Positions 1-53,685 of a stretch of DNA of 53,685 bases are shown here, in pieces (positions within the stretch are counted from its first letter, which is position 1; the number at the start of each line of letters is the position of its first letter). Position numbers and translations under genes: made by a program. Source of the stretch: Desulfurobacterium atlanticum (lineage in GTDB: Bacteria; Aquificota; Aquificia; Desulfurobacteriales; Desulfurobacteriaceae); the NCBI RefSeq assembly GCF_900188395.1, contig NZ_FZOB01000010.1, positions 1-53,685 of the forward strand. The letters are read 5' to 3'. Under the pieces are notes generated by a model. It saw only the letters and a list, made by a program, of their open reading frames with translations, did no database searches and was not told the DNA's origin.

Positions 1-36
1 CTTGACTAATTAAATTTTGGATATAAATTCCCTTCG

Positions 37-70
37 GCAGGCATCCTGGAATAAAAATCAGGATGCCTGC
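37..70 (+). promoter_or_regulatory. Perfect 12-bp hairpin upstream of rpmG
   Basis: Arms at 37-48 and 59-70 are perfectly complementary (GCAGGCATCCTG and its reverse complement) around a 10-nt AT-rich loop. No run of T follows on either strand, so it does not look like a standard intrinsic terminator. It lies between the gene end at the left edge and rpmG and could be a processing site, a factor-assisted terminator or a 5' mRNA structure. A TTGACT at 2-7 lies upstream, but no well-spaced -10 box was found. Confidence 0.5.
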
Positions 71-107
71 AAATCTATAAATTTACTAACAGCACAGGAG
101 TACTAAA

Positions 108-272
108 ATGGCAAAAAAAGGACCTCGCGAAATAATACAGCTTGCCTGCACTGAGTGTAAAAGAAGAAACTACTCAACCACAAAAAACAAAAGAAACACT
201 CCAGAAAGACTAGAACTTAGAAAATATTGCCCGTGGTGCAATAAACACACCTTGCACAGGGAAGTAAAATAG
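108..272 (+). CDS. rpmG: 50S ribosomal protein L33
   Basis: This 54-residue protein is the large-subunit protein L33. It begins [20 protein letters not shown] and carries two CxxC pairs, CTEC near residue 14 and CPWC near residue 41, so it is the zinc-ribbon form. The length is normal for the family. A ribosome binding site (AGGAG) lies seven bases before the ATG. It heads the cluster rpmG, tRNA-Trp, secE, nusG, rplK, rplA, an order common in bacteria where tuf lies just upstream. Confidence 0.95.
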
Positions 273-300
273 TTTATATTCTTTGTCGCATAACTAAGGT

Positions 301-376
301 AGGCCAGTAGCCCAATTGGCAGGGCACCGGACTCCAAATCCGGCGGTTGGGGGTTCAAGTCCCTCCTGGCCTGCCA
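301..376 (+). tRNA. tRNA-Trp (CCA anticodon)
   Basis: A full cloverleaf can be folded. The 7-bp acceptor stem is AGGCCAG (301-307) with CTGGCCT (366-372), followed by discriminator G373 and an encoded CCA (374-376). The anticodon stem is CCGGA (327-331) with TCCGG (339-343) around loop CTCCAAA, giving anticodon CCA at 334-336 for tryptophan. The T arm contains GTTCAAG. It lies between rpmG and secE without its own terminator, so it is probably cut out of the ribosomal-protein transcript. tRNA-Trp beside secE-nusG is a conserved arrangement. Confidence 0.97.
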
Positions 377-399
377 TTTTATTTATTTTTGGAGGATAG

Positions 400-588
400 A
401 TGTCTCCTATCCAATTTCTGAGTGACGTTAAAAGCGAACTTGAAAAGGTTACATGGCCAACAAAGGAGGATGTTATAAACAGCACAGTAGGGGTTATGCT
501 GTTTACTCTGGCAATTGCTGCTTACTTTTGGGTTCTTGATATGGCATTTACTAAATTACTTCAGTTCATAATCAAACAGGGAGTTTAA
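400..588 (+). CDS. secE: Preprotein translocase subunit SecE
   Basis: This 62-residue protein is the small essential subunit of the SecYEG channel in the inner membrane. It has the short single-span form: an amphipathic N-terminal helix containing the signature SELEKVTWPTKEDV (about residues 12-25), then one hydrophobic span at about residues 31-55. GGAGG lies five bases before the ATG. It lies four bases upstream of nusG, the near-universal secE-nusG pairing. SecY, its partner, is encoded in the ribosomal cluster at the other end of the window. Confidence 0.95.
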   Translation: MSPIQFLSDVKSELEKVTWPTKEDVINSTVGVMLFTLAIAAYFWVLDMAFTKLLQFIIKQGV

Positions 589-592
589 GTTA

Positions 593-1327
593 ATGGCTAA
601 GGGCAAGTGGTATTCACTTCATGTTCAATCTGGATTTGAAGACAGAGTAAGAACCAACATAATTAAAACTCTCAATCAGGAAGGTTTGCTTGATAAGGTT
701 GAAGAGATTTTTATACCTGCCAACGAAAGGGTTGTAATAAAAGTGGCAGGAAAAGAAAAGGCAGTTCTTCCTCTTAAAGGAGAGCATAAAACTTACGAAG
801 TGGAATCTGAAGATGGAAAAAAAGTTACTTTCCACATTGAAAATGGCAAAGTGTGGGCGGAAGGTGAGGGACTTAAAAAAGGTTGTATACCTCCAAAGCC
901 GATAGAAAGGATTGGACAGAAGATAAAGTGCCCGGAAGTTAAAGCTGAAGCAAAAATAGAACTTAGAGATAAGATGTATCCTGGATACATCTTCATAAAA
1001 GCAGACCTTGATAATAGAGTTAGAAGCACCATAAGAAGTGTCCCCAGAGTGCTCGGGTTTGTTAGCACAGGTGGAGAGCCGGTAGTTGTACCGGAATCTG
1101 AAATTACTGCAATGAGAGAAAGACTTGAAAAAGGTGTACCTAAAACAACAAAATTCAAGTTTGAGCCAGGAGAAAGAGTAAAGATAAAAGAAGGACCATT
1201 TATCGGCTTTGAAGGTGTAATCTCTGATATTGATGGAGAGAGAGAAAAGGTTATAGTTCTTGTAAACATCTTTGATAGACAAACACCTGTAGAACTTGAA
1301 TTTGATCAGATAGAAAAAGTAAGTTAA
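593..1327 (+). CDS. nusG: Transcription elongation/termination factor NusG with internal insertion
   Basis: NusG binds RNA polymerase, suppresses pausing, and links to Rho or ribosomal protein S10. The NGN domain is split here: its start (GKWYSLHVQSGFEDRV) lies at residues 4-20 and its end, including the MYPGYIFIK motif, at about 128-170. The C-terminal KOW domain (FEPGERVKIKEGPFIGFEG) spans about 188-244. The insertion runs from about residue 56 to 120 and contains two cysteines (98 and 113). At 244 residues it is much longer than the usual 180; insertions at this place are known in Aquifex and Thermotoga NusG. It is followed by rplK after 28 bases. Confidence 0.96.
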   Translation: MAKGKWYSLHVQSGFEDRVRTNIIKTLNQEGLLDKVEEIFIPANERVVIKVAGKEKAVLPLKGEHKTYEVESEDGKKVTFHIENGKVWAEGEGLKKGCIPPKPIERIGQKIKCPEVKAEAKIELRDKMYPGYIFIKADLDNRVRSTIRSVPRVLGFVSTGGEPVVVPESEITAMRERLEKGVPKTTKFKFEPGERVKIKEGPFIGFEGVISDIDGEREKVIVLVNIFDRQTPVELEFDQIEKVS

Positions 1328-1355
1328 ACGATTTTAAATATTCTGGAGGAATAAA

Positions 1356-1781
1356 ATGGCAAAAAAGGTTGTTGCTGAAGTTAAACTGCAATTACCTGCT
1401 GGCGAAGCCACACCAGCACCACCAGTTGGTCCGGCTTTAGGTCAGCACGGTGTTAATATTATGGAATTTGTTAAAGCTTTTAACGCTGCAACTGCAGATA
1501 AAAAAGGACTTGTTATCCCTGTTGTAATCACTATCTACGCAGATAGAACTTTCAGCTTTATAATGAAAACCCCTCCTGCTTCTGTTCTTATCAAGAAAGC
1601 AGCAGGTATAGAGAAAGGGGCACATATGCCAAAGAAAGAAAAAGTTGGAACTATCACAAGAGAACAGTTAAGGCAGATTGCAGAAACCAAAATGCCAGAC
1701 CTTAACTGTTACGACATAGAAGCGGCAATGAGAATCATAGAAGGTACAGCAAGAAATATGGGTGTTGAAGTTGTTGACTGA
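1356..1781 (+). CDS. rplK: 50S ribosomal protein L11
   Basis: This 141-residue protein is L11, which binds the GTPase-associated region of 23S rRNA. It starts [20 protein letters not shown] and includes the conserved [17 protein letters not shown] segment of the N-terminal domain (about residues 20-40) and the [14 protein letters not shown] linker. Length is exactly typical. GGAGG precedes the ATG by five bases. nusG lies upstream and rplA downstream, the standard order. A short CCACC-AGAA-GGTGG hairpin (1797-1810) lies in the gap to rplA. Confidence 0.97.
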
Positions 1782-1839
1782 GTAAATAAAAACTTACCAC
1801 CAGAAGGTGGAAGGCAAAATTAGCCGACAGGAGGAAAAG

Positions 1840-2562
1840 ATGCCAAAACACGGTAAAAAATATATGAATGCTCTTGCTCTTATTGACAGAACAAAGGCAT
1901 ATCCTATTGAAGAAGCTGTTGAACTTGTAAAGAAAATGGCTGAAGTAACAAAAAGAAACTTTGACCAGACTGTTGAAATGGCAGTAAGGCTCAATGTTGA
2001 CCCAAAATATCAGGATCAAATGGTAAGAGGAAGTGTTGTTCTTCCACACGGTCTTGGTAAAGATGTTAAAGTAGCTGTTATTGCTCAAGGTGAAAAGCTT
2101 AATGAAGCAAAAGAAGCCGGTGCAGATTTTGTTGGTGGAGATGAGCTTGTTCAGAAAATTCAGCAGGGATGGCTTGACTTTGACGTTTTGATTGCTACTC
2201 CTGATATGATGGCAAAGGTGGGAAGACTTGGTAGAATTTTGGGACCAAGGGGACTTATGCCAAACCCTAAAACAGGAACAGTTACATTTGACATAGCAAA
2301 AGCTGTAAAGGAAGCAAAAGCAGGTAAAGTTGATTTCAAGGTTGAAAAAGCTGGAATCGTTCATGCTCCAATAGGTAAGGTCTCTTTCGATAAGCAAAAG
2401 CTGCTTGAAAATGCTCTTGCCCTTGTTAAAGCAATTCTTGCAGCTAAACCTTCAGGTGCCAAAGGACAGTATGTAAAAAGCATGGCTATTTCTGCTTCTA
2501 TGGATCCAGGAGTTAAAATAGATATTTTTGATGCCATTAACAAAGCACAATCTATAGACTGA
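1840..2562 (+). CDS. rplA: 50S ribosomal protein L1
   Basis: This 240-residue protein is L1, which forms the mobile L1 stalk by the ribosomal E site and usually represses its own L11-L1 mRNA. It begins [20 protein letters not shown] and contains the family segment [20 protein letters not shown] at about residues 128-147. The start at 1840 is chosen over an in-frame ATG at 1807 because AGGAGG lies at 1829-1834 just ahead and because the family begins near this point. A terminator follows at once, so rplJ, rplL and rpoBC are not downstream as they are in many bacteria. Confidence 0.96.
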
Positions 2563-2569
2563 TTTTCTC

Positions 2570-2601
2570 TCAGGAGAGGGTTGTCCCCTCTCTTGAATTT
2601 T
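2570..2601 (+). terminator. Intrinsic terminator after rplA
   Basis: An 11-bp stem (2570-2580 with 2586-2596, one G-T pair, 5-nt loop) is followed by ATTTTC. It starts 7 bases after the rplA stop codon and should end the rpmG-rplA transcript. Its 3' arm overlaps the -35 box of the next promoter. Confidence 0.8.
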
Positions 2602-2621
2602 CATAAAGCTATTTCTATATT
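2593..2621 (+). promoter_or_regulatory. Promoter for tRNA-Pro and possibly the queC operon
   Basis: TTGAAT (2593-2598) and TATATT (2616-2621) are separated by exactly 17 bases and resemble sigma-70 type -35 and -10 boxes. The tRNA begins 12 bases after the -10 box. No terminator was seen between the tRNA and the following lipoprotein gene, so the promoter may also serve the genes that follow. Confidence 0.6.
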
Positions 2622-2633
2622 TAAGTTCACTGT

Positions 2634-2710
2634 CGGGGCGTGGCGTAGCCTGGTAGCGCGCTGGCATGGGGGGCCAGAGGTCGCCCGTTCAAGTCGGGTC
2701 GCCCCGACCA
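2634..2710 (+). tRNA. tRNA-Pro (GGG anticodon)
   Basis: The 77-nt gene folds into a cloverleaf. The acceptor stem is CGGGGCG (2634-2640) with CGCCCCG (2700-2706), then A2707 and an encoded CCA (2708-2710). The anticodon stem CTGGC/GCCAG encloses loop ATGGGGG, giving anticodon GGG at 2668-2670, which reads CCC and CCU proline codons. It has its own apparent promoter and lies 20 bases before the lipoprotein gene. Confidence 0.97.
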
Positions 2711-2730
2711 CTTTAACTTAAGGATAAAAT

Positions 2731-3267
2731 ATGAAAAAGCGGCATCTTCTATTTTTATGTTTATTACTTCTACCATCATGTAAAACGGTAACAGAAAAGC
2801 CCTTAGTATCAACAGTCAAAGAGTATCCATGGAAAACCATCAAAAAACCTTCTGACAGCTTAAAAGGTGTCGCGAACTGCTTTTTGAAATGTAGCAACGG
2901 GACATCCATTAACGGAAAAGCTATCATAAAACTATCAGATGATAAAGCTACAATAAAAGTCTATGCCTCAGCTGGTATCTACGCCGGAAAAATCACTGTA
3001 TCTAATAAAGGAATTTTTGCTTCTGAAAACATTGCACCTTTTGCTACCTACATAAGAAACGTTGATCAGATAAAATCGGCTCTTACAGGATACATATACG
3101 ATAGAAATTTCATAATTTTATCCCCCTATTTAATTGAAATACCATTTGGGAAAATAAAAGAGCTTTACTTTTATAAAGATGGAACTTTTGATAAAGTTGT
3201 TATTGAAAACCAACAATGCCAGTTAACTATAAAACCTATCAAGGTAAAAGAGGCTAAAAATGAGTAA
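2731..3267 (+). CDS. Predicted lipoprotein, possibly LolB/DUF4292-like
   Basis: This 178-residue protein starts with a lipoprotein signal: a basic MKKR, a leucine-rich core, then LPSC with the modified cysteine at residue 17. The mature part is mostly predicted beta-strand, with a [19 protein letters not shown] segment near residues 46-64 and few helices. This suggests an open beta-barrel of the LolA/LolB or DUF4292 type, but no diagnostic motif was recognised. AAGGA precedes the ATG. Its last eight bases overlap the start of queC. A role in envelope assembly is only a guess. Confidence 0.75.
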
Positions 3268-3967
3268 ATGCGTTGTCATACTATCAGGGGGACTTGACTC
3301 AACAACCGTTCTTTACTGGGCAAAAAAGCGATTTGATGAAATATTCGCAATTACCTTTTTTTACGGCCAAAGGCACAGTATAGAAGTGGAAATGGCAAAA
3401 AGAATAGCAGAGAAAGCCAGAGTGAAAGAACACAAACTGTTTAAAGTTGATCTCTCACAATTCGGAGGCTCTGCATTAACAGATAAAAACATAGAAGTCC
3501 CTGAAGCACATTCAGTTAAAGAAGTATTGGAAAGGGAGATACCTGTAACTTACGTGCCGTTTAGAAACGGAATTTTTATCTCCCTCGCTGCCGCCTATGC
3601 AGAAACAAAGCTGTGCACAAACATCGCTGGCGGATGGAACGCTGTTGACTTTAGCGGATATCCAGATTGTCGCCCATCCTTTTTGAAAGCGATGGAAGAA
3701 GCTTTAAATCAGGGAACGAAACTTGGAGCTGAAGGTAGAAGATGGAAAATATATGCTCCACTTATAAATCTTACAAAAGGAGATATTATAAAATTGGGGC
3801 TTGAACTTGGAGCAGATTATTCCTACTCTATCTCCTGTTACAGGGGAGAAGAGGTACCCTGCGGAACCTGTGACAGCTGTATTTTAAGAGCAAAAGGATG
3901 GCAGGAAGTTGGCATGGAAGACCATCTTATTAAAAGGTTAAAAATGGAAGGAAAAATTAAGGAGTAG
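3260..3967 (+). CDS. queC: 7-cyano-7-deazaguanine synthase QueC
   Basis: QueC converts 7-carboxy-7-deazaguanine to preQ0 with ATP and ammonia, in the pathway to queuosine in tRNA. The N-type ATP pyrophosphatase loop SGGLDSTT is at residues 9-16, and the zinc site is formed by the cysteine cluster in [16 protein letters not shown] near the C-terminus. The [16 protein letters not shown] segment is also typical. The length of 235 residues is normal. It overlaps the upstream lipoprotein by eight bases and lies five bases before thyX. No other queuosine gene is in the window. Confidence 0.95.
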
Positions 3968-3972
3968 TTACG

Positions 3973-4578
3973 GTGAAAGTTATTTTAATCTCCAAAAATA
4001 TTCCAGAAATTGATATAGATACATCCGAACTTGAAAAGCATATAGCTTTTACATTTCTTGTTGACGGGATTTCAAGAGCCTGTTCCCACCAGCTTGTAAG
4101 ACATCGCCTTGCATCTTACAGTCAGCAATCTCAAAGATATGTATCAATGAAAAATTTCCCCTACGTCACTCCCCCTTCAATAGAAAATAAAAATATAAGT
4201 TTTACAGTAAACAAAGAAAAAGTGTCATTAACATATAACGAATTTATGAATCTTATAGGAGAAGCTTATGGGTCTTTAATAGAACAAAACATTCCTAAAG
4301 AAGATGCAAGATTCATCCTTCCAAACAGTTGCGCAACAAGAGTAGTGTTTACAATGAATGGCAAAGAGCTTATCCATTTCCTTAAACTAAGAACATGTAA
4401 CAGAGCACAGTGGGAAATAAGAGAAATGGCTTTAGAAATATTAAAAATAGTAAGAGAAGTACTCCCTGAAATATTCAAAAAAATTGGCCCGGAGTGTTTT
4501 ACTACCGGTATCTGTCCGGAAGGAGAGAAAACCTGTGGAAAAAAAGAGGAAGTAATAAACTTCTTTAAAAGTTTTTAA
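3973..4578 (+). CDS. thyX: Flavin-dependent thymidylate synthase ThyX
   Basis: ThyX makes dTMP from dUMP using methylenetetrahydrofolate, FAD and NADPH. The ThyX signature RHRxxSxxxxSxR is present as RHRLASYSQQSQR near residues 43-55, and the substrate-binding arginine segment LKLRTCNRAQWEIREMA lies near 138-154. At 201 residues it is slightly shorter than usual (about 220-250) because of a short N-terminus. The C-terminus carries the cysteines of GPECFTTGICPEGEKTC. The start is GTG, preceded by AAGGAG eight bases upstream. No thyA was seen. It is part of the queC-to-DHH gene run. Confidence 0.95.
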   Translation: MKVILISKNIPEIDIDTSELEKHIAFTFLVDGISRACSHQLVRHRLASYSQQSQRYVSMKNFPYVTPPSIENKNISFTVNKEKVSLTYNEFMNLIGEAYGSLIEQNIPKEDARFILPNSCATRVVFTMNGKELIHFLKLRTCNRAQWEIREMALEILKIVREVLPEIFKKIGPECFTTGICPEGEKTCGKKEEVINFFKSF

Positions 4579-4596
4579 AAAGCTGGAGGCGAATTT

Positions 4597-5931
4597 ATGA
4601 ACATGCTTAAAGAAATAGAAAAGGCTGTAAATCTACTAAAAAAACAAAACATTGAAAAGTTTGATATTTTTGCAACCATCTCTCACGGTTTTTCCGTTGA
4701 GGTCAAAGACAAAAAAGTTGAAAAGATAAAAGTGCCACTTAAAAAGGGAGTTGCCATAAGAGTAATCATAGATGGAAAGATGGGCTTTGCTTACACAAGG
4801 GATACTTCAGACGACGGTATAAGAATAGCGATAGAGTGTGCAAGAGATAACGCATCAGGAAGTGACCCTGATGAATATGAAATATCTATGCCTGCTAAAC
4901 CGTCTATTGAGTTTTCCCTTTCAGATGAAAATTTTAAAAACATCTCTCTAGAAAGAAAAATAGAGATTGCAAAAGCCCTTGAAGAAAAAGCTTACTCTCT
5001 TGACAGCAGGGTAAAAAAAGTTAGAAAGGCTTCTTATTCAGATTCTATTACAAAAGTCTTCTACTACAACTCCAACGATCATTCCTTCTCCTATGAAACA
5101 ACAGCTTACTCCTTGAGTATAATGGTCAAAGCTGAAGATGGTAGCGACAGCCAGATGGGATGGGATTTTGATGCTGTAAGGAAATTCTCCAACCTTAACA
5201 GCGATCTTGTAGCATCAAGAGCAGTGGAAAACGCTACATTACTTCTTGGAGCAAAACCGATAAAAACACAAAAAATCCCTGTAATCTTTAAAAATACCGT
5301 TTTTGCCGAACTTATAGACGCACTATCGGCAGGATTCTTAGGAAACAATGTATTAAGAAAAAAATCGTTATTTACAAACAGGTTGGGTTTTGAAATTGCA
5401 AGTCATGTCCTTTCAATACATGATAATCCTTTAACCGAAGATGGAATGGGCTCAAGACCTTATGATGACGAAGGAACCGTTACAAGGAAAAAGGCTATCA
5501 TAGAAAGAGGCGTTCTTAAAAATTTCCTCGTTGACATATACTCAGCAAGAAAACTAAATCTGTCTCCCACAGGTAACGGAATAAGGCACGGAATAGAGTC
5601 ATTACCACAATCGGGAATAACAAATCTTGTTGTTGAACCTGGAGCTTTAAACCTTGAACAACTTATAAGAACACCGGAAGAAGTTCTTGTAATAACAGAT
5701 GCTATGGGAATTCATACCATAAATCCCATATCAGGTGAGTTTTCTATAGGTGTAAGCGGGCTTCTTATAAAGGAAGGAAATATAGTTCAACCTGTAACAG
5801 GATGCACAGTTGCAGGAAATGTGAAAAAGCTTCTCCAAAACATAAGTGAAGTTGGAAGAGACTCAAGATGGCTTGGAAACATCTCAAGTCCATCGGTCCT
5901 GATCAAAGAGTTAATGGTTGGTGGAGAATGA
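4597..5931 (+). CDS. pmbA: TldD/PmbA family protein (PmbA/TldE-like)
   Basis: The 444-residue protein belongs to the TldD/PmbA family. In well-studied members a TldD-TldE(PmbA) pair forms a metalloprotease that trims peptides such as microcin precursors. The sequence shows the PmbA-type C-terminal region, with GMGSRPYDDEGTVTRKK near residue 284 and LSPTGNGIRHG further on. The HExxxH zinc motif of TldD is not visible, which supports the PmbA/TldE subunit. A TldD partner is not in this window. GGAGG precedes the ATG. Its stop overlaps the rbfA start by four bases (ATGA), so the two are translationally coupled. Confidence 0.88.
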   Translation: MNMLKEIEKAVNLLKKQNIEKFDIFATISHGFSVEVKDKKVEKIKVPLKKGVAIRVIIDGKMGFAYTRDTSDDGIRIAIECARDNASGSDPDEYEISMPAKPSIEFSLSDENFKNISLERKIEIAKALEEKAYSLDSRVKKVRKASYSDSITKVFYYNSNDHSFSYETTAYSLSIMVKAEDGSDSQMGWDFDAVRKFSNLNSDLVASRAVENATLLLGAKPIKTQKIPVIFKNTVFAELIDALSAGFLGNNVLRKKSLFTNRLGFEIASHVLSIHDNPLTEDGMGSRPYDDEGTVTRKKAIIERGVLKNFLVDIYSARKLNLSPTGNGIRHGIESLPQSGITNLVVEPGALNLEQLIRTPEEVLVITDAMGIHTINPISGEFSIGVSGLLIKEGNIVQPVTGCTVAGNVKKLLQNISEVGRDSRWLGNISSPSVLIKELMVGGE

Positions 5932-6236
5932 AAGGAAGGAGAAAAGAAAGGGTAGAATCTCTTTTAAAAAGAGAATTGTCAAATATTATTACATTTGAAA
6001 TAGATAAACCTGAAGGGGTGAATTTTATTACTGTAAGCAGAATAGACCTTTCAAAGGACGGAAGAAAAGCAACAGTCTATATCTCAACGTTAAGAAGAGA
6101 AGAGGCAATTAAAAGCGTTGAAACACTTAACAAAGCAGCCGGCTATATCCACGGACTTCTTGGAAGAAGATTGCGAATGAAAATCGTACCAAGACCAGAA
6201 TTTAAAGTAGCGTTAGACTCTTTTACAGGAGAGTGA
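5928..6236 (+). CDS. rbfA: Ribosome-binding factor A
   Basis: RbfA is a KH-like assembly factor that helps mature the 5' end of 16S rRNA in the 30S subunit. The 102-residue product begins MKGRRKERVESLLKRELSNI, matching the typical RbfA start, and has the conserved VSRIDLSKDGRKATVYIS strand-helix segment near residues 34-51 and the LRRE...HGLLGRRLRMKIVPRPEF region. The start at 5928 is preferred to an in-frame ATG at 5868, because GGTGGAG lies just before it and the extra 20 residues match nothing in the family. It overlaps pmbA by four bases and the next gene by four bases. Confidence 0.93.
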   Translation: MKGRRKERVESLLKRELSNIITFEIDKPEGVNFITVSRIDLSKDGRKATVYISTLRREEAIKSVETLNKAAGYIHGLLGRRLRMKIVPRPEFKVALDSFTGE

Positions 6237-7210
6237 AAGTGAAAACTTTAAGCAGAAAAGAGGTTGCTCAGCTTATAGAAAACATGGAAGGGAAAATACT
6301 TATAACCTCACACAAAAATCCTGACGGTGATGCCATAGGAAGTTCTCTCGGATGGTTTAACTTTTTAAGAAAACTTAAAAGCAATGTTAAGGTTATTCTT
6401 AAAGATAAAATTCCTTACTTTTACGATTTTCTTCCAAACATTAATAAAATTTCAACTTCCCACTCTATCAACGAACAGTTTGACTGGGTAATAATCCTTG
6501 ATGTATCAGAAACTGAAAGAACAGGTTTTGATTCAATCCCTGCAAAAAATTCTTTAGTCATAGACCACCACATAACCGCAAACCCGGATAGCACATTCGC
6601 TATTGTTGAACCCAAAATGCCAAGCACATGTGAGTTGTCTCTTGAAATTATGAAGCTTATAGGTGAAAATCTGATAGATTACGAAGTTGCCCTTCCGCTT
6701 TATATGGGAATGGTAACAGACACAGGAAGCTTTGGCTACAACTCAACAACTCCAGATACCTTAAGAAATGCGGCGTTTCTCCTTGAAAGGGGCATCAACC
6801 CCTACACAGTAATTAAAAATCTCTTTGAAAGGAATAGAGTCACAAGAATAAAACTCCTCAAGAAGGTTCTTGATACTCTTAATTTTGCTGCAAACGGAAA
6901 AATAGCACACATCACAGTGCTTCAAAAATTCCTCAAAGAAACAGGAGCCGGACTTGAGGAAACAGAAGGGTTTATCTCATACCCACGTTCAATAGAAGGA
7001 GTAGAGGTTGCCATATTCTTTAAAGAGTTTGAAGACGGGAAGTGGAAAGTTTCTTTACGTTCTAAAGGAAATATTGATGTTGCAGCAGTGGCTTCAAAAT
7101 TTGGAGGCGGCGGGCATGTTATGGCTGCCGGATTTGAATATTCTGGAGAGGGAATAGAAAATCTTAAAAAAGAACTATTTGAACACCTTTCAAAGCTTTT
7201 AAATCAATAA
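6233..7210 (+). CDS. nrnA: DHH-family phosphoesterase (NrnA-like oligoribonuclease/pAp phosphatase)
   Basis: This 325-residue protein belongs to the DHH/DHHA1 superfamily. The DHH domain shows SHKNPDGDAIGSSLG (residues 26-40), a DVSE segment, VIDHHITANPD (about 113) and MVTDTGSFGYN. The C-terminal DHHA1 domain shows FGGGGHVMAAGF. This set fits NrnA, a manganese-dependent enzyme that degrades short RNAs and removes 3'-phosphate from pAp. It starts with GTG inside a GTGA overlap with rbfA; rbfA next to this family is a common pairing. Its 3' end overlaps the convergent ABC ATPase gene by seven bases. Confidence 0.9.
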   Translation: MKVKTLSRKEVAQLIENMEGKILITSHKNPDGDAIGSSLGWFNFLRKLKSNVKVILKDKIPYFYDFLPNINKISTSHSINEQFDWVIILDVSETERTGFDSIPAKNSLVIDHHITANPDSTFAIVEPKMPSTCELSLEIMKLIGENLIDYEVALPLYMGMVTDTGSFGYNSTTPDTLRNAAFLLERGINPYTVIKNLFERNRVTRIKLLKKVLDTLNFAANGKIAHITVLQKFLKETGAGLEETEGFISYPRSIEGVEVAIFFKEFEDGKWKVSLRSKGNIDVAAVASKFGGGGHVMAAGFEYSGEGIENLKKELFEHLSKLLNQ

Positions 7211-7992
7211 TGTTTATCTCCTGTGAGAAATACCGGCCCTGCCGGTGTTTCTAAAATTTTTATCTTTACCCCGTAAATTTCAGAAAGAATATCCTCATTT
7301 ATGATACTATCCTTATTCCCAGCAACAAACTTCCCATTTCCCAAAACCAGAACCTTCTCAACGTAATTCCACACAAAATTAAGATCATGAGTAACCATAC
7401 AGATGCCTATCCTGTTATTTTTATGCAGGAAGTTTATTGCGTTTATAAGTCTTCTCGCACTTTTAATATCCACTCCCGTTGTAGGCTCATCAAGAAAAAG
7501 ATAATGAGGACTTGAAATAAGTGCTCTTGCTATAAGGACCTTTCTTTGCTGACCACCTGAAAGATTTTTAAACGGAGTATTTTTCAAATGAGCCATATCA
7601 AAAAATTCAAGCCACTCTACAGCCCTTGCTACATCCTTATCTGTAATCTTTTCCAGCCGTTTCTTTTTCATAAACAAACCTGACAAAACCACATCTAAAG
7701 CCGTTGCGGGAAAAATTTTTGAATAACTCTCTAACTGTGGAACATAAGAAATAAATTTTTTTTCATCACAACCAACATGGAATGTACAATCAATACCATG
7801 GATATAAACCTTACCCTCAACAGGAGGAACTATACCTAAAATTGTTTTCAGAAGCGTTGATTTTCCAGCACCGTTTGGACCAACCACTACCCAGAACTCT
7901 CCCTCATCCATAAAAAGAGAAAGCCCCTTTAAAAGGGGCTTTCCTTTATAGCCGATAGCAAGATTTTCTAACGTTATTCCCCAGCGATGCAT
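7204..7992 (-). CDS. ABC transporter ATP-binding protein, zinc/manganese (ZnuC-like) type
   Basis: The 262-residue ATPase has Walker A GPNGAGKST near residues 38-46, a Q-loop in YVPQLESY, the signature LSGGQQRKVLIARAL, Walker B YLFLDEPTTGVD and the switch histidine in MVTHDLN. Its make-up (short, metal-type, TTGVDIKSARR) resembles ATPases of zinc or manganese uptake systems, but no permease or binding protein lies beside it, so the substrate is unknown. The gene upstream, one base away, encodes a thiol-disulfide lipoprotein. A strong terminator-like palindrome lies inside codons 16-24 (see findings). The 3' end overlaps the DHH gene by seven bases. Confidence 0.88.
   Translation of the reverse strand: MHRWGITLENLAIGYKGKPLLKGLSLFMDEGEFWVVVGPNGAGKSTLLKTILGIVPPVEGKVYIHGIDCTFHVGCDEKKFISYVPQLESYSKIFPATALDVVLSGLFMKKKRLEKITDKDVARAVEWLEFFDMAHLKNTPFKNLSGGQQRKVLIARALISSPHYLFLDEPTTGVDIKSARRLINAINFLHKNNRIGICMVTHDLNFVWNYVEKVLVLGNGKFVAGNKDSIINEDILSEIYGVKIKILETPAGPVFLTGDKHY
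7919..7943 (-). repeat. Near-perfect palindrome inside the ABC ATPase gene
   Basis: Twelve-base perfect arms (919-930 and 932-943 of the 7-kb block) flank a single central base. On the minus strand the stem is followed after three bases by TTTTT (7911-7915), so it has the form of an intrinsic terminator. It lies about 50 bases into the coding sequence, encoding residues in the GKPLLKGLSLF stretch. Confidence 0.75.
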
Positions 7993-7993
7993 A

Positions 7994-8923
7994 TTATTTC
8001 AGCTCAAACAATTTATCAAACTGGATAAATCCTCTATGAATATAGCCTTTATCTTTTTCTGTAGGCGGAATATAAACAATTGTAGGAGTTGCGTTTATAC
8101 CTTTCTTAACAAGCTGTGCTCTTATATCTCTATAGAACTTCTCAAGCTCTTTCCTTTCCTTTTCAGGAATTTTGTTATAGTTCTTTTCAACCTCTTCTTC
8201 AAAGCTCCTTCTAAATTTACCGAAGTTACCGTCTCCTCTCATAAAAATATGACCCATAGCTTTTTGAGCACCTTCTTTCCTTGCAAGGTAGGTATAGTAA
8301 ACAAAACCTTTTACAGAAGTTTCCCCGTGAACAGGAAGAGGAACAAAAACAAGCTTTATCCCTTCTTTAAGGGATTTAGCAACCTTCCCAAAATTGTTGT
8401 AGCAAAACGGACAGTAAACATCCCATACTATGTAAACAACCTTATCCCCTTTTCCTATAGTATGTGGAATGTTTTTATCTTCAAGTTCCTTTACAATCTT
8501 TTTAAACCACGAAAGGTCGGTTTTATACATCTCTTCCTGTTTTTCAGGCTCTATAGGAGCTGCAAGAGGCATACCGTCCTTACTTTCTCCTGTAATTTCA
8601 TAAATCTTAAAAGTCATAATTTTTCCTTTCCCATCTTTACCGGCCTCTTCTGTTGAAAGCCACACATAGCCGTAAACATATCTTGGACTTTTCTTATCTT
8701 TAAACTTAACCTTATACGCCCTTAAAGTAACTGTCTTATTTGTAGGTTCAACATCAACAAGCTCAAGATTTCGGCCAGCAGCATGACCAAACATCTTTTT
8801 CACAAGTTCAACATCCTCTTTTGTTGCCGAGCTTACCACATCCTTGGATGTTTTAGAGGATTGTGCACATGAAAATGACGTTGTTAAAGCAAGAACAGTT
8901 AAAAAGTAGAGATACTTCTTCAT
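7994..8923 (-). CDS. DsbC/DsbG-like thiol:disulfide interchange lipoprotein
   Basis: This 309-residue protein has a signal peptide ending at a lipobox-like SFSC (Cys19), so it is probably an anchored periplasmic protein. The C-terminal half is a thioredoxin fold: active site CPFC at residues 171-174 (YCPFCYNN) and the cis-proline TPT at 279-281. A helical insert lies between them. The N-terminal half (about 30-150) may be a dimerisation domain, giving a DsbC/DsbG-like arrangement for disulfide isomerisation or reduction. AAGGAG precedes the ATG. It lies one base upstream of the ABC ATPase gene and follows the ppdK terminator closely. Its redox partner is not in the window. Confidence 0.82.
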   Translation of the reverse strand: MKKYLYFLTVLALTTSFSCAQSSKTSKDVVSSATKEDVELVKKMFGHAAGRNLELVDVEPTNKTVTLRAYKVKFKDKKSPRYVYGYVWLSTEEAGKDGKGKIMTFKIYEITGESKDGMPLAAPIEPEKQEEMYKTDLSWFKKIVKELEDKNIPHTIGKGDKVVYIVWDVYCPFCYNNFGKVAKSLKEGIKLVFVPLPVHGETSVKGFVYYTYLARKEGAQKAMGHIFMRGDGNFGKFRRSFEEEVEKNYNKIPEKERKELEKFYRDIRAQLVKKGINATPTIVYIPPTEKDKGYIHRGFIQFDKLFELK

Positions 8924-8947
8924 CGTTTTTCTCCTTCCTCAAGAATT

Positions 8948-8971
8948 AAAAAGGGGAGCTTAAAGCTCCCC
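8948..8971 (-). terminator. Intrinsic terminator overlapping the ppdK stop
   Basis: Eight-base perfect arms GGGGAGCT (8953-8960) and AGCTCCCC (8964-8971) enclose three bases, and on the minus strand TTTTT follows (8948-8952). The hairpin includes the last codons and the stop codon of ppdK, so it closes the glyQ-glyS-ppdK transcript. Confidence 0.85.
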
Positions 8972-11644
8972 TCTATCCAATTTAATCTTTGCCTGCGCGG
9001 CGGCAAGTCTTGCAATAGGAACCCTGAACGGAGAAGGACTAACATATTGAATACCCAATTTCTGGAAGAAATTAATGGATCTCGGATCTCCACCGTGCTC
9101 TCCACAAACACCTGTCTTCAGCTCAGGCCTTGTCTTTGTTCCCTTCTCTATAGCAATCTTTACAAGTTGACCAACTCCGTTTTCATCAATATGCATAAAC
9201 GGATCACCTTTTAAAATACCTTCCTCAATATATGTGCCTATAAATCTTCCTGCATCATCCCTTGAAAGACCGAATGTCATCTGAGTAAGGTCATTTGTTC
9301 CAAAAGAGAAATACTCAGCATCTCTGGCAAGCTGGTCTGCAATAAGAGCCGCCCTTGGTATCTCTATCATCGTCCCAACCTGATAAGGGACTTCCACTCC
9401 CGTTTCAACGAAAACTTCAGCAGCGATTCTATCTATCATTTTTCTTAAAATAGACAGCTCTCTGTCATCAGCTATTAAAGGAAGCATAATTTCAGGCCTT
9501 ACATCCACTCCTTCCTTTTTACACTGGCAGGCAGCTTCCATTATAGCCCTTACCTGCATCTCGTAGATTTCAGGATAAGCTATACCAAGCCTTGAACCTC
9601 TAAGACCGAGCATCGGGTTAACTTCATGAAGTTCTTCTGCCCTTCTCTTAATCTCTTCAACAGATATACCCATCTCTTTCGCCGTCTTTTCAAACTCCTC
9701 TTCTGTCTTAGGTAAAAACTCATGAAGAGGCGGATCAAGAAGCCTGATATTAACTGGAAGTCCATCCATTACTTCAAAGATAGCTTTAAAATCGCTCCTT
9801 TGCATAGGAAGAAGTTTTTTAAGGGCTTTTTCCCTTTCCTCTTTTGTTTTAGCAAGAATCATCTCTCTTACCACAGGAATTCTATCTTCATCAAAAAACA
9901 TATGCTCTGTTCTACAGAGTCCTATCCCTTCAGCTCCAAACTTTCTACCCTGAAGAGCATCTTCAGGAGTGTCAGCATTTACCCTTATTCTTATACTTCT
10001 TATCTCATCAGCCCACTTCATAAGTTCTTCAAATTCACCTGAAATATCGGCAGGAATCGTTTTTATCTCTCCGTGGAATATCTCACCTGTAGAACCATCA
10101 ATAGTTATAACATCACCCTTTTTAACAACAATATCTCCTACTCTAAACTCTTCTTTGTCATAATCAACAGTTATGGTTTCAGCACCAACTATACAGGTTT
10201 TACCCATACCCCTTGCAACCACTGCAGCATGAGAAGTCATACCACCCCTTGCAGTTAAAATACCTTCAGCAGCATGCATACCGTGTATATCTTCAGGAGA
10301 GGTTTCATGTCTCACAAGAATAACCCTTTTACCCTTTTCTTTCATCTCAACAGCTTCATCAGCAGAGAAAACAACAACACCAGAAACAGCACCAGGAGCT
10401 GCTGGGAGACCTTTAGTTATAAATCTTCCCTGCTCTATTGCCCTTTTCTTGTCCTCCTCATCAATCATAGGATGAAGAAGTTGATTGATGAGGGAAGGAT
10501 CTATCCTAAGAAGTGCTTCTTCTTTTGTTATAAGACCTTCCTTCACAAGGTCAACAGCTATCTTTACGGCAGCTCTCGCAGTCCTTTTACCCGTTCGTGT
10601 TTGAAGCATGTAAAGTTTGCCGTTTTCTATGGTAAACTCTATATCCTGCATATCCTTATAGTGCTTTTCAAGAATTTCTCTAATCCTTTCAAGCTCCTTA
10701 TAAACTTCAGGAAACTCCTCTTCAAGAGAAACCTGAGATTCATCTGTCTTTTGAGATTTCTTAAGAGGCTGTGGAGTCCTTATACCGGCTACAACATCTT
10801 CACCTTGAGCATTTTTAAGATATTCACCGTAAAACTCGTTTTCACCTGTTGATGGATTTCTTGTAAAGGCAACCCCTGTTCCTGAAGTTTCTCCAAGGTT
10901 CCCAAAAACCATTGCAACAATATTTACAGCAGTTCCATAATCTTCAGGAATCTTATTGATCTCCCTGTATTTTATAGCTCTTGGATTGTTCCATGACTCA
11001 AAAACAGCTCTAACAGCCATCTCAAGCTGCCTGTAAGGATCCTGAGGAAACTCCTGTCCCGTTTCTTCCTTAACCATCTTTTTATATCTATCTACTATCT
11101 CTTTAAAATCTTCGGCAGTCAGATCTATATCCTCTTTAGCCCCAATTTCTTTTTTCTTACCTTCAAGAATCTCTTCAAACTTCTCATGTGGGATACCCAT
11201 AACAACGTTTCCAAACATCTGAATAAAGCGCCTGTATGAATCCCATGCAAATCTTTCATTCCCTGTGCTTTTTGCTAACCCTTCCACCGACTCATCATTT
11301 AGACCAAGATTGAGAATCGTATCCATCATTCCAGGCATTGACACAGGAGCACCAGAACGAACAGCAACAAGAAGAGGCATCTCCTTATCACCAAACTTTC
11401 TTCCAACAACCTTCTCAATCTTCTTCATCCCTTCTAAAACTTCATCCCACAAGCCTTCCGGAAACTGATGTCCAAGATTGAAATACTCCTTGCAAACTTC
11501 TGTTGTGATAGTAATACCTGGTGGAACAGGTAATCCTAAATTGGTCATCTCTGCGAGATTGGCACCTTTACCGCCTAAAAGATTTTTCATACTTGCAGTT
11601 CCTTCTGCCTTACCACCACCAAAAAAATAAACTCTTTTAACCAT
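8960..11644 (-). CDS. ppdK: Pyruvate, phosphate dikinase
   Basis: PpdK interconverts pyruvate, ATP and phosphate with PEP, AMP and pyrophosphate. At 894 residues it is full length. The N-terminal nucleotide-binding domain starts KRVYFFGGGKAEGTASMKNL, the swivelling domain carries the phospho-histidine in LTARGGMTSHAAVVARGMG, and the C-terminal TIM barrel holds the catalytic cysteine in VCGEHGGDP. In autotrophs using the reductive TCA cycle it commonly makes PEP for gluconeogenesis. It lies 15 bases after glyS with no terminator between, apparently in one transcript with the glycyl-tRNA synthetase genes, an unusual partner. Confidence 0.97.
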   Translation of the reverse strand: MVKRVYFFGGGKAEGTASMKNLLGGKGANLAEMTNLGLPVPPGITITTEVCKEYFNLGHQFPEGLWDEVLEGMKKIEKVVGRKFGDKEMPLLVAVRSGAPVSMPGMMDTILNLGLNDESVEGLAKSTGNERFAWDSYRRFIQMFGNVVMGIPHEKFEEILEGKKKEIGAKEDIDLTAEDFKEIVDRYKKMVKEETGQEFPQDPYRQLEMAVRAVFESWNNPRAIKYREINKIPEDYGTAVNIVAMVFGNLGETSGTGVAFTRNPSTGENEFYGEYLKNAQGEDVVAGIRTPQPLKKSQKTDESQVSLEEEFPEVYKELERIREILEKHYKDMQDIEFTIENGKLYMLQTRTGKRTARAAVKIAVDLVKEGLITKEEALLRIDPSLINQLLHPMIDEEDKKRAIEQGRFITKGLPAAPGAVSGVVVFSADEAVEMKEKGKRVILVRHETSPEDIHGMHAAEGILTARGGMTSHAAVVARGMGKTCIVGAETITVDYDKEEFRVGDIVVKKGDVITIDGSTGEIFHGEIKTIPADISGEFEELMKWADEIRSIRIRVNADTPEDALQGRKFGAEGIGLCRTEHMFFDEDRIPVVREMILAKTKEEREKALKKLLPMQRSDFKAIFEVMDGLPVNIRLLDPPLHEFLPKTEEEFEKTAKEMGISVEEIKRRAEELHEVNPMLGLRGSRLGIAYPEIYEMQVRAIMEAACQCKKEGVDVRPEIMLPLIADDRELSILRKMIDRIAAEVFVETGVEVPYQVGTMIEIPRAALIADQLARDAEYFSFGTNDLTQMTFGLSRDDAGRFIGTYIEEGILKGDPFMHIDENGVGQLVKIAIEKGTKTRPELKTGVCGEHGGDPRSINFFQKLGIQYVSPSPFRVPIARLAAAQAKIKLDRGEL

Positions 11645-11659
11645 CAGCCGCCCCCTTGC

Positions 11660-13726
11660 TTAACCTCTAATCTTTCTAAAGTCTGCAATCTGAGAAATCG
11701 TTTCTGATATCTCTTTTAAAATAGAAAGCCTTCTATTTCTCACTTCCTCATCTTTATCCATTACCATCACATTATCAAAAAAAGCATCAACACTATCTTT
11801 AAGCTTCTTTACAGCAAGAAGTGCATCTTTATAGTTCCTATCTTCAATACTTCTTTCTATTTCAGCTTTAACTTCAGTAAAACTCTCCAGAAGCTGCTTT
11901 TCATACCTGTTGTCAACACTACCAATATCTACTGGATTAAACCCTTCAGGGATAATATTCATCACCCTTCTCATAGTAAGAAGAACTTCCTCAAAGCCCT
12001 CTTCTTTCCTTAACTGTTCAATCGCTTCTATCCGTTTAAGAGCATCTGCAAGATTATCCGTAGCACCAACTACCGCATCTATAGTATCATGACTGAATCT
12101 ATCTGAAAGCAACCCTTTGAATCTATCTTTGATAAACTCAAGCACATCATTAATTGCAAAATTTTCATTAAGCGACATTCCCTGAGAGCTATATAGGTTA
12201 AAACTCTCTTTCAAAAGTTCCCAGAGGTTTAAAAACACTCCTTTCTCAACCAGTATCCTTACAAGCCCTATAGCATTTCTTCTTAAAGCAAACGGATCCA
12301 TTGAACCGGTAGGTTTAAGCCCTGCACCGAAAAATCCTACAAGATTATCTATCTTCTCTGCAACAGAGAGAGATATACCTGCACCTGTTTCTGGAAGAGT
12401 ATCATCAGAAAACCTTGGCAGATACTGCTCAAATATCGCTTCAGCCACCTCTTTATCCTCACCATCAAGAAGGGCATAGTTCTTACCCATCACGCCTTGA
12501 AGCTCTGTAAACTCCTTTACCATCTCAGTAACAAGGTCAGCCTTTGAAAGGAAAGCAGCTCTTTCCGCTTTCCTTTTATCTGCATTTATAAAATCAGCTA
12601 CAAATGGAGATAGTTGCTTTAACCTTTCAACCTTTTGATACATCGTGCCAAGCTTATCATGAAACACAATACCTTTTAACCTTTCAACTTTTGCTGAAAG
12701 AGGCGTTTTTCTGTCCTCTTCAAAGAAAAACATCGCATCGGCAAGACGCGCCCTTAAAACTTTCTCATAACCGTGCCTTACAACTGCTTCATCAGGCGGC
12801 TTTATGTTTGAAACGGCAACAAAATAGTTTTTCAACTTTCCATTTCTATCTTTTAAAGAAAAGTAACGCTGATGTTCTTTCATAACAACAATCGGAACCT
12901 CTTCAGGAAGCTCAAGGTATATCCTATCAAAACTTCCAAGAATCGGATACGGATACTCTACAAGATTTGCAACCTCTTCAAGAAGCTCCTCATCTTCAAA
13001 AAGAACTCCTTCCACCGATTCAGCCAGAGTTTTAGCTACATCAAAAATAATAGCTTTTCTCTTTTCTATATCCGCAACAACAAACCTTCTTTCAAGCTCC
13101 TCTATAAAGTTATCAACCTCTCTTACATCAAGGGGCTCAGGTGATAAAAATCTATGACCGTAAGAGATAACGTCTGAGTTTATCCCATCAAGTGAAAATG
13201 AAACTTTTTCTTCTCCAAAAACACAACATATCCAGCGTATAGGCCTTCCAAACCTTAAATTCCCACTGCCCCAGCGCATGCTCTTTTTAAATGGAATTTT
13301 TCTGATAATTTCAGGAAGTTTTTCTTTCAAAAGAGAAACAGTATCCTTACCTTTTACAATTTTTTTAAAACCAGCATAAATACCTTTTTCTGTCTCTATC
13401 TTTATAAGCTCTGAAACATCCACACCTTTTGACTTTGCAAAACCAAGAGCCGCTTTTGTTGGATTTCCATCACAGTCAAAAGCAGCTTTCCATGAAGGCC
13501 CTGTAACAAGTACCTCTCTATCTGGTTCCTTTTCTGGAACACCTTCGGCAATCAAGATAAGTCTTCGCGGCGTTCCAAACACCTCCACAGCTTCAGCAAA
13601 AAGATGGGATTCTTTCAACAGATTTTGAAATTGAGACTTTAAATTTTCAAGGGCAGGTTTTATAAAAGATGCAGGAAGTTCCTCTGTACCTATCTCAAGA
13701 ACAAAGTTTTTAGCTTTCACCAGCAC
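11660..13726 (-). CDS. glyS: Glycyl-tRNA synthetase beta subunit
   Basis: This 688-residue protein is the beta subunit of the bacterial alpha2-beta2 glycyl-tRNA synthetase; it recognises tRNA-Gly and is needed for aminoacylation. It begins with the typical [17 protein letters not shown] and carries family segments such as FGTPRRL, MRWG and EHQRYFSL. The C-terminal part is an anticodon-binding helical domain. The gene overlaps glyQ by 17 bases. The start listed is a GTG at 13726; a second in-frame GTG two codons later (13720) is better spaced from the AAGGGG ribosome binding site and is a fair alternative. Confidence 0.96.
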
Positions 13727-14573
13727 TTACCCCTTCTTTCTTTTTCAGATACTCTTTTGCACACAGATTGGCAAGCTTTCTAACTCTTCCTATGTAGGAA
13801 GCTCTCTCAGCAACAGATATAGCACCTCTTGCATCAAGGATGTTAAAAACATGAGAACATTTTAAGCAGAAATCGTAAGCTGGCAGAACCAACCCTTTTT
13901 CAACAAGTCGCTTTGATTCCTTTTCATACTTTGAGAATAGGTCAAAAAGCATATCCACATCTGCCTCTTCAAAGTTGTAAACAGACCACTGATATTCAGC
14001 TTCCTTATAAAGATCACCATATTTAACGCCGTCAGTCCATACAATATCAAAAACGTTATCAACATTCTGAATATACATAGCTATTCTTTCAAGACCGTAG
14101 GTGATTTCCACAGAAACAGGATTAAGGGTTATACCACCCGCCTGCTGGAAATAAGTAAACTGGGTAATCTCCATACCATCAAGCCAGACCTCCCAACCAA
14201 GCCCCCAGGCTCCAAGGGTCGGAGACTCCCAGTCATCCTCAACAAAACGGATGTCGTGCTCATAAGGATTTATTCCCAGAGCCTTAAGGCTTCCAAGATA
14301 AAGTTCCTGGCTGTTTTCAGGAGATGGTTTAAGGATCACCTGAAACTGAAAGTATCTTTGAAGCCTGTTAGGATTCTCACCATACCTTCCATCAGCAGGC
14401 CTTCTGCACGCCTGAACATAAGCTACATTCCACGGTTTAGGATCAAGAACTTTTAAAAAAGTGAAAGGATGCATTGTTCCTGCACCCTGCTCAACATCAT
14501 AACTTTTTCCTATTATGCAACCCTTCTCAGACCAGTAGTTTTCCAGTGTAAATATTATTTCCTGAAAAGTCAC
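13710..14573 (-). CDS. glyQ: Glycyl-tRNA synthetase alpha subunit
   Basis: The alpha subunit holds the class II catalytic site for glycine activation. The 287-residue product has the family start [18 protein letters not shown] and motifs [38 protein letters not shown] and [17 protein letters not shown] start at 14573 is chosen because GGAGA lies six bases upstream and the protein then begins exactly where the family does; an in-frame TTG at 14588 has no ribosome binding site. A sigma-70 type promoter lies about 40 bases upstream. It leads the glyQ-glyS-ppdK operon. Confidence 0.96.
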
Positions 14574-14611
14574 CTTAAATCTCCACAAAATTTAGTAAAA
14601 ATTTCGCGCTA

Positions 14612-14640
14612 ATTTTAAAATTCTTTAAAAAATCAGTCAA
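14612..14640 (-). promoter_or_regulatory. Promoter of the glyQ-glyS-ppdK operon
   Basis: On the minus strand TTGACT (14640-14635) and TAAAAT (14617-14612) are separated by exactly 17 bases. A start about seven bases further on would give a leader of roughly 30 bases before the GTG of glyQ. No leader structure such as a T-box was seen. Confidence 0.65.
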
Positions 14641-14681
14641 ATAAATGCAGAAACATTCTACCATTGATAGAAAACAGAAAC

Positions 14682-14708
14682 AAAAAAGGGGCAGCCTGTA
14701 GCTGCCCC
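14682..14708 (-). terminator. Intrinsic terminator after leuB
   Basis: Perfect eight-base arms GGGGCAGC (14688-14695) and GCTGCCCC (14701-14708) with a five-base loop are followed on the minus strand by six T (14687-14682). It lies 25 bases after the leuB stop and ends the leuD-leuB transcript ahead of the glyQ promoter. Confidence 0.9.
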
Positions 14709-14733
14709 AACTGTAAAGTTACCAAATCCCAAA

Positions 14734-15816
14734 TCACTTAGCTATTTTTACCTCTTCAGCTATAAGGTCTCCCATCTCTTCTGTTGAAACAAGCTTACAA
14801 CCTTCAGAGTAGATATCTTTTGTTCTGTAACCTTTTGCAAGGACAGAACGCACAGCCTTATCTATAGCTTCTTCCACTTCAGGCATATCAAACGAGTAGG
14901 TAAACATCATCGCTGCTGAGTTTATAGTAGCAATAGGATTCGCTATGTTCTGACCGGCTATATCAGGTGCAGAACCGTGGATCGGCTCATAAAGACCTAT
15001 CTTTCCGCCGATACTTGCAGACGGAAGCATTCCTAAAGAACCTGTAAGCATGGCACAGGCATCAGAAAGAATATCTCCAAACATATTCGTGGTTACAATT
15101 ACATCAAACTGCTTTGGCCACCTTATTATCTGCATTGCAGCGTTATCAACATACATATGATTTAGCTCTACATCTTCATACTCTTTATGAACCCTTTCAA
15201 CAACCTCTCTCCAGAGCACCGTAGCTTCAAGAACGTTGGCTTTATCAACACTTGTTACTTTTTTACCTCTCTTTCTTGCAACCTCAAAAGCAACTCTTGC
15301 AATTCTTTCAACTTCATGCTCTTTGTATCTTAAAGTGTTAATTCCCACTCTTTCATCACCATCAACAAAAATACCTTTTGGAATCCCAAAATAGATTCCG
15401 CTGTTAAGCTCCCTGACAACCATTATGTCAACACCTTTAATTATCTCAGGCTTTAAAGATGAAGCATCTATAAGCTCATCGTAAAGCTTTGCAGGTCTCA
15501 AGTTTGCAAAGGTATTTAAAAGCTTCCTTAAACCGAGCAATGCCCTTTCCGGTCTTATTGAAAATTCAAGATTATCCCACTTTGGGCCACCTACAGCACC
15601 AAGTAAAACCGCATCTGAAGATAAAACTATCTCTTTAGTTTCATCTGGAAATGGGACACCGGTTTCATCTATTGCCGCTCCACCTATAAGAGCTTCTTTA
15701 TAGGTGATTTCCAGTCCAAACCTCTCTGCAGCAGCATCCATAACTTTTATCGCCTGCCTAACAATTTCAGGCCCTATACCGTCTCCCGGTAAAACTGCAA
15801 CTTTTATCCTCTTCAA
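14734..15816 (-). CDS. leuB: 3-isopropylmalate dehydrogenase
   Basis: LeuB oxidises and decarboxylates 3-isopropylmalate to 2-oxoisocaproate in leucine synthesis. The 360-residue protein starts [18 protein letters not shown] and has the metal- and substrate-binding segment [20 protein letters not shown] and the NAD-binding [18 protein letters not shown]. The region around [12 protein letters not shown] is typical of bacterial LeuB, distinguishing it from isocitrate dehydrogenase. It lies ten bases after leuD, with which it forms an operon. LeuA and LeuC are not in the window. Confidence 0.96.
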
Positions 15817-15826
15817 GATAACCTCC

Positions 15827-16336
15827 CTATCTGTTTTCCTTCAATTTCTTTTTTGCATACTCCATAAGCCCGCCTGCATCCATTATTTCCCTTATCTCCG
15901 GCGGAATCGGAGTAGCCTGAAATTCCGTATTTTTAGTAATATTTCTAATAATACCCGTAACAGGATTTACTTCAACAATATCACCTTCCTCAATACCTTC
16001 CACAGCTTCTGGAGACTCAAAAATCGGAAGACCAATATTTATACAGTTTCTGTAGAAAATTCTTGCAAAAGATTTTGCAATAACAGCAGATACACCTGCA
16101 GCCTTTATCGCAATAGGAGCATGCTCCCTGGAAGAACCGCAACCAAAATTTTTCCCTGCAACAATAATATCCCCTTTCTGCACTTTGGAGGGAAATTCAG
16201 GGTCAGCATCCTCCATACAGTGTTTTGCAAGTTCTGCAGGATCAGAAGTGTTAAGATACCTTGCAGGTATTATCTCATCCGTATTTATATCATCCCCGAA
16301 CTTAAAAGCTTTTCCTCTGTAAACTTCACTGGACAT
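15827..16336 (-). CDS. leuD: 3-isopropylmalate dehydratase small subunit
   Basis: LeuD is the small swivelling subunit that, with LeuC, isomerises 2-isopropylmalate to 3-isopropylmalate. The 169-residue protein is the short form found in thermophiles and archaea: it begins with [17 protein letters not shown] (about residues 12-28) and contains [16 protein letters not shown], the substrate-binding loop. A homoaconitase small subunit would look similar, but leuB directly downstream favours leucine synthesis. AAGGAGG lies ahead of the ATG. The large subunit must be encoded elsewhere. A foldback mobile element lies about 70 bases upstream. Confidence 0.93.
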
Positions 16337-16354
16337 AACCTGCCTCCTTAAGTT

Positions 16355-16383
16355 ATCTTAAAGTTGAAGTTGAATTTTATCAA
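16355..16383 (-). promoter_or_regulatory. Possible leuD promoter
   Basis: On the minus strand TTGATA (16383-16378) and TAAGAT (16360-16355) are 17 bases apart. The transcript would then begin almost at the AAGGAGG of leuD, giving a very short leader, which makes the call uncertain. The boxes lie about 20 bases from the edge of the foldback element. Confidence 0.35.
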
Positions 16384-16403
16384 AGCATTACGTTTATATC
16401 CTA

Positions 16404-16568
16404 CCGCAACAGTGAGAGTGTTTGAAAATTCTCATTTGTTTCTAAAAGGTATTGAGATTCTTCGGCTGCAAAGCAGCCTCAGAATGACGATGAAAGTCAT
16501 CCTGAGGGCAAAGCCCGAAGGATCTCTTAAAGTTCATAGCCATTTTTCAAACAGCCTCCCGCAACAGT
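16404..16568. mobile_element. MITE-like foldback element with flanking 10-bp duplication
   Basis: A 145-bp element at 16414-16558 has imperfect terminal inverted repeats: GAGAGTGTTTGAAAA on the left and, read from the right end inward, GAGGCTGTTTGAAAA. It is flanked by a 10-bp direct repeat CCGCAACAGT (16404-16413 and 16559-16568), as expected for a target duplication. Inside, 16454-16526 is a large imperfect palindrome with two 12-base arm pairs, each 11 of 12 paired, and small side hairpins CTGC-AAA-GCAG and GGGC-AAA-GCCC. It has no coding capacity, so it would need a transposase from elsewhere. It fills most of the 301-base gap between leuD and the histidine kinase gene. Confidence 0.75.
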
Positions 16569-16637
16569 TACAAAATTCCACAGTTAGTGTTATAAATTAT
16601 TAGATGAGTTTTAAGATTACAACCTGAGGGTCTGGAA

Positions 16638-18980
16638 ATGAAAATACGAACAAAATTTGCAATTCTCCTTACAATAATGGGACTTTTTGGCTTTTTGGCT
16701 GCAACTGTAGGTATATACGGAATGCGTATCCACGTAAGAGTGGATAACGCTATAGAAGTGGCAAACACAGAAAAGTATCTCCTTGAAAAAATTTTAAGAA
16801 GTTATCTGTTTCTAAAAGAAGGTTATGACGGAAAAATAGAGAAAGAGCTTAAAACAAGCCAGAGAATGTTTGAAATAAACCTGAAAGCTATCAAAAACGG
16901 TGGAGTTGTTCTTGTACCAAAAGAAGCCACAAACAATAACCCATTTCAAAATTTTTACATAAAACCCCTGGGAAAACAAAAGGAATACAAGCCACTTTTA
17001 ACAAAAATAGAAAGAGAATGGAAAAACATCAAAAATTTACTTACATCCAGTGCTCCACCCTATGAAATCTACATTGAATCAAAAAAGATTAAAAAAGAGT
17101 TAAACATACTAATAGATAAACTGAAACTCAGCGACGATAGGTATCTCTTTTATGAACTTGAAATAGGATTTATCATTGCAGGAACTTTCGTTTTCATTAT
17201 AATAGGCATCATGTTATTTGATGTTTCAAAAAAGATAGAAAAACTTTCCTATGCCATCACAAGTATTCCAACAGGAAAATTCTGCAAACTCTCAAAACTT
17301 CCCGAAAAATACAGAACAAACGATGAAATAGGTCAGGCGTTTATCGCAGCAGAGGAAACTTCACAACTTATATTCTCTCTCCTCGGAAGAATAAAAAAGA
17401 TGCTTCAGAACTTCCAGACAGGAAAAATTTCAAAGGTCAGAACCGACGATCTTGAAGGGAAATGGAAGGAGATAGGAGAACTCCTTAACGCCATATCGGA
17501 AAAATGGGCAGAAGGAGCACAAACTACACTGAGATGGATTGAATGTTTCAAAAAGCTTAAAAGCTGTGAAACTTGTGAAAGAAGATTTAACTGTATCATC
17601 CCTGCCGATAATCAAGGAATATACAAAGAGATCTACGGCACTTTAAAAAAACTGAAAGATGAAACAATGGTTGCAGCAGACGAAATAGATAGATTCAGAA
17701 AAGAAATTTCAAAAGCTATAAGAGAAGGGAAAACATTCATACCTTCAAGTATTGATTACTCAAAAATTCCCGATTTTCTCCATGAAATCGCAAAATCACT
17801 TGAAGATATGGCAATCTCCCTTTTAAACGCACTTTCAAGCCAGAAAATATTTCTTGCAACCGTTTCCCACGATATAAGAACTCCTTTAAACGGCATAATC
17901 GGCTTTTTAGGATTGTTAAACCAGTCTGACAAGCTTTCTCCAAAAGACAGAGAATATGTAGAACTTGCACTGTCAAGTGCAAAACAGCTTTTAAGTCTTG
18001 TAAACGATATACTGGATGTGGCAAAAATACAGGCTGAACAGATAGAACTTTACACAGAACCGATAAACATAATTAAAGTGGTTAAAGACACAGCCTACGC
18101 TTTATCTTCCAACTTAAAAGAAGGAGTAGAACTAAAATTTAACTTCCCTGAAGAGGAACTATGGGTAGAAGGAGATGAAAAAAGAATTAAACAGATATTC
18201 TTCAACCTCCTTTCAAACGCAGCGAAATTCACAGAGAAAGGCTTTATTGAAGTTGGGCTAAAAAGAGTAAAAGAGGAGAAAGAGAAAAATGCATACAAAC
18301 TTCTCTTTTATGTGAAAGACACAGGTATAGGCATTCCTTACGAAAAACAGCCACTTCTTTTCAAGCCATTCTCACAGATTAAAAGTAGAACAGCTAAGAA
18401 AGTGGAAGGCACAGGACTTGGTCTTTTCATAACCAAAAAACTTGCAAACATTATGGGTGGAGATGTGTGGGTTGATAGCAAGCCCGGAAAGGGTTCCACC
18501 TTTTATGTATTACTTGAACTAAAGAAAGCAAAACCACCAGCAAAGCAAGAACAACTTGATGAAATGGAATGTGAAAATGTGGATAAAAACCTTAAAATTC
18601 TTATTGCTGAAGATATAATAGTTAATCAAATATTTATCAGAGAACTTCTTAAAAAGAAATTCGGTATAGAAAATGTAAAAATTGTTGACAACGGTAAAAA
18701 AGCTGTTGAAGCTGCCGAAAAGGAACAGTTTGACCTGATTTTGATGGATCTTAAAATGCCTGTAATGGACGGTTTAACAGCTATAGAAGAAATTAGAAAG
18801 AAAGGAATAGATGTGCCTATATTTATGCTGACAGCAGATGCTTTCAGAGATTCTGAAGAGAAAGCTATAAAAGCAGGAGCTGATGGTTATCTTGTGAAAC
18901 CTGTTGATTTTAAACAACTCTGCAAAGCTCTCTCATACGCTTCAAAGATAAAGATGAAACGAAAAGGTGAAGAGAAATGA
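16638..18980 (+). CDS. Hybrid sensor histidine kinase/response regulator
   Basis: This 780-residue protein has a membrane span at about 6-28, an extracytoplasmic sensor region of about 145 residues, a second span at about 175-195, and a HAMP-like linker. A cysteine cluster (C303, C310, C313, C319) follows. The kinase core has the phosphorylated H411 in VSHDIRTPLNG, N-box N523/N527, DTGIGIP at 561-567 and GTGLGL at 591-596. The receiver domain (about 652-775) has acceptor D704 (LILMDLKMPVMDG) and K754. No DNA-binding output is present. The stop overlaps the HerA start by four bases, an unusual pairing. The signal sensed is unknown. Confidence 0.95.
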   Translation: MKIRTKFAILLTIMGLFGFLAATVGIYGMRIHVRVDNAIEVANTEKYLLEKILRSYLFLKEGYDGKIEKELKTSQRMFEINLKAIKNGGVVLVPKEATNNNPFQNFYIKPLGKQKEYKPLLTKIEREWKNIKNLLTSSAPPYEIYIESKKIKKELNILIDKLKLSDDRYLFYELEIGFIIAGTFVFIIIGIMLFDVSKKIEKLSYAITSIPTGKFCKLSKLPEKYRTNDEIGQAFIAAEETSQLIFSLLGRIKKMLQNFQTGKISKVRTDDLEGKWKEIGELLNAISEKWAEGAQTTLRWIECFKKLKSCETCERRFNCIIPADNQGIYKEIYGTLKKLKDETMVAADEIDRFRKEISKAIREGKTFIPSSIDYSKIPDFLHEIAKSLEDMAISLLNALSSQKIFLATVSHDIRTPLNGIIGFLGLLNQSDKLSPKDREYVELALSSAKQLLSLVNDILDVAKIQAEQIELYTEPINIIKVVKDTAYALSSNLKEGVELKFNFPEEELWVEGDEKRIKQIFFNLLSNAAKFTEKGFIEVGLKRVKEEKEKNAYKLLFYVKDTGIGIPYEKQPLLFKPFSQIKSRTAKKVEGTGLGLFITKKLANIMGGDVWVDSKPGKGSTFYVLLELKKAKPPAKQEQLDEMECENVDKNLKILIAEDIIVNQIFIRELLKKKFGIENVKIVDNGKKAVEAAEKEQFDLILMDLKMPVMDGLTAIEEIRKKGIDVPIFMLTADAFRDSEEKAIKAGADGYLVKPVDFKQLCKALSYASKIKMKRKGEEK

Positions 18981-20503
18981 ACAAAGTAGGTATTTGTGTT
19001 GGAGAAGCAACTCCAAGGGAAATAACATTTATAAGCAACGGAAATATCCAGCTTGGAGACTATGTAGAACTCTCCTACGATGGATTTAGAACCCTTGGAT
19101 TTGTTAAAGAGATACGCTGCATAAACAGAACGGTAAGTGAAGACCTTAACATAAAAGATATAGAAAAACTTAAAAGCCTAACAGACGGATTTAAAACATA
19201 CATAGGGAAAATAGCGATTCTTGGCGATGTGGAAAAAGGAATGTTTGTTCCCAGAACTCCGCCGCCACCTGGAACAGACATCTTTCCGGCATCAAAGGAA
19301 ACCCTTGAAAAAGTGTTTGGAAAAGATGACGGTAAAAAACTCAAACTTGGAACGCTGCTTACAAGGCCTGATGTAAACGTTTATGTTGATATAGACCAGA
19401 TAGTCAGCAGACACCTTGCAATCCTTGCAATTACAGGGGGCGGTAAGTCAAATACCGTTTCTGTTATCATAGAAGGTATCCTTGAAAAATTTGGAACAAT
19501 ACTTGTATTTGATATGCACGGTGAATACATAAACTTTGACTTCAGAAGAAACGGTAAAAATGTAGTAAATCGTCTTGAATTAAAATTAAACCCGGCATAC
19601 TTAAACTATAAAGAGTTTCGTCAATTCATAAACGTTGATGACAACGCATTCATTCAGGACAGGTATCTTAAAAGAGCCTTTAAAACTACACTGGAAGAGA
19701 TTTCCGCAGGAAAAATCCAGACAAGTCAGTTCTGGGGACGATTAAAAGGAGAACTTGAAGCTTACAAGGAACTTGCGAAAGAAGACCCGGATATAAAAGA
19801 AGACAGAAAATCAATTGTTGGTGTTTTAAACAAAGTAGAAGACGCAATGGAATCGTATCATGAGCTTTTTGACCTTTTTGAAAAACCGATAGTTGAACAG
19901 ATAGAACCGGGCAGTCTTAACGTTATAGATTTTTCTCAGGTTGATGAAAAGGTGGCAGACATTATTGTAAGTCACGTTTTAAGAAACCTTCTTGAAAAAC
20001 GGAAAAAATTTATCCACGGATATGAAAATGGTCTCAAATTCCCCGTTTTAACAATAATAGAAGAAGCCCATATCCTTGCATCTTCAACAATAAACACAAA
20101 ATCAAAATACTGGATTTCCCGGGTGGCAAGAGAAGGAAGAAAGTTTGGATTAGGGTTGTGTCTTGTAAGTCAAAGGCCAAAATCTCTTGACTCCAACACC
20201 CTCTCTCAGGCAAACAACATGGTAATACTTAAACTTGTAGAACCGGGAGACCAGAGACATGTTCAGCAGGCAGCAGAATCTTTAAGCAGTGAACTGGTGG
20301 AACAACTTCCATCCCTTAATGTGGGGGAAGCTCTTGTAATGGGAAAAATGATAGGTGTTCCTGCCCTTGTAAAGATAGACCTTGCAAAAAGTAAAAAGAG
20401 TGGGAAAGATATAAGTGCAGTAGAAGAGTGGCAGGAGATAGTAGAAAAGAGAAAACAGTTAGAAGAAGATATCAATAGTTTGGCGGATTTCTATGATGAA
20501 TAG
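18977..20503 (+). CDS. herA: HerA-like hexameric ATPase (DNA translocase family)
   Basis: The 508-residue protein has the HerA/FtsK-type layout. An N-terminal HAS-barrel (about residues 1-95, starting KVGICVGEATPREITF) is followed by a RecA-like domain with Walker A ITGGGKSN (152-159), DMHGEY at 179-184, and Walker B with glutamate switch TIIEEAHIL (359-367). SQRPKSLD (398-405) is the sensor segment. In archaea HerA pairs with the nuclease NurA in DNA end resection, and some bacterial HerA proteins act with other nucleases in phage defence. No NurA gene is present; the nearest nuclease-like gene is the NYN protein two genes downstream. It overlaps the kinase by four bases and the efflux gene by 11. 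Confidence 0.9.
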   Translation: MNKVGICVGEATPREITFISNGNIQLGDYVELSYDGFRTLGFVKEIRCINRTVSEDLNIKDIEKLKSLTDGFKTYIGKIAILGDVEKGMFVPRTPPPPGTDIFPASKETLEKVFGKDDGKKLKLGTLLTRPDVNVYVDIDQIVSRHLAILAITGGGKSNTVSVIIEGILEKFGTILVFDMHGEYINFDFRRNGKNVVNRLELKLNPAYLNYKEFRQFINVDDNAFIQDRYLKRAFKTTLEEISAGKIQTSQFWGRLKGELEAYKELAKEDPDIKEDRKSIVGVLNKVEDAMESYHELFDLFEKPIVEQIEPGSLNVIDFSQVDEKVADIIVSHVLRNLLEKRKKFIHGYENGLKFPVLTIIEEAHILASSTINTKSKYWISRVAREGRKFGLGLCLVSQRPKSLDSNTLSQANNMVILKLVEPGDQRHVQQAAESLSSELVEQLPSLNVGEALVMGKMIGVPALVKIDLAKSKKSGKDISAVEEWQEIVEKRKQLEEDINSLADFYDE

Positions 20504-21767
20504 GATAAGTGTGGAAATATTCAAGGAGAAGAAGAAAATCGCTCTTTTATCTATCAGCGTAAATTTTACCCTATTTATTATCAAGCTTATTGCAGGACTT
20601 ATCAGCGGAGCCACAACTCTTGTGGCAGACGCTATCCATTCTCTATCAGACCTTGCCGCTGCTGTTTCTGTTTACACAGGAATAGAGATAGCAAATAAAA
20701 AACCAAAAGAGTTTCCCTACGGACTTTACAAGGTAGAAAACCTTGTGGCTACAATAAGTGCTTTTGCAATATTCCTTGCCGGGTATGAAATTTTCAGATA
20801 CACATTCTTCAACGGAAAAGAGAAACAGCTTGATAACCTTCCCATAGCTATAGGAACTGTTATAGCTTCCATAGCCATAACATTCCTTTTCTCAAAATAT
20901 GAAGAGAAAAAGGGCAGGGAACTTAACTCTCCAAGCCTTTTAGCTGATGCAGAACACGTAAAAACCGATATGTTAAGCTCCATTGTTGTCCTTATAGGAA
21001 TAGCGGCAAACTACTTCGGTCTATTTTCAATAGAAAAAATCACCGTTCTTATAATAGTTGCTTTCATTCTTCACTCTGGATTTGAAATTCTAACAGACTC
21101 TCTCAAAGTTCTCCTTGACGCCTCAGTGGATAGTGAAACTTTAAATAGAGTTGAAAAGATACTTCTTTCATTTCCTATAGTTACCAAAATAAAGTCTTTA
21201 AAAGGAAGAAACTCCGGTAGCTACATATTCCTTGAAGCTGAAATCTACGTTGACTCAGACTCCCTTGAACAGGTGCACCAGACTCTTGATGAGATAGAAA
21301 AAAAGATAAAAAAAGAGATACCTTTTGTTGAAAAAGTTATAATTCATCCAGAACCTTACGAATCTACAAAAAGAGTAATAGCCATCCCTCTTGATGAAAA
21401 AAACTGTATAAGTGAGAAATTCTGTGATTGCGATTACATAATGATAGGAAAAGTTGACAGAGAAAAAGGAGTTATAGAAGATGTAAAAATATACTCAAAT
21501 CCTGTAAAGTGTGTTGCTAAAAGTAGAGGGGTTGAACTTGTGGAGTTTTTAAAAATGAAAGAAGTTACCTGCGTTGCCCTTTTTAAACTTCCTCTTCATA
21601 AGGGAGTATTTTATGCAATGGCTGAAAACAGAATTAAAATTGCACTTATTAAAGAAAAGAAAGAACCGTATGACATTCTGGATATGGCTTTAAATAACAA
21701 ACTTTGCTGTATTAACGCTTTAACATTTCTTGATAAAGAGGAAAAGGGAGTTTCCAATGAAAGCTAA
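20493..21767 (+). CDS. Cation diffusion facilitator fused to a NifX/NifB-type domain
   Basis: Residues 1-210 form a cation-diffusion-facilitator transporter with about six spans and both metal-site motifs: H49/D53 in DAIHSLSD and H155/D159 in EHVKTD. Residues 211-290 look like the usual cytoplasmic dimerisation domain (LEAEIYVDSDSLEQVHQ). From about 294 to 400 the protein resembles the dinitrogenase iron-molybdenum cofactor-binding fold: RVIAIPLDEKN, then CISEKFCDCDYIMIGKV, then RGVELVEFL. This tail is cysteine-rich (C305, C311, C313, C340, C360, C405, C406). It probably exports divalent metal such as zinc, iron or manganese, with the tail as a metal or cluster sensor; that role is inferred. 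Confidence 0.82.
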   Translation: MMNRISVEIFKEKKKIALLSISVNFTLFIIKLIAGLISGATTLVADAIHSLSDLAAAVSVYTGIEIANKKPKEFPYGLYKVENLVATISAFAIFLAGYEIFRYTFFNGKEKQLDNLPIAIGTVIASIAITFLFSKYEEKKGRELNSPSLLADAEHVKTDMLSSIVVLIGIAANYFGLFSIEKITVLIIVAFILHSGFEILTDSLKVLLDASVDSETLNRVEKILLSFPIVTKIKSLKGRNSGSYIFLEAEIYVDSDSLEQVHQTLDEIEKKIKKEIPFVEKVIIHPEPYESTKRVIAIPLDEKNCISEKFCDCDYIMIGKVDREKGVIEDVKIYSNPVKCVAKSRGVELVEFLKMKEVTCVALFKLPLHKGVFYAMAENRIKIALIKEKKEPYDILDMALNNKLCCINALTFLDKEEKGVSNES

Positions 21768-22344
21768 AGATATACTTGAACGGGATAAAATATTCAGCCA
21801 TCTTAATGTGGCGGTTTTCATTGATATGCAAAATCTCTATTACGGTGCAAAAACATCTTTAAAAAAGAAAATAGATTTTAAAAGATTACTTGAAATAGCT
21901 GTAAGAGGAAGACACCTTTACAGAGCCATCGCATATCTTGTTGACCTTGACAATGTTAATCAGGGAAGTTTCCTGTATGTTCTTAAAAGTCTCGGTTATG
22001 AAATAAAACTGAAACAACCTAAAAAATTTTACAGCTGGGACAGAGTAGAATACAAAGCAGACTGGGACATGGGTATAGCGATTGATGCGATAGCCATGGC
22101 AGAATCTGGAAAAATAGATGTAGCGGTAATAATGAGCGGTGATGGTGACTTTGTTGACCTTGTAAATTTTCTTAAAGCAAAGGGAATCAAAGTAGAAATC
22201 ATATCTTTTAAATCGATCACCGCAAAAGAACTTATAACTGCAGCAAACGAATATATAGACCTTGGAGAAGTTGCTGACTTTATAGTACTGGAGGAAACGG
22301 AAAATGGAGATAAAGATTTATCCACTGGGAATGTTAGCAGTTAA
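21757..22344 (+). CDS. NYN/LabA-like (PIN-fold) putative nuclease
   Basis: This 195-residue protein is a NYN-domain protein of the LabA/DUF88 type, a PIN-like fold often with RNase activity. The acidic site residues are visible: D23 in VFIDMQNL, D104 in ADWDMGIAID, and D129/D131 in IMSGDGDFVDL. The start at 21757 is chosen over 21730 because GGGAG lies six bases before it. The gene overlaps the efflux gene by 11 bases and the next gene by 41 bases, so it is tightly coupled. Its target is unknown. Its place near HerA is discussed in findings. Confidence 0.88.
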   Translation: MKAKDILERDKIFSHLNVAVFIDMQNLYYGAKTSLKKKIDFKRLLEIAVRGRHLYRAIAYLVDLDNVNQGSFLYVLKSLGYEIKLKQPKKFYSWDRVEYKADWDMGIAIDAIAMAESGKIDVAVIMSGDGDFVDLVNFLKAKGIKVEIISFKSITAKELITAANEYIDLGEVADFIVLEETENGDKDLSTGNVSS

Positions 22345-22945
22345 CACTCTTCTTGTGTTTGATGAAGATAGCAGAGAAGCCTTTATAGTTGACCCTGCTG
22401 GAGAGCTTGATGACATAATTTCTGAAGTTGACAGGAAAGAATTGAAAATAAAGTACATAATCAACACCCACGAACACCCTGACCACACAGCAAAAAATGC
22501 CTGGGCAAAACTCACATTTCCAGAAGCCAAACTTGTAATGCACCCTGAAACTGCAAAAACAGTAAACATGTGGATAGAATCGGATTTTGGAAAAAGTATA
22601 GGAGCAGAATATTCTCCGGAACCAGACTTAAAAGTTAATGAAGGAGATGTTTTAAGTATAGGTAATAAAGAATTTAAAATATTCCATACTCCAGGACACT
22701 CTCCCGGAAGTATCTGTATATATAACCCTGAAAGCAACTTTGTTATTGTGGGAGACCTTATTTTCAAAGGGAGTATTGGCAGATATGACCTTCCAGGAAG
22801 CAACTATGAAGAGTTAAAACAATCAATAATCAAACTTTTAAGTAATGTGGAAAAAGACACAACCATAATCCCGGGACACGGACCAACCACAACAGTAGAG
22901 GAAGAGCTTCTTGACAATCCTTTCATTAGGGAGATTGTCTCGTGA
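22304..22945 (+). CDS. MBL-fold hydrolase, glyoxalase II-like (YcbL type)
   Basis: A 213-residue metallo-beta-lactamase-fold protein. Metal ligands are visible in THEHPDH (residues 55-61), PGHSPGSICIY, VGDLIFKGSIGR and the final PGHGPTT. The overall length and motifs fit the small glyoxalase II-like YcbL group, which may hydrolyse thioesters such as S-lactoylglutathione or related thiols; the substrate cannot be told from sequence. GGAGG lies about nine bases before the ATG. The start lies 41 bases inside the NYN gene in another frame. Its stop overlaps the next gene by four bases. Confidence 0.88.
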   Translation: MEIKIYPLGMLAVNTLLVFDEDSREAFIVDPAGELDDIISEVDRKELKIKYIINTHEHPDHTAKNAWAKLTFPEAKLVMHPETAKTVNMWIESDFGKSIGAEYSPEPDLKVNEGDVLSIGNKEFKIFHTPGHSPGSICIYNPESNFVIVGDLIFKGSIGRYDLPGSNYEELKQSIIKLLSNVEKDTTIIPGHGPTTTVEEELLDNPFIREIVS

Positions 22946-23433
22946 CAACTGGAACCCATATTCTCGCAGGAGTTATAGCTGCACTTTATCTAAACCTGCC
23001 TGTTCTTCCTGCAGTGATTGGATCAGTAATCCCTGATATAGATATAAAAAATGGATTTCCAAAGAAAAGAAACCTTTTTAATACACACAGAGGAATAACC
23101 CACCACATTGCAATTCCTGTTACACTAATAGCTTTAAGCTTCTACTTAAAAGAAACTAACTTCAGTCTAATCTACAAAAACCTACTATCATTCTCTATAG
23201 GATACACAACCCACATTCTACTTGACACATTAACTCCTCTTGGTATTCCGTACACTCATAAATTTTACCCAAGAATATCTCTTAAAGTTTTTAGAAGCAA
23301 TAAGATAAGTGAGATAATTGTATTTTTAGCGCTACTTTTAATCTTAACTACTGTTCTAAACAAAAAGAAGCTTAATTTAAATTCTCTGATAGGAGAAGAA
23401 AATATTTCTATTATTAACAGTGTGCTAAAATAG
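22942..23433 (+). CDS. YdjM/DUF457-like membrane-bound metal-dependent hydrolase
   Basis: The 163-residue protein has about four hydrophobic segments and the DUF457/YdjM pattern: TGTHILAG (His6), VIPDIDIKNG (D32, D34), THRGITHH (H49, H54, H55) and GYTTHILLDTLTPLG. These histidines and aspartates probably bind metal at the membrane face. The family's biochemical role is poorly known; E. coli YdjM is an SOS-regulated inner-membrane protein. The start is GTG within a GTGA overlap with the MBL gene. Confidence 0.85.
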   Translation: MTTGTHILAGVIAALYLNLPVLPAVIGSVIPDIDIKNGFPKKRNLFNTHRGITHHIAIPVTLIALSFYLKETNFSLIYKNLLSFSIGYTTHILLDTLTPLGIPYTHKFYPRISLKVFRSNKISEIIVFLALLLILTTVLNKKKLNLNSLIGEENISIINSVLK

Positions 23434-23467
23434 GTAGATCAACATCATTAAATTATTAGGAGGCATC

Positions 23468-24130
23468 ATGAAATTCTTCATAGATACGGCTGATATAAAC
23501 GAGATAAAAAAAGCTTATGAACTTGGATTAATTGACGGAGTAACAACCAACCCAACACTAATAGCAAAAACAGGTAAACCTTTTATGGAAGTTGCAAAGG
23601 AGATACTGGAACTTGTTGACGGTCCTGTAAGCCTTGAAGTTGTTAGTCTTGATGCAAAAGGAATGGTGGATGAAGCAAGAGTTTTAGCAAAGCTTGGAGA
23701 CAATGTTGTTATAAAAATCCCTATGACAACAGAGGGACTTAAAGCTGTAAAAATTCTCTCTGAAGAGGAAATTAAAACAAACGTAACTTTGGTTTTCTCC
23801 CCCCTTCAGGCACTTTTAGCAGCAAAGGCAGGAGCAACGTATGTTTCTCCTTTTGTCGGAAGACTAGACGACATAGGCCACGACGGTATGGATCTTATAT
23901 CTCAAATAGTTGAGATATATAGTAATTACGGCTTCTCAACAGAAATAATAGTTGCAAGTATAAGACATCCAAAACACGTACTTGAAGCTGCCCTTATAGG
24001 TGCAGATATAGCAACAATTCCTTTTAAAGTTATAAGTCAGCTTGCAAAACATCCATTAACAGATAAGGGCATAGAAAGATTCCTTGAGGACTGGGCAAAC
24101 GTTCCAGATAAGGATTCTATTTTCAAATAA
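23468..24130 (+). CDS. tal: Transaldolase (small TalC/fructose-6-phosphate aldolase type)
   Basis: The 220-residue enzyme is the short transaldolase type. It starts [19 protein letters not shown], has [11 protein letters not shown], and the Schiff-base lysine is probably K83 in [27 protein letters not shown] and [14 protein letters not shown] are also typical. It transfers dihydroxyacetone units between sugar phosphates in the non-oxidative pentose phosphate pathway; an aldolase activity cannot be excluded. GGAGG precedes the ATG. A 34-base gap separates it from the preceding overlapping gene run, so it may be cotranscribed. Confidence 0.93.
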
Positions 24131-24152
24131 ATCCTCTTGTGCGGGGGCAATT

Positions 24153-24707
24153 GTGACAGAAAAGGAGATTCTTAAACAGTATATAGGAGAGGCGAGGGAA
24201 CATTTCCAGAAAGGGGTAGAAAAGCTTGATGAACTTGAGCAAACTGTAACAATTCTCGCAAAAACTCTCAGTATGTATAAAGAACTGATAGACCTATCCA
24301 CCTTTGTTCCAAAAGAAAAGCTAATCAAATACAGATTGAGCAGACTTCTTAAAAGAATGGCTTTTGACAAAACAAAAACAATAATGGGTATAAGAATAAA
24401 GTTTCATTTTGGTAACTATGAAGATTTAAGGAACATGATAGTTAATTACATAGACAACCACATAAGACCTACTGACACCTTGTTCCTATTTGAAGACGGC
24501 AGTTTAGGCATTATCTACATACTTGATAAAAACCTTGAATCAAAAGTGAAAGTTTTGACAAGAATTGAGGAAATTCTTTCAAATTTTGAAATTCAACTTG
24601 ATTACAAAGTAAAATCACACATAAAATGGGAACTTTTCTCAACAGAACTTGATGCTACTGACTCAATTGAAAATTTCCTGACAAGACTAAAAGAGGGGAA
24701 AGAGTAG
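24153..24707 (+). CDS. Protein of unknown function, possibly a degenerate GGDEF-like domain
   Basis: This 184-residue protein was not recognised with confidence. Residues 1-50 are helical and probably coiled coil (EAREHFQKGVEKLDELEQTV). The rest alternates strands and helices: IMGIRIKFHFGNYEDLRNMI, then RPTDTLFLFEDGSLGIIYIL, then an EILSNFE helix. The order resembles a nucleotide-cyclase fold in which the GGDEF loop is replaced by FEDGS, so it would be catalytically dead. The start is a GTG at 24153, because the longer upstream reading would run through the transaldolase end. It lies 22 bases after the transaldolase stop. Confidence 0.6.
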   Translation: MTEKEILKQYIGEAREHFQKGVEKLDELEQTVTILAKTLSMYKELIDLSTFVPKEKLIKYRLSRLLKRMAFDKTKTIMGIRIKFHFGNYEDLRNMIVNYIDNHIRPTDTLFLFEDGSLGIIYILDKNLESKVKVLTRIEEILSNFEIQLDYKVKSHIKWELFSTELDATDSIENFLTRLKEGKE

Positions 24708-24806
24708 TATCTTCCCTTCTCCTTTATTCTGTATAAACCATCCCAAAATGCTAAAATTCCCTAAGAGTAGTAGCTTTTACCATTTAAAAATTGCGAGGGG
24801 AAAATA

Positions 24807-26594
24807 ATGAGAAAGGCACTTCTTGGAAATGAGGCAATGGCGTGGGGAATGGTTGCTGCAAATGTTGACACCATGGCAGCCTACCCTGGCACTCCAAGTT
24901 CTGAAATTCTTGAAACATACCAGAAACTGATAAATGACCTGAACCTGCCGGCTTATGCAGAATGGTCAACAAATGAAAAAGTTGCCTTTGAAACAGCCTA
25001 CGCTGCAGCAATAAGCGGAAAAAGAGCCGCCTGTGGGATGAAAATGGTTGGACTTAACGTGGCTTCTGATTCCCTCATGAGCGCAGCTTACATCGGAAAC
25101 AAAGGAAGCTTTCTTATCTTTTCTGCTGATGACCCGGGATTTTACAGCTCTCAAACAGAACAGGACTCAAGATATTTCGCAAAGTTTGCAAGAATTCCAG
25201 CTCTTGACCCAGCCTCTCCACAGGATGCACTAAATCTCACCATTAAAGGAATTGAAATCTCTGAGCAGTTTGAAATACCCGTTCTACTAAGACCTGTTTT
25301 AAGAGTCTGTCACGGAAGACAGATAGTTGAGATACCTGACTTTAAATTTCAAGGAAGAAAAGGAAACTTTGAAAGAGATATAAATCGCTGGGCAGCCGTT
25401 CCAAGAGAACCAAGACTCAAGCAGGGATATGAACTTCTTGAAAAAATTGAAAAGATAGCCCTTTACAATTTTGAACATTTTCTTAAACCACAAATAGAAA
25501 AGCTAAACAAAACAAAATTCCTCATAGTAGCATCAGGAACCTGCTACAGTTTTGCAAAAGAGGTGATAGAAGACAACAACCTTCCAGTAGATATCTTAAA
25601 GATAGATATGCCAACACCATTACCTGTTGACAACCTTAAAGAGATTATCAAACAGTATGAAACTGTCATCGTTTTTGAAGAAACATATCCACTTATAGAA
25701 GAACAGATAAAACCGGTCGGAAACGTAAAAGGAAAACTTACAGGAGATGTTTTTAACATTGATGAAGTAACTCATGAACGTATAGCAGAAACCTTAAAGA
25801 AAAACGGTATTCTGAAAAAGAATATCTATACCGGAATTCCCTTTAAAAATACACCTCCAAAAAGAAAACCGGCACTTTGTCCCGGATGTCCACACAGAAC
25901 GGTATTTTACGCTATTAAAAAGGTATTCGGAGAAAAAGCAGTTTATCCTTCAGATATAGGTTGTTACACACTTGGACTTAATCAGAAAGCGGTTGACACA
26001 ATACTCTGCATGGGAGCAGCTGCAGGACTTGGAGGAGGAATATCCATAGCAGACCCTGATAAAACTGTAGTTGCAACCATAGGAGACTCAACATTCCTCC
26101 ATTCAGGCATACATCCCCTTATAAACAGCATAGCCAACAAACACAAATATATCCTTGTAATAATGGATAACAGCACCGTAGCAATGACAGGCCTTCAGCC
26201 AACTCCAGAAAGAATAGGAGGAGTTGAAATAACTAAAGTGGTAGAAGGGTGTGGCGTGGAACCGTTAATACTCAACTATGACGGAACAGTAAAAACCACA
26301 ATAGATTTTTTCAAAAAGGTAAAAGAGAAATATGAGAAAAGTCAATTACCGGTAGTAGCTGTAGTAAAAGAGTTCTGCACATTTGACAGAGAAAAAGTTA
26401 ACCTGCCTGGCATTTTTGCAAAAGTTGATGAAACTAAATGTACCGGCTGCGGCTACTGTATAGAAACATTTGGCTGCCCTGCGTTTGAGTGGAAAAACGA
26501 TAAAGTAACAGTAAACAGATACTTCTGTGTCGGATGCAGTGTATGCCTTGACGGTGTATGTCCGTTTAATGCTTTTGTGGAGGATAGAAGATGA
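24807..26594 (+). CDS. iorA: Indolepyruvate ferredoxin oxidoreductase alpha subunit
   Basis: IorA, with IorB, oxidatively decarboxylates aryl pyruvates to aryl-acetyl-CoA, reducing ferredoxin; it can run in reverse in autotrophs. The 595-residue protein begins with the pyrimidine-binding domain (LLGNEAMAWGMVAANVDTMA, AYPGTPSSEI). It has the thiamine diphosphate region with GDSTFLHSGIHPL and MDNSTVAMTG, and ends in a ferredoxin-like domain with CTGCGYC and CVGCSVCLDGVCP for two 4Fe-4S clusters. GAGGGG precedes the ATG. It overlaps iorB by four bases. Confidence 0.95.
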   Translation: MRKALLGNEAMAWGMVAANVDTMAAYPGTPSSEILETYQKLINDLNLPAYAEWSTNEKVAFETAYAAAISGKRAACGMKMVGLNVASDSLMSAAYIGNKGSFLIFSADDPGFYSSQTEQDSRYFAKFARIPALDPASPQDALNLTIKGIEISEQFEIPVLLRPVLRVCHGRQIVEIPDFKFQGRKGNFERDINRWAAVPREPRLKQGYELLEKIEKIALYNFEHFLKPQIEKLNKTKFLIVASGTCYSFAKEVIEDNNLPVDILKIDMPTPLPVDNLKEIIKQYETVIVFEETYPLIEEQIKPVGNVKGKLTGDVFNIDEVTHERIAETLKKNGILKKNIYTGIPFKNTPPKRKPALCPGCPHRTVFYAIKKVFGEKAVYPSDIGCYTLGLNQKAVDTILCMGAAAGLGGGISIADPDKTVVATIGDSTFLHSGIHPLINSIANKHKYILVIMDNSTVAMTGLQPTPERIGGVEITKVVEGCGVEPLILNYDGTVKTTIDFFKKVKEKYEKSQLPVVAVVKEFCTFDREKVNLPGIFAKVDETKCTGCGYCIETFGCPAFEWKNDKVTVNRYFCVGCSVCLDGVCPFNAFVEDRR

Positions 26595-27130
26595 AATATC
26601 AGATAGTCCTTACAGGGGTTGGAGGGCAGGGAACGATATTCCTTGTTAAATTACTCGCTCAATGTGCCCTTAATAAGAACATACCGTTTATCGGAACAGA
26701 AACTCACGGAATGGCACAAAAAGGAGGAACGGTTATCTCCTATCTTAAAATAGGAGATTTCTACGCTCCCCTTGTAGGAAAAGGGCAGGCAGATATTATT
26801 ATAGGACTTTACCCAACAGAAACATTGAGATTTCTTGAATATTTAAAAAAAGACGGAAAAGTCATAACAAACGTAACTGATAACTTTAACTTACCAAAGA
26901 TGGAAAACCTTAATATCTTTACTGTAAACGGCTCAAGGTTAGCTGTAAATGGAGAGATTAATCCTAAATCCCTCAATGTTTTCATCCTGGGCTATACCCT
27001 CCAGAAATCTCCCGATTTTCCCTTCACAAAAGAGGAAATTGAAGATGGGATAAAAGCTATAAACGCAAAATTTGCCGATACAAATATTAAAGCTTTTAAC
27101 AAAGGCTTTTATTACAGGGAGAACCTTTAA
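26591..27130 (+). CDS. iorB: Indolepyruvate ferredoxin oxidoreductase beta subunit
   Basis: The 179-residue beta subunit completes the IorAB enzyme. It has the gamma-type domain start YQIVLTGVGGQGTIFLVKLLA and the following TETHGMAQKGGTVISYLKIG segment, both typical. The length is a little under the usual 190-200. Its start overlaps the iorA stop (ATGA). Its 3' end overlaps the convergent phenylacetate-CoA ligase gene by four bases. Confidence 0.94.
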   Translation: MKYQIVLTGVGGQGTIFLVKLLAQCALNKNIPFIGTETHGMAQKGGTVISYLKIGDFYAPLVGKGQADIIIGLYPTETLRFLEYLKKDGKVITNVTDNFNLPKMENLNIFTVNGSRLAVNGEINPKSLNVFILGYTLQKSPDFPFTKEEIEDGIKAINAKFADTNIKAFNKGFYYRENL

Positions 27131-28395
27131 AGGTCTCCCTCCTTTCTCACTCTTACCACTTTTCCAGGCTTCCTTTCAATCTCTCCTTTCTTAACAAGAA
27201 CAATATCAACATGAAGCCCCAAAGTGCTGTAAATCTCCTCCTCAAGGCGGTTTTTCAAATACTGGTCAATTCTTTCAGTTTCAACCACAACTTTAACAAA
27301 ATCTTTCCCTTCACTTTTACCTATAACAATCTGATAATCAGGAAGTATCTCAGGATATTTCATAACTATCTCTTCAATCTGTTTCGGATAAAAACATACC
27401 CCTTTTACTTTCAACATATCATCCGTTCTTCCCTTTATCCTTGCAACTTTAATATGAGTTCTTCCACACTCACAACGTTCTCTTGAAACTATTTTAGTTA
27501 TATCCCTCGTCCTATATCTTATCAGCGGCAAACCTTCCCTTGTAAGAGTGGTAACAACCATTTCACCTTCCTCTCCATCTGGTAAAACTTCTCCTGTTTC
27601 AGGATTTATTATTTCAATAAAATAGTGATCTTCCCAGACATGAATACCGCTATGGAAGCTGCACTCTATACCAAGGCCTACTCCACCTGTTTCTGTCATT
27701 CCGATAATATCAAACGCCTCTATTCCCATCTCCTTTTCTATGTAGCGACGCATCTCTTCACTCCACACTTCAGCCCCGAAAATCCCGACCCTTAATGAGG
27801 TTTCAGAAAAGTCAAATCCCTCCTCTTTTGCAACCTCTATAATCCTTAATGGATAAGATGCTATACCTGCAAGAGCAGTAGTGTTAAAATCCTTAAAGAA
27901 TTTTAATTGAAGAAATGTTCTACCAGGTCCTATAGGAACAACAAAACAACCTATTTTCTCAGCACCGTAATGAAAACCAAATCCTCCGTTAAAAAGCCCG
28001 AAAGATGGAGTTATCTGAAGCACATCTTTAAATGTAATCCCTGCTGCTGCAAGGCACCTTGCCATTATCTCTCCCCACTGGTCAATATCTTTCGGAGTGT
28101 ATGGATTTACAACAGGGGTACCGGTTGTTCCAGAAGACATGTGAAACCGAACAAATTCACTCTGATGGCCACAGGCAAACCCGAAAGGATAACCTTTCCG
28201 CAGATCTTCCTTGGTAAGAAATGGTAATTGTTTAATATCATCAAGAGATTTTATATCTTCAACCTCCACCTTCCCTATCTTTTCCCAGTAGAAGCTGTTT
28301 TTTTCCTTTATCCTGCTTATCGTCCTTTTTAACCTTTCAAGCTGTAACCTTTCAATACGCTCCCTTGGCATTGTTTCAATAAGCCGTTGAAACAT
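27127..28395 (-). CDS. paaK: Phenylacetate-CoA ligase family protein (copy 1)
   Basis: This 422-residue enzyme is an AMP-forming aryl-acid CoA ligase. The P-loop-like SSGTTGTPVVNPYT lies near residues 88-101, followed by GMTETGG, the YRTRDI segment and CECGRT, then the C-terminal hinge GRTDDMLKVKG. It would convert phenylacetate or a related aryl acid to its CoA ester, or run the reverse reaction with energy recovery. It is opposite in strand to iorAB and its stop overlaps the iorB stop region by four bases. It differs clearly from the second copy next to it, so the two probably use different acids. Confidence 0.92.
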   Translation of the reverse strand: MFQRLIETMPRERIERLQLERLKRTISRIKEKNSFYWEKIGKVEVEDIKSLDDIKQLPFLTKEDLRKGYPFGFACGHQSEFVRFHMSSGTTGTPVVNPYTPKDIDQWGEIMARCLAAAGITFKDVLQITPSFGLFNGGFGFHYGAEKIGCFVVPIGPGRTFLQLKFFKDFNTTALAGIASYPLRIIEVAKEEGFDFSETSLRVGIFGAEVWSEEMRRYIEKEMGIEAFDIIGMTETGGVGLGIECSFHSGIHVWEDHYFIEIINPETGEVLPDGEEGEMVVTTLTREGLPLIRYRTRDITKIVSRERCECGRTHIKVARIKGRTDDMLKVKGVCFYPKQIEEIVMKYPEILPDYQIVIGKSEGKDFVKVVVETERIDQYLKNRLEEEIYSTLGLHVDIVLVKKGEIERKPGKVVRVRKEGDL

Positions 28396-28497
28396 AAAAA
28401 TCCTCCCCGAAAGTTTCTAAAAGTTTCTATTAGAATAGAGATTATTTTATAATAATTTTATCTATCAAAATATAAAAATGGATAGGAGGAAGATAAA
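28396..28497. promoter_or_regulatory. Divergent promoter region between the two paaK genes
   Basis: This AT-rich spacer must hold both promoters. A TATAAT lies on the plus strand at 28448-28453, without a clear -35 box. A perfect tandem repeat AAAGTTTCTA occurs twice in a row (28410-28419 and 28420-28429). The second copy runs into a small dyad TTCTA-T-TAGAA (28425-28435). These could be an operator for the pair. Confidence 0.45.
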
Positions 28498-29799
28498 ATG
28501 TCTCTTAAAAGAAAAGATTACATATCACGGGAGGAACTCTCAGCAATTCAACTAAAAAGATTGAAAGAAACTGTGGAAAGGGCATATTATCTTGTCCCAT
28601 TTTATAGAAAAAAGTTTGAAGAAGCCAACATAAAACCTTCAGATATAAACACCCTTGAAGACATTAAAAAACTTCCATTCACAGTAAAGCAGGACTTAAG
28701 AGACAATTATCCATTTGGGCTTTTTGCCGTTCCTATTGAACAGATAGTCAGAATCCATTCATCTTCCGGCACCACCGGAAAACCAACAGTTGTAGGCTAC
28801 ACCGAACACGATATGAAAGTCTGGCAGGAAGTTATGATAAGAACATACCTTATGGCTGATGTGAATGAAAAAGACGTTGTCCACAACGCTTACGGATACG
28901 GCCTTTTTACAGGAGGACTCGGCTTTCACGATGCTGCTCAGGCTATTGGAGCTGCGGTTGTTCCAGCAAGCGGAGGTTTTACCAAAAGACAGCTTATGCT
29001 CATGAAAGACTTTGGCACAACAATTCTGTGCTGCACCCCATCTTTTGCCCTTCACCTTGCAGAAGTAGCCAGAGAAGAAGGGTATGATCTTAAAAAAGAC
29101 TTTAAACTCAGAGCAGGATTTTTCGGAGCAGAACCTGCATCAAAAGGATTGAAAGAAACCGTTGCAAAACTGTGGGGCATTCAGTATGTTGAAGCTTACG
29201 GCCTTTCTGAAATAATAGGACCGGGAGTTGCCGCAACCTGCAAATACGGCAATCTTCACATATTTGAGGATCACTTTTATCCCGAAATAATAGACCCTGA
29301 AACCGGAGAAGTCCTGCCTGACGGAGAAGAGGGAGAACTTGTTTTAACAACACTCACAAAACAGGCACTTCCAATGATAAGGTACAGAACAAAAGATATA
29401 ACTGTTCTACGGAGAGAACCGTGTCCATGCGGAAGAACAATCGTTTATATGGAAAACATAAAAGGAAGAAGCGATGATATGCTGATCGTTAACGGTGTAA
29501 ACGTTTTCCCTTCCCAGATAGAACACGTAATAACAAAGATAGAAGGGTTAACACCAAACTACATAATAGTCGTTGATAAGAAAGGGGTTCTTGATAAACT
29601 GGAAGTGTGGATTGAAGTTGATGAAATGATGCTAACAGACGGCATCGGGAGTCTTGACAACCTTAAAAGAAAGATAGAGGAAGACCTTTTAAACTATCTG
29701 TTTATAAAAGCAAAAGTAAAACTTGTAGAGCCTAAAACTCTTGAAAGAAGCATGGGCAAGGCAAAAAGAATCGTTGACAGAAGAGAACTAAATCTATAG
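28498..29799 (+). CDS. paaK: Phenylacetate-CoA ligase family protein (copy 2)
   Basis: The second aryl-CoA ligase, 433 residues. It has [27 protein letters not shown], the [10 protein letters not shown] segment with CPCGRT, and the hinge [16 protein letters not shown]. This copy has the PaaK pattern more exactly than the first. GGAGG lies eight bases ahead of the ATG. A double-ACT protein follows after 14 bases; a paaK gene with an adjacent ACT-domain gene is a recurrent arrangement in anaerobes and archaea. Confidence 0.94.
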
Positions 29800-29813
29800 G
29801 GAGGGAAATTGAT

Positions 29814-30257
29814 ATGGAAGGGAAATACACAATAAAGCAGATTTCTATATTTCTTGAAAACAGACGGGGAAGGCTTGCAGACGTAGCAAAAGCATTGGCA
29901 GAAACCGACATCAACATAAGGGCACTTTTCCTTGCCGATTCTTCTGAGTTTGGAATTCTCAGGCTTGTTGTTGACAATCCAGAAAAAGCAAAAGCTGTTC
30001 TTCTCTCAGAAGGATTTGCTGCAAACGAAACCGATATATTCGCAGTTGAGGTTGAAGATAGACCGGGAGGATTTTACAGAACAGTAAGCACCCTTACAGA
30101 AGAAGGAATTGACATTGAATACACATATGCCTATGCCGGCAGCAGCTCAAAAGCGATACTGTTTTTTAAAGTTAAGGAGGAACTGCTTAACAAATCCATA
30201 AATATTCTGCGTGAAAAAGGAATAAAGCTTGTTGAAGCTGCTCAGATATATCGCTAA
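29814..30257 (+). CDS. Double ACT-domain protein
   Basis: The 147-residue protein is two ACT domains in tandem. The first runs from about residue 5 (IKQISIFLENRRGRLADVAKAL) to 70, the second from about 72 (IFAVEVEDRPGGFYRTVSTL) to 145. ACT domains bind amino acids and regulate enzymes. No catalytic domain is fused, so it is a stand-alone sensor, probably for an aromatic amino acid or aryl acid linked to the adjacent CoA ligase; the ligand is inferred. It is followed 31 bases later by the lactate-permease gene. Confidence 0.88.
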   Translation: MEGKYTIKQISIFLENRRGRLADVAKALAETDINIRALFLADSSEFGILRLVVDNPEKAKAVLLSEGFAANETDIFAVEVEDRPGGFYRTVSTLTEEGIDIEYTYAYAGSSSKAILFFKVKEELLNKSINILREKGIKLVEAAQIYR

Positions 30258-30288
30258 TACAAACTAATTCTTTCTGTCAGGAGGAAGA

Positions 30289-31869
30289 ATGGATTTTATC
30301 TTCGCAATTAGTCCTATCTTAGTTGTTTTAATCGGCATGCTTGTATTCTCCCGTTCAGGTGTTTTTATGGCTGTAAGTGGATGGCTGTTTGCCGGAGTAG
30401 TTGCATGGCTTTACTTTAAAACTCCTCTGCCCGTTGTAATCGGAGCAAGTGTTTACGGAGTTGTAAAAGCTCTCGGTATCACTCTTGCTGTGGCTTTTAC
30501 AATGCTGATGATTTTTATAATGAAGGAAACAGGAGCACTAACAGAAATAGTAAAAACTGTAAACTCAATAACAACAGATAAAGTTGAACAGACCCTCTTT
30601 ATCGGAATGGGATTTGGCTCTCTTGCCACATCCCTTGGAGTGGTTACTCCCGCACTATTTCCTCCCGTTTTTGTAGCACTTGGCTTTAGCCCTCTTGCGG
30701 CTGTAGCAATAGCCGTTCTATGTTACGACCCACTTACATCTTTTGCCCTCCTGTCAATACCGATAACACTTCCTGCAAAAGTTGTATGGGGACCTTTTGG
30801 AATTCGTCCTCCAGGAATTGAGAATGTTGACCAATTTATCTGGGCATTTACCCAGCAGATAACCATCTTCCTTCCCGTTATTTCAGTATTCTTTGCCTTT
30901 ATGATGCTTTACTTTGTTGGAGGGTGGAGCGCTATAAAGAAAAATGCCATCCACGCCCTAACCGCAGGGCTTGTTTTATCTCTTTCTGCAATGTTTCTGG
31001 CATACACAAAGATTGTCCCTGTAGAAGTTATAGGTGTTATTTCTGGCTTTATAACAATGGTAATTGTTTATCTCTTCTTCAGGAAAAATGAAAGTAGCAA
31101 AACTAAAATAGATGTATCTTTTTTAAAGGCAATCTCCCCCTGGTTGTTTCTGTTTTTATTCTCCCTTATTACCAATTATCCACCGATTAAAAAGTTTTTA
31201 GCAAATATCCCAGGAAAATTGGAAGTAATTCCGATAATAGCAAATAAAAAGGTAGACCTGAACATCTTTGCAAGCGTTTACTTCTGGATACTTATAGCTC
31301 TTATAGTATCTCTACCTTTGCTTAACCCTACAAAGGAACAACTTTCCAGAGCTTTTACTACATGGAAAAACCGTGTATGGGGACCTTTTATTGCTTACTC
31401 TTTGTTTTTTGCTGTTGCATTTGTAATGGCCTGGTCTGGAATGGAAATAATAAACGGAAAACTTACACCGGGAGCTAACTTCCAGCATCTTAACATGGAT
31501 ATAATAATAGGACAGACTCTTGCCAGCGTGTTTGGAAAATTCTATCCACTAATTTCTCCATTTTTAGGTCTCATTGGAGCTTTTGTGGGAGGCAGTGAAA
31601 CAGCATCAAACGTTCTTTTCGCAAAAATTCAATACAGTGCGATAGTTGCAACAGCAGGAGCTTCTGCTTTTCTACCTGCATACGGCGCGCACGCAGTTGG
31701 CGGTGGGATAGCAAGTGCTATCACCCCTTCTAAATTAACAAATGCAGCTGCCCTTGTAGGATTGAAAGGGAAAGATGAAAGCCAACTACTTAAAACAATG
31801 ATTATCCCTGTCCTTGCAATAACCCTAATAGTTGGGATCATCCTTCAAATAATAATCTCAACTATGTGA
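30289..31869 (+). CDS. lctP: L-lactate permease (LctP) family transporter
   Basis: This 526-residue inner-membrane protein has a dozen or more hydrophobic spans and LctP family segments, including GSETASNVLFAKIQYSA near the C-terminus and the GFGSLATSLGVVTPAL loop. The family imports lactate or glycolate with protons. It sits after the paaK and ACT genes, so its substrate here could instead be an aryl or other 2-hydroxy acid; sequence alone does not say. GGAGG precedes the ATG. The likely promoter of the next gene starts just after its stop. Confidence 0.85.
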   Translation: MDFIFAISPILVVLIGMLVFSRSGVFMAVSGWLFAGVVAWLYFKTPLPVVIGASVYGVVKALGITLAVAFTMLMIFIMKETGALTEIVKTVNSITTDKVEQTLFIGMGFGSLATSLGVVTPALFPPVFVALGFSPLAAVAIAVLCYDPLTSFALLSIPITLPAKVVWGPFGIRPPGIENVDQFIWAFTQQITIFLPVISVFFAFMMLYFVGGWSAIKKNAIHALTAGLVLSLSAMFLAYTKIVPVEVIGVISGFITMVIVYLFFRKNESSKTKIDVSFLKAISPWLFLFLFSLITNYPPIKKFLANIPGKLEVIPIIANKKVDLNIFASVYFWILIALIVSLPLLNPTKEQLSRAFTTWKNRVWGPFIAYSLFFAVAFVMAWSGMEIINGKLTPGANFQHLNMDIIIGQTLASVFGKFYPLISPFLGLIGAFVGGSETASNVLFAKIQYSAIVATAGASAFLPAYGAHAVGGGIASAITPSKLTNAAALVGLKGKDESQLLKTMIIPVLAITLIVGIILQIIISTM

Positions 31870-31876
31870 GCAGTAC

Positions 31877-31906
31877 TTGATTTTTAGACAAACAACATTT
31901 TATAAT
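31877..31906 (+). promoter_or_regulatory. Promoter for the small membrane protein gene
   Basis: TTGATT (31877-31882) and a perfect TATAAT (31901-31906) are separated by 18 bases, giving one of the clearest sigma-70 type promoters in the window. It lies right after the lctP stop and about 30 bases before the next start. Confidence 0.7.
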
Positions 31907-31935
31907 GGTATAGAAGAAAAAAGGGAGGTTTTAAT

Positions 31936-32247
31936 ATGGGTTCTTTCATGGAAAAAAGTATGGATTGGTCTCTGGGGGCTGTAGCTTTCATAACTGTTGT
32001 CATGTATGCATTTCTTCCTCTTGGAATATTTGGAAACAACCTTGATTTTGAGCACTACCTTCTTCCAAAGGTAGTTGTAGCTCTCATTGTAGCACTTGTA
32101 AGTGCAAAACTTTACATCTCCTTTTTTAAAGCAAGAAAACCTGCTCCAGAAGTGTTCTGCTTTGGACTCATTACAACACTCGGAATAACAGGTCTCCTTA
32201 CCTACGTTCTTCTTGATCTTGGACTAAAACTTGTAGGTCTTTATTAA
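31936..32247 (+). CDS. Small membrane protein of unknown function
   Basis: This 103-residue protein was not recognised. Three hydrophobic spans are visible, at about residues 13-33, 44-64 and 74-100, separated by short loops. It has no signal peptide, no conserved histidine or cysteine pattern, and one cysteine. GGGAGG lies seven bases before the ATG. It has its own apparent promoter and a strong terminator, so it is a single-gene unit. Confidence 0.8.
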   Translation: MGSFMEKSMDWSLGAVAFITVVMYAFLPLGIFGNNLDFEHYLLPKVVVALIVALVSAKLYISFFKARKPAPEVFCFGLITTLGITGLLTYVLLDLGLKLVGLY

Positions 32248-32250
32248 AAT

Positions 32251-32273
32251 AAGGGGGCTTGCCGCCCCCTTTT
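32251..32273. terminator. Bidirectional terminator between the small membrane protein and bpsA
   Basis: An 8-bp stem (32251-32258 with 32264-32271) with a 5-nt loop is flanked by TTTT on the plus side and TTATTTT on the minus side. It lies between two convergent genes and can end both transcripts. Confidence 0.85.
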
Positions 32274-32281
32274 ATGTTCTA

Positions 32282-33337
32282 TTAAGTAGTTGAACTTTCC
32301 GCATCATTGTAAATATCGCCAACTATCGGTTCATTGAATCCCTTAAATCCTTTTACAGTTTCAACTCTAAATTGAGTTGACTTATACCAGATCTCTTTTG
32401 GTGGTTCTTTCACAGGAGTAAGCTGCCATCCTCTCATCTCTTCATAGTAGTCCCAATTTACATATTCGTTAAAGTTGTGGAGAAGGTCTGTTATAACAAG
32501 TCCCATATCAAGAAGAACCTTTTGAATCTTTCTCCACTTATCAAGAGATGACTCCCTTCTTGTCACACCAAAATAACCGGCACACCTTTCTGCCTTTAAA
32601 GTAGCAACTCCTCTTCCAACAAAAGCTTTTATTGCTTCAACTGTTTCTGGTGGATCACAGAAAAATGTATCGTAAGCTCCGACAACATCTTTTGGAAGCG
32701 GCTTTCTCAAATCGTGAACCCTTGCATCAATGTTTAGATTATATTTATCAGATACTTCTTTTATGAAATTTATAAGCCTTTCATCTATCTCAAGAATTGT
32801 TACTTTTTCAGGCAAACCTGTAAGAGCAAGTGCTATGCTCATAAGGTCATCATCTCCAAGAACACAAACCTTTTTACCTCTTAAATCTCCCCTATCGTCT
32901 GCAAGAGCAACTCTTGCAAAAGAGTTTTCTGGAGTAACATATCCCTGATCAAAACAGTGAATAGCTGGGGGTCTATTTTTCTGAATTTCAACAAACTTTT
33001 CAAACGCATCTTTTAAAGTTTCGTCAATAACAACCCCTCTGCCGTTGCAACATTTACACCTGTGGGAAACAGGAGGCTGAATGTTTGCTTCCTTTACAAA
33101 TTCCGCTCCTTTCTCTGTAAGAAGGATTTGACTCCCCTCAAAAGCAATAATTCCTTCCCTGTTTAAAATCTTCAAAATCTCTGCAACAAGAGGAAGAGGT
33201 TCGTCAGAGTAATCAACTATCTTCCAGAAATCTCCGGACAATATAACAGCCTTTAAAACCTTCTCCACAGAAACAGGATAAGCCGGCACCTGCGTTCTCT
33301 CTTCAGCTTCACGGGCAACTTTCTCAAGAAGTTCCAT
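32282..33337 (-). CDS. bpsA: N4-bis(aminopropyl)spermidine synthase (branched-chain polyamine synthase)
   Basis: BpsA adds two aminopropyl groups to the central nitrogen of spermidine, producing a branched quaternary polyamine that protects nucleic acids at high temperature. The 351-residue protein has an N-terminal winged-helix-like domain, then a cysteine motif CKCC (94-97) and the family's conserved GDDD (161-164, in CVLGDDDLMSIAL) of the methyltransferase-like fold. FFCDPPETVEA (226 onward) holds the likely catalytic aspartate. AAGGAGG lies before the ATG. It is last in the speB-speE-bpsA operon, which supports the function. Confidence 0.92.
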   Translation of the reverse strand: MELLEKVAREAEERTQVPAYPVSVEKVLKAVILSGDFWKIVDYSDEPLPLVAEILKILNREGIIAFEGSQILLTEKGAEFVKEANIQPPVSHRCKCCNGRGVVIDETLKDAFEKFVEIQKNRPPAIHCFDQGYVTPENSFARVALADDRGDLRGKKVCVLGDDDLMSIALALTGLPEKVTILEIDERLINFIKEVSDKYNLNIDARVHDLRKPLPKDVVGAYDTFFCDPPETVEAIKAFVGRGVATLKAERCAGYFGVTRRESSLDKWRKIQKVLLDMGLVITDLLHNFNEYVNWDYYEEMRGWQLTPVKEPPKEIWYKSTQFRVETVKGFKGFNEPIVGDIYNDAESSTT

Positions 33338-33349
33338 TAAAGCACCTCC

Positions 33350-34198
33350 TTATTTGTTAAGTTTATCAATTACAAAGTTTGGAATTGCAAAAGCTCCGTA
33401 GTGAATTTCAAGATTATAATACTTAAGTCTTCCTTTATTTTTTTCAAAAGAGGAAAGTCTTTCCGCAAGCTCCTGGGGAGAAACGGATAGGGGATCTTTA
33501 CTATCTGAAGCAAAAGTAAAGCTCCACATTCCAGAAGGATAGGTTGGAATAAAAGCAAGATAAGGCCTAACAACAGAAAACACCTTTTTAAGGTTTGAAA
33601 TAACCACTTTAAACGCATCAAACTGAGCAAAAGGAGACTCAGACTGAGTTACAACAACACCATCACTTTTTAAAGCATTCTTAACATCTTTGTAGAATTC
33701 TTCAGAAAAAAGAACAGCTGACGGCCCTACAGGATCAGAACAATCAATAATAACAGCGTCATACTCACCTTTTTTTCCTTTGATAAACTCTCTCCCATCC
33801 TCAAAAAAGATACTCACCCTCTCATCATCAAGACCAGAAGCTATCTCTGGAAACTCTTTTTTACAAAGCTCTACAACTTCCCTGTCTATCTCAACCATAT
33901 CAACTTTAGAAGGATTATGTTTTAAAGCTTCCCTTACAGTTCCTCCATCACCACCACCAATTACAAGAACTTTCTCCACATCTCTCCCCAAGGTAAAAAG
34001 AGGAACATGAACAATCATCTCATGATAGATAAACTCATCTTTCTCGGTCGTCTGAACAGCACCATCAAGAACAAGCATTTTGCCGAAAGCTTCCGTTTCA
34101 AGAAGAAGTATCTCCTGAAACGGTGTTTTATACTTTATGGAACTGTTAACATCTACAGTCAGTCCAGCTCCATTCATCATCTCAGTAAACCTTAACAT
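33350..34198 (-). CDS. speE: Polyamine aminopropyltransferase (spermidine synthase family)
   Basis: SpeE transfers an aminopropyl group from decarboxylated S-adenosylmethionine to a diamine. The 282-residue protein has the family core: YHEMIVHVPLF, VLVIGGGDGGTVREAL (dcSAM site), VEIDREVVELCKKEF, and the acceptor region IIDCSDPVGPS. In thermophiles this enzyme often acts on agmatine, giving N1-aminopropylagmatine, which the neighbouring SpeB then cleaves to spermidine. The exact acceptor cannot be decided from sequence. It lies one base after speB and 12 before bpsA. Confidence 0.93.
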   Translation of the reverse strand: MLRFTEMMNGAGLTVDVNSSIKYKTPFQEILLLETEAFGKMLVLDGAVQTTEKDEFIYHEMIVHVPLFTLGRDVEKVLVIGGGDGGTVREALKHNPSKVDMVEIDREVVELCKKEFPEIASGLDDERVSIFFEDGREFIKGKKGEYDAVIIDCSDPVGPSAVLFSEEFYKDVKNALKSDGVVVTQSESPFAQFDAFKVVISNLKKVFSVVRPYLAFIPTYPSGMWSFTFASDSKDPLSVSPQELAERLSSFEKNKGRLKYYNLEIHYGAFAIPNFVIDKLNK

Positions 34199-34199
34199 A

Positions 34200-35000
34200 T
34201 CAACCTCCCCAGAATTTTAAAATCAACTCCCGCACTACTTTAGCCGCAAGCATCTGTGTGATACCTGAAGGATCATAAGGAGGAGAAACTTCCACAATGT
34301 CAAACCCAACAATATTAGCAGATGGTAAATTATAGATAATTGAAAAAAATTCAACTGGCGTTCCACCACATGGCTCTGGCGTGCCAGTTCCAGGTGCAAA
34401 CGCAGGATCAAAATAATCTATATCTATTGAGAAATAGATATTCTTTTCATTTTCCAAAATCTCTGGAAGTTTTTTTATATCCACCAGATGAAGGAGAGGA
34501 TTATCCCTTATAAGAGTAAACTCCTCCAGCGTCCCGCTTCTTACACCAACATGAACAATCTTACACCCAAGCTCTAAAACCCGTCTCATAACACAAGCAT
34601 GAGAATAAGCTGTTCCAGAGTAAATATCTCTCAAATCTGTATGAGCATCAAAATGAATAACCGTAAGTTCTCCATATCTCTCTTTCAAAGCTTTTACAAC
34701 AGGAAAAGTTACAGAATGCTCTCCTCCAAGCATTACAGGGATCTTTACATTCTCCATAAAAGAGTAAACTGTTTCTACCATATCTTCTGGCAAAGCATTA
34801 ATTTCAAGATCACCAGCATCGCAAAAATCAATATCATCAAGATCTCTATTTAAAGCAGGACTATAAGTTTCCAAGTTTTCCGAAAAAAATCTTATACCAG
34901 CAGGTGCAAACCTTGCTCCAGGCCTAAAACAGGTAGTTCCGTCAAAAGGAACACCAAAAATCGTTATTTCTCCTCTATCTTTTGCAGCCAGAAATTTCAT
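34200..35000 (-). CDS. speB: Agmatinase family ureohydrolase
   Basis: SpeB removes urea from agmatine or N1-aminopropylagmatine. The 266-residue protein has the binuclear manganese motifs GGEHSVTFP, HFDAHTDLR and SIDIDYFDPAFAPGTGTPEP, with the final EPCGG in place of the more usual EPGGL. This makes it a true ureohydrolase. It is first in the speB-speE-bpsA operon. The other genes needed, for arginine and S-adenosylmethionine decarboxylases, are not in the window. The 52-base gap upstream separates it from the divergent minC. Confidence 0.93.
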   Translation of the reverse strand: MKFLAAKDRGEITIFGVPFDGTTCFRPGARFAPAGIRFFSENLETYSPALNRDLDDIDFCDAGDLEINALPEDMVETVYSFMENVKIPVMLGGEHSVTFPVVKALKERYGELTVIHFDAHTDLRDIYSGTAYSHACVMRRVLELGCKIVHVGVRSGTLEEFTLIRDNPLLHLVDIKKLPEILENEKNIYFSIDIDYFDPAFAPGTGTPEPCGGTPVEFFSIIYNLPSANIVGFDIVEVSPPYDPSGITQMLAAKVVRELILKFWGG

Positions 35001-35052
35001 CTTTTTCCCCTTATGGTAAAATTAAGCTAAAATATCCTGAGGAAATTATACG

Positions 35053-35700
35053 ATGGATTACAAAATTAGAGGAACAAATATCCTCGGAATTGAAATCATT
35101 ATTCCTCCGCAAAAGTTTAACCTTGAAGACATAAAGAAATTTATATCAGAAAAAAAAGATATAATGAAGAAAACAAGGCTTGTAATAACTTTTGATGACG
35201 TTATTCCTAAAGAAACAGAGATAAGAGAGATTGCTGAATTTATAAAAAATTTTCCAGAAATAATTTTCTGTGGATTTAAAACTTCAAAAAGAGAAACACG
35301 GGAACTGTGTCTTCAGGCCGGCTTTCCCTGCGATATGTCAACCCTTGAACTTGAAAGAACTACAGAAAGAGCTTCCAACGAAGAGATAAAGTTTATAAAG
35401 AAAACTGTCCGCTCAGGAGAAAAGGTTTCTTCTTCCGGAGACATTGCAATATTAGGAGATGTTAACCCCGGTGCTGAAGTTGAAGCGGGAGGGAATGTAT
35501 ATATATTTGGAAGTTTAAGAGGACTTGTAAAAGCTGGCATCGGGAAAAAAGAATGTGAAATCAGAGCCCTATTTGTTCAAACACCTCGTATTGAAGTGTG
35601 TGGAGAAGAGAAAACTTTTGACAGAAATGAAAAGTTCTATAATTTCAGGCTTATATATAAAAATGGTAAAATTAGAATTAACAACACGGAGAGGGTTTAA
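35053..35700 (+). CDS. minC: Septum site-determining protein MinC
   Basis: MinC blocks FtsZ assembly away from mid-cell, activated by MinD. The 215-residue protein has an N-terminal domain with a weakly conserved FtsZ-binding fold (about 1-105) and a C-terminal beta-helix with VSSSGDIAILGDVNPGAEVE and GGNVYIFGSLRGLVKAG, the MinD-binding face. The length is typical. GAGG lies ten bases before the ATG, a rather long spacing. It leads minC-minD-minE. Confidence 0.93.
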   Translation: MDYKIRGTNILGIEIIIPPQKFNLEDIKKFISEKKDIMKKTRLVITFDDVIPKETEIREIAEFIKNFPEIIFCGFKTSKRETRELCLQAGFPCDMSTLELERTTERASNEEIKFIKKTVRSGEKVSSSGDIAILGDVNPGAEVEAGGNVYIFGSLRGLVKAGIGKKECEIRALFVQTPRIEVCGEEKTFDRNEKFYNFRLIYKNGKIRINNTERV

Positions 35701-35703
35701 ATT

Positions 35704-36501
35704 ATGGAAGATAAGGTCTTTTGTATAACATCCGGAAAAGGAGGTGTGGGAAAAAGTACAATAACCGGTAACATAGCTACCGCTCTGGCAATGAAAGGTT
35801 ATAAGGTTGTAGCAATAGATGCTGATATTGGACTTAGAAACCTTGACCTTGTTCTGGGGCTTGAAAACAGAATAGTTTACGATATTGTTCATGTGATAGA
35901 AGGTGTTTGTCCGCCTGAAAAAGCTCTTGTAAAAGATAAAAAAACTAAGAATCTTTTCCTTCTTCCTGCTGCCCAAACAAAGGATAAAAGCGCTGTAAAA
36001 CCTGAAGACCTTATCTCCATAGTTGAAGCTTTAAGGGAAAAATTTGATTTTATATTTATAGACTCACCAGCTGGAATAGAAGAAGGATTTAAAACTGCCG
36101 TTGCACCGGCAGACGGAGTTCTTGTTGTGACAAATCCTGAAATGGCATCCATAAGAGATGCTGACAGAGTTACAGGCCTTTGTGAAGCTATGGGAAAACT
36201 AGAACCAAAGCTTATAATAAACCGTCTTGATCCTGCGAAAGTAAAAAGAGGAGATATGCTTGATGTTGAAGATGTTCTTCAAATTCTCGGTCTTGAGTTA
36301 ATTGGAGTTGTTCCTGAAGATAAAAACATGGTAGCCTATATCAATAGGGGACAGCCTGCAGTCCTTGAAAATGACTCCATTGCAGGAAAAGCTTTAAGAA
36401 ATATAGCCGAAAGAATTTTAGGTAAAGATGTGCCCTTTATGAAACTTGATACTGAAGAAGGGCTGCTATCAAAATTCAAAAGATTGTTCGGTGGGAGCTA
36501 A
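35704..36501 (+). CDS. minD: Septum site-determining protein MinD (ATPase)
   Basis: MinD is a membrane-binding ATPase that recruits MinC. The 265-residue protein begins with the deviant Walker A GKGGVGKST near residue 10 and has switch regions DADIGLRNLD and IDSPAGIEEGF. The C-terminal amphipathic helix, SKFKRLFGG, is the membrane-targeting sequence. It lies three bases after minC and two before minE. Confidence 0.97.
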   Translation: MEDKVFCITSGKGGVGKSTITGNIATALAMKGYKVVAIDADIGLRNLDLVLGLENRIVYDIVHVIEGVCPPEKALVKDKKTKNLFLLPAAQTKDKSAVKPEDLISIVEALREKFDFIFIDSPAGIEEGFKTAVAPADGVLVVTNPEMASIRDADRVTGLCEAMGKLEPKLIINRLDPAKVKRGDMLDVEDVLQILGLELIGVVPEDKNMVAYINRGQPAVLENDSIAGKALRNIAERILGKDVPFMKLDTEEGLLSKFKRLFGGS

Positions 36502-36503
36502 AA

Positions 36504-36746
36504 ATGGGATTCTGGCCTTTTAATAGAAAACCAAGCAAGGATGTAGCAAAACAAAGGCTTCAGGTGATTTTAAAATATGATAGGGCAGGACTGCCACCAA
36601 ATGCTGTGGATGCGATAAAAGACGCTATTTTAACTGCTTTAAAGGATTTCCCGTTTGTTGACATCTCAGGAATAAAAATAAATTTTCCTCAGGATGAACA
36701 GGAAGAAAAGATAGAGCTTGAAATTCCCGTTAAAACCGAAAAATAG
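36504..36746 (+). CDS. minE: Cell division topological specificity factor MinE
   Basis: MinE drives MinD off the membrane and sets the pole-to-pole oscillation. The 80-residue protein has the N-terminal membrane-contact segment (GFWPFNRKPSKDVAKQRL) and the MinD-binding strand LQVILKYDRAGLPPN, then the dimerisation domain. The length is typical. The stop codon abuts the stop codon of the convergent next gene with no gap. Confidence 0.93.
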   Translation: MGFWPFNRKPSKDVAKQRLQVILKYDRAGLPPNAVDAIKDAILTALKDFPFVDISGIKINFPQDEQEEKIELEIPVKTEK

Positions 36747-37325
36747 CTAAAGTCTAAAACCTACTCCCAAATTAAAAGAATTCCAGGATCCTTCAGCTAT
36801 AGGAGTAGATAAAACCTTGCCTAGGCTATTTTTAAACACAGCAAACAAACATAATCTTTTCGTCAAAAAAGCATCAACTGTAAAAACCACTGCCGGGAAA
36901 AAATCGGACAAAAAATCTGTTGAATAATCGGAACCATCTACAGAAAATTTCTCATAAAACTTAAAAAAACCTTCTATTCCACCTTTAAATACCAAACCTT
37001 TCAAATCCTTTTTGAATCCCCCTCCAGCAAAAATATATCCCCCTGTAAGCCTATATTCTTTAACATCACCAGAATAAAAATAAAAGGTTGAGGAAACACC
37101 CAAAAATTCAGTTCCTCCTTCAAAATAGTAGGATTTAAACTCTTGTGAGAAAGAGATAGAAAAAGACGGATAAACATCCCTCTCAAGTAAATAAACAGGA
37201 TAATCCTTGAAAAGTTCTTCATAACCAGAAATTGAAGACCATCCCGATCCAAACTTCAAGAGAAGACCATCAGCCTTTGAAGCACACGGAAGTATCAGTA
37301 TTAAAAGAAAAATAAGAAAAACCAT
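36747..37325 (-). CDS. Predicted small outer-membrane beta-barrel protein
   Basis: This 192-residue protein has a signal peptide (hydrophobic LIFLLILILPCASKADG) and then alternates short aromatic and glycine-rich strands, including YYFEGGTEFLG and YRLTGGYIFAGGG. It ends GVGFRL, with the C-terminal strand typical of barrels. Its function is unknown; no family was recognised. The ATG at 37325 is chosen over an upstream in-frame GTG at 37337, because GGAG lies six bases ahead. It lies 11 bases after the clostripain-family gene, so the pair is probably an operon. Confidence 0.7.
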   Translation of the reverse strand: MVFLIFLLILILPCASKADGLLLKFGSGWSSISGYEELFKDYPVYLLERDVYPSFSISFSQEFKSYYFEGGTEFLGVSSTFYFYSGDVKEYRLTGGYIFAGGGFKKDLKGLVFKGGIEGFFKFYEKFSVDGSDYSTDFLSDFFPAVVFTVDAFLTKRLCLFAVFKNSLGKVLSTPIAEGSWNSFNLGVGFRL

Positions 37326-37336
37326 ATTTAACTCCA

Positions 37337-38461
37337 CTAATTAACAAAACTTTCTAAAAACTCATCCCAGTTTGTTTGTGTAAAAAGATTGTAGGGACTA
37401 AAATAGCTATAATTATAATACTCTTCAGGACTTATATCTGAGGCACTTTGCGGAAAGTAGATTGAAACCCCTTTCAACTTGTTAAAAACGGAACGAACAT
37501 AAAACTTATCAAGGGCAGATTTAAGATTGTTAATCTCCTGAACGAGAATCTCATCTGAAGAAACAGTAAAAAGACTATCAGCAAAAGAATAAAGGTCTAT
37601 GTAGTCTGAAAAGTAAGGATCTACATACAAACTATTTTCCCTTGCTATTTTAAAATCTAAAGATGTTGATGGAGAGTAGAAAGAAACAATATTTTCAAGA
37701 CTATTAACAACACCATCCATATCTGTTGAATTTACCGCTGCAAGAACACAATCTTCTACTCCAGTTTCTGCACAATAATCTCTATAAAAAGTGTAATATG
37801 AATCAACAGCTGCCTTTCCAAGAGAAAAAGGAGATAAATCAGTTTTTCTGAAAACCTCAATCAAACCTTTATAATCCCAGCCATTACCAGGCTCCGATGC
37901 CTCTGAAGCAACCATCACATCAGCAAAATCTTTAAACGTGTAAAAAACCTCTACCATACCAGCAAGACACTCATCAAACCCCAAAAAACCAAGATGAATA
38001 CTATTATCCTTTAGCACTTTATATATTTCATACATTGTTAGATAATCTTTTGAAGTATCGTCTATACTGGCAATTTCCCAGCCATTTCCATGATCCCAGA
38101 CAACAAGAGCAAGATTTGAGAAAGAGTAATGATGAAAAATAGAATCTAAAAACAGTTTTAAGGTATCAGGACTTCCAGTATTCAAATTTCCGAAACCTTC
38201 AACAGGCTCAAGCCATCCATTTTTAACTTCATAAACTGTCGTCCCCTCTCCTCTATCACAAAGAACAACCACCCTTACATTTTCATCAGAACCCGCATCC
38301 ATCATCTCTTTAAGATCAAGTGTCGCATAATCGGATAGATTATTATCACCGGCCATATAAACCGCAACAACCCACTTTGAATATCTATTATCAGAAACTT
38401 CGTAAGAACAGGAAAAAACTCCTAAAAGAGCAAACAGAAAAATCAGCTTAATCCATGACAT
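37337..38461 (-). CDS. Clostripain-family (C11) cysteine peptidase, lipoprotein
   Basis: The 374-residue protein has a lipoprotein signal (LLGVFSC, Cys18) and a C11 caspase-like catalytic domain. The histidine is in VWDHGNGW (H124) and the cysteine in LGFDECLAGMVEVFY (C165), with the N-terminal strand VVAVYMAGDNNLSDY and a RGEGTTVY segment. Such peptidases cleave after arginine or lysine. Its targets are unknown. It follows the rplQ terminator and precedes the barrel protein, so it may act at the cell surface. Confidence 0.85.
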   Translation of the reverse strand: MSWIKLIFLFALLGVFSCSYEVSDNRYSKWVVAVYMAGDNNLSDYATLDLKEMMDAGSDENVRVVVLCDRGEGTTVYEVKNGWLEPVEGFGNLNTGSPDTLKLFLDSIFHHYSFSNLALVVWDHGNGWEIASIDDTSKDYLTMYEIYKVLKDNSIHLGFLGFDECLAGMVEVFYTFKDFADVMVASEASEPGNGWDYKGLIEVFRKTDLSPFSLGKAAVDSYYTFYRDYCAETGVEDCVLAAVNSTDMDGVVNSLENIVSFYSPSTSLDFKIARENSLYVDPYFSDYIDLYSFADSLFTVSSDEILVQEINNLKSALDKFYVRSVFNKLKGVSIYFPQSASDISPEEYYNYSYFSPYNLFTQTNWDEFLESFVN

Positions 38462-38485
38462 ATCAAAAATTCTCCCTACAAAAAT

Positions 38486-38512
38486 AAAAAAGGGAGAGCC
38501 AAAGCTCTCCCT
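38486..38512 (-). terminator. Intrinsic terminator after rplQ
   Basis: A 9-bp stem (38491-38499 with 38504-38512) with a four-base loop is followed on the minus strand by TTTTT (38490-38486) and a further TTTT after one A. It closes the S10-spc-alpha cluster 22 bases after the rplQ stop. Confidence 0.9.
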
Positions 38513-38534
38513 TTAATTATAACAATCTATACTC

Positions 38535-38912
38535 TTACTCAGCTGATTCTTCTTCTGTTTCAACAAGCATAACTATAGCTGTTGGAGCAGCATCACCTTT
38601 TCTGAAATCGTAATGAAGAAGTCTTGTATATCCACCGTTTCTATCTGCATACTTTGGAGCTATCTCATTTACAACTTTAAAAGCAACATCTTCTCTTGTA
38701 ATTATCGCATTCACTTCTCTTATAGCTTTAAGCTTATCCTGAGACTTTGCTTTCGTAATAACTTTATCAGCAAGTCTTCTAAGCTCTTTTGCCCTGGCAA
38801 TAGTAGTTACAACCTTCCCGTGTTCCATCAAATCTGTTACAAGATTTCTAAGCATCATTACTCTATGCTCAGTGCGTCTTCCCAATTTTTTTCTCTTAAC
38901 TCTATGTCTCAT
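38535..38912 (-). CDS. rplQ: 50S ribosomal protein L17
   Basis: L17 binds domain III of 23S rRNA near the tunnel exit. The 125-residue protein begins MRHRVKRKKLGRRTEHRVMM and contains RNLVTDLMEHGKVVTT and AKELRRLADKVITKAK. The C-terminus ends in acidic ETEEESAE. It overlaps rpoA by four bases and is the last gene of the alpha operon. Confidence 0.96.
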   Translation of the reverse strand: MRHRVKRKKLGRRTEHRVMMLRNLVTDLMEHGKVVTTIARAKELRRLADKVITKAKSQDKLKAIREVNAIITREDVAFKVVNEIAPKYADRNGGYTRLLHYDFRKGDAAPTAIVMLVETEEESAE

Positions 38913-39871
38913 TCCTCTTTACCTCCGGAAAGTTCAAGTCCTAAAGAGGAAAGAACCTCTTTAATCTGAGCTATGGACTTATTACCCAATCCTTTAAGTT
39001 TCTTTAAATCAGCATCGGTTAATTTTATAAGTTCTCCTATAGTTTCAACTCCTGCTTCTTTAAGAGCCCTGAGAGCCCTGGACTTAAGACCAGCCTCTTC
39101 AAGAGTCATTGAAAGTTTCTCATCTTCTTTCTCTTCTTCCTGATGAACCTCAACAACCGGCACTTCTGGAGTGACCTCAGCAAGATTAACCATAACTGAA
39201 GAGAAGTGATCTATCAAAATAGAACAAGCTTTAGCAAGAGCTTCCTTAGGAGTTACTCCTCCATCTGTCCATATTTCCATAGTAAGTTTGTTGTAATCTG
39301 TCCTTCTTCCAACCCTTGTATCTTCAACTTTAAACGCAACCTTTCTAACAGGAGAAAAATCAGCATCAAGAGCTATCCATCCAAGAGTTGAAATATCAAA
39401 AATTTCCTGAATCTCCTCTGAAAGAACAAATCCTTTACCTTTATCTATACGAAGATGAAGTTCTATCTCAGAATTTTCATTATCAAGAGTTGCTATTTCC
39501 TTGTCTGGAGTAAGAAGCTTAACCTGTGAAGGAAGTTCAAAATCAGAAGCATAAACTTTCCCGGGTCCTTTCTTTCTGAGCTCTATAAATACCGGAGCAT
39601 CTCCATGAAGAGCAAACCTTAAATCTTTTATATTAAGCACTATTTCCGTCAAATCTTCAACAACTCCAGGAAGAGTTGTAAACTCATGCCAGGCTCCCTC
39701 AAACTTAACTGCTGTAGGAGCAGCACCTTCTATGGAGGAAAGAAGAACCCTTCTAAGTGCATTACCTACAGTTACACCATACCCCTTTTCAAGAGGTTCA
39801 ACAACAAATCTTCCGTAGGAGTCTGTGTGTTCCTCCCAGCGGAATTTATCAGGTGTGATAAATTCAATCAT
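38909..39871 (-). CDS. rpoA: DNA-directed RNA polymerase alpha subunit
   Basis: RpoA dimerises to seed RNA polymerase assembly and its C-terminal domain contacts promoters. The 320-residue protein begins MIEFITPDKFRWEEHTDSYG. The N-terminal domain has EPLEKGYGVTVGNALRRVLL, and the C-terminal domain has LGLKSRALRALKEAGVETI-like features and KLKGLGNKSIAQI. The start at 39871 is chosen over an in-frame GTG at 39883 because GGAGG lies five bases before the ATG. It overlaps rplQ by four bases. Confidence 0.96.
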   Translation of the reverse strand: MIEFITPDKFRWEEHTDSYGRFVVEPLEKGYGVTVGNALRRVLLSSIEGAAPTAVKFEGAWHEFTTLPGVVEDLTEIVLNIKDLRFALHGDAPVFIELRKKGPGKVYASDFELPSQVKLLTPDKEIATLDNENSEIELHLRIDKGKGFVLSEEIQEIFDISTLGWIALDADFSPVRKVAFKVEDTRVGRRTDYNKLTMEIWTDGGVTPKEALAKACSILIDHFSSVMVNLAEVTPEVPVVEVHQEEEKEDEKLSMTLEEAGLKSRALRALKEAGVETIGELIKLTDADLKKLKGLGNKSIAQIKEVLSSLGLELSGGKEE

Positions 39872-39896
39872 TATTTCCTCCACTAAAGGTTAGCTA

Positions 39897-40523
39897 TTAC
39901 TTAGAGTAGAGCTCTACAATCAGGTTCTCTGCAATAGGAATCTCTATCTCATCTCTCGTAGGTTCAGCCTTTACAATCCCCTTGAAATTCTCAGCATCAA
40001 GCTCGAGCCAGGATGGAACACCCCTTTGTTTAGCAAGCTCAATACCTGAGAGTATATCAGGAATGTTTCTACTTTTCTCTCTTACCTCTATAACATCACC
40101 AGGCTTAACAAGGAAAGAAGGCCTTGTAACTTTCTTCCCATTTACAAGAATATGTCCATGAACAACAAGCTGCCTTGCATGTCTATGAGACTTTCCAAAA
40201 CCAAGCCTGTAAACCACATTATCCAGTCTGCTTTCAAGAAGCTTAAGAAGATTTTCACCAGTCTGCCCTTTCATCCTTTCGGCCATCTTATAGAAACGTC
40301 TGAACTGCTCCTCTCTTACCCCGTAGTAATATTTAACCTTCTGTTTCTCCATAAGCTGACGGCCGTAGTAGGAAATCTTCCTTCTGCTTCTACCGTGCTG
40401 TCCCGGTGGGTAAGGTCTTTTATCTGTTATAGCTTTACCTTTAAGTGATTTCTCTTCACCAACATAAATATTCACACCTAAACGACGAGCTATACGCCAC
40501 TTCGCTCCTCTATATCTTGCCAT
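39897..40523 (-). CDS. rpsD: 30S ribosomal protein S4
   Basis: S4 nucleates 30S assembly at the 16S five-way junction. The 208-residue protein starts MARYRGAKWRIARRLGVNIY and has the S4 RNA-binding domain with LDNVVYRLGFGKSHRHARQLV and GHILVNGKKV. The N-terminus lacks the zinc-binding cysteines of some homologues. GGAGG lies six bases before the ATG at 40523; a TTG one codon earlier is less likely. In many bacteria S4 represses the alpha operon. Confidence 0.96.
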   Translation of the reverse strand: MARYRGAKWRIARRLGVNIYVGEEKSLKGKAITDKRPYPPGQHGRSRRKISYYGRQLMEKQKVKYYYGVREEQFRRFYKMAERMKGQTGENLLKLLESRLDNVVYRLGFGKSHRHARQLVVHGHILVNGKKVTRPSFLVKPGDVIEVREKSRNIPDILSGIELAKQRGVPSWLELDAENFKGIVKAEPTRDEIEIPIAENLIVELYSK

Positions 40524-40535
40524 CAATTACCTCCA

Positions 40536-40931
40536 TTAAACTCTTCTTCTCTTAGGTGGTCTGCAACCATCATGAGGAATAGGAGTAACATCTTTAATAA
40601 CTTTTATGTTTAAACCTGTTGCCGCAATAGCCTTAATAGCCGTTTCTCTACCACCACCGTTTCCTTTGATCCATATTTCAACATCTTTTACACCGTACTC
40701 AGACATAGCCTTTTTAGCAGCTTTTTCAGCAGCAAGCTGAGCAGCATAAGGTGTACTTTTCCTTGTTCCTTTAAAACCAACTGTTCCACCTGAAGCCCAT
40801 GTAAGAGTATTACCTTCTTTATCTGTAAAGGTGATTATCGTATTGTTAAAAGTGGTCTGGATATGCGCTATAGCATAACCTACGGTTCTTTTTGCTTTCT
40901 TTTTGGCACCGCCTCTTTTTCTTCTTGCCAT
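40536..40931 (-). CDS. rpsK: 30S ribosomal protein S11
   Basis: S11 forms part of the 30S platform near the mRNA exit. The 131-residue protein has [34 protein letters not shown] and the C-terminal [18 protein letters not shown]. Its N-terminus is rich in lysine and arginine ([15 protein letters not shown]). It lies between rpsM and rpsD in the standard order. Confidence 0.97.
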
Positions 40932-40943
40932 TAATTACCTCCT

Positions 40944-41324
40944 TTACTTCTTAGTAGCCTTTTTCTTCCCGGCTACAGTCTTCTTAGGTCCTTTCCTTGT
41001 TCTGGCATTTGTCCTTGTTCTCTGTCCTCTTACCGGAAGGCCTAGTCTGTGTCTCACACCTCTGTAACAGCCAATATCTATAAGCCTTCTGATATTCATT
41101 GCTATCTCTTTTCTTAAGTCACCTTCAACCTTATACTCGCTCTCTATAATCTTTCTGATTTTTGCTATCTCTTCCTCTGTAAGATCCTTGACCCTTTTTT
41201 CAGGATCTATACCAGCTTCTTCACAAATTTTGAAACCTGTTTTTATCCCTATTCCGTAAATATACGCAAGGGAATACGGAACCTTCTTGTTATCTGGAAT
41301 ATCAACACCTGCTATCCTTGCCAT
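40944..41324 (-). CDS. rpsM: 30S ribosomal protein S13
   Basis: S13 lies in the 30S head and contacts the 50S subunit and P-site tRNA. The 126-residue protein begins [20 protein letters not shown], has IYGIGIKTG and [20 protein letters not shown], and ends in a lysine-rich tail. GGAGG precedes the ATG. It lies nine bases after rpmJ. Confidence 0.97.
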
Positions 41325-41333
41325 CTTTCCTCC

Positions 41334-41450
41334 TTACTTACCTTGTCTCTGCTTGTGCTTCGGGTTTTCACAAATTACCCTTACAACACCCTTTCTCTTA
41401 ATAATCTTACACTTTGGACAAATCTTCTTCACAGATGGTCTTACCTTCAT
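41334..41450 (-). CDS. rpmJ: 50S ribosomal protein L36
   Basis: This 38-residue protein is L36, too short for most gene finders. It begins [16 protein letters not shown] and ends [10 protein letters not shown]. The zinc ligands CPKC (11 and 14), Cys27 and His32 are all present, so it is the zinc form. GAGG lies five bases before the ATG. Its place between infA and rpmM-type rpsM is standard. Confidence 0.95.
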
Positions 41451-41509
41451 CTTTCCTCTCCGTCGTTAAAGTTTTGTGCCGTTAGCCGCGGTTTTATCTT
41501 AGGGACGGA
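41451..41509 (-). promoter_or_regulatory. Structured spacer between infA and rpmJ
   Basis: This 59-base gap is longer and more GC-rich than almost all other spacers in the ribosomal cluster. In the mRNA, UCCGUC (41509-41504) can pair with GACGGA (41464-41459), placing the pair just upstream of the rpmJ ribosome binding site. Inside it lies ACCGCGGCU followed three bases later by GGCAC, complementary to the 530-loop region of 16S rRNA. It may be a leader for the alpha-operon part of the cluster; the evidence is limited. Confidence 0.35.
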
Positions 41510-41728
41510 TTATCCTTTCCTGAAAATTATTCTGCCCCTCGTTAAATCGTAAGGACTCAGCTCGACAACCACACGGTCGCCTGGCAAAATTCTTATAAAA
41601 TGCACCCTCATCTTTCCTGATGCGTGAGCAAGTACCTGATGTCCATTATCAAGCTCAACTTTAAAGTAAGCGTTAGGCAGAGCTTCCACTACCTTCCCCT
41701 CTACCTGAATACCTTTCTCTTTTGCCAT
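41510..41728 (-). CDS. infA: Translation initiation factor IF-1
   Basis: IF-1 blocks the 30S A site during initiation. The 72-residue OB-fold protein has the family segments [31 protein letters not shown]-like ([15 protein letters not shown]) and [19 protein letters not shown]. Length is exactly typical. It sits between map and rpmJ as in many bacteria. Confidence 0.97.
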
Positions 41729-41764
41729 ACCTCTCCTCTACAAAAATTAAACGTTCAATTTTTC

Positions 41765-42538
41765 TCAAATTTCCGATAGAATTATATATCCATTTTCTAT
41801 AATGGCAACATCATGCTCAAAATGAGCCGACAGTTTACCATCTTTTGTAACAACAGTCCATCTATCTCTTTTTACTTTTACCTTGTAAGTCCCCTCATTC
41901 ACCATCGGTTCTATCGCAAACACCATTCCAGGTTCAAGAGTTATATCGGGATATCCTTTATACACATAGTTTGTTATTTGAGGTTCCTCATGCAGAGCTT
42001 TTCCAATCCCATGACCGGCATAATCTCTAACAACAGAGAAGCCATGAGATTCCACATGCTTTTGAATAGCTCGAGAAACATCTATCAACTTCCCACCGGG
42101 TTTTAGCTGTTCTATACCTTTATAAAGAGACTCTTTGGTAACCTCTAAAAGCTTCCTTGCATTATCAGCAATATCCCCAACAGGAAAAGTTATTGCCACA
42201 TCGCCGTAAAAACCATCTTTAATAACACCAAAATCAAGGCTTACAATATCTCCCTCTTTAAAAATCTTCCTGCCTGTAGGAAGACCATGAACAACTTCTT
42301 CGTTTACAGAAACACAGATAGCTCCAGGGAATCCAGCATAACCTAAGAAGGCTGGCTTCACTCCATACTCTTTACAATAACTTCTTGCAAGCTTATCTAT
42401 ATCAAGAGCAGTTATACCAGGAGATATGTTTTCCCCTATTTTAAGGAGAATCTCCATAGTAAGAGCAGCTGCATTCCTTAACCTACCTATCTCTTCGGAA
42501 GTTTTAATAGGAATCTGTCTTCTCAAAGCTTTAACCAT
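41765..42538 (-). CDS. map: Methionine aminopeptidase, type I
   Basis: Map removes the starting methionine from new proteins. The 257-residue protein has the pita-bread fold metal ligands: the aspartates in LDFGVIKDGFYGDVAIT, the histidine in YAGHGIGKALHEEPQI, and the glutamates of FAIEPMVNEG and FEHDVAIIENGY. It lacks the insert of type II enzymes. Its start overlaps the adk stop by eight bases. Confidence 0.96.
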   Translation of the reverse strand: MVKALRRQIPIKTSEEIGRLRNAAALTMEILLKIGENISPGITALDIDKLARSYCKEYGVKPAFLGYAGFPGAICVSVNEEVVHGLPTGRKIFKEGDIVSLDFGVIKDGFYGDVAITFPVGDIADNARKLLEVTKESLYKGIEQLKPGGKLIDVSRAIQKHVESHGFSVVRDYAGHGIGKALHEEPQITNYVYKGYPDITLEPGMVFAIEPMVNEGTYKVKVKRDRWTVVTKDGKLSAHFEHDVAIIENGYIILSEI

Positions 42539-43094
42539 TTACGCCTATTGCCTCTACAATTTTTTGAGTAATCTCATCAATATCACCAACACCATTAATC
42601 TCAGCAAGAAGTCCTTTCCCCTTATAGTAATCAATTAAAGGTGCTGTCTGCTTTCTGTAAACCTCAAGACGATTTCTTATTACATCCTCATTATCGTCAG
42701 CTCTTCCCCTTGAGAGAAGCCTTTTAACTATCTCTTCATCATCCACATTCAAATAGATAACTTTATCAAGCTCCATATTTATAGAAGAAAGAAGTTCATC
42801 AAGAGCTTCAGCCTGAGGAAGGGTTCTTGGAAATCCATCAAGAATAAATCCACTACTTCTAACATCATCCTGAGAAAGTCTCTCTCTTATAATCCCGATA
42901 ATTACATCGTCAGGGACAAGCTCGCCTCTATCCATATAAGACTTCGCAAGTTTTCCAAGCTCTGTTCCCTCTTTAACTGCAGCCCTTAAAATATCTCCTG
43001 TTGCTATATGAGGAACATTGAATTTTTCAGCAATTCTTACTGCCTGAGTTCCCTTCCCAGCACCAGGAGGCCCGAGAAAAACAACTTTTATCAT
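42531..43094 (-). CDS. adk: Adenylate kinase
   Basis: Adk balances ATP, ADP and AMP. The 187-residue protein has the P-loop GPPGAGKGTQAVRIA and the NMP-binding FILDGFPRTLPQAEAL. At 187 residues it is the short form, lacking the zinc-type lid of the 215-residue enzymes. Its start overlaps the secY stop by one base (TAATG), and its stop lies within the map start. Confidence 0.95.
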   Translation of the reverse strand: MIKVVFLGPPGAGKGTQAVRIAEKFNVPHIATGDILRAAVKEGTELGKLAKSYMDRGELVPDDVIIGIIRERLSQDDVRSSGFILDGFPRTLPQAEALDELLSSINMELDKVIYLNVDDEEIVKRLLSRGRADDNEDVIRNRLEVYRKQTAPLIDYYKGKGLLAEINGVGDIDEITQKIVEAIGVNG

Positions 43095-44419
43095 TATGCT
43101 CCCCCAAAACCGGTTTTCCTGCGTCTTCTTCTACCAAGAAATCCTTCATACGAAACATTAAGAGCAAAAGCCTCAATCCTTCTTAAAGTATCAAGAGCAA
43201 CCCCAACAACAATAAGAAGAGCTGTTCCACCAAAATAGAAAGGAAAGTGCATTTTCTGCATGATAAGAAGGGGAATAATCGCTATGGCTGTAAGAAACAC
43301 AGCACCTGCAAATGTCAACCGGGAAACTATTCTGTCAAGATACTCTACAGTGTCTTTTCCAGCCCTGACTCCTGGAATAAAGCCACCTGCTTTATTAAGG
43401 TTCTCAGCAATCTCTTCTGGATTAAAAACAACAGCAGTATAAAAATATGTAAAGAAGAAGATAAGAACACCGTAAATCACCATATATGTAGGTGTTCCAG
43501 GTGTTAAAATCTCAGCTATTTTCTGCGCCCATGAAGTGTGAATAAACTTTGTTATTGTAGCCGGAAACATCATAATTGAAGCGGCAAAAATTATGGGAAT
43601 AACATTTGCAGGATTAAGTTTTATAGGCAGAAAGCTTGTATATGTTCCTCCCACTTGAGGAGCTGAACGTTTAGCATACTGGAGAGGAACCCTTCTCTCT
43701 GCCGTCTCTATATAGATAACAAACGCTGTCATTGCAAGAATTATTAACACAATAGCAATAAGCTTAAAAAGGGAAAGTTCTCCAGATTTAAACTGAACAA
43801 GAACATTTATAACACCTTTCGGAATACCGCTAACGATACCGGCAAAAATGAGAAGTGACATTCCTTCACCAACACCGTGTTCTGTTATTTTCTCCCCAAG
43901 CCACATAAGAAAGGTAGAACCAGCCACAAGAGTCGTAACGCAGACAAAAATAAACGTTAATCCTGGTTCAGGAACAACAGGAAGACCTGATGGACTTTTC
44001 ATTCCCTGAAGCCCTATCGCAATTCCAAGAGCCTGTATAAATGCAAGGGCAACAGCACCGTATCTCGTATATTGATTTATCTTTTTTCTTCCGTATTCAC
44101 CTTCCTCTTTTGCAAGCTTCTCAAGAGAAGGAAAAGCCACTGTAAAAAGTTGCATAATGATGGACGCACTGATATACGGCATTACACCAAGGGCAAAAAT
44201 TGTAAGTTTTGACAAAGCACCCCCGGAAAACGCATCCATAAAACCAAACATAGTACCTTGAGCTCTCTGAAAAAACTCTGAAAGTGCTGCAACATTTATT
44301 CCGGGAGTTGGAATGTGAGCTCCAAGCCGAAAAACGGCAAGGAGCGCCAGAGTAAAAAATAACCTTTTTTTCAATTCAGGAACTTCAGAAATATTTCTTA
44401 TTATTTTTGAAAGGTTCAT
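43094..44419 (-). CDS. secY: Preprotein translocase subunit SecY
   Basis: SecY forms the protein-conducting channel with SecE (encoded near the left end). The 441-residue protein has ten hydrophobic spans. It includes RLGAHIPTPGIN and YFYTAVVFNPEEIAENLNK; further on come IPGVRAGKDTVEYLDRI and, at the C-terminus, FLGRRRRRKTGFGG. The plug region and cytosolic loops are standard. It lies three bases after rplO. Confidence 0.96.
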   Translation of the reverse strand: MNLSKIIRNISEVPELKKRLFFTLALLAVFRLGAHIPTPGINVAALSEFFQRAQGTMFGFMDAFSGGALSKLTIFALGVMPYISASIIMQLFTVAFPSLEKLAKEEGEYGRKKINQYTRYGAVALAFIQALGIAIGLQGMKSPSGLPVVPEPGLTFIFVCVTTLVAGSTFLMWLGEKITEHGVGEGMSLLIFAGIVSGIPKGVINVLVQFKSGELSLFKLIAIVLIILAMTAFVIYIETAERRVPLQYAKRSAPQVGGTYTSFLPIKLNPANVIPIIFAASIMMFPATITKFIHTSWAQKIAEILTPGTPTYMVIYGVLIFFFTYFYTAVVFNPEEIAENLNKAGGFIPGVRAGKDTVEYLDRIVSRLTFAGAVFLTAIAIIPLLIMQKMHFPFYFGGTALLIVVGVALDTLRRIEAFALNVSYEGFLGRRRRRKTGFGGA

Positions 44420-44422
44420 CTA

Positions 44423-44881
44423 TTACCTCTCTATAATTTCACAAACGCCACCGGCAGCTTCTATCTTCTCTTTTGCAGAACCGGAGAATTTATGAGCTTT
44501 CACAGTAAGCTTAACGGTAATTTCACCATCGCCAAGAACTTTAACAGGCTTATTCCTTGCAACAAGCCCTGCTTTTACAAGAAGCTCTGGGGTTACTTCC
44601 GTTCCTTCTTCAAACCTATTTAAATCTTTTACGTTAACAACCTCGTACTCTTTCTTAAACGGATAGTTAGAAAAACCTCTCTTTGGAAATCTCATGTAAA
44701 GAGGTGTCTGGCCACCTTCAAATCCAGGCCTTGTTCCACCACTCCATCCAGAACGGGCTTTCTGCCCTTTCTGACCTCTACCTGAAGTCTTACCAACTCC
44801 AGAACCGTGTCCTCTACCAACTCTCTTTTTCTCTCTAACAGCACCTTCTGCCGGTTTTAAATTATGTAATTTGATATCCAT
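44423..44881 (-). CDS. rplO: 50S ribosomal protein L15
   Basis: L15 is a late-assembly protein of the 50S core. The 152-residue protein begins [20 protein letters not shown] and has the glycine- and arginine-rich extension [20 protein letters not shown] and [17 protein letters not shown]. It lies one base after rpmD. Confidence 0.97.
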
Positions 44882-44882
44882 T

Positions 44883-45068
44883 TCACTCCTCCAGAGGTTC
44901 TACTTTTACAAGCTCTCTAACTTTATCTATCATACCTTCAATAGCAGGATTAAGTTCTTTAACTGTACTTTTACCTCTCTTTCTAAGGCCGAGAGCTTCA
45001 AGGGTTGCTCTCTTTTTCTTTGACTTGCCAGCAAGCCCTCTAATAAGAGTTATCTTAACTTTTGCCAT
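44883..45068 (-). CDS. rpmD: 50S ribosomal protein L30
   Basis: This 61-residue protein is L30. It starts [20 protein letters not shown] and has [17 protein letters not shown], and ends with the [18 protein letters not shown] helix. Length is typical. It lies two bases after rpsE. Confidence 0.96.
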
Positions 45069-45070
45069 TG

Positions 45071-45628
45071 TTACCTCCTGATTATCTCACCTTCTGGCGT
45101 AATCTTTCTTCCTGGAAGCTTCCAGCGTTTTCTAAGCTCCTCTGTTGACACACCACGAAGCTCTGCAAACTCCTCAGGAAGTTTGAGCTTTTCAAGTGCT
45201 TTAAGGACAGCCCTAACAACAGTATGAGGATTTGTAGAACCGATAACTTTTGTCAAGATATCGGTAATACCTGCAGATTCAAGAACTGCACGAACAGGAG
45301 CAGATGCAATAACTCCAGTACCAGGAGCCGCCGGCCTCATTATAATTGTTGACGCACCAAAGCGCTCCTGAATCTCATAAGGTATGGTACCATCAACTAC
45401 AGGAATTTTTATTAAGTTTTTCTTAGCATCTTCAGTAGCTTTTCTTATAGCATCAGGAACCTCTGATGCTTTTCCCCTACCAAAACCAACAACACCATTA
45501 CCATCACCAACAACAACAAAAGCTGTAAAACTAAACTTTCTACCACCTGTCACAACCTTTGCGTTTCTATTGATATGAACAAGCCTTTCTTTAAGCTCCA
45601 ATCCCTCAGGTTTTACCCTCTTAGCCAT
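45071..45628 (-). CDS. rpsE: 30S ribosomal protein S5
   Basis: S5 helps decoding fidelity and contacts mRNA at the entry channel. The 185-residue protein has [39 protein letters not shown] and [19 protein letters not shown]. The ATG at 45628 follows AGGAGG with six bases; a TTG one codon earlier is less likely. It is shorter at the C-terminus by nothing obvious and is complete. Confidence 0.96.
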
Positions 45629-45639
45629 CAATTACCTCC

Positions 45640-46005
45640 TTAAAATTCTAAACCACCTTCTCTGGCACCTTCAGCTACAGCCTTAATACGACCGTGGTAT
45701 ATAAAACCACCTCTATCAAATACAACAGCTTTAATACCTTTCTCCTTTGCTCTTTCAGCAATAACCTGACCCACAACTTTTGCAGCTTCTGTCTTAGTTA
45801 AACCTTTAACTTTCTCTTTAATCTCTTTCTCAACCGTTGAAGCTGAAACAAGTGTAATACCTTTTGTGTCATCTATTATTTGAGCATGCATATGTTTCAA
45901 GCTTTTATATACTGCAAGTCTTGGTCTTTCTGAAGTCCCAAAAACTTTCTTTCTTACTCTTCTATGTTTCCTTAGTATACGTTCCTTTCTTGTCATCTTT
46001 GCCAT
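45640..46005 (-). CDS. rplR: 50S ribosomal protein L18
   Basis: L18 binds 5S rRNA. The 121-residue protein has [18 protein letters not shown], the [20 protein letters not shown] segment and the C-terminal [19 protein letters not shown]. Length is typical. It lies 23 bases after rplF. Confidence 0.96.
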
Positions 46006-46028
46006 TTTTACCCCTCTTTCATAAGAGA

Positions 46029-46571
46029 TTACTTCTTGGCTGATTTACCAGCCTTAAGAATGATTCTTTCACCTCTATATCTAATACCTTTTCCTTTATA
46101 AGGCTCAGGCGGTCTAAAGGATCTGATCTCTGCAGCAACCTGCCCTACCTTTTGCTTATCTATTCCACGAACAAAAATATTGTTATCCCTGTCAACTTCT
46201 ATTTCTATACCTTCTGGTATAGGATAAATAACAGGATGAGAAAAACCAAGATGAAGCTCAAGATTTTTACCTTTAGCAAAAGCTCTATAACCTATACCTT
46301 TAATTTCTAAAACCTTCTCAAAACCTTTTGAAACACCTATAACCATATTATTAATGATAGCTCTTGTGGTTCCATGCAAAGCTTTCATCTGCTTTTCATC
46401 ATTCGGCCTTTCAACTATAACTTGATTCCCTTCAACTTTTATAGTTAACTTAGGATTAAAGGTGAATTCAAGCTGTCCTTTTGGACCTTTAACAACTACA
46501 TGATTTCCCGGTTTAACCTCTACAGTTACTCCCTGAGGTATCTCAACAGGCATTTTACCTATTCTTGACAT
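46029..46571 (-). CDS. rplF: 50S ribosomal protein L6
   Basis: L6 lies near the sarcin-ricin loop of the 50S subunit. The 180-residue protein begins [20 protein letters not shown], with the two repeated L6 folds and the C-terminal [18 protein letters not shown]. Length is typical. It lies 25 bases after rpsH. Confidence 0.97.
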
Positions 46572-46596
46572 AGCTCCACTCCTTTAATATCTGGTT

Positions 46597-47019
46597 TTAC
46601 CATACGTAACAGAGAACTTCTCCACCAACACCAAGCTTTCTCGCCTTATAACCTGGAATTATTCCCTTGTTGGTAGAGAGAATGGCAACACCAAGTCCAG
46701 CTTTCACAAGAGGAATATCTTCTACACCAACATATACTCTTCTACCAGGCTTAGATACTCTTTTTATCTCATTAATAACTCTTTCTCTGTTAGGACCATA
46801 TTTTAAATGAATCCTTAAAACCTTTCTTCTGTTTTCAGGATTTCTAGCCCTTTTAAAGGGTTCTTCTATCACCTCATAATCCTTTATGAAACCTTCTTCT
46901 TTAAGAATTTTAGCTATAGCCTCATTAACCTTTGAGTATTGAGTATCAACATACTCTTTATATACAAGGTTTGCGTTGCGAATCCTTGAAAGAAAATCTG
47001 CAACTGTATCCATCATCAT
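46597..47019 (-). CDS. rpsH: 30S ribosomal protein S8
   Basis: S8 binds the central domain of 16S rRNA and in many bacteria represses the spc operon. The 140-residue protein has [20 protein letters not shown], an alpha-beta middle and the C-terminal [11 protein letters not shown]. Three ATG codons stand in a row at the start; the listed one is the first, but the third (47013) gives the typical beginning MDTVADFL. It lies 25 bases after rpsN. Confidence 0.95.
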
Positions 47020-47044
47020 TTTGCCTTACCTCTCCAGTGTGTTT

Positions 47045-47230
47045 TTACCAGCTTGCCTTTTTGATTCCGGGGATTTTTCCTTGAAGGGCAAGTGTTCTAA
47101 AACAGAGTCTGCACATTCCAAACTCTCTTATGAAACCTCTTGGACGTCCACAGAGAGGACATCTGTTATACTTTCTAACCTTATATTTAGGTTCTCTCTG
47201 TGCTTTTACTATTAAAGCTTTTCTTGCCAT
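47045..47230 (-). CDS. rpsN: 30S ribosomal protein S14, zinc-binding type
   Basis: This 61-residue protein is the short S14 form. It contains CPLC and CRLC ([20 protein letters not shown]), which bind zinc, and ends with [15 protein letters not shown]. It lies 15 bases after rplE. Confidence 0.96.
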
Positions 47231-47245
47231 TATGCCTCCTTTTTA

Positions 47246-47800
47246 CTATTTCCTGAATGGAAAACCAAAAGCTTCAAGTAAAGCTTTCGCTTCTTCATCA
47301 GTTTCAGCTGTTGTAACAATAGTTATATTCATTCCTCTTATAGCGTCAACCTTATCGTAATCTATCTCAGGGAACACAACCTGCTCTGTTAGTCCAAAGT
47401 TGTAATTACCTCTTCCATCAAAAGACTTTGGAGACAATCCTTTAAAGTCTCTAACCCTTGGAAGAGCAACGGATATAAGCCTATCAAGAAAGTCATACAT
47501 TCTATCCCCTCTAAGGGTCACTTTAGCACCGATAGGCATCCCTTTACGAAGTTTAAATCCAGCTTCAGACCTTTTCGCCCTCCTCACGGAAGGCTTCTGT
47601 CCTGTAATGAGCTCCAGGTCTCTCATAGCATTTTCAAGAGCTTTTATATTCTGAACAGCCTCACCAACACCCATATTAACAACAATCTTCTCTATTTTTG
47701 GAATTTCCATTACATTCTTGTAATTAAACTTCTTCTGCAGCGCAGGAACAACTTCCTTTTTGTAGTGCTCTTTTAATCTAGGTACATACTTCTTATCCAT
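47246..47800 (-). CDS. rplE: 50S ribosomal protein L5
   Basis: L5 binds 5S rRNA in the central protuberance. The 184-residue protein starts [20 protein letters not shown] and has [35 protein letters not shown] and the C-terminal [19 protein letters not shown]. Length is typical. Confidence 0.97.
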
Positions 47801-47823
47801 CTTACCTCCCTAAATTTAGCGGA

Positions 47824-48171
47824 TTACCGACCCGCCGGTTTGCTGATCTCATCTATGGTAGCACCAGAACGCTTAGCATATCTGATTTTCTTACCATTCT
47901 CAAACTTAATTCCTACCCTTGTAGGTTTGCCATCTTTTGGATCTGCAAGCATAACATTACTTATATGAATAGGTGCCTCTTTCTCTATAATTCCACCTTC
48001 AGGATATTTCTGACTTGGTTTAAGGTGCTTTTTAACGATCCTAACACCCTCAACTATTACTCTTTCCTCTTCAGGTAAAACCTTTAAAACTTTACCAACT
48101 TTACCTTTATCTTTACCGGCAATAACAACTACTTTATCGCCGGCTTTTATTTTAAACTTCTTTTTAGCCAT
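47824..48171 (-). CDS. rplX: 50S ribosomal protein L24
   Basis: L24 starts 50S assembly. The 115-residue protein has an N-terminal KOW motif ([20 protein letters not shown]) and [17 protein letters not shown], and ends with the [20 protein letters not shown] segment. Length is typical for the family. Confidence 0.96.
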
Positions 48172-48183
48172 TAGAATCCTCCC

Positions 48184-48552
48184 TTAAATAACTTCCGGAG
48201 CAAGTGAAGCTATCTTTGTAAATCCTTTTTGTCTTGCCTCTCTGGCAACAGGCCCCAAAATACGTGTACCAAGAGGTTCACCCTGTTTATTGAGGATTAC
48301 AACCGCATTATCGTCAAACTTTATATAAGTCCCATCTGGACGTCTTACCTCTTTTTTAGTTCTAACAACAACAGCCCTATAAACTTCTCCCTTTTTAGCC
48401 GTAGCATTTGGAATAGCATCCTTTACCGTTACAACTATAACATCTCCAAGAGAAGCATAGCGTCTTGTTGAACCACCTAAAACTCTTATACACTGAACTT
48501 TTTTTGCACCAGTGTTATCCGCAACATTTAAATATGTTTGAACCTGAATCAT
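48184..48552 (-). CDS. rplN: 50S ribosomal protein L14
   Basis: L14 lies at the subunit interface. The 122-residue protein begins [20 protein letters not shown] and contains [39 protein letters not shown] and the final [10 protein letters not shown]. Length is exactly typical. Confidence 0.98.
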
Positions 48553-48580
48553 CGCTCTACTCCTTGTAGCAGGAATTTAC

Positions 48581-48853
48581 TTAGCCAAGTTTCTTGGCCT
48601 TTTCAATAACCTCTATAACTCTCCATCTTTTACGCTTAGATAAGGGTCTGGTTTCCATTATTTTCACAACATCCCCTATCTGACACTGATTGCTCTCATC
48701 ATGTGCCATATATTTCTTGGAAAACTTAACACGCTTACCGTAAACAGGATGTCTAAACTCCCTTGTAACACGAACAACTACAGTTTTATCCATCTTATCA
48801 CTAACAACAACTCCAACTCTTACTTTTCTTCTATTAACTCTTGTTTCTGCCAT
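48581..48853 (-). CDS. rpsQ: 30S ribosomal protein S17
   Basis: S17 is an early-binding OB-fold protein of the 30S body. The 90-residue protein has [39 protein letters not shown] and the [21 protein letters not shown] end. Length is typical. Confidence 0.97.
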
Positions 48854-48866
48854 TACTTCCTCCAGA

Positions 48867-49067
48867 TTAGAGCTTCACCCCACGCTCTCTAAGGATAGTT
48901 AAAATACGGGCTATCTGCCTTCTCGTTTTCCTTATATCAGCAGTGCTTTCAAGTTGCCCGAAAGCGTTTTTAAATCTCATCTTAAGAAGAGATTCTTTAA
49001 GCTCGGCAACCATATTTCTAAGCTCTTCAGTGCTTTTAGCTCTTAAATCTTCTGTGTATTTTTTCAT
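48867..49067 (-). CDS. rpmC: 50S ribosomal protein L29
   Basis: L29 lies at the tunnel exit and helps dock targeting factors. This 66-residue, two-helix protein has [20 protein letters not shown] and the [20 protein letters not shown] helix. Length is typical. It lies 13 bases before rpsQ. Confidence 0.96.
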
Positions 49068-49087
49068 AGCTTACTCCTTCCTGGGAA

Positions 49088-49501
49088 TTATGCTTCTTCC
49101 CTTTTAACAATTCTACATTTAATAGGAAGCTTAAAAATAGCAAGCCTTAAAGCTTCCATAGCAACACCTTCAGGAACACCTGCTATTTCAAACATAATTC
49201 TTCCAGGTTTTACAGGTGCAACCCAGGTTTCAACATTACCTTTACCTTTACCCATACGAGTTTCAAGAGGTTTTTTGGTGTAAGGTTTATCTGGAAAAAT
49301 CCTTATCCAGACCTTACCACCTCTTTTCATCGTTCTCGTAATGGCAACCCTTGCAGCTTCTATCTGGTTTGTTGTAATGTATCCTGGCTCAAGTGCCTGA
49401 ATACCGTAATCACCAAACGCAAGAGTATTTCCTCTATAAGATTTACCTTTGAGTCTTCCTCTATGCTGTTTTCTGAATTTGGTTCTTTTAGGCATCAACA
49501 T
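49088..49501 (-). CDS. rplP: 50S ribosomal protein L16
   Basis: L16 binds near the A site on the 50S subunit. The 137-residue protein begins [20 protein letters not shown] and has [20 protein letters not shown] and [20 protein letters not shown]. Length is typical. It lies two bases after rpsC. Confidence 0.97.
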
Positions 49502-49503
49502 GG

Positions 49504-50202
49504 TTACTCACCCCTTGCCATTTCTTCTTTAACTTCCTTCTCAAGTCTTTTGAGGATCTCCTCTGTCTCGTCTTTGTAAACATCACCCTTGTAAATCCAC
49601 ACTTTAACGCCAATAACACCATACTTAGTTTGGGCTACTGCCGTGCCATAATCTATATCTGCACGGATAGTTTGTAAAGGAACCCTTCCTTCTCTGTACC
49701 ATTCTATCCTTGCCATATCGGCGCCACCAAGTCTTCCAGCACACTGAACTTTTATACCCTTCGCACCTGCTCTCATAGCATCAGCAATTACTCTTTTCAT
49801 TGCACGCCTGAACGCCACACGGCGCTCTAGCTGAGCAGCAACATTTTCAGCAACAAGCTGAGCATTTAACTGAGGTGTCTTTACTTCCTCAATGTTTATG
49901 TGCACGGATTTTCCAGTCAATCCCTCAAGTATCCTTCTAAGTTCTTTAACTTGAGCTCCTTTTCTTGCTATGAGAAGTCCCGGCCTTGCCGCCCATATTC
50001 TAATGTTGATTTTATCAAGCGTCCTTTCAATATCTATTCTGGCTATACCTGCGTGATAATACTTCTGCTTGATAAGATTTCTAATCTTTAAATCTTCGTG
50101 GAGAAAGTTAACATACTTACCTTTCTCCTTGGCAACCCACTTGGATTCCCAATCCTTTGTTATTCCAAGCCTAAATCCTACTGGATGTACTTTCTGTCCC
50201 AA
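49504..50202 (-). CDS. rpsC: 30S ribosomal protein S3
   Basis: S3 forms part of the mRNA entry gate. The 232-residue protein starts [20 protein letters not shown] and has the KH domain with [20 protein letters not shown] and the C-terminal [20 protein letters not shown]. It is a little longer than the usual 210-220 residues owing to an extended charged C-terminus. Confidence 0.97.
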
Positions 50203-50214
50203 AGCTGACCCCCG

Positions 50215-50610
50215 TTATTTTGATTCTTTTGTACCTACCACCACTGTGATGTGGCAGGTTCTTCTTCTAATCATATTCGCTCTACCCATAGCACGAGGTT
50301 TAACTCTCTTCATTGTTGGCCCTTCATCAACATAAGCTTTCTTTACTACAAGAGAGTCCACATCAAGGCCTTTTTGCTCTGCATTAGCAATTGCACTCTT
50401 AAGCACTTTTTCAACAAGCTTTGCTGCCTTTCTCGGGCAGTTGGCAAGGATAGCAAGTGCCTCCTCTATATGTTTGCCCCTGATAAGATCAACAACAAGC
50501 CTCACTTTAGAGGCAGACATTCTTGCCTTTCTCCAGATAGCTCTTGCCTCATCCGGAGTTTTAAACCCTCTTTCACCTTCTTTATAGTAATCTCTGTTCT
50601 CAACAGCCAT
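50215..50610 (-). CDS. rplV: 50S ribosomal protein L22 with N-terminal extension
   Basis: L22 lines the peptide exit tunnel. The core runs from about residue 25 ([20 protein letters not shown]) to the end, with the beta-hairpin region [20 protein letters not shown] and the final [11 protein letters not shown]. At 131 residues it has roughly 25 extra N-terminal residues ([20 protein letters not shown]) compared with the usual 110. The start is supported by GGAGAGG just upstream, so the extension appears real. Confidence 0.95.
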
Positions 50611-50623
50611 TTTCTACCTCTCC

Positions 50624-50902
50624 TTACTTCTTCTTGGCAACCTTTTGTCCCGCATGCCCTCTAAAAGTCCTGGTAAGTGCAAACTCTCCAAGCCTGTGTC
50701 CTATCATCTGCTCAGTTACATATACCGGAATGAACTTCTGTCCGTTGTAAACTGCAAATGTATGGCCTACAAATTCAGGAACGATAACACAGGCTCTATC
50801 CCAAACCTTTATAACCTTCTTTTCTCCAGACTCGTTAAGTGCTCTAACTTTCTTCAAAATTTTAGGGTTCACATAGGGACCCTTTTTAATTGAACGTCCC
50901 AT
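50624..50902 (-). CDS. rpsS: 30S ribosomal protein S19
   Basis: S19 lies in the 30S head with S13. The 92-residue protein begins [20 protein letters not shown] and has [20 protein letters not shown] and [16 protein letters not shown]. The start at 50902 has GGAGG six bases ahead and is preferred to a TTG one codon earlier. Confidence 0.97.
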
Positions 50903-50914
50903 CAAAAACCTCCG

Positions 50915-51739
50915 TTACTTAGTCCTGCGTTTGATTATAAACCTATCGGAGTACTTACGCTTAGGTCTTGTCTTGTATCCCTTAGTAGGCTGTCCCCACG
51001 GTGTAACAGGATGCTTACCAAAAGTTCTACCTTCACCACCACCGTGTGGGTGATCAACAGGGTTCATCGCTGTACCACGAACAGTAGGCCTTATACCAAG
51101 CCACCTTGATCTACCCGCCTTACCTATCACAATATTCTCATGGTCAATATTTCCTACCTGACCAACTGTCGCCATACAGTCAAGATGAACAAGTCTTAAT
51201 TCACCAGAAGGAAGCCTTAACTGAGCATAATCTCCAACCTTACCCATAAGCTGGGCGAAAGATCCGGCAGATCTTGCGAGCTGACCACCTTTTTTAGGTT
51301 TAAGTTCCACGTTATGAACTATAGTACCTACAGGAATGTTTCTCAAAGGAAGCGCATTTCCAACCTTTATCTCTGCATCAGGGCCAGAAACAACTGTATC
51401 TCCAACCTTTAATCCATCAGGCCAGATGATATACCTTTTCTCTCCGTCAGCATAAAAAAGAAGGGCTATTCTTGCACTTCTGTTAGGATCATACTCAATA
51501 GCTGCAACTTTTGCAGGAATACCTATCTTATCCCTCTTAAAGTCAATTATCCTGTAACGCCTTTTATGACCGCCACCCTTATGTCTTGTGGTTATCCTTC
51601 CCTGATTGTTTCTACCTGTTCCCCTGACAAAACCTACTGTCAAAGACTTTTCAGGTTCTGTTTTTGTAATCTCTGAAAAGTCAGAAACGGTCATAAAACG
51701 TCTACTTGGTGTATATGGTTTAAACTTCTTTATTCCCAT
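50915..51739 (-). CDS. rplB: 50S ribosomal protein L2
   Basis: L2 lies near the peptidyl transferase centre. The 274-residue protein has [40 protein letters not shown] with the conserved HPHGGGEG, and the C-terminal [13 protein letters not shown]. Length is typical. Confidence 0.98.
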
Positions 51740-51755
51740 TTCTCAACTCCTCTAC

Positions 51756-52079
51756 TTACAGATTCTCAAGGTCTATCTCATACCCCGGTTTGAGAGTAAC
51801 GATAGCCTTTTTCCAGTCCTTCCTCTTGCCTTTGAGCATTCTGAACCCTTTCCTTTTACCCTTAACAACAATCGTATTCACTTTGTCAACTTTAACATCA
51901 AAAATCTTTTCAACAGCTTCCTTTATCTCTGGCTTTGTTGCTTTAAGGTCAACTTCAAATGTAACTTTAGTAATCTTTCTGGTTTCTTTAGTTTTTGAGC
52001 TTTTAACTTCCATATTCGCAAGACGCACACTCTTTTCCGTAACAATCGGACGGATGATTATATCATAAGGAGTTTTCAT
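51756..52079 (-). CDS. rplW: 50S ribosomal protein L23
   Basis: L23 is the docking site at the tunnel exit for trigger factor and SRP. The 107-residue protein starts [20 protein letters not shown] and has [20 protein letters not shown] and GYEIDLENL at the end. It overlaps rplD by four bases. Confidence 0.96.
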
Positions 52080-52702
52080 CTTGATAACCTCTCCTCTAAT
52101 TTAGGTAGAGTTGACTTAAAGAAAACACATTTATCAAAGCAGAGCATATCATAGACATTAAGTCCTTCTATCTCAAGAAGCTTCACATTTGGAAGGTTTC
52201 TAAAAGATTTCCATGTATTCTCATCAAATTCAGAAACAACTATTAAAACCTTCTCGTTTTCAAGCCCTAACTTCTTAAGAAACTCTACAGCCTGCTTTGT
52301 TTTTGGCTGATCAAAGGCAAAATCTTCAACAACGATAAAAGAACCATCTCCAAGTTTCCCAGCAACAACACTTCTTAAAGCAACCTTCCTTACCTTTTTA
52401 GGAAGATTGTAAGAATAATCCCTTGGTTTTGGACCAAAAACAACTCCACCACCTACCCACTGAGGAGCCCTGATAGAACCCTGTCTTGCTCTACCTGTAT
52501 GTTTTTGAGGCCAGGGTTTTCTACCGCCTCCTCTAACTTCTGCCCTTGTTTTGGTTGAGTGAGTTCCTCTGCGCCTTTTTGCAAGTTGCCACTTTACAGT
52601 TTCCCATATAGCATGACTTTTTATAGGAGCTTTTGCTATATCGTCGCTTATCTTAACAGTACCAACTTCCTGATTTTCTGTATTTAATACTTTTATTTCC
52701 AT
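52076..52702 (-). CDS. rplD: 50S ribosomal protein L4
   Basis: L4 lines the exit tunnel and in some bacteria represses the S10 operon. The 208-residue protein has the tunnel loop [20 protein letters not shown] through [20 protein letters not shown], then [20 protein letters not shown]. It lies ten bases after rplC. Confidence 0.97.
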
Positions 52703-52712
52703 AGTTCACCCC

Positions 52713-53336
52713 TTACTTTCCTTTAACTACTACAAAGGAACCTTTATGGCCTGGAATAGCACCTTTTACAAGTATCAGGTTCTTTTCAGGAATAACATCA
52801 ACTATCTCAAGATTTTTCACCGTAACTGTCTCGTTCCCGTAATGTCCGGCCATTTTCTTACCTTTATGAACTCTTCCAGGAAAAGTACATGCACCAATAG
52901 AACCTGGACCTTCGTGAAAATCGGAACCGTGAGACTTTCTTCCACCGCCAAAGCCCCATCTCTTATGATAACCTGCAAATCCACGACCTTTTGTAGTTCC
53001 TGTTACATCTACTTTTTCACCAGGCTGGAAAATATCAACGGTTATTTTGTCTCCAACGTTATACTTATCCACGTCAGAAAACTTAACCTCTTTTAAAAAT
53101 CTAACCGGCTTAATTCCTGCCTTCTTAAAATGTCCCAAAAGAGGTTTTGGAAATTTAGCTTCTGCTTTGTTTTTCTCCATAAACCCAAGCTGTAATGCTG
53201 TATATCCATCCTTTTCCTGAGTTCTCTTTTGAACAACAGTGCAAGGTCCTGCTTCTATAACTGTAACAGCAAGGGCTTTGCCGTCTTCAGTAAAAACTTG
53301 TGTCATACCAATTTTTCTACCGAGGATTCCTTTCAT
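52713..53336 (-). CDS. rplC: 50S ribosomal protein L3
   Basis: L3 nucleates 50S assembly. The 207-residue protein starts [20 protein letters not shown] and has the tip-loop [20 protein letters not shown] and [20 protein letters not shown]. Length is typical. It lies 16 bases after rpsJ. Confidence 0.97.
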
Positions 53337-53352
53337 TGTTTCACCTCTTTAA

Positions 53353-53664
53353 TTAATCAAGCTTAATCTCTACATCAACACCTGCAGGAAGCTTTAAATC
53401 CATTAGCGCTTCTACAGTTTGCGGCTTTGGATTTTTAATATCAAGAAGCCTTCTATGTCTTCTCATCTCAAACTGTTCCTGTGAATATTTGTACTTGTGA
53501 GGAGACCTGATAACACTCCAAACGGAGCGCTTCGTAGGCAGTGGAATAGGACCGGCAACTATAGCGCCAGTCCTTTTAACTGTATCAATAATCTCCTGCA
53601 CAGATCTATCAAGCAACCTATGATCGTAAGCCATCAGCTTTATTCTTATGCGATCCTGAGCCAT
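53353..53664 (-). CDS. rpsJ: 30S ribosomal protein S10 (NusE)
   Basis: S10 lies in the 30S head and, as NusE, also binds NusB and NusG in transcription antitermination. The 103-residue protein starts [20 protein letters not shown] and has [20 protein letters not shown] and the C-terminal [16 protein letters not shown] lies six bases before the ATG. It is the first gene of the S10 cluster; the gene upstream ends at the window edge and is probably tuf. Confidence 0.97.
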
Positions 53665-53685
53665 TACCTACCCCTCTTAGTCTAA

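Follow-up and report, generated by a model that had tools for sequence, protein, structure and literature searches.

A conserved HerA-containing gene block in Desulfurobacterium atlanticum is best read as a mixed operon, with HerA most likely paired to an unlinked NurA

The six overlapping genes at positions 16638 to 23433 of the 53,685-nt window (the whole stretch of DNA analyzed, from Desulfurobacterium atlanticum contig NZ_FZOB01000010.1 of assembly GCF_900188395.1) are very probably part of an ordinary mixed operon in a thermophile whose genome is compact, and HerA most likely acts with an unlinked NurA in DNA-end resection. HerA would be a canonical archaeal-type translocase that resects double-strand DNA breaks in complex with a NurA encoded at another locus, and the NYN protein would be an independent nuclease, probably directed at RNA. 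Unrelated jobs would fall to the metal exporter, hydrolase, YdjM membrane protein, and a transaldolase. The genes of the block may have been assembled in an ancestor of the family Desulfurobacteriaceae and would now be cotranscribed and in part translationally coupled, a sensor kinase having presumably joined the front of the block in one genus only. An earlier reading of the DNA without database searches (here called the sequence-only reading) had considered a DNA-protection module and had offered genome compaction as the alternative; that alternative is judged the better reading.

All six genes lie on the forward strand and were identified from open reading frames and Pfam matches: a hybrid histidine kinase (16638 to 18980), HerA (18977 to 20503), a cation diffusion facilitator (CDF; 20493 to 21767), the NYN protein (21757 to 22344 from its ATG start, the longest open reading frame beginning with TTG at 21730), an MBL hydrolase (22304 to 22945), and a YdjM-family membrane protein (PF04307; 22942 to 23433). 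With NYN taken from the ATG at 21757, successive genes overlap by 4, 11, 11, 41, and 4 bases. The sequence-only reading had described these frames and overlaps accurately, and Pfam agrees with its domain call for each of the six proteins. Overlaps are common throughout the window, which was counted in favor of an ordinary mixed operon: 16 of 56 same-strand neighbors overlap, 37 of 56 are at most 20 bases apart, and the genome is 96% coding by the open reading frame count used here. When the overlap labels were shuffled, a run of at least five overlaps arose in about 5% of trials. The overlaps alone are therefore weak evidence, and the five-overlap run is only mildly unusual for so compact a genome. 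Scans for promoters and terminators returned fewer sites than were found in shuffled sequence and are uninformative. The proposal that these genes are made together is supported: one transcription unit is very probable, and the gene order from HerA to YdjM is kept across the family.

To delimit the block, its genes were followed through the 22 genomes of Desulfurobacteriaceae (family f1; the window belongs to genus g1). HerA was found in 22/22 genomes and adjoins the block in 20/22, where it lies about 1.2 to 1.3 kb from NYN on the same strand. In the loci that were read, the CDF gene fills the gap between HerA and NYN, and NYN is followed by MBL, YdjM, a transaldolase-like gene (TalC, named from sequence reading without a profile; 23468 to 24130 on the forward strand), and a family-conserved last gene (24147 to 24707, forward strand). 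TalC is 84 to 90% identical across the family. The product of the last gene has a long N-terminal coiled coil followed by a degenerate GGDEF fold from which the GGDEF motif is absent. HerA-CDF-NYN-MBL-YdjM-TalC is thus a genuine cluster that most of the family has conserved, and such family-wide conservation of gene order is strong evidence that the block is more than chance. The conserved unit, HerA-CDF-NYN-MBL-YdjM-TalC-(GGDEF-like), differs from the kinase-to-YdjM span originally delimited: the order from HerA to YdjM held up when checked against relatives, whereas the kinase is specific to one genus and the tail of the block had been missed. The two exceptions both belong to genus g3, in which HerA is located elsewhere and CDF-NYN-MBL-YdjM-TalC are still together; the departure of HerA from an otherwise intact cluster was counted for a mixed operon. 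The MBL-YdjM overlap is exactly 4 bases in most genera of the family. NYN and MBL overlap by 41 bases, or a similar number, in genera g1, g3, and g6; the remaining genera lack this overlap. A literature search for published work on mixed operons in Aquifex found no supporting paper.

HerA is a single protein of about 500 residues with a HAS-barrel (PF09378), a DUF87 domain (PF01935), and a HerA_C region (PF05872), and its closest solved structure is the Sulfolobus solfataricus HerA 4d2i (residues 4 to 493 aligned, 367 bits). Its top model is the archaeal HerA equivalog NF040937, at 426.6 bits against a cut-off of 800, so that it is not a formal member. It is the only true HerA in the genome; the other two DUF87 matches are a match of 32 positions and one below the cut-off. 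A profile search of the genome recovered a full-length NurA on another contig (G000:C6:16405-17253; 88 bits, cut-off 21), with AVDGS and DGS motifs that are invariant among nine Desulfurobacteriaceae members. The description of this HerA as lacking NurA is accordingly true of the operon and false for the genome. A separate NurA beside a second HerA had been named as evidence against the module; NurA is indeed present elsewhere, yet the HerA of the block is the only one in the genome. In total, NurA is present in 22/22 genomes of Desulfurobacteriaceae and in 37/41 of Hydrogenothermaceae (family f4). Among near-complete genomes (completeness of at least 90%), it is present in 16/16 and 26/26, respectively, and every HerA-bearing genome there has NurA. 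NurA also occurs in genomes of family f3 that lack a HerA of the present type and so is not strictly dependent on it.

Linkage of herA and nurA is usual in archaea, yet it is no functional requirement. The two genes are apart in D. atlanticum, with nurA on contig C6 and herA on contig C10, and they are likewise unlinked in a single-contig relative (G123) and in genomes of Desulfurobacteriaceae and Hydrogenothermaceae with long contigs. None of the Aquificota genomes checked by coordinates has them linked. In archaea and Deinococcus, HerA and NurA are established as a resection complex (PMC4351679, PMC5715905, PMC9960219). The complexes of Sulfolobus, Thermococcus, and Deinococcus share with the present protein a HerA composed of a HAS-barrel, a DUF87 ATPase, and a C-terminal region, and the present genome likewise encodes a NurA with conserved motifs as well as a weak, below-cut-off SbcD/Mre11-like match. 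The arrangement differs: herA-nurA adjoins rad50-mre11 in most hyperthermophilic archaea (PMC2288612) and is handled as an operon in Deinococcus (PMC9960219), whereas herA and nurA are unlinked here. Because of this separation, which counts against the present reading, their pairing rests on elimination and homology, from which HerA most likely works in trans with the NurA encoded elsewhere in the genome. A literature search for HerA-NurA in Aquificae found no paper.

Second HerA-like genes occur in some relatives. In one Hydrogenothermaceae genome (G083, L072:3375-5318), a few kilobases from nurA lies a gene for a HerA-like protein (about 650 residues) that begins with a PLD nuclease domain, and similarly spaced HerA-like matches occur in several other Hydrogenothermaceae genomes. 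Such genes were rejected as a source of NurA's partner in D. atlanticum: the one that was read is a PLD-nuclease/HerA fusion, and no gene of this fusion type was found in the present genome. In genome G131 (L082:1429-5074), a 633-residue HerA stands next to a 577-residue protein whose C-terminal part gives a NurA-like match, likely a defense-type HerA/NurA beside the housekeeping pair.

The NYN protein is LabA/DUF88-like with a PIN-like fold. Its acidic residues D23, D102, D104, D129, and D131 are intact and are kept in 17/17 aligned relatives, and the structures nearest to its predicted model (pLDDT 86) are VPA0982 and the MARF1 NYN domains. It shares fold and acidic residues with these LabA/DUF88 proteins and differs in having no OST-HTH or other attached RNA-binding domain. 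The structural model suggests an RNase, that is, an RNA-directed nuclease. For a broader view of its neighborhoods, one genome for each of 85,000 bacterial and archaeal species was scanned, and 80 NYN loci were kept. HerA lies in the flank of 11 of the 12 loci from Desulfurobacteriaceae. At the 68 loci outside the family (from Hydrogenothermaceae, archaea, Patescibacteria, Aminicenantes, and others), HerA, CDF, MBL, YdjM, and TalC were found nearby in 0/68, in a search that used profiles built from Desulfurobacteriaceae and included some short flanks. The three genomes of genus g22 (G074 to G076, 96 to 99% complete) have HerA and NurA and lack an NYN ortholog. Taken with the unlinked loci outside the family, this indicates that HerA co-occurs more consistently with NurA than with NYN.

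In Hydrogenothermaceae, the operon partners of HerA are different. A phosphoribosyltransferase comes after HerA in 5/6 loci and a Tll0287-like protein in 4/6, the genes overlapping or lying a few bases apart (L063, L064, L075, L076, L080, and L168). That the partners change between families, from CDF-NYN-MBL to phosphoribosyltransferase-Tll0287, was counted for an ordinary mixed operon. The NYN ortholog of Hydrogenothermaceae is directly upstream of grpE-dnaJ in 7/8 loci (L067 to L070, L078, L079, and L081), and this placement was counted in the same direction. The adjacency is a possibly meaningful link of a LabA-like nuclease to heat-shock chaperones.

The CDF protein matches Cation_efflux and ZT_dimer in Pfam. 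Its C-terminal domain (residues about 290 to 424) resembles Nitro_FeMo-Co (NifX/NafY): PF02579 matches the CDF of 7/8 family members (best E value, 6.9e-8), the window copy being degenerate (E value, 0.18), and a profile of the domain matches MTH1175 and related solved structures. A literature search found no paper describing a CDF fused to a Nitro_FeMo-Co domain. The MBL protein (Lactamase_B) is a glyoxalase II-like hydrolase of the metallo-beta-lactamase fold with a THEHPDH motif. The sequence-only reading had noted that the family of YdjM is SOS-linked in E. coli. A profile search of the genome for the LexA DNA-binding domain (PF01726) gave no match, and the same search was positive in 10/14 control genomes; the E. 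coli link is thus not transferable here, and SOS regulation of this ydjM was rejected.

The kinase comprises HisKA (residues 403 to 467), HATPase_c (512 to 629), and Response_reg (654 to 765) domains and, as had been noticed, has a receiver and no DNA-binding domain. It is found at the front of the block only in genus g1. A cysteine cluster between its membrane part and kinase core (C303, C310-x2-C313-x5-C319; residues 303 to 319) is shared unchanged by all four kinases of the genus and is possibly a metal or redox sensing site. Upstream of the kinase, the intergenic region carries the core of a REP-like palindromic repeat (GCAAAGCCCGAAGGATC; 16508 to 16524, forward strand), one of 25 genomic matches with at most one mismatch (24 elsewhere); the reversed control gave 0.

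Several more specific explanations of the block were weighed against the mixed operon. HerA and NYN could form a dedicated motor-nuclease complex made from one operon, comparable to HerA-NurA, HerA-Sir2, or HerA-DUF4297. The two proteins, whose never occurring together elsewhere had been considered fatal to the pairing, are indeed neighbors across Desulfurobacteriaceae, with HerA-CDF-NYN contiguous in 20/22 genomes, intact catalytic acids in NYN, and matches of PADLOC profiles for HerA and for an NYN nuclease. We nevertheless regard such a complex as very unlikely: the CDF gene intervenes between the two, NYN remains with CDF and MBL in genus g3 where HerA is gone, and the NYN model resembles VPA0982 and MARF1 domains. 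The choice of NYN as the nuclease of HerA is not supported in view of the NurA in the genome, the 0/68 linkage outside the family, and genus g22, and by the last two results the pair was rejected as a general unit; a literature search for a HerA-NYN system found no paper. That HerA of Desulfurobacteriaceae uses NYN as a second, family-specific partner besides NurA, its ring switching between two nucleases, is more doubtful still. An anti-phage role is not supported either. Known HerA-type anti-phage systems (HerA-Sir2, HerA-DUF4297, and others) similarly combine a HerA ATPase with a nuclease-fold protein in one operon. In contrast, the window HerA scores higher with the canonical models (426.6 and 320 bits, both also under their own cut-offs) than with the defense models NF042944 (156 bits, cut-off 850) and NF042943 (125 bits, cut-off 800), it is a core gene of the family and not patchily distributed, and the genes between and around HerA and NYN are housekeeping genes, the same throughout the family, with no defense genes among them.

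Control of a downstream DNA-protection module by the kinase through a phosphorelay is hardly credible. The 4-base kinase-HerA overlap in the window speaks for it, but in the other three g1 genomes 50, 57, and 73 bases separate the two genes; being genus-limited and separated, the kinase was ruled out as a core member. Hpt domains in the genome are found within a 684-residue frame and in one free-standing 116-residue protein, and the latter, the sole free-standing candidate, adjoins a receiver-HD-GYP gene away from the block. The suggested phosphorelay signaling is thus not supported, and nothing links the kinase and the operon products. It is less remote, although still unlikely, that the block is a stress-response regulon in which one promoter raises unrelated enzymes under heat, metal, or oxidative stress. 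The gene set has a stress flavor (DNA-end resection, metal export, RNA decay, detoxification, and envelope), its order is kept at family depth, the NYN homolog adjoins grpE-dnaJ in Hydrogenothermaceae, and the genus-level kinase has conserved cysteines. The HerA-CDF-NYN-MBL order in 20/22 genomes may result from common selection, such as selection on expression under stress, and is a point against the mixed operon. On the other side, a transaldolase belongs to the block, LexA was not found, the block has no shared regulator conserved alongside it, the kinase is limited to one genus, and the genes upstream vary among genera.

For Aquificota, the lesson of the mixed operon is that gene overlap together with family-wide synteny is not to be taken as a functional system. 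A family-wide block containing a NifX-like metal exporter and an NYN nuclease is a small gain in annotation. The analysis finds a canonical archaeal-type HerA together with an unlinked NurA in both Desulfurobacteriaceae and Hydrogenothermaceae, and the thermophiles of these two families are therefore candidates for HerA-NurA end resection.
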